Origin: a virus
IMG/VR virus record: IMGVR_UViG_3300031673_000597
Location: 1-20,559 of that record
Direction: 5' to 3' (one strand)
DNA length: 20,559 nt
The translations under genes and the position numbers were made by a program. The notes under the pieces were generated by a model, which ran no database searches, was not told the origin of the DNA, and worked only from the letters and a program-made list of their open reading frames with translations. Shown here one piece after another: positions 1 to 20,559 of the stretch; the stretch's first letter is position 1; the number at the start of each line of letters is the position of its first letter.

Positions 1-2
1 TT

Positions 3-719
3 ACATGGGAGAATGCGTCATTAGATAGAACAAGAATTTTGAATTTTTTAATTAATGATTACGAGGGTTTTAAATCAAAACTATTGAATGAGATTTTGGA
101 TGCCGAAGCAGTAAATGACAGTAAAGGCTTAAAAACCATTATAAGATGGCACGATTCAGGTGATTTTATATCGGAAAAATATCTCGGAATTGCAATTGAT
201 ATTGCGAAAGCTACTCCAAATGTATTACACTATGCATATACAAAAATGGTTGGTTATGTTAAAAAGTATGCGAAGGAACATGAAGAGGGTATACCATCAA
301 ACTTTATTTTTAGATATTCCAGTGATGCTGGGTCACCCGAAAATAGTTTAATTAATAAGAAAGAAGATTTACATGCGGAAGTAATACCAAGAGAATTGTA
401 TAAACCATATGTACATAAGATAAAAGAACCTGTAATTGACGAAAAAACAGGTAAGCAGAAAATGGCGAGAAACGCCAAAAAGGAGATAAAACCTGTATTC
501 GATACTATATATCTATATAATTCAGAAAAAGCATTAAAAGCTTTTAAAGAAAAAATGGGTGAGGTATATGATATCGAACCAAGTAGTATTTTAGCATTTA
601 GTGAAATGCCTGAAGATGAAGGACAACCTAATCAATATAATGTTATTGTAACACCATCAGATGCTGATACAGCAGCACATAGACGAGATGTGCTTGGTGT
701 GTATTTATTAGAGCATTAG
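3..719 (+). CDS. Gp88-like phage protein, 5' end outside window
   Basis: The frame is open from base 3 to the TAA-preceded TAG at 717-719, so the gene enters the window from the left and 238 residues are visible; a TTG at 39 is probably only an internal codon. The segment RWHDSGDF-x-SEKYL followed by IAKATPNVLHYAYTK, and the C-terminal HRRDVLGVYLLEH, match my recollection of the mycobacteriophage Gp88 family, whose members share an (R/V)-x-H-x-SGDF motif, an FYAYTK-like motif and a C-terminal D-GVYLL-H. The biochemical role of that family is not established to my knowledge. A charged insertion near the middle (KEPVIDEKTGKQK) separates the two conserved halves. It is followed after 34 nt by the 754 gene, which has its own promoter-like motif, so it may end its own transcription unit. 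Family call is moderately sure; function unknown. Confidence 0.6.
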   Translation, partial: TWENASLDRTRILNFLINDYEGFKSKLLNEILDAEAVNDSKGLKTIIRWHDSGDFISEKYLGIAIDIAKATPNVLHYAYTKMVGYVKKYAKEHEEGIPSNFIFRYSSDAGSPENSLINKKEDLHAEVIPRELYKPYVHKIKEPVIDEKTGKQKMARNAKKEIKPVFDTIYLYNSEKALKAFKEKMGEVYDIEPSSILAFSEMPEDEGQPNQYNVIVTPSDADTAAHRRDVLGVYLLEH

Positions 720-729
720 AAAATAAAGA

Positions 730-739
730 AGTATTTATA
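730..739 (+). promoter_or_regulatory. Candidate late promoter, AGTATTTATA
   Basis: The octamer TATTTATA (732-739), preceded by AG, ends 14 nt before the ATG at 754. It is one of a set of like-oriented motifs found before most genes here. No ACTTTT element lies 20 nt upstream. A second partial copy, TATTTATT, lies at 702-709 inside the end of the preceding gene. Promoter function is inferred from recurrence and position. Confidence 0.5.
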
Positions 740-753
740 TAAAAATCAAGAAT

Positions 754-1242
754 ATGAAAAAAGACAGTAAAACAAGATTATTCGAAGTCATGGGAAGACT
801 CGATAAGACATTCAAACCCCGATTAAATGAAGGCTTTGAAGAAATTGAACCAAGTGCTGAAGTAGAAGTACCTGCTGAAATGGGTGCTGAAGTATCTACT
901 GAAGAACCTATTGAAGAACCTGCTGAAGCAAAATCTCCAGAAGAAAAAATTGCAGAATTAACCGCAAAGGTTGATGAACTTTATGCATTACTTCATGGTG
1001 ACGAAGAAGCTGGCGAAGAAGCTGCTGAAGTTGACATGGAAAATCTTCAAGAATGGAATTTCGACAAGAAAAAAGGCGAAAAGGAAGACGAAAAAGACGA
1101 AGAAGGCAAAGAGCATGAAAAGAAAGAAAGTCCTGAATTCGAAAAAGGTGAAGAAGAGGGTGAAGAAGAAGGTAAAAAGGAATTAGACGAAGCAAAACCA
1201 AAAAAAGTTCCTGTTGTTGCAATTGCAAAAGTCGGTAAATAA
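754..1242 (+). CDS. Highly acidic protein with putative capsid-targeting N-terminus
   Basis: 162 residues, dominated by Glu, Lys and Ala. Residues 1-26 form a basic, amphipathic segment (SKTRLFEVMGRLDKTFKPRLNE) that resembles the start of the next gene product and ends in Leu-Asn-Glu, a fit to the (L/I)-x-E sites cut by T4-type prohead protease gp21. After it comes an acidic Pro/Ala/Glu linker, a probable short coiled coil (EEKIAELTAKVDELYALL, about residues 64-81) and a Glu/Lys-rich low-complexity tail. The layout resembles T4 prohead core or internal head proteins in being small, very charged and led by a cleavable N-terminal segment, but I see no sequence match to a named one. It lies just downstream of a TATTTATA motif. 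The role in the head core is an inference; the gene itself is secure. Confidence 0.7.
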   Translation: MKKDSKTRLFEVMGRLDKTFKPRLNEGFEEIEPSAEVEVPAEMGAEVSTEEPIEEPAEAKSPEEKIAELTAKVDELYALLHGDEEAGEEAAEVDMENLQEWNFDKKKGEKEDEKDEEGKEHEKKESPEFEKGEEEGEEEGKKELDEAKPKKVPVVAIAKVGK

Positions 1243-1271
1243 TTTTATATTATATATTGTATGATATGGAA

Positions 1272-1862
1272 ATGAAATATAAATCATCAAAAAGCAAGCT
1301 TTTTGAAATGATGGAGAAAATCAATCACGTAAAACCTGTTTTGAACGAAGAATTCAAAATCATGGGTTCTTATGAGGGTATGCCTGCACGTCTCGTGGAA
1401 ACCGCCCAAGACGCACGACAAGCACATATCTTAAAAACTGAAGCACAACAGGCTTTTGGTGAAGGTTTTGATGTCTGGATAGAGCAAGGTAGTGGAGTAA
1501 TCAATGAAAATGACGACAAATGGATTCAGCAAGCAGTTGACCCAGAACATAAAGGATTCTGTACACCCATGACTAAAGATACTTGCACACCCGCACGTAA
1601 GGCATTAGCCAAGAGATTCAAAAGGGGTCTTGAAGAAGAAATGGGTGAAAAATATCGTGCAGAAGTAACTGGTACAAGAGAAAATCGTTGGTCTGGTAAT
1701 GCAATGGAATATGATACTGAGCAAGAAGCTAAAGATTGGCTGGATGGTTTAAGAGGTCGTTGGTTTGGTTATGATATGGGTCGTGTTGTACCTGTTTCTA
1801 CACCAACAGGACAACCAGTAGATATGGAAAATGATGATATTTATCAGAATTTTAGAGGATAA
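1272..1862 (+). CDS. Phage protein with LNE-type N-terminal segment and two small conserved domains
   Basis: The open frame begins with TTG at 1257 and has ATG at 1266 and 1272. I chose 1272 because it places LNE at residues 24-26, as in the upstream gene product, and gives a matching start (K-S-K-LFEMM-x-K-I...KPVLNE). The rest has no membrane helix. Two recognisable stretches follow. One is DPEHKGFCTP-MTKDTCTPARKALAKRFK, containing two Cys-Thr-Pro motifs. The other is a compact block, RWSGNAMEYDTEQEAKDWLDGL-RGRWFG-(8)-RVV, of a type I recall as a free-standing small domain in many phage proteins. Neither has a known function. If the LNE site is cut by the prohead protease at 18001, the product would be a head-packaged protein that loses about 26 residues. 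Function unknown. Confidence 0.7.
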   Translation: MKYKSSKSKLFEMMEKINHVKPVLNEEFKIMGSYEGMPARLVETAQDARQAHILKTEAQQAFGEGFDVWIEQGSGVINENDDKWIQQAVDPEHKGFCTPMTKDTCTPARKALAKRFKRGLEEEMGEKYRAEVTGTRENRWSGNAMEYDTEQEAKDWLDGLRGRWFGYDMGRVVPVSTPTGQPVDMENDDIYQNFRG

Positions 1863-1868
1863 ATTACA

Positions 1869-2681
1869 ATGGAAGGAAATAAGAAGAACCCACGTTCATG
1901 GTCAAGCAGATATTGGAGAAGTCACAACATTTCAGATACACTGAAAGAAGTGGTTGAACCAGATACTGTTGATGTATCAAGTATTCAAACACATGATGCA
2001 CTATGTCCACTTATTTGGGAAACTGATGATAAGATTAAACCAGATGTCAGGGAAACATTATTATTAAACGCCAAAAGATTCATTGAGTTTTGTAACGCAG
2101 AAGCTCTCGAATTTAAGGATATTATATTAACTGGCAGCATGGCAAATTACAACTACAACGAAAATTCTGATTTGGATGTTCATGTTATTCTTGATTTTGA
2201 CCAGATTTCCGAAAACAAAGAATTTGTGGGTGATTTTTTTAAATTAAAAAAAGCGTTGTGGGCAGAAAAACTACAGATTCAGGTCAAAGGACATGATGTT
2301 GAAATGTATTTCCAAGACAGTGCTGAACCACATCATTCATCTGGTACATATTCATTAGCCAGAAATAAGTGGATTAGAAGACCGACTAAAAAGATAGTTA
2401 ATATAGATAGTGCTGACGTGCAATTAAAATCTTCAGACATCATGAATGCAATTGATGACTTGGAAACCAATAGAAGTGAAGAGAATTTCCTGAAGAAACA
2501 CGAAGCATTAAAAAATAAAATAAAAAAATATAGACAAACAGGACTTGATAAAAGCGGTGAGTATTCTGTGGAGAATCTCGTATTCAAAATTCTGAGAAAT
2601 TCTGGATACCTTGAAAAAATGGTTGAAATGAAAAACGATTATCTCACACAGGAATTAAGTCTAAATGAATTTTTGAACTAA
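1869..2681 (+). CDS. Pol-beta-superfamily nucleotidyltransferase-like protein
   Basis: 270 residues. The sequence ILTGS at 86-90, then SDLDVHV at 100-106, reproduces the nucleotidyltransferase signature G-S-(8-13)-D-h-D-h. GS is at 89-90 and the metal-binding aspartates are D101 and D103. A third carboxylate is likely E145 in DVEMYF, in the expected h-E-h context. Such enzymes transfer a nucleotide from an NTP to an RNA, protein or small-molecule target; the target here cannot be read from sequence. The C-terminal half is helical and charged and ends in ...LSLNEFLN. The gene starts 6 nt after the previous stop and is followed 3 nt later by the next gene, so it is in an operon with the putative head-core proteins. 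A TATTTATC at 1838-1845 is a weak promoter candidate. All catalytic residues appear present, so activity is plausible. Confidence 0.75.
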   Translation: MEGNKKNPRSWSSRYWRSHNISDTLKEVVEPDTVDVSSIQTHDALCPLIWETDDKIKPDVRETLLLNAKRFIEFCNAEALEFKDIILTGSMANYNYNENSDLDVHVILDFDQISENKEFVGDFFKLKKALWAEKLQIQVKGHDVEMYFQDSAEPHHSSGTYSLARNKWIRRPTKKIVNIDSADVQLKSSDIMNAIDDLETNRSEENFLKKHEALKNKIKKYRQTGLDKSGEYSVENLVFKILRNSGYLEKMVEMKNDYLTQELSLNEFLN

Positions 2682-2684
2682 GTT

Positions 2685-2933
2685 ATGAAAACATTTATAG
2701 TAAAAAAAGAGCAATTGAACGAGTATGTCGAAAGAAAGAAATCCGATAAGGCTTTCTATGACATACTTGAACGTTTGCATACCAATAAAAAGTTTCTAAC
2801 TGAAAACGTTTCTCATACAAAGGCAAATCAATCGGTTATTGATGACTTGAGAAGAAAAAATTTAATAACACCCAGAGTTTATGAAATGCTTATTAGCAAC
2901 AAAATAATAAATGAGAGTTACGAAATATTGTAG
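2685..2933 (+). CDS. Small hypothetical protein (82 aa)
   Basis: A short, basic, helix-rich protein starting 3 nt after the nucleotidyltransferase stop, which suggests translational coupling. It contains LNE at residues 11-13, FLTEN near the middle and IINES near the C-terminus, all compatible with (L/I)-x-E cleavage. I recognise no domain and see no signal peptide or membrane helix. The stop codon overlaps a small hairpin with a T-run, so it is probably the last gene of the 754-2933 unit. Function unknown. Confidence 0.6.
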   Translation: MKTFIVKKEQLNEYVERKKSDKAFYDILERLHTNKKFLTENVSHTKANQSVIDDLRRKNLITPRVYEMLISNKIINESYEIL

Positions 2934-2947
2934 TAATACTACTTTTT
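2930..2947 (+). terminator. Small hairpin with T-run after 2933 gene
   Basis: GTAGT (2930-2934), loop AAT, ACTAC (2938-2942), then five T. The stem is only five base pairs and the 5' arm overlaps the TAG stop, so termination may be weak. The ACTTTTT part is also the upstream element of the following promoter candidate. Confidence 0.4.
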
Positions 2948-2968
2948 GTTCTAAATAAAGTATTTATA
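2941..2968 (+). promoter_or_regulatory. Candidate late promoter, ACTTTT-N13-GTATTTATA
   Basis: ACTTTT at 2941-2946 and GTATTTATA at 2960-2968 have the same spacing as the copies before the portal and scaffold genes (first base to first base of the octamer, 20 nt). The octamer ends 41 nt before the ATG at 3010. Function is inferred. Confidence 0.55.
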
Positions 2969-3009
2969 AAAAAATATAAGTAAATAATTTGCACTAAAAA
3001 TATATTCAA

Positions 3010-5496
3010 ATGAAGAAACATACATCAGAAGAAGCATATTACGATAGAATCAAAACTTTAGCTAACGTAAATAAGACTTCGATAAAAGAGTCTCAAAACC
3101 GTGGTTTAGGTACTTTGATTGATTACAAAAGAGCAGCCGATGGTGTTGCATATGGTATCGTTAAAGAACAACATCAATACTACATCAAAAAAGGTGGATT
3201 GAGTGAGAACCAAACAGTTGCAGATTTTGCATACATTGGTGGCTTGGCTAATATCACAGAATTCCAATACGGAAAACTCGCAGAAGCTGAAAAACAAAGA
3301 AATATGTTGTTCAGAACTATCAATGAAAGTATTTCAACTAAAGTAAGTAAAACTGGTAGTAGGAAAAAAGTGAATCTGAATGAAGATAAAACAGCACAAG
3401 AAATTGGTGATGCTGAAGGTATGTTAGGTGATTTGGATGCAGCGACTGCTGCTAAAGAAATTCCAGTAGCAGAACCAGCAGGTGATGAAATGGCTGCAGG
3501 TCTTGATGCTGAACCAGTAGGTGGTGCTGAAGAAGTTGATGCTGAAGTTAGTGCTGAAGAACCAGCACCAGAAGGTGATGCAGGTGCTGATTTAGAGGCA
3601 TCTTTAGGTGGCGAAGAAGGTGATGCAGGTGCTGATTTAGAAGCATCTTTAGGTGGCGAAGGTGGCGAAGAAGTTGATGCTGAAGTTGGTGCTGAAGAAC
3701 CAGCACCAGAAGGTGGTGAAGAAGAGGTTGCGGTTGATGCAGAGGTTACTGATGATGAAGAATATGCTACAGAAGACCCACAAAGTGAAACAACAAGAGA
3801 ACTTGAAAAACAACTTGGTAAGATAACCAATACAATTAGAAAAACGGAATTAGAACCGTCACAAACCGAATCGTATCTTAAATCGTTCATACAGGCGTTT
3901 AAAGATAAACTTCCTAAACTCGAAATCGAAGACAGGAAAGAAATAGCAGAAAAAATTACAAAAATTATTCCACCAGAAGACATGGAAGATTTAGGACAAA
4001 GTGTTGAAGACAGCGAAGCTGCTGCAGGCATTGAACCTAAAGAAATTAAGATGGATACCAGTGAACCAGATTTAAAGATGGCTGCTGAAGGTGTTGAAGG
4101 TGAAGAAGGTGGTCAGAAAACATTATTCAAACAATGGTTTGACGGTGAACGTAGTAATGAGGGTTCGTTTATGACTGGATTATTAGAGTTATTCTTAAAA
4201 GCAGATGCATCTAATAAACAAAAACTTGCACAAGGATTCCCTAACGTATTTTCTATGGATGATGTGTATTATTTCACTGGTAAGCCAACTGCAAGTAATG
4301 ATGTAGCTGAAGGTCAGTGTGCTGAATGTGGTAGCTTTGCACAATATGCAGAATCACGTGGTTATGGTAGTGCAGAAGCTCTCATGGAATGTGGTGAAGA
4401 AGAATTAGGAAATGTTGTAAGTGGTTATGCAAATGCACATGGTGAAGGTATGAATGACGGTGACATGGAAAATGTTGCTTTAGTACTTAAACTTATCAAC
4501 CCTGAAATCCTAAATCAATTAAAAGGTGATTACGGTCACGAAGAATACGCAAATCAGCTTGAACCAATAGTTACAGGTATGAATGAATGTAGTCAAGAAG
4601 AAGGTGTTGTAAAACTTAATGAGCTTTTTGGTGGCGTAAATGCAACTAATGCTCCGATTGACCCTGCAAGTATTGAAACACAACCCCCATTAACTGAAGA
4701 CGAAGAAGCAGAAGAAGAAATAGAAGTTGATGCTCCAACAGTAAAAGTTGCTGATGATGACGATGATATGGGTGGTGAACCTGAAGGCAATTTCTTTGCA
4801 AATGATAGTCAATCATTAGGTGGTGGTGTAGTTAAACCAGATGGTGCTGGAACAACAAGTGTTGAGGTTACCAAGGGTAGTGTAAATGTTACAATGAACG
4901 AAGCTAAAGCTAAATTGATTAGGCAAATCGCAACAGGTGTTAATGAATACCTCAAAGAAACCACTACTAAGGAAATCAAAGAACCTAAAAAAGAAGTGGT
5001 ATCTGAAAGCGAAATGAAATTAAGAAAATATATTCGTGCTCGTCTTGAAGAAAAGGCTGGTTTAAGAAAACCAATTTTATCTGAAAGTAAAAAATCAGAC
5101 ACACTTAAAAAACTTGATGCTACTATTGACAAACAATTTAAATTGTATGAAGCAGTTGCACTAAAAAAAAAAGATAGTGTTGTCGAAGGTTGGTTAGGTG
5201 ATAAAGTTGGTGGAATGGCGAATAAGTTCAACCAAGCTGTTGAAGGTAAATTCAAAAAGCAAAGAGAACTTAAACAGGCAATTGAAGCTGACCCAGCAGG
5301 TGCAAAATCTGCATTATTGAAAGCATTCTCTACTGAGTTAATGTACAATACTGGTGCATCGAGTTTTGTTAAAGGCGTAAGTCCTGAGAACGCACTTGAA
5401 GTTGCGCAACAGGTAGTAAGTGACCCAGACGGTTTAGGTAAACTAAGTCAAAGAAGTGGTTTGTTAGTTTATATACCTGCGAAAGACGTAAAATAA
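3010..5496 (+). CDS. Large acidic, repeat-containing phage protein (828 aa), probably structural
   Basis: Residues 1-110 form an ordered-looking domain with AADGVAYGIVKEQHQYYIKKG and DFAYIGGLANITEFQYGK, a pattern I associate with uncharacterised proteins of T4-like phages. Residues 140-255 are a low-complexity Gly/Ala/Glu/Asp region with in-frame tandem repeats. The middle contains a C437-AE-C440 pair and further cysteines at C461 and in NECSQ; whether these bind metal is uncertain. A second acidic linker lies around 560-585 and a Lys-rich helical C-terminus follows. Several LNE, INE and LSE tripeptides could be prohead-protease sites (RTINES, VNLNEDK, PILSES). It has its own promoter-like motif and a strong terminator, so it forms a single-gene unit. 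High-level late expression and a virion or head-core role are inferences; no domain of known function is visible. Confidence 0.65.
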   Translation: MKKHTSEEAYYDRIKTLANVNKTSIKESQNRGLGTLIDYKRAADGVAYGIVKEQHQYYIKKGGLSENQTVADFAYIGGLANITEFQYGKLAEAEKQRNMLFRTINESISTKVSKTGSRKKVNLNEDKTAQEIGDAEGMLGDLDAATAAKEIPVAEPAGDEMAAGLDAEPVGGAEEVDAEVSAEEPAPEGDAGADLEASLGGEEGDAGADLEASLGGEGGEEVDAEVGAEEPAPEGGEEEVAVDAEVTDDEEYATEDPQSETTRELEKQLGKITNTIRKTELEPSQTESYLKSFIQAFKDKLPKLEIEDRKEIAEKITKIIPPEDMEDLGQSVEDSEAAAGIEPKEIKMDTSEPDLKMAAEGVEGEEGGQKTLFKQWFDGERSNEGSFMTGLLELFLKADASNKQKLAQGFPNVFSMDDVYYFTGKPTASNDVAEGQCAECGSFAQYAESRGYGSAEALMECGEEELGNVVSGYANAHGEGMNDGDMENVALVLKLINPEILNQLKGDYGHEEYANQLEPIVTGMNECSQEEGVVKLNELFGGVNATNAPIDPASIETQPPLTEDEEAEEEIEVDAPTVKVADDDDDMGGEPEGNFFANDSQSLGGGVVKPDGAGTTSVEVTKGSVNVTMNEAKAKLIRQIATGVNEYLKETTTKEIKEPKKEVVSESEMKLRKYIRARLEEKAGLRKPILSESKKSDTLKKLDATIDKQFKLYEAVALKKKDSVVEGWLGDKVGGMANKFNQAVEGKFKKQRELKQAIEADPAGAKSALLKAFSTELMYNTGASSFVKGVSPENALEVAQQVVSDPDGLGKLSQRSGLLVYIPAKDVK
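3529..3715 (+). repeat. In-frame coding repeats in the acidic region
   Basis: Two adjacent 45-bp copies (3571-3615, 3616-3660; one mismatch seen) each encode EGDAGADLEASLGGE. They are flanked by a 49-bp direct repeat (3529-3577 and 3667-3715, with few mismatches) that encodes EEVDAEV-(S/G)-AEEPAPEG. The nested arrangement suggests repeated slippage or unequal recombination that kept the reading frame. Confidence 0.9.
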
Positions 5497-5517
5497 TCAA
5501 ATTAAAACAATAAAATG

Positions 5518-5546
5518 AGCCGAACCCAAAAAGTTCGGCTTTTTTT
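5518..5546 (+). terminator. Intrinsic terminator
   Basis: A perfect 8-bp stem AGCCGAAC / GTTCGGCT (5518-5525, 5533-5540) with a 7-nt loop is followed directly by a run of seven T. It lies 21 nt after the 828-aa gene and separates it from the membrane-protein pair. Confidence 0.92.
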
Positions 5547-5581
5547 GTAACATATATTATTAATTTTCCGTATAACCGTAC

Positions 5582-5965
5582 ATGGAAAACAATATTAGAG
5601 AATATCAGACAATTAAGTTTTTTAGAGGTAGGGAAAGAAACAATGCAGAAATGCAGAAGCTTGCTGATGAAAAACGGGATTTTGAATACCGAAGGTTACT
5701 CATTGAAGAAAATGAACTTGACCTTCATGTGGCTTTCAGTAAGATGCTGGTTTGGAAATGGCTGTCATGGAGTTTTCTGGCATTGGCAATAGCTTATCAT
5801 CAATATCCAATTTTTTCATTTATCTTTTTAGGGATGGCGTTACTGTCACAGTTTTTTTCATTTCTCAATAAAAGATTCTTTACATTTGTTTTCAGAGGTT
5901 ATAACCTTACATTAGGACTTGTTAATGGTGTAATATATGATAGGTATGGAATTTCATTTAAATAA
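5582..5965 (+). CDS. Two-helix membrane protein, copy 1 of a diverged pair
   Basis: 127 residues with a charged N-terminal half ending in FEYRRLL (EYRR at 35-38), two hydrophobic segments at about 56-73 and 76-94 separated by a short polar turn, and a C-terminal block YNLTLGLVNGVIYDRYGI (107-124). The next gene product repeats this plan with the same landmarks, so the two look like an ancient tandem duplication. A hairpin of helices with cytoplasmic ends is the likely topology. A holin-like or other inner-membrane role is conceivable but nothing specific supports it. It follows a strong terminator by 35 nt and must have its own promoter, yet no TATTTATA motif is present. Function unknown. Confidence 0.65.
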   Translation: MENNIREYQTIKFFRGRERNNAEMQKLADEKRDFEYRRLLIEENELDLHVAFSKMLVWKWLSWSFLALAIAYHQYPIFSFIFLGMALLSQFFSFLNKRFFTFVFRGYNLTLGLVNGVIYDRYGISFK

Positions 5966-5974
5966 AATAATATA

Positions 5975-6391
5975 ATGATAATTAGAAATTTTGAAGGTAA
6001 AAAGTATTGGAGAACCTATATTGGTGGTTCGAAAGAGAAAGAGTTGAAGACGTTCTTGGAAGTGCAGGGCACGAAAGAAGATAATTCTGAATGTGATTGG
6101 CTTGAATACCGAAGAATATTTACCACCTACTTTAATGACGTGCTACATGTTTTGCTTTCATGGCAAGATTTGGTACGGAAGCTAAGTATTTTAACTGTGG
6201 TTCTTATCGTATTATCCTTTAAGATACAAATTCTCTTTTTCATTCTTATTGGAGTATTGATTGTGCTGCAAATCACACGACTTAATTTAAAATTACGTCA
6301 AGTACGACATTCAAGAAATTATGATTTGGGTCTGGACATTGCTTTAAGTGAAATACATAAAAAGACTGGACTACACCTAAGTAAAAACTAA
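5975..6391 (+). CDS. Two-helix membrane protein, copy 2 of a diverged pair
   Basis: 138 residues: polar N-terminus, LEYRRIF (EYRR at 44-47), hydrophobic helices at about 68-82 and 85-101, and a C-terminal block YDLGLDIALSEIHKKTGL (116-133) that aligns with the same position in the preceding protein. The start ATG is 9 nt after the previous stop, so the pair is surely co-transcribed. Identity outside these landmarks is low. A terminator overlaps its stop codon. Two related subunits could form a hetero-oligomer in the host membrane, but that is conjecture; no known family is recognised. Confidence 0.65.
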   Translation: MIIRNFEGKKYWRTYIGGSKEKELKTFLEVQGTKEDNSECDWLEYRRIFTTYFNDVLHVLLSWQDLVRKLSILTVVLIVLSFKIQILFFILIGVLIVLQITRLNLKLRQVRHSRNYDLGLDIALSEIHKKTGLHLSKN

Positions 6392-6413
6392 GTCACCACA
6401 AGTGGCTTTTTTT
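6391..6413 (+). terminator. Probable intrinsic terminator
   Basis: Stem AGTCAC / GTGGCT (6391-6396, 6402-6407; one T-G wobble), loop CACAA, followed by seven T. It overlaps the last base of the stop codon of the 5975 gene. Confidence 0.7.
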
Positions 6414-6420
6414 ATGTTCA

Positions 6421-6430
6421 AGTATTTATG
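6421..6430 (+). promoter_or_regulatory. Candidate late promoter, AGTATTTATG
   Basis: A seven-of-eight copy of the TATTTATA motif, ending 13 nt before the ATG at 6444. It lies immediately after the terminator T-run, which takes the place of the ACTTTT element. Function is inferred. Confidence 0.45.
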
Positions 6431-6443
6431 AAAAAGTTACGTT

Positions 6444-6917
6444 ATGGATTACGATGATAGTAAGTTGAAACTGATTTATGTTTTGAAAATTGGTTATAAT
6501 TCTAAAGACGAGGGGTTATATGAATTCATATTTTCAATAGACCCAGAAAATGTTGATATTGAGGGTTGGATGTGGGACATTACACCTGCTTGTGATAATG
6601 CGTTGCCACCTACAGAAGAATATATTAATAAAATCGTGAGTCTGAAAACCAGCACATTTGATTTATTTTGTTTACATGAAGCCGTTGATAGGGAATTTAT
6701 GCATGGTTATCATACAATACATGCGCTGGCATATGAAACAGAAAGACAAATTGAGGGTAATGATTATGAAAAATTGTTCGAAGGTGAGAATGATGATGTA
6801 CCATTATTGGTTTTCCATTATGGTATGACTTTGGGGCAGATTAAGAATTTACTGGATGGTAGAAAAATAATATTAAGAAATAATGAGTTTATTGAGACTT
6901 CCTCAATAAAATTATAA
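6444..6917 (+). CDS. Conserved phage protein of unknown function (157 aa)
   Basis: Soluble, acidic protein without membrane helices or low-complexity regions. Aromatic- and histidine-rich motifs stand out: GYNSKDEGLYEFIFS (about 17-31), GWMWDITPACDNALPPTEEYI (about 41-61), FCLHEAVDREFMHGYHTIHALAYE (about 75-98) and LLVFHYGMTLGQIKNLL. Several closely set His, Glu and Asp residues (HEAVDRE, HGYHTIH) could form a metal site, but I cannot assign a fold. I believe related proteins occur in other T4-like phages, always uncharacterised. It lies alone between a terminator and the terminase gene, with a promoter-like motif of its own. Confidence 0.65.
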   Translation: MDYDDSKLKLIYVLKIGYNSKDEGLYEFIFSIDPENVDIEGWMWDITPACDNALPPTEEYINKIVSLKTSTFDLFCLHEAVDREFMHGYHTIHALAYETERQIEGNDYEKLFEGENDDVPLLVFHYGMTLGQIKNLLDGRKIILRNNEFIETSSIKL

Positions 6918-6950
6918 TTGAGTTCATCGCTCCATTTGGGTGAAGGAAAT

Positions 6951-6986
6951 CGAGGCTCGGTGTGTCAAGAAATGCATCGAGCCTTG
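6951..6986 (+). other. Stable hairpin upstream of terminase gene
   Basis: CGAGGCTCGGTG (6951-6962) pairs with CATCGAGCCTTG (6975-6986) over 12 positions with two G-T wobbles; the loop is 12 nt. It is more GC-rich than its surroundings and no T-run follows, so it does not look like a normal terminator. A smaller hairpin, TTCA...TGAA, may form just before it (about 6923-6944). It lies between the 6917 stop and the promoter-like motif of the terminase gene. Confidence 0.6.
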
Positions 6987-7002
6987 CTATTTCAGGTTTA
7001 TA

Positions 7003-7025
7003 AGTATTTATTATAAATATTTATA
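7003..7025 (+). promoter_or_regulatory. Candidate late promoter pair before terminase
   Basis: AGTATTTATT at 7003-7012 ends 14 nt before the ATG at 7027, the same placement as before several other genes. A second, exact TATTTATA at 7018-7025 touches the start codon and is too close to act as a normal promoter for this gene. Function is inferred. Confidence 0.45.
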
Positions 7026-7026
7026 A

Positions 7027-9081
7027 ATGGCTACGAAAAAAAATCCAGATATAATTCCCGATGACGATTCCCTATTTCCTGAACACATACCTGTTCTTCC
7101 ATATGATATTCAAAGGGAGAAAGAAAAGGAAGCCGTTAGAAAATTAGCTGCTGAACTTCGTAAGAAATCAGGGAAAATTGAACCAGTTATTGTTAACAGA
7201 GATGGTATAGCTAAAAAAGCCAGCGAATTAACCATTTCCGAACAAGAATATGAATTTGTGCGTTGCGCTACAAATCCAATATATTTTATCGAAACCTATT
7301 TAACAATCTTTGACCAGACTCAAGGTGCTGCTGGTTTGATTGTACAATTTAAACTTTTTGATTTTCAAGTAGATTTGGTTAATACATATCTCAATAATAG
7401 ATTTGTTGTAGCCAATAAATATCGTCAGGCTGGTGTTAGTACAACAACCTGTGCATATATTGCGTGGTATGTAATGTTTAATCAAAACCGTAGTGTCGCT
7501 ATCGTGGCTGATAAACTTGAAACTGCTCGTGATGAATTAATGAATGATGTCGTAATGTTTATCGATAGCTGTCCAGAATGGCTTAGACCTAAAACTGGTA
7601 AAGAATCTAACGATAAATTCAAAGATACTCAGAAATTAAAGCGATATGATAACGGTTCATCTCTGGGAGCATTCTCATCAAGAGGTCTTCGTGGTTATAC
7701 GCCTACTTTGTTATTCTGGGATGAAACTGCTTGGACGGAGAAAGCAGATAAGTTTTGGACATCAGCAAAACCAACACTACAAACTGGTGGTGCTGCAATC
7801 ATGGTAAGTACTCCTTCTGGTCTTGATGCGGTGTTCTATAAGACGTTTGATGGTGCACGTAGAAAAGAAAATAACTTTAAAGCCGTTGAACTCTGGTGGT
7901 ATAATGACCCAAGATACAATAAAGGATTGGTTTGGTTAAAAAATAAGGGAAAGGAAAATCAAATTACTCGTGTTGATGATGGTTGGAGTAATGAAGATAG
8001 AATTCAGATGGCTGGAGACCTTTGGGAAGCCAGTTCTCCGTGGTTTGAGGAACAAGTGAGGGATGCTAATGGTGACATGCGTAAAATCGCACAGGAACTC
8101 CTGTGTTCATTCTTGGGTTCTGGCGATAACTTCATTGCAGAAGAATATCTCTTACGTATACAAGAACATGAAGTAATTGTTCCTATCCGTCAGGAATACA
8201 TGGACTTAAACATGTGGATTTGGGAAGACCCTATTGTTGGTGAAGATTATATTATGACAATAGATGCGTCAGCAGGTCACGGAGAAGACAACTCAACAAT
8301 TAATATATTAAAAAAGAGTGAGATTGTCGAGGAAAAAATTATAACAAGGGGTGAGAAAGTAAAAAAGGTTAAGATAAAGAAACATAAATTACTTCAAGTA
8401 GCTGAATATTATGGAAAGGTTGTTCCACAGGTACTTGCAGAAATTGCATATCAATATGGGAGAAGATATAATAATGCCTATACTGTTGTTGACGTTACTG
8501 GTGGATATGGGGTGCAAACAGTTGAAAAATTACTTGAATTTGGATATGAAGATGTTCATTATGCCGAAGTAACACATAAACCAACAAGAGATAGATTACA
8601 GGGTTATATTAAAAAGGGACAGAAAGTAATGCCTGATGGTAATGTGATAAACGTGGATTTAATCCCCGGTTTCTTCATCGGAAACAACCGTGCATCAGTT
8701 GTACTTGAAATGCAGAGAGCTATCCATATGGAAGACGTGATAATCAGGTCAGTAAGATTACTAAACGAATTAAAAACATTCGTTACTGTTGCTGGAAACC
8801 GTGTTGCTGACCATAAACGTAGCTTCCATGATGACAGTATTATGGGACTATCCATTGGTTTATATGTGGTGAATTTTGACATGGCTCGATACAAACAAAG
8901 TAAAGGTATTACTGAAAAATTACTCAACTCAATACTTACGTTGAACGATATTAGTGAGATTGAAAGAATTAAGGGTGTTAAAAATAAACCAATGATTTCA
9001 CCTAACAGCACATCTATACATAATCCTTATGCTGCAAATGCTTGGTTATTTAAAGGTATTAAGGATAAAAACAAAACATAG
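7027..9081 (+). CDS. terL: Large terminase subunit (T4 gp17-like)
   Basis: 684 residues. This is the packaging motor ATPase and headful nuclease, acting with the portal to pump DNA into proheads. The ATPase half has a Walker A-like RQAGVSTT (133-140), Walker B LLFWDE with D232 and E233, and coupling motif MVSTPSG (259-265). The nuclease half has the RNase H-like acidic residues D413 in TIDASAGHGED, D489 in VVDVTGGYG, and HDD at 601-603 near FHDDSIMGLSIG. Length is close to the 610 residues of T4 gp17 plus an N-terminal extension of about 70 charged residues. Walker A departs from the classic GKT/S by having GVST, a substitution I consider common in such terminases. No small terminase is visible in the window. 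The next gene is the portal, although T4 has tail genes 18 and 19 between them. Confidence 0.95.
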   Translation: MATKKNPDIIPDDDSLFPEHIPVLPYDIQREKEKEAVRKLAAELRKKSGKIEPVIVNRDGIAKKASELTISEQEYEFVRCATNPIYFIETYLTIFDQTQGAAGLIVQFKLFDFQVDLVNTYLNNRFVVANKYRQAGVSTTTCAYIAWYVMFNQNRSVAIVADKLETARDELMNDVVMFIDSCPEWLRPKTGKESNDKFKDTQKLKRYDNGSSLGAFSSRGLRGYTPTLLFWDETAWTEKADKFWTSAKPTLQTGGAAIMVSTPSGLDAVFYKTFDGARRKENNFKAVELWWYNDPRYNKGLVWLKNKGKENQITRVDDGWSNEDRIQMAGDLWEASSPWFEEQVRDANGDMRKIAQELLCSFLGSGDNFIAEEYLLRIQEHEVIVPIRQEYMDLNMWIWEDPIVGEDYIMTIDASAGHGEDNSTINILKKSEIVEEKIITRGEKVKKVKIKKHKLLQVAEYYGKVVPQVLAEIAYQYGRRYNNAYTVVDVTGGYGVQTVEKLLEFGYEDVHYAEVTHKPTRDRLQGYIKKGQKVMPDGNVINVDLIPGFFIGNNRASVVLEMQRAIHMEDVIIRSVRLLNELKTFVTVAGNRVADHKRSFHDDSIMGLSIGLYVVNFDMARYKQSKGITEKLLNSILTLNDISEIERIKGVKNKPMISPNSTSIHNPYAANAWLFKGIKDKNKT

Positions 9082-9084
9082 AAT

Positions 9085-9093
9085 GTATTTATA
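9085..9093 (+). promoter_or_regulatory. Candidate late promoter, GTATTTATA (distal copy)
   Basis: An exact octamer at 9086-9093, four bases after the terminase stop and 60 nt before the portal ATG. It lies 37 nt upstream of the second, better-supported copy. Function is inferred. Confidence 0.35.
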
Positions 9094-9102
9094 GTTAAAT
9101 CG

Positions 9103-9130
9103 ACTTTTGCAAAAAATTAGAGTATTTATA
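9103..9130 (+). promoter_or_regulatory. Candidate late promoter, ACTTTT-N13-GTATTTATA
   Basis: ACTTTT at 9103-9108 and GTATTTATA at 9122-9130 give the full bipartite pattern, ending 23 nt before the portal ATG. TTTTGCAAAA (9105-9114), inside the upstream half, is a perfect 10-nt palindrome. Function is inferred. Confidence 0.55.
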
Positions 9131-9153
9131 AAAAACTATAATAAATTATAAAA

Positions 9154-11166
9154 ATGGCTGAACAAGAAAAAAGAGGTACTATATATCAACAGCTTAATAA
9201 ACTTTTGAATCTCGATGGTATGGGATTTCAAGATGCACAACCATCAATCTCACAAAGCACACCATCTAAAGACGCTAAAATTGTTATTAAGGGTAATACC
9301 CCAGAAGAAATCCACAGAAAAGGTCTGGAGATAGAACAGAAAAAAGAACTCCAAAATAAGTTCTTTAGGACAACCGACAGAGGTTTTCAGAAAGCACTTC
9401 AATACGAAGCAGCCAGACTTCCTGCATATATTGACTACGAAGGTATGGAATACTATCCAATTATCAGTAGTGCATTGGATTTATTCATGGAAGAAGCAAC
9501 TACAATTGGTATTGATGGTAAGATGTTAAACATCTATTCCAATAAAGACAGAATCAAGACCCTATTAGATGAATTTTTCTACGATATTGTAAATGTGAAT
9601 GTTAACTTACCGTTTTGGGTAAGAAACTTAGTGAAGTACGGTGATAATTTCGTATTACTTTACGGTGAACGTAAAAAAGGCATTACTCACGTAAAACAAC
9701 TCGTTAATTACGAAATTGAGAGATTTGAGAGAATACAAAACGGTAAGCCACTGGTGAAATTCAAAGAAAGAATGACTGGTGACGAATTCAACGTATTTGA
9801 AATCGCACACTTTAGGTTACTCGGTGATGACAAGTATCTACCTTATGGTTCTTCAGTTCTTAATAAGGTCAGAAGGGTGTTCCGTCAGCTTGTAATGGCT
9901 GAAGATGCAATGCTTACCTATCGTATTATTCGTGCTGGCGAGAAAAAAGTATTTAAAATCGATGTTGGAAACATAGATGAAGAAGATATTGAGGAATACA
10001 TCTACAAAGTAGCAACCAAGTTCAAAAAAACAGCACAAGTACAAGCAAATGATGGTCAAATCGACTATAGATTCAATATTCTGGGAAATGATGAAGATTA
10101 TTTTCTACCAATGCGTAATTCAAATTCGCAGACTGGTGTTGAGACGCTCCCGGGCGCAACGAATCTCGATGCAATTCAGGATATTGAATACCTTCGTGAT
10201 AACCTGTTTATCGGATTAGGTATTCCGAAGCCATTCCTGAGTTTCCAAGATGCTGCTGGTGCTGGTAAAAACATGGCACAATATGATATTAGATTTTCAA
10301 AGAAAATCAATCGTATTCAACAGGCTGTAATTCAAGAACTCAATAAAATGGCAATGATTCATTTGTATTTATTGGGTTATAGTGGGGAAGACCTTAGTGG
10401 ATTTCAATTAACGCTTACTAATCCTTCAACACAACAGGAACAATTGAAAGCTGAACTGCTGAGAGAAAAAGCACAAACCTATGCCGAATTAACACGTGGT
10501 GAAGGTGGTATCGCAGCAATGTCACACACAAGAGCAAAACGTATGTTATTCAATTGGAGTGATAGAGAAATTGTTGAAGACCTTAAACAACAGAAAATGG
10601 AGAAGGTTGTTATGCAAGAACTTGCAGATGCTCCTGTTAGTATTAAGAAAACTGGTTTATTTGCTGATATCGATAAGCGATTTGGAGCACCAGAAGAACT
10701 TGCACCAAGCGGTGGAACTGAAGGTGGAATGCCACCAGAAGGCGGTGAGATGGGTGGAATGCCACCATTAGGTGGTGAGATAGGTGGAGCACCACCAGCA
10801 GGCGGTGAGATGGGTGGAGCACCATTAGGTGGTGGAGCACCAGCAGGTGGAGATATGGGTGGCGGTGGAATGCCACCATTGGCTGAACGACATTCAAAAC
10901 TAAGTGAAGAGGAATTTAGTCAACATGTTGAAAGAATGGTTTTTGGTAATAGTGTTGAGCCAGAACATAAAAAAGAGAAGAAGAATAAGAAGGTTATCAA
11001 TGAGAATAACGAAGCTAACGACAAATTAAATAAGAATGCTCAAGATATGATTATCGAAATTGACGCATTGCTTGATACTACCGAAAGCTTCAATACTCAG
11101 ACAAAAATAACTGAAGCTGAAGATATTAATCTTGATGATATTGAGGGAATCGAAATTACTGAATAA
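9154..11166 (+). CDS. Portal vertex protein (T4 gp20-like) with repeat-rich C-terminal extension
   Basis: 670 residues. The portal dodecamer nucleates prohead assembly and is the channel for DNA entry and exit. Diagnostic stretches of the gp20 family are YGDNFVLLYGE (about 161-171), MLTYRIIRAGEKKVFKIDVGN, and the later FLPMRNSN-(6)-TLPGATNLD-(6)-EYLRDNLFIGLGIPKPFL, which corresponds to the LPGG-NL-DIEDVEYFRDKL region of T4. The body ends around residue 515. Beyond it is a Gly/Pro/Met-rich repeat region (about 520-576), then a highly charged Lys- and Glu-rich tail ending in IEGIEITE. That extension accounts for most of the length beyond T4 gp20 (about 524 residues). It has two promoter-like motifs upstream and lies directly after the terminase gene. 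Confidence 0.93.
   Translation: MAEQEKRGTIYQQLNKLLNLDGMGFQDAQPSISQSTPSKDAKIVIKGNTPEEIHRKGLEIEQKKELQNKFFRTTDRGFQKALQYEAARLPAYIDYEGMEYYPIISSALDLFMEEATTIGIDGKMLNIYSNKDRIKTLLDEFFYDIVNVNVNLPFWVRNLVKYGDNFVLLYGERKKGITHVKQLVNYEIERFERIQNGKPLVKFKERMTGDEFNVFEIAHFRLLGDDKYLPYGSSVLNKVRRVFRQLVMAEDAMLTYRIIRAGEKKVFKIDVGNIDEEDIEEYIYKVATKFKKTAQVQANDGQIDYRFNILGNDEDYFLPMRNSNSQTGVETLPGATNLDAIQDIEYLRDNLFIGLGIPKPFLSFQDAAGAGKNMAQYDIRFSKKINRIQQAVIQELNKMAMIHLYLLGYSGEDLSGFQLTLTNPSTQQEQLKAELLREKAQTYAELTRGEGGIAAMSHTRAKRMLFNWSDREIVEDLKQQKMEKVVMQELADAPVSIKKTGLFADIDKRFGAPEELAPSGGTEGGMPPEGGEMGGMPPLGGEIGGAPPAGGEMGGAPLGGGAPAGGDMGGGGMPPLAERHSKLSEEEFSQHVERMVFGNSVEPEHKKEKKNKKVINENNEANDKLNKNAQDMIIEIDALLDTTESFNTQTKITEAEDINLDDIEGIEITE
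10711..10881 (+). repeat. Degenerate 30-bp tandem repeat in portal C-terminus
   Basis: Units of 30 bp begin at 10711, 10741 and 10771, followed by shortened or altered units from 10801, 10828 and 10846. The consensus is GG(T/C)GGTGAGATGGGTGGA followed by (A/G)(T/C)(G/A)CCACCA(T/G)(T/C)A, encoding GGEMGG-(M/A)-PP-(L/A). The protein segment is flexible and rich in Gly, Pro and Met. It stays in frame throughout. Confidence 0.9.
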
Positions 11167-11199
11167 GTAAGTATAACATTTATATATGGTAAGTAGTAA

Positions 11200-11227
11200 A
11201 CATTTACAATTAATAATAGTATTTATA
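11200..11227 (+). promoter_or_regulatory. Candidate late promoter, ACATTT-N13-GTATTTATA
   Basis: An exact octamer TATTTATA (11220-11227) preceded by AG ends 19 nt before the ATG at 11247. ACATTT, a one-mismatch version of the upstream ACTTTT element, starts exactly 20 nt before the octamer. Function is inferred. Confidence 0.5.
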
Positions 11228-11246
11228 TTAAATCGAATAAAACCAC

Positions 11247-12044
11247 ATGAAAAACACTAATATTGGAATAGCTAATTTAGTAGTTTCAAACAAATTGAAA
11301 GAGTCATACTTCCAAGGCACTCTACTTGAAGAGTCAAGGAAGATAACATCTGACTTTCTCAATGTTGTAAAGAACTCACCAATATTGCAATTGGAATTCA
11401 AGGTGTTCAATAATATTGAAAATAAACACATTGTGAATGAGTTACTTGCAAAGGATTATATCGACAATCACATTAAGCTATTTGAAGTATATACGATAGA
11501 GGAAATCGATGCTGAACGTGAAAAACTAAATGGTTTTCTTATTGAAAATGTCGTTGAAACTATAACTGAAGCTGATTATAATCTTGAGAAGATTGATTTA
11601 TATAATGCTATTGATGCGCTTATAACTGAGTCGCTTAATGATTATGATAAAGTTGATGTTGATAATATCTACGAATCATTTACTGTTGTTTTAAATCATG
11701 TGAAAGAACCTAAGAAAATATTGGTTGAAAATGTTATGACTGAAGAGATTGGTGAAGAGATTATTGAAATAGCAGTTGATAAGTTCAATCAGAAATATGC
11801 GGAACTCAATGAAGATGATAAAAATTTACTTCAATTACTTATAAAATCTAATGATAAAGAGAAAAAAGAACTCCTTGAAACATATAAAACTGAAAGTCTT
11901 GTAGTCTTAGAAGGAATTAATAAAGACACTGTTAAAGAAAATATTCTAAAAGCGATTCAAAAAATAAAAGAAATGAAGTATAATAAAACAAATGTTGTTG
12001 ACGACATTATTAGTCTCCACGAACTGAAAAGAGATTTATTATAA
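11247..12044 (+). CDS. Helical, acidic phage protein of unknown function (265 aa)
   Basis: Rich in Glu, Lys, Ile and Asn, apparently all-helical, without membrane segments. It lies directly after the portal, where T4 carries the small prohead core genes 67 and 68, but it is larger and I see no clear sequence similarity. Motifs such as SYFQGTLLEES, FLIENVVETITEADYNLE and YAELNEDDKNLLQLLI suggest heptad-like helices. ELNE and ITE tripeptides could be prohead-protease sites. It has its own promoter-like motif and ends in the bidirectional terminator it shares with the minus-strand gene. A head-core or tail-assembly role is an inference from position alone. Confidence 0.6.
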   Translation: MKNTNIGIANLVVSNKLKESYFQGTLLEESRKITSDFLNVVKNSPILQLEFKVFNNIENKHIVNELLAKDYIDNHIKLFEVYTIEEIDAEREKLNGFLIENVVETITEADYNLEKIDLYNAIDALITESLNDYDKVDVDNIYESFTVVLNHVKEPKKILVENVMTEEIGEEIIEIAVDKFNQKYAELNEDDKNLLQLLIKSNDKEKKELLETYKTESLVVLEGINKDTVKENILKAIQKIKEMKYNKTNVVDDIISLHELKRDLL

Positions 12045-12045
12045 A

Positions 12046-12069
12046 AAAAGGCATCGAGAGATGCCTTTT
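12046..12069. terminator. Bidirectional intrinsic terminator between convergent genes
   Basis: AAAAGGCATC (12046-12055) and GATGCCTTTT (12060-12069) form a perfect 10-bp stem with a GAGA loop on the plus strand. Flanking A and T runs supply a U-tract in both directions. It sits 1 nt after the 11247 gene's stop and 5 nt before the end of the minus-strand gene. Confidence 0.9.
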
Positions 12070-12074
12070 CTGTT

Positions 12075-15000
12075 TTACGTATATTTGTTAAAGAAATCTT
12101 TCCTCATCATATTCAAGTCAACATTCGAATTGATTCCCGTGACTTTACCCTGAGAACTAAATTGCCATGCACTCCAAGGTATGTGAGAATCTGATTTGGA
12201 CTTCCAACCCACTGGTGGTGTTGGTAAGTGTGTTTCAGGACTAATGTTCTTACGAATATTCATGTAGTTTGCTAACCATAATGGGTATTTATTGAAATTG
12301 GTAACACCGTTTGTATTTAAGAAGTTCGCATATGAATATATAATGGTTTTATATCCAGCATCTTTAAGCACATCAATAAATGTTTGTATGTATATTGGCA
12401 TGCTCGCTTTTCTATTTGTCCAAGCAACTGGCTTCATTTTAGTTGGATATGCATCATCAATAAAATTCTCAATATCCAATACAAGTGGGAAATCTGGTTT
12501 TGGTAATTCTTTCACCTTTTCCAAGAACCAATTTGCTTCTGCTGTTGCATCTGCTGCTGGGTCGGTGGAAGAACCGGGTCTTGCAAAGTGATAATAACCA
12601 ACCTTCACCTTATTATTAATAGCATTCTTAATGTTTTGCTTGAGTTCGTAGTTTGAAGAATTTTCATCGTAGAACCAAGTGCCCTCAGTAACTTTTATGA
12701 ATGCGAAATCAACACCATATTCTTTAGCTTGACTCCAATTAATATTACCTTGATAATTGGCTACGTCTACACCAAGAACACTATCTAAATCATTGAGTCT
12801 TTCATTTGTTATCATTGATGCTTCAGTTCCTTCTTCCGCAAATCCTGTCAATGCTTGAGCAACACTTGAACCCTCAAATCCCATAGAAGCTGCTGGATTA
12901 GTTACTCTTGGAACAGGATATTTTAATATTTTAGTACCTGTAAAGGATGTGGTCATTCTATTTGGTACTAAATTGTGTTCAACACTTAATATCAGGTATG
13001 CACCGTTAAAAAGCGGTACATTGTCCAATTGAAAATATTGCGTTGGTTGAATCATTGCGTTTCCTAAACCAGTAACAGTTGCGCTATATGCACGATTTTC
13101 ATACAAATTGTATAGGTTCTGTCCCTTCGGTATTGGTGCATTCTTTCCTTCATCACCAGCCAATCTCGCCAATATCTGAATACTTTCATTTGTTTCAGGA
13201 TATTCCTTACTGTCAATTTTTATATCGGTGAACATCGATTGATTCTGTTGTCCGAATAATACTCTAAATGCCCTTACTTGTCTGAATATTTTTTTTGTGA
13301 GTTCAGGATTACGTTCTTCTTGTTTATCATATTCTGGGTTTGCTGGGCAATTCGAATCAAAATCGGCTGCATCTGTTGTTGTGATATCAGTAATGCCATC
13401 ATCCTTAAAACCATTATTTAAATTATTTGGATAACTTGATGAACCACCAACATATAAACATACAAATGCCTGTCGTTGTTCAACAACATCACTTGGGTCG
13501 ATTTTAAATGTATTCTCCCAACTTTCTGGAGAATGTGAAATAAAGTTTTGAAGCGGAAAGAATAAAAAATTATTTTCTGATATTAGCTGCGAAAGTACTG
13601 TGAAAATCGAAGCATTATTATCCTCATATAAAGCCAATAATATCTCTGGATTTATACACGTATTACCAACAGGATTCATTGCCCTATCCACAAATATAAA
13701 TGAATCAATTAAATCTCTATTTGGAAGATTGAATGGGTAACCGTCAGACTCTGCTTCAGGTCCTGTCAACCATTTATCGTTGATGTTCTTGAACGAGTAG
13801 TATAATTGTGTCATAACATCATCGTCACCTTTTAGTCTTTTATTTTCTTCCTCAATTTCTTTTTGTTTATCCTCATCGAGCGTGATTTGGTGAGCTAAAT
13901 CTTTGAAGAGTTGTCTAAAGAACCTATCATTTACAGTTTTAATATCTTTATCAAGATTGCTTGCACCATCGCTGATTGCAGCATCATTTATGTTTTTTAA
14001 ACTACGATATGTCGTAGGACTCGTATAATTAGCAAATGTATTCTGAGTGAAACTAACTATTGTTGTTTCCTCCATGAGTGGTTGTAATATACTATTAAAA
14101 AACTGACCGCTTTCTGACTTGTTTTTTGTGTTTGGATTAAGGTATGCCTCATATAGTTTCTCTCTTTTTCCACCATCGGTTACACCAGATTGGACAACTT
14201 GATAAAGTCTATTAAGACTATTCCTGATTTTTTCATATGTACCATCAAGCATAAACGTATCGAAATATATTCTGAATAATTCTTTATCGTTTTCTGACAA
14301 ATATGTGTTGATGTCGTGTATATCTGCGAAAATATAAATACCACAAACACTCATTCCTTTTCCGTTTCCAGTTAAGAAAAATTCCTCAAATTGTTCTCTC
14401 AATCCATTTGTATCTGCATCCACTAATGCACCAATATATGCTGGTAAGAATTTAGGAACATCAATAGCTGATGGAGTTCTAAAAATTGAATAATTTAAAG
14501 CATTTGGGAAGATGTTGAATGGTCCCAGCGTGTAGCCAAAATTCGATAAAAGCATTGCTGCACCAAACGTACTTCCACTTGAAATTATTTGGTCATAAAT
14601 TACGGTGTCAAATGCATCTAACACACCAACCCACGTATCTACAATGTTCTGGAAGTTTTTAAGATTGAGTGCTCGTGTTCCTACTGTGATATTGAGTTCT
14701 TGATTTCCATTATTTTTTAAGTCAACGGTTATAAAATTTTCTTTATCAGCAGTTCTGAATGGGTCACTAAATCTTGTTGGAAGGTCAACCAATGATTGCT
14801 CATAGAATAAAATTTTTCCCTTCTTTATGTCTTCACTAACTCTCTTAAATGACGATATATATCTTGTTTCAAGTGGAGTACTCTCATAACTATCTAATTT
14901 ATTCGATTTTTCTGTATTTTTTTTAACTAACGTATCTTTAATATATAATACGTTGTCATTTGTAAATAAATAAGATTCTTCTGGAAGCCTATTATCAAGC

Positions 15001-17267
15001 AGTTTTTTAAATACACCTCTTTGTACGCCTTCAGCAAATTTATCGATTGGCGACCCACCCTCTTTTTTAGGTGTTAGCACTTCAATAGTATCATAATATA
15101 TGTTTGCCCCAATATAATTAGGATTATTTTTGTCTATATATGACCTACCAATAACTTCAATAGTTCCGTCAGGAAATGCATATGTAGCTGGAATATTCTC
15201 TTCCAAATAGGTGTAGAAATCTGGAAATGTTCCTTGACTACTATATGCGTCAGCAACGGTTTTAAGATTTTGTGATATTTTCGAATTACTTAATGACATT
15301 GCCAAGTTAAGTGCCTCTGCTTTAGCGTATAAATTAACATATGCCTGTGTTGCATCCTTTGGATTGAGATAAAAATCGTTTGGAAGCGAACTTTGCGTGA
15401 GAATATAAAATCTATCCAGTAAAACACCGAATATTTCATCTAAATTTGTGAGTCCTCCATATGGTGTTGATGGGTCAGTTCCTGATAATGAAGAATCTAT
15501 TGGCGATATTGGTATCCATCTTTTCGTACCATCAGAATCTGTTTCATCCTTCATATTGTAATCCAATACAATTCTTCTTTGTTTTGTGAAGGTATCGATA
15601 AAATTTTCAATCAGTTTTGATTCTGGAAACACACTTGGTAGAAGTTGGTTGAGTTCAGCAGGTGAAGTCCTTACTTCAGTTTGTCCACAAGTTTCGTCTT
15701 CCTTTTTAATAATAAGTGGAAATTGAAATATATTTTCTTCAATATTATTTGTTCCAGAGTCTTGCATGCTTCCACCATTAGCTATGATATATTTAATATC
15801 TTCCTTATTGTGATGTTTTTGTGCTTCTTTTGATGTATCACGCAATACCTTAAAGAATTTATCAACATCATCTAAAATGATTTTGAATATGTTGTATATC
15901 GTAGGACGCATACCAAGTCTTTCCTCAATCATATTATTGATTTTCTCTGTCATGTTCTTACCCGCAGTCTCTTTGTCGGCTTCTATTTGTAGTTTAGCTT
16001 GAAATAGTTTAAAGTAGAATGCGGTTACATCCAATATATAATATGGTGTGAGTGGTGTGCTATCACTTATTTTTTGAGTTGGTAAGGAAATATTGTATGT
16101 GTTATGAATTGTATTCGGTTCTGATATATCGGTATTTAAAATTCTACCATATGTTCCCGCCTGAACTGCCGTTCCAGTTAATAGCTGAGTTCTGTATATG
16201 GTCAATCCTGAATATATTGACTCTAAATTACTTGGGTTTCCAACATATCCAATACACAATCTTACATTAATTGTAGATGGTATTGTATCTTTTCCTAATG
16301 TCTTGATGTATTCATCATAATCCCTTACATTTATTAGTTTTGTTATAACAGGTGTTTGTTTTGATGTGACATCGTTTGTGAATACTAACGACTTACCCAC
16401 TAAAGCATCCCTGAATCCAAAAAGAGCAGTCATTGTTGTTTGATTATCATTATATGCAGTTAACGCATTATCATATATCTTGCTCTCAATATCAGTCTTC
16501 AATAAGGTATTACCTGCAGAATATAAATTTTTCAGTTTTAATATTAATTCGTTTATATTTTGAGGTGGTGAGTTTTGTTTTGGAGTCATTGAAACACTAT
16601 CATCAATCAATGGGAAATTAATTGCATATTTGAATAATACGTCACTTAGTGGTGCAAATGTAACTGCTACAAACTGTGCATCAATAATAAAATTACCATT
16701 TTCTGATTTAAACTCAGTTGTATACTTAACCAAATGTAATCGATATTCTAATGTTTTACCATAATATCCCTTAATTTTTAAATTAAAAATTGGTGGCGGG
16801 AAATCAAACAACACCCTGTATGGTGAATCCTTTTGATTAAAAAATGATAATCCTCTTACGTCAATAAATTGAATGTTAACTTGAGGTATATAGGAAGAGT
16901 TAACTACTACCTTAATACTTGTGATTCCAAATGATTCGTATTGAACCTGATTATCACCAGTACTACCGTCATAATAATTTGTCGTGAATTTCAGATAATC
17001 TGGATTATTAACATCATCAGTTCCTGTGTTATTTTTATTCTGGTTATTACCCATGAAATTAACATTCAGTGTGTTTTCCAGACCAGTTTTTTGAATTCCT
17101 TCCCCGATAACAACCACACTTCTTCCCTTTCTAACAGCAGTTAATTCGGCAAATATGTGCATGTCCTGATATTGTGCAATAGAATTAGTGATATCAGGAT
17201 TGATATTGACTGCGTTAGGGTCTTCTATATAATAGATGTTCTTATGCTTTTGTGCAATGCCTGCCAT
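12075..17267 (-). CDS. Giant tail-hub-like protein with C-terminal GH25 lysozyme domain
   Basis: 1730 residues, the only minus-strand gene. Residues 1498-1730 form a GH25 muramidase: GVDVANYQG (D1501), DFAFIKVTEGT, VGYYHFARP, PLVLDIE with the catalytic-type pair D1598 and E1600, and WQFSSQGKVTGI...NVDLN at the end. This family cuts the MurNAc-GlcNAc bond of peptidoglycan. The body begins with a domain carrying FGITSIKVVVNSSYIPQVNIQFIDVRG and IFNLKIKGYYGKTLEYRLHLVKY. Just before GH25, ATVTGLGNAMIQPTQYFQLDNVPLFNGAYLILSVEHN resembles the end of phage baseplate hub proteins of the gp27/gpD type. No signal peptide or membrane helix is seen, so it is more likely a virion enzyme used during entry than a secreted endolysin. 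It is convergent with the 11247 gene and divergent from the 17365 gene. The GH25 call is very sure; the hub call is inference. Confidence 0.88.
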   Translation of the reverse strand: MAGIAQKHKNIYYIEDPNAVNINPDITNSIAQYQDMHIFAELTAVRKGRSVVVIGEGIQKTGLENTLNVNFMGNNQNKNNTGTDDVNNPDYLKFTTNYYDGSTGDNQVQYESFGITSIKVVVNSSYIPQVNIQFIDVRGLSFFNQKDSPYRVLFDFPPPIFNLKIKGYYGKTLEYRLHLVKYTTEFKSENGNFIIDAQFVAVTFAPLSDVLFKYAINFPLIDDSVSMTPKQNSPPQNINELILKLKNLYSAGNTLLKTDIESKIYDNALTAYNDNQTTMTALFGFRDALVGKSLVFTNDVTSKQTPVITKLINVRDYDEYIKTLGKDTIPSTINVRLCIGYVGNPSNLESIYSGLTIYRTQLLTGTAVQAGTYGRILNTDISEPNTIHNTYNISLPTQKISDSTPLTPYYILDVTAFYFKLFQAKLQIEADKETAGKNMTEKINNMIEERLGMRPTIYNIFKIILDDVDKFFKVLRDTSKEAQKHHNKEDIKYIIANGGSMQDSGTNNIEENIFQFPLIIKKEDETCGQTEVRTSPAELNQLLPSVFPESKLIENFIDTFTKQRRIVLDYNMKDETDSDGTKRWIPISPIDSSLSGTDPSTPYGGLTNLDEIFGVLLDRFYILTQSSLPNDFYLNPKDATQAYVNLYAKAEALNLAMSLSNSKISQNLKTVADAYSSQGTFPDFYTYLEENIPATYAFPDGTIEVIGRSYIDKNNPNYIGANIYYDTIEVLTPKKEGGSPIDKFAEGVQRGVFKKLLDNRLPEESYLFTNDNVLYIKDTLVKKNTEKSNKLDSYESTPLETRYISSFKRVSEDIKKGKILFYEQSLVDLPTRFSDPFRTADKENFITVDLKNNGNQELNITVGTRALNLKNFQNIVDTWVGVLDAFDTVIYDQIISSGSTFGAAMLLSNFGYTLGPFNIFPNALNYSIFRTPSAIDVPKFLPAYIGALVDADTNGLREQFEEFFLTGNGKGMSVCGIYIFADIHDINTYLSENDKELFRIYFDTFMLDGTYEKIRNSLNRLYQVVQSGVTDGGKREKLYEAYLNPNTKNKSESGQFFNSILQPLMEETTIVSFTQNTFANYTSPTTYRSLKNINDAAISDGASNLDKDIKTVNDRFFRQLFKDLAHQITLDEDKQKEIEEENKRLKGDDDVMTQLYYSFKNINDKWLTGPEAESDGYPFNLPNRDLIDSFIFVDRAMNPVGNTCINPEILLALYEDNNASIFTVLSQLISENNFLFFPLQNFISHSPESWENTFKIDPSDVVEQRQAFVCLYVGGSSSYPNNLNNGFKDDGITDITTTDAADFDSNCPANPEYDKQEERNPELTKKIFRQVRAFRVLFGQQNQSMFTDIKIDSKEYPETNESIQILARLAGDEGKNAPIPKGQNLYNLYENRAYSATVTGLGNAMIQPTQYFQLDNVPLFNGAYLILSVEHNLVPNRMTTSFTGTKILKYPVPRVTNPAASMGFEGSSVAQALTGFAEEGTEASMITNERLNDLDSVLGVDVANYQGNINWSQAKEYGVDFAFIKVTEGTWFYDENSSNYELKQNIKNAINNKVKVGYYHFARPGSSTDPAADATAEANWFLEKVKELPKPDFPLVLDIENFIDDAYPTKMKPVAWTNRKASMPIYIQTFIDVLKDAGYKTIIYSYANFLNTNGVTNFNKYPLWLANYMNIRKNISPETHLPTPPVGWKSKSDSHIPWSAWQFSSQGKVTGINSNVDLNMMRKDFFNKYT

Positions 17268-17282
17268 TCAATTGAAATTTAA

Positions 17283-17291
17283 TATAAATAC
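17283..17291 (-). promoter_or_regulatory. Candidate late promoter on minus strand, GTATTTATA
   Basis: Read on the minus strand, GTATTTATA ends 15 nt before the start codon of the hub/lysozyme gene at 17267, the same spacing as on the plus strand. This is the only intergenic minus-oriented exact copy I found, and it precedes the only minus-strand gene. Function is inferred. Confidence 0.55.
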
Positions 17292-17340
17292 GATACAATA
17301 AAAAACTTAATATCTGTGAAATTAATTGAGCTTTTAAAAC

Positions 17341-17348
17341 TATTTATC
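17341..17348 (+). promoter_or_regulatory. Candidate late promoter, CTATTTATC
   Basis: Seven of eight matches to TATTTATA, ending 16 nt before the ATG at 17365. With the minus-strand copy 50 nt away, it makes this 97-nt gap a divergent promoter region. Function is inferred. Confidence 0.4.
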
Positions 17349-17364
17349 TAAAAGCTATTTTACT

Positions 17365-17787
17365 ATGGTACTTCAATCAATCTTATTAGATATAATTCCA
17401 CACGTACATCCAATCTGGGATAACGTATTTTTTTACTTATTCCTAACATTAGTGCTTGTATTTTCTGTTATTGTTACAGCTATGATAAAAGCGTTAAGAA
17501 CAAAAACCGATGACACTAAATTAATGCAACAACAACATGTGGCAAAGATTGATATTGTGAGGAAAGAACAAGCAGATACTCTGGAGCGAATAAGGTTGGA
17601 GATGCTAAATAGAGAAGAGGAACGTGGTCGTCAGTGGATGGAAAGTGAAAAGGAAACTCTACGTGTTTTAAGCGGGGTTTCGACATTATTAGACCTTAGT
17701 GAAAAAATAGGAAGAGTTGAATCAGAGAAAATATTGAGTAAACTCGATGAGATTCAAAAAAAGGTTGAAGAGAAATCAGAAAAATAA
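17365..17787 (+). CDS. Membrane-anchored coiled-coil protein (140 aa)
   Basis: A single strongly hydrophobic helix lies at about residues 19-43 (WDNVFFYLFLTLVLVFSVIV), followed by a long, charged, probably coiled-coil tail to the C-terminus. The N-terminus MVLQSILLDIIPHVHPI is not a typical cleavable signal and there is no lipobox Cys. The layout, one N-terminal helix then a coiled coil, occurs in some holin-like, spanin-like and tail-associated proteins. Its position beside the lysozyme-bearing gene makes a link with envelope passage tempting, but nothing in the sequence proves it. The 52-aa gene follows after 23 nt. Confidence 0.6.
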   Translation: MVLQSILLDIIPHVHPIWDNVFFYLFLTLVLVFSVIVTAMIKALRTKTDDTKLMQQQHVAKIDIVRKEQADTLERIRLEMLNREEERGRQWMESEKETLRVLSGVSTLLDLSEKIGRVESEKILSKLDEIQKKVEEKSEK

Positions 17788-17810
17788 TCGATATTATAAT
17801 ATGCTGTCAT

Positions 17811-17969
17811 ATGTCAACAAAATTAGAAAAACTTAAAGAAGTTAACACTCAACTTGATAGTGTCTTAAAAAAATTAGAGACATATGTTTTCATTGAAAAC
17901 ATTGTGGACGTGCAAGAAGAAAAGGTGATAGCTGAACAACCAAAATTGGTTATATCGATAAAACAATAA
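17811..17969 (+). CDS. Very small coiled-coil protein (52 aa)
   Basis: The frame runs from ATG 17811 to TAA 17967-17969. The first 24 residues (STKLEKLKEVNTQLDSVLKK) have a leucine heptad pattern typical of a coiled coil; the rest is short and hydrophilic with VVIxE-like patches. It fills the gap between the membrane coiled-coil gene and the protease and fits the spacing of the operon, with 23 nt before it and a promoter-like motif after it. T4 has small core genes 67 and 68 just before gene 21, so this could be a core component, but there is no sequence evidence. A real gene is likely but not certain because of its size. Confidence 0.5.
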   Translation: MSTKLEKLKEVNTQLDSVLKKLETYVFIENIVDVQEEKVIAEQPKLVISIKQ

Positions 17970-17975
17970 ATAAAA

Positions 17976-17984
17976 CTATTTATA
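17976..17984 (+). promoter_or_regulatory. Candidate late promoter, CTATTTATA
   Basis: An exact octamer (17977-17984) preceded by AC, ending 16 nt before the protease ATG at 18001. No ACTTTT element is present upstream. Function is inferred. Confidence 0.45.
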
Positions 17985-18000
17985 TAAAAAGAAATTCTAT

Positions 18001-18702
18001 ATGAGCAAGATATTACAGGCGGGTGAACAAGGATTTGGCATTTTAATTGAACATGATGCTGGATATATTAATAGTGAGTTAAACCCGACCATCATTAATG
18101 AAAACTTCGAACTCAAACCTAATGAACCAGTTTTAATTAATTGCATCTTACAGAAATGGGGTGTGAAAAACAAAAACGGTAGAATCTATCCCAAAGATGT
18201 TTTAGTTCCACAAGTTGATGTATATCAACAATTAGTTGATACCAATAGTGCGGTTTCAGAAGCAGACCATCCAGAAAGTAGTATAATTTCACTACAAAAC
18301 ATTTCACACATGGTAACTAAAATGTGGTGGGGGACTGGTGAATTTGAGAACGTATTATATGGACAATTGAAGATAATTGTCAGTCCCGGATTCATCAAAA
18401 TGGGTATTGTTTCAGTTGTTGGCGATAAAGTAGTATTATATCTACAAAATAAAATCAAGCTCGGAATTTCAAGTCGTGGTGTTGGAACACTTAAAGAAGT
18501 TAATGGTGAGAATCTCGTTCAAGGAGACTTCGAATTAATTGGTTTTGACTTGGTTGCGACTCCAAGTACCCCGGGTGCTTATCTCTTTCCACTAAAAAAA
18601 GGTGAGACTGGTTTCGGAGAGACATATATTAAGAAGAATGGTATATATCTTAAAGAGGATGAGAGTAAAATTATGAAAGCCACAGATAGATTTCTATTAT
18701 AA
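18001..18702 (+). CDS. Prohead core protease (T4 gp21-like, S80 family)
   Basis: 233 residues, near the 212 of T4 gp21. The protease sits in the prohead core, activates itself, degrades the scaffold and trims head proteins after (L/I)-x-E, making room for DNA. Family landmarks are in order: KNKNGRIYPKDVL (about 56-68), EADHPESS with the probable catalytic H90, KLGISSRGVG with the probable nucleophile at S157 or S158, and DFELIGFDLVATPSTPGA (176-193). INE at 32-34 and the charged C-terminal segment beyond residue 205 are candidate self-processing regions. It is followed by the scaffold and capsid genes in the T4 order. All expected active-site elements are present. Confidence 0.93.
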   Translation: MSKILQAGEQGFGILIEHDAGYINSELNPTIINENFELKPNEPVLINCILQKWGVKNKNGRIYPKDVLVPQVDVYQQLVDTNSAVSEADHPESSIISLQNISHMVTKMWWGTGEFENVLYGQLKIIVSPGFIKMGIVSVVGDKVVLYLQNKIKLGISSRGVGTLKEVNGENLVQGDFELIGFDLVATPSTPGAYLFPLKKGETGFGETYIKKNGIYLKEDESKIMKATDRFLL

Positions 18703-18757
18703 GGCGTATAATATAGATATAATTATCGATACAAGCAAGAATTTTATTAAAAATTAC

Positions 18758-18785
18758 ACTTTTTCGCAAAGATAATGTATTTATA
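18758..18785 (+). promoter_or_regulatory. Candidate late promoter, ACTTTT-N13-GTATTTATA
   Basis: ACTTTT at 18758-18763 and GTATTTATA at 18777-18785 give the full bipartite form with identical spacing to the sites before the portal and the 828-aa gene. The octamer ends 33 nt before the scaffold ATG. Function is inferred. Confidence 0.55.
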
Positions 18786-18818
18786 TGAAATTAGTAGTAT
18801 TAGATATAGAACAAAAAA

Positions 18819-20414
18819 ATGAAAGACGATACAAAATCATCTATAATTAAGGAAGCTTTCACAGATTATAGTACAATCATGGAAGCTGCGAATGCTAATG
18901 CTAAGAAAAGATTAGCTGAAGAGTTCCCAGAGAACTTCAACAAACTATTAAAAGAAGAAATAATTAAAAATAAATCAGCAAAAGAGTCTTACAAAAAATT
19001 AGACGAAGCAAAAGAATCTGATAAAGATAAAACTGAATCAAACAAAGAATCTGATATGAAGAATCAAAACAAAGAGACCTCTAAGGTCGTAGAAACAGTT
19101 GGAAAAGGAAAACCTTTCGATAAAGCAGCACCAAAAGTAGCTGCAGTGAAAGAAGACGTAAAAATTACCGACACAGTTGGTAAAGGTGACCCATTTGATG
19201 AAAAACCAAAGGGTGTTAAGAAAATCGATGAAGAACGTGAAAAAGACTTTATGGGTGATGTGGAGAATGATACTCCAAATCAAGGTAAAGGCGAACTTGA
19301 AAAAGGTGACGCATTCAAAGAAAAACTTAAAGGACCGTCTTCAGGAAAGCCTCTTTCAAATATTAAAGAAGAGTTTGATATATCAGAGCTTGATATGGGT
19401 AGTGTAGGTACTGCAATGGACGGTGCTGGAGAAGAAGATGAGATAATCACAATCGATGAAATCGAAGCAGAAATCTCACAAATGCAAGGATTAGGTGAGG
19501 AACTTTCAGATATGAGTGGTTTACCACGTCCTACTGAACAACCTCGTGGTACTGCTAAAGGTCAGGGTGGCGATGCATTCACACAACTTAGCAATATGAG
19601 AAATCAGATTGACGAGATGTTGAAAGGCATGGAAGGCTATCCACGTCCTAAAGTTGACCAAGTGACTGGAAAAATGACAGAAATGGAATTACAACCAGAC
19701 GAAATGAGTCCTGCAGATTTTCAAAGTTCCGCAGCAATCACCGAAGAAGAAACGATTTCCGATGAGGATATCGATGCTGTTTTAGGTGCTGCACCCGAAG
19801 AAGAAGAAGTTCAAGTTGATGAACATCACGGTGTTTCATTTTCAGCAGGAACTATCACCCCGGGTAAATTGGGTGACAACGAAGGGAGTCGTGGAAGATT
19901 CCGTAAAGGTGGCGTAGATGAATCTAAGAAAATTGGTAGTTTAATCGAAGAGAACAAGAAATTGACCAAGAAATTAAACGAGACAAAGAAATTCAAAGAA
20001 TCTGTAAGCACCTTAGTCGAGCAGTACAAAGGCGCACTCGAAAAGTATCGCAATCAATTAAAGGAAATGGCAGTTTTCAATACCAACTTAGCGCATGTAA
20101 ATAACCTATTGGTAAATGAGAGCTTGGCATTGACACAAGACGATAAAATTAAAATCATCAACGAATTCAAAAAAGTTGAAAGTATTGCTGAGTCACAGAA
20201 AAGGTACAAGTCTTTCCTAACAGAAATGAAAGAAAGCAAAAAAACCTTAACTGAAAGCATTGAAGGTAAAGTATCAGCCTCTATACAACCATCTTCAAAG
20301 CAGAAACTTGACGAAGTAGTTGAAAAAACAGCTTACGCAAACGATAAGCACATCCAAAAGATGAGAAACTTAATCGAATACGTAGAGAACAGAGGCAAAA
20401 AAATAATTAAGTAA
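18819..20414 (+). CDS. Prohead scaffold / core protein (T4 gp22-like)
   Basis: 531 residues, very charged and largely helical. It lies between the protease and the capsid protein, exactly where T4 gene 22 lies. The scaffold forms the transient inner core around which the shell assembles and is then digested. The N-terminus (1-70) and C-terminus (about 375-531) are Lys/Glu-rich helices; the C-terminal block KHIQKMRNLIEYVENRGKKIIK looks conserved. Between them is a disordered-looking linker containing three GKG-x-PFD-type repeats (93-102, 119-128, 160-169). Many L-x-E and I-x-E tripeptides, such as TLTES and IINEF, suit extensive processing. It is about twice the length of T4 gp22 (269 residues), mostly because of the linker. 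The start at 18819 is preceded by an A-run with no Shine-Dalgarno. The identification rests on position, composition and end motifs. Confidence 0.82.
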   Translation: MKDDTKSSIIKEAFTDYSTIMEAANANAKKRLAEEFPENFNKLLKEEIIKNKSAKESYKKLDEAKESDKDKTESNKESDMKNQNKETSKVVETVGKGKPFDKAAPKVAAVKEDVKITDTVGKGDPFDEKPKGVKKIDEEREKDFMGDVENDTPNQGKGELEKGDAFKEKLKGPSSGKPLSNIKEEFDISELDMGSVGTAMDGAGEEDEIITIDEIEAEISQMQGLGEELSDMSGLPRPTEQPRGTAKGQGGDAFTQLSNMRNQIDEMLKGMEGYPRPKVDQVTGKMTEMELQPDEMSPADFQSSAAITEEETISDEDIDAVLGAAPEEEEVQVDEHHGVSFSAGTITPGKLGDNEGSRGRFRKGGVDESKKIGSLIEENKKLTKKLNETKKFKESVSTLVEQYKGALEKYRNQLKEMAVFNTNLAHVNNLLVNESLALTQDDKIKIINEFKKVESIAESQKRYKSFLTEMKESKKTLTESIEGKVSASIQPSSKQKLDEVVEKTAYANDKHIQKMRNLIEYVENRGKKIIK

Positions 20415-20438
20415 AAACAAATAAAAAATTTAAATAAA

Positions 20439-20559
20439 ATGGGATTTTTAATGGAAAGTGCGGAAGTTGGTAACATTGGTTTAAAGCAACTCCGTGAACA
20501 AAGAGAAATTACAACAAATCGTTGGGAAAAAATCGGACTTTTAGAAGGTCTTGAAGGCA
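20439..20559 (+). CDS. Probable major capsid protein (T4 gp23-like), 3' end outside window
   Basis: An open frame starts 24 nt after the scaffold stop and runs off the right edge, showing 40 codons. The segment RWEKIGLLEGLEG resembles the early WKPLLEGEGL of T4 gp23, and the position right after the scaffold gene is that of gene 23. An in-frame ATG at 20451 is an alternative start. No TATTTATA motif lies in the gap, so it is probably read through from the scaffold promoter at 18758-18785, unlike T4 where gene 23 is strongly transcribed from its own late promoter. T4 gp23 loses its first 65 residues to the protease, so what is visible here is probably all propeptide. Confidence 0.75.
   Translation, partial: MGFLMESAEVGNIGLKQLREQREITTNRWEKIGLLEGLEG

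Follow-up and report, generated by a model that had tools for sequence, protein, structure and literature searches.

Among the systems described so far, the closest to the locus considered here is the targeting sequence of the T4 internal proteins IPI, IPII and IPIII. The internal proteins of T4 carry tags of 10–19 residues that target them to the core, and gp21 cleaves after L/I-x-E, with gp22, gp23, gp24, gp67, Alt and the internal proteins as the processed proteins (PMC9026906); the passengers vary and the tag is retained (PMC9026906, PMC3012670). T4 Alt, an ADP-ribosyltransferase, is annotated as a capsid protein that enters the host. The module described below resembles the T4 sequence in being a short N-terminal segment on unrelated passengers that ends in (L/I)-x-E and is co-encoded with an S77 protease; it differs in having two L-x-E sites, many more carriers and enzyme domains among them, and it is known here from sequence alone. 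The phiKZ and SPN3US phages are likewise large, with an S77-like protease and N-terminal propeptides, some of the SPN3US head propeptides being short, 20 and 24 residues (PMC10052503). Compared by description, they differ in that cleavage follows S/A-x-E and similar motifs, and the accessible portions of these accounts describe no tag common to many variable proteins. Searches of open-access papers on capsid targeting sequences and giant-phage prohead proteases returned T4, SPN3US and P1 work, whose titles, abstracts and accessible text mention no such module.

The window, by which we mean the whole 20.6 kb virus record analysed, carries T4-type head genes. A GP88-family gene, its left end missing at the window start (1–719, + strand; Pfam GP88, 6.5e-20), is followed by the reading frames of a 162-aa product (754–1242, +) and a 196-aa product (1272–1862, +), both upstream of the head block and referred to here by their first positions. 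The block includes an 82-aa protein (2685–2933, +) and an 828-aa protein (3010–5496, +), both rich in [LI]NE and probably prohead-core proteins, judging from the [LI]NE count (of orthologs for the 82-aa protein) and the blind screen described below; the terminase large subunit (7027–9081); a T4-type portal protein (9154–11166, +; Pfam Portal_T4, 2.2e-62); and a protein with no function assigned (11247–12044, +), which by the same count and screen is [LI]NE-rich and a candidate protease substrate. Further downstream lie a gp21-type prohead protease (18001–18702, +), a member of Peptidase_S77 by a score of 66.9 bits against the curated cut-off of 27 and a match to PHROG 207 at 4.5e-37, and a probable scaffold protein, also [LI]NE-rich (18819–20414, +), recognized by its position between the protease and the capsid gene. 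The same gene order is found in a related 246 kb contig, G002, where it runs on into a T4-like major capsid protein (MCP). Some large phages with head genes of this kind have Bacteroidota as predicted hosts (PMC9723584, PMC12619734). On the opposite strand within the head block, we note a 1730-aa protein (12075–17267, −) with an endolysin-like C-terminal domain at residues 1498–1725.

An earlier note on this DNA had proposed that the 754 and 1272 products begin with a similar stretch ending in LNE and are otherwise unrelated. This proved correct: an HMM trained without the window matches both (E=4.7e-16 for the 754 product and 6.9e-8 for the 1272 product), L24-N25-E26 and F28 are present in both, and the bodies beyond the module fall into different BLAST clusters. 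The module of the 754 product, residues 1–26 (MKKDSKTRLFEVMGRLDKTFKPRLNE; 754–831, +), has candidate cut sites after E11 and E26, and that of the 1272 product, again residues 1–26 (MKYKSSKSKLFEMMEKINHVKPVLNE; 1272–1349, +) and kept in three orthologs, after E12 and E26. Because LFE occupies residues 9–11 in the former and 10–12 in the latter and LNE stays in place, there is a one-residue shift inside the module between the two products. Placing the start codon of the 1272 product at 1272, not at 1257 or 1266, agrees with the orthologs L261 and L283. AlphaFold models of both products are of low confidence (mean pLDDT 50 and 56); in these models a helix is predicted at residues 5–14 of the 754 product or 6–19 of the 1272 product, with LNE in a loop. 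Neither product has a match in Pfam or PHROGs, Rfam gave no match, and a direct search of viral contigs with the 1272 product returned no relatives; its orthologs were recovered by the module pattern instead.

For the search in related phages, IMG/VR relatives of the window's protease (80 loci) and fifteen of the larger contigs were sampled, and an iterated module HMM was run against 92 contigs or loci comprising 3.65 Mb and 21,011 stop-to-stop segments. It identified 90 carrier proteins at E<1e-3 and 93 at E<0.05, and the reversed and shuffled proteomes yielded 0 module matches at E<0.05. As a DNA pattern alone, KPxLNE gave 36 matches in 30 records versus 3 with the reversed pattern. Module patterns in viral contigs led to 72 additional loci with 104 more carriers; since these loci were chosen by the module, they show its breadth and not its frequency. 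The suggestion of the earlier note that the module could recur across the genome is borne out in related genomes, with about 190 proteins now counted. When N-terminal segments common to unrelated proteins within one genome were sought by an unbiased search, the module was the largest or joint largest cluster in G002, G003, G004, G005, G010, G011, G012, G013 and G017. Only a weak match (E=0.045) was found in G014, a clade member with the protease, and among prokaryote genomes, scanned at the DNA level, Claveliimonas bilis had the one match, possibly by chance. Carriers occur in runs, 119 of 194 having a neighboring carrier, and in L292 the GP88-, 754- and 1272-type genes stand in a row, all tagged. 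Given this row, and the module on several orthologs, the truncated GP88-family gene of the window probably carries the module too, but a GP88 homolog in G003 is apparently untagged. A single reading frame of L306 (1499–2686) contains two module copies, one at the N-terminus and one near residue 221.

The consensus of 88 carriers, MxKxxKxRLFExMxxVxxxFKxxLNE, spans about 26 residues, with no conservation beyond. Conservation is highest around LFE (L 96%, F 87%, E 98%), with K three positions before it at 93% and M two positions after its E at 84%; the hydrophobic moment is 0.41, compared with 0.30 for shuffled segments, and the net charge is about +1. The LFE near residue 10 is itself an L-x-E, hence a gp21 motif, and is better conserved than LNE. 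It is a candidate second cut site, although it might be retained for binding rather than cutting. The second triplet among 91 carriers is LNE in 43, INE in 6 and another [LIMV]xE in 24, so that 73 of the 91 have a second-site [LIMV]xE, 49 of these being [LI]NE; the 18 in which none was found include a few, at least two of them with LNE, that escaped the count because of how the core, start or offset had been set. In order to avoid circularity, the boundary was tested by searching with the first half of the module alone, up to five residues past LFE. Among the 165 matches, 61% have [LI]NE within the next 20 residues and 0% at 25–45, the background being 4.1% of all ORFs with [LI]NE at residues 15–32. 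When carriers with different bodies are aligned on [LI]NE, identity is 0.09–0.42 before it and 0.05–0.13 after it, the identity at the L-N-E columns themselves being a result of the selection and not evidence. Past the final E of LNE, unrelated carriers are no longer similar.

Were the protease of this lineage to cleave at [LI]NE, the remaining head substrates would be expected to bear this tripeptide as well. Among orthologs, the ratio of observed to shuffled [LI]NE is 9.1-fold for the 82-aa protein, 5.6-fold for the 828-aa protein, 3.6-fold for MCP, 3.2-fold for the 11247 protein, 3.0-fold for the scaffold, 2.2-fold for the portal, 2.0-fold for the protease, 1.7-fold for the terminase and 0.9-fold for a tail protein, with all other ORFs at 1.5-fold, mildly above expectation. 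A screen of 118 ortholog groups that was blind to function, with thresholds of one [LI]NE or more per protein and an enrichment above 2.2-fold, returned 14 groups, including two module groups, the 82-aa, 828-aa and 11247 proteins, MCP and the scaffold, together with several groups that have no assigned role. In the stretch from FENQ to where the shell domain begins, 39 of 41 MCP orthologs have INE, one LNE and one LKE. T4 gp23 shares FENQ and has LTE at residues 63–65, its known cut site, in the corresponding region, with the aligner placing the triplets in different columns. Most of the protease orthologs among those listed have [IL][NT]E in their N-terminal region.

How far does the parallel with T4 extend? 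As in T4, the same N-terminal segment is found on otherwise unrelated proteins, it ends in the gp21 motif (L/I)-x-E, and a gp21-type prohead protease is encoded in the same phage. In length, the 24–27 residues to LNE exceed the 10–19 of the T4 tags, and would come to 10–12 only with cutting at LFE. As for sequence homology, DKTFKPRLNE against MKTYQEFIAE scores 15, and 3.5% of background 10-mers with a terminal [LIV]xE score as high, which is not significant; the module is not demonstrably a homolog of the T4 tag. The T4-like tag read into this locus by the earlier note is supported in part, by the unrelated carriers, the co-encoded gp21-type protease and the concentration of [LI]NE in head proteins. 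That the module functions like the T4 tag is, by analogy, the best reading.

The module itself, its N-terminal position on unrelated passengers, its selection at the protein level, its boundary at LNE, the co-encoded protease and the head-protein concentration of [LI]NE are all consistent with a capsid-targeting propeptide that the prohead protease removes, a reading which we consider probable. The steps that we infer are scaffold binding, cleavage, packaging and injection. Through a basic amphipathic helix around K-x-R-L-F-E-x-M, the module would attach to the scaffold core during head assembly and so carry its passenger into the prohead. Next, L-x-E would be the cleavage signal for the co-encoded gp21-type protease, for which the 18001–18702 product is the candidate: a cut following LNE (residue 26), and perhaps one following LFE (residue 11 or 12) too, would free the passenger, which would stay with the packaged DNA and, in at least some cases, enter the host.

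The bodies of the passengers are diverse, 88 of them forming 34 BLAST groups and 191 forming 42, and Pfam recognizes a P-loop kinase (AAA_33), an ADP-ribosyltransferase (ART-PolyVal), a cupin, GP88 and DUF5661 among them, with a weak M78-peptidase match in a further passenger. Alternatively, the carriers might mainly be components of an assembly core (scaffold), like T4 gp67/gp68, that are digested and lost in maturation. Such a role would suit the body of the 754 product (832–1242, +), which is acidic and of low complexity, contains a conserved EWNFDKKKG and a conserved C-terminus in the ortholog alignment, and belongs to a group conserved beside head genes in 14 contigs; because of this acidic, conserved body adjoining head genes, the 754 product itself may be a head-core component instead of an injected effector. 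The core-like 828-aa protein also has a tentative, divergent module at its N-terminus, its G002 ortholog matching the module HMM only at E=0.2. As an account of the carriers at large, however, we regard the core role as unlikely, considering that many carriers are confined to one contig and have enzyme domains, as expected of variable cargo, and that homologous bodies exist without the tag, such as the kinases MKDSKQRLFEVMEKLNPDFKSEKPNFIIPVGISGSGKSTW (G003, tagged) and MIENFKPKFIIPIGISGSGKSRW (G001, untagged).

A few further observations concern individual passengers. The body of the 1272 product (1350–1862, +) has an internal INE at residues 77–79, directly before a small domain of unassigned function, DDKWIQ..V.PEHKGxCTPMTK.TCTPxRKALAKRFK (about 1506–1631 of the window). 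Two 1272-product orthologs lack this DDKW...CTPMTK domain, which is present on several tagged proteins (L086, L273, L286, L295) and in other phages, one of them, of 595 kb, having it untagged (LR756511.1, 502450–502575). G002 (71410–73458) and orthologs in seven genomes have a conserved tagged pair, in which a metallopeptidase-like protein of about 150 aa with a weak M78 match adjoins a protein of about 480–710 aa with no function assigned; G008 has an untagged homolog of the former, with HEMVH.

Let us suppose next that the module docks its carrier to the scaffold, capsid or portal and is retained in the virion, LNE being a structural cap and no cut site. The better conservation of LFE and its flanks than of LNE, and the 18 of 91 carriers in which a second L-x-E was not found, would fit such retention. 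On the other hand, the module ends sharply at LNE, and other head proteins are enriched in this tripeptide, which also occurs near the maturation region of MCP, so that we think a retained docking peptide quite unlikely. Still less probable, in our view, is that the module acts in the infected cell, whether by docking to a host machine or phage compartment or in control of stability; enzyme passengers would be compatible with this role as well, with nothing direct in its favor, but it leaves unexplained both the [LI]NE that is common to head proteins and the co-encoded protease.

That the similarity is a DNA-level element (translation start or recombination hot spot) or a recent duplication of gene starts, as the frequent adjacency of carriers and the GTATTTAT upstream of many of them might suggest, is hardly credible, since the choice among synonymous codons is close to random at conserved Leu, Val and Pro positions, with the protein retained, and GTATTTAT is only 2.1-fold above other genes. 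At the conserved leucines, two carriers share a codon at 0.31, versus 0.34 expected at random; such near-random codon choice implies that the protein is conserved and not the DNA, and it rules out a DNA-level element as the sole cause of the module similarity, although recombination may still have spread the module. In the 60 bases preceding the start, 38 of 91 module genes and 489 of 2449 other genes have GTATTTAT, an excess too small for a module-specific promoter, which was rejected; it is possibly a promoter element of these phages, with an instance in the window, GTATTTATA, at about 731–739, upstream of the 754 gene.

Returning to the capsid-targeting propeptide, if the module is a packaging tag, a search with 26 residues would predict head cargo directly, several genes per genome, including kinases, ADP-ribosyltransferases, metallopeptidases, cupins and many uncharacterised proteins. 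This would be relevant above all to phages seen only in metagenomes, for which it would give a testable list of proteins that may be carried into the host. Phage heads could also be loaded with chosen proteins by means of such a natural tag. It would also suggest that T4-style loading by tag plus protease is widespread, with changed tags.

A comparable arrangement is seen in Lak-B9 (MK250028.1), a 550 kb Prevotella megaphage, where segments like KALYESIMKSVSKTVKRKLNE, with the module KxLYESIMKSVSKTVKxKLNE, recur on 17 proteins at E<1e-3, for example at 99359–99808 and 532280–532657 (L339–L349), the reversed control giving no match. One copy is C-terminal and another starts well inside an open segment; the genome has an S77 protease (E=7.5e-16). 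The Lak LYESIM..KLNE N-termini, for which we know of no published name, resemble the window's module in their similar length and design, their LNE or INE end and the S77 protease, and homology between the Lak and clade modules is not established, the best E of the clade HMM being 0.02 and that of the reversed control 0.09. In relatives of the window, two more types of leader also end in [LIV]NE or similar. Tentatively, then, and with somewhat more doubt than confidence, we propose an N-terminal address code with interchangeable parts in both the large uncultivated T4-related phages and the Lak megaphages, several [LIV]NE-ended leaders (LFE..LNE; IDKVKNFKQFVNE; IINEEI..FLNE; LYESIM..KLNE) standing before many variable enzymes, which would make the packaged, probably injected proteome readable from the genome.

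Some minor observations on the leaders themselves may be added. A second Lak leader, ...ESLFDDE..., is likewise recurrent. The type 2 leader of the window's relatives, (E/D)(I/M)RxMIDxVKNFKxFVNE, is found on six proteins (G006 165–674, 61293–61685, 61926–62147 and 116808–117167; G002 191601–192146; G005 191580–192071); its end, VKNFKEFVNE, compares with T4 MKTYQEFIAE at a score that 0.14% of background 10-mers reach, which is suggestive only. The third type, IINEEI..FLNE, is found on about ten proteins with mostly related bodies, at G007 29345–30028, G001 133718–134161, G004 114907–115368 and in relatives.
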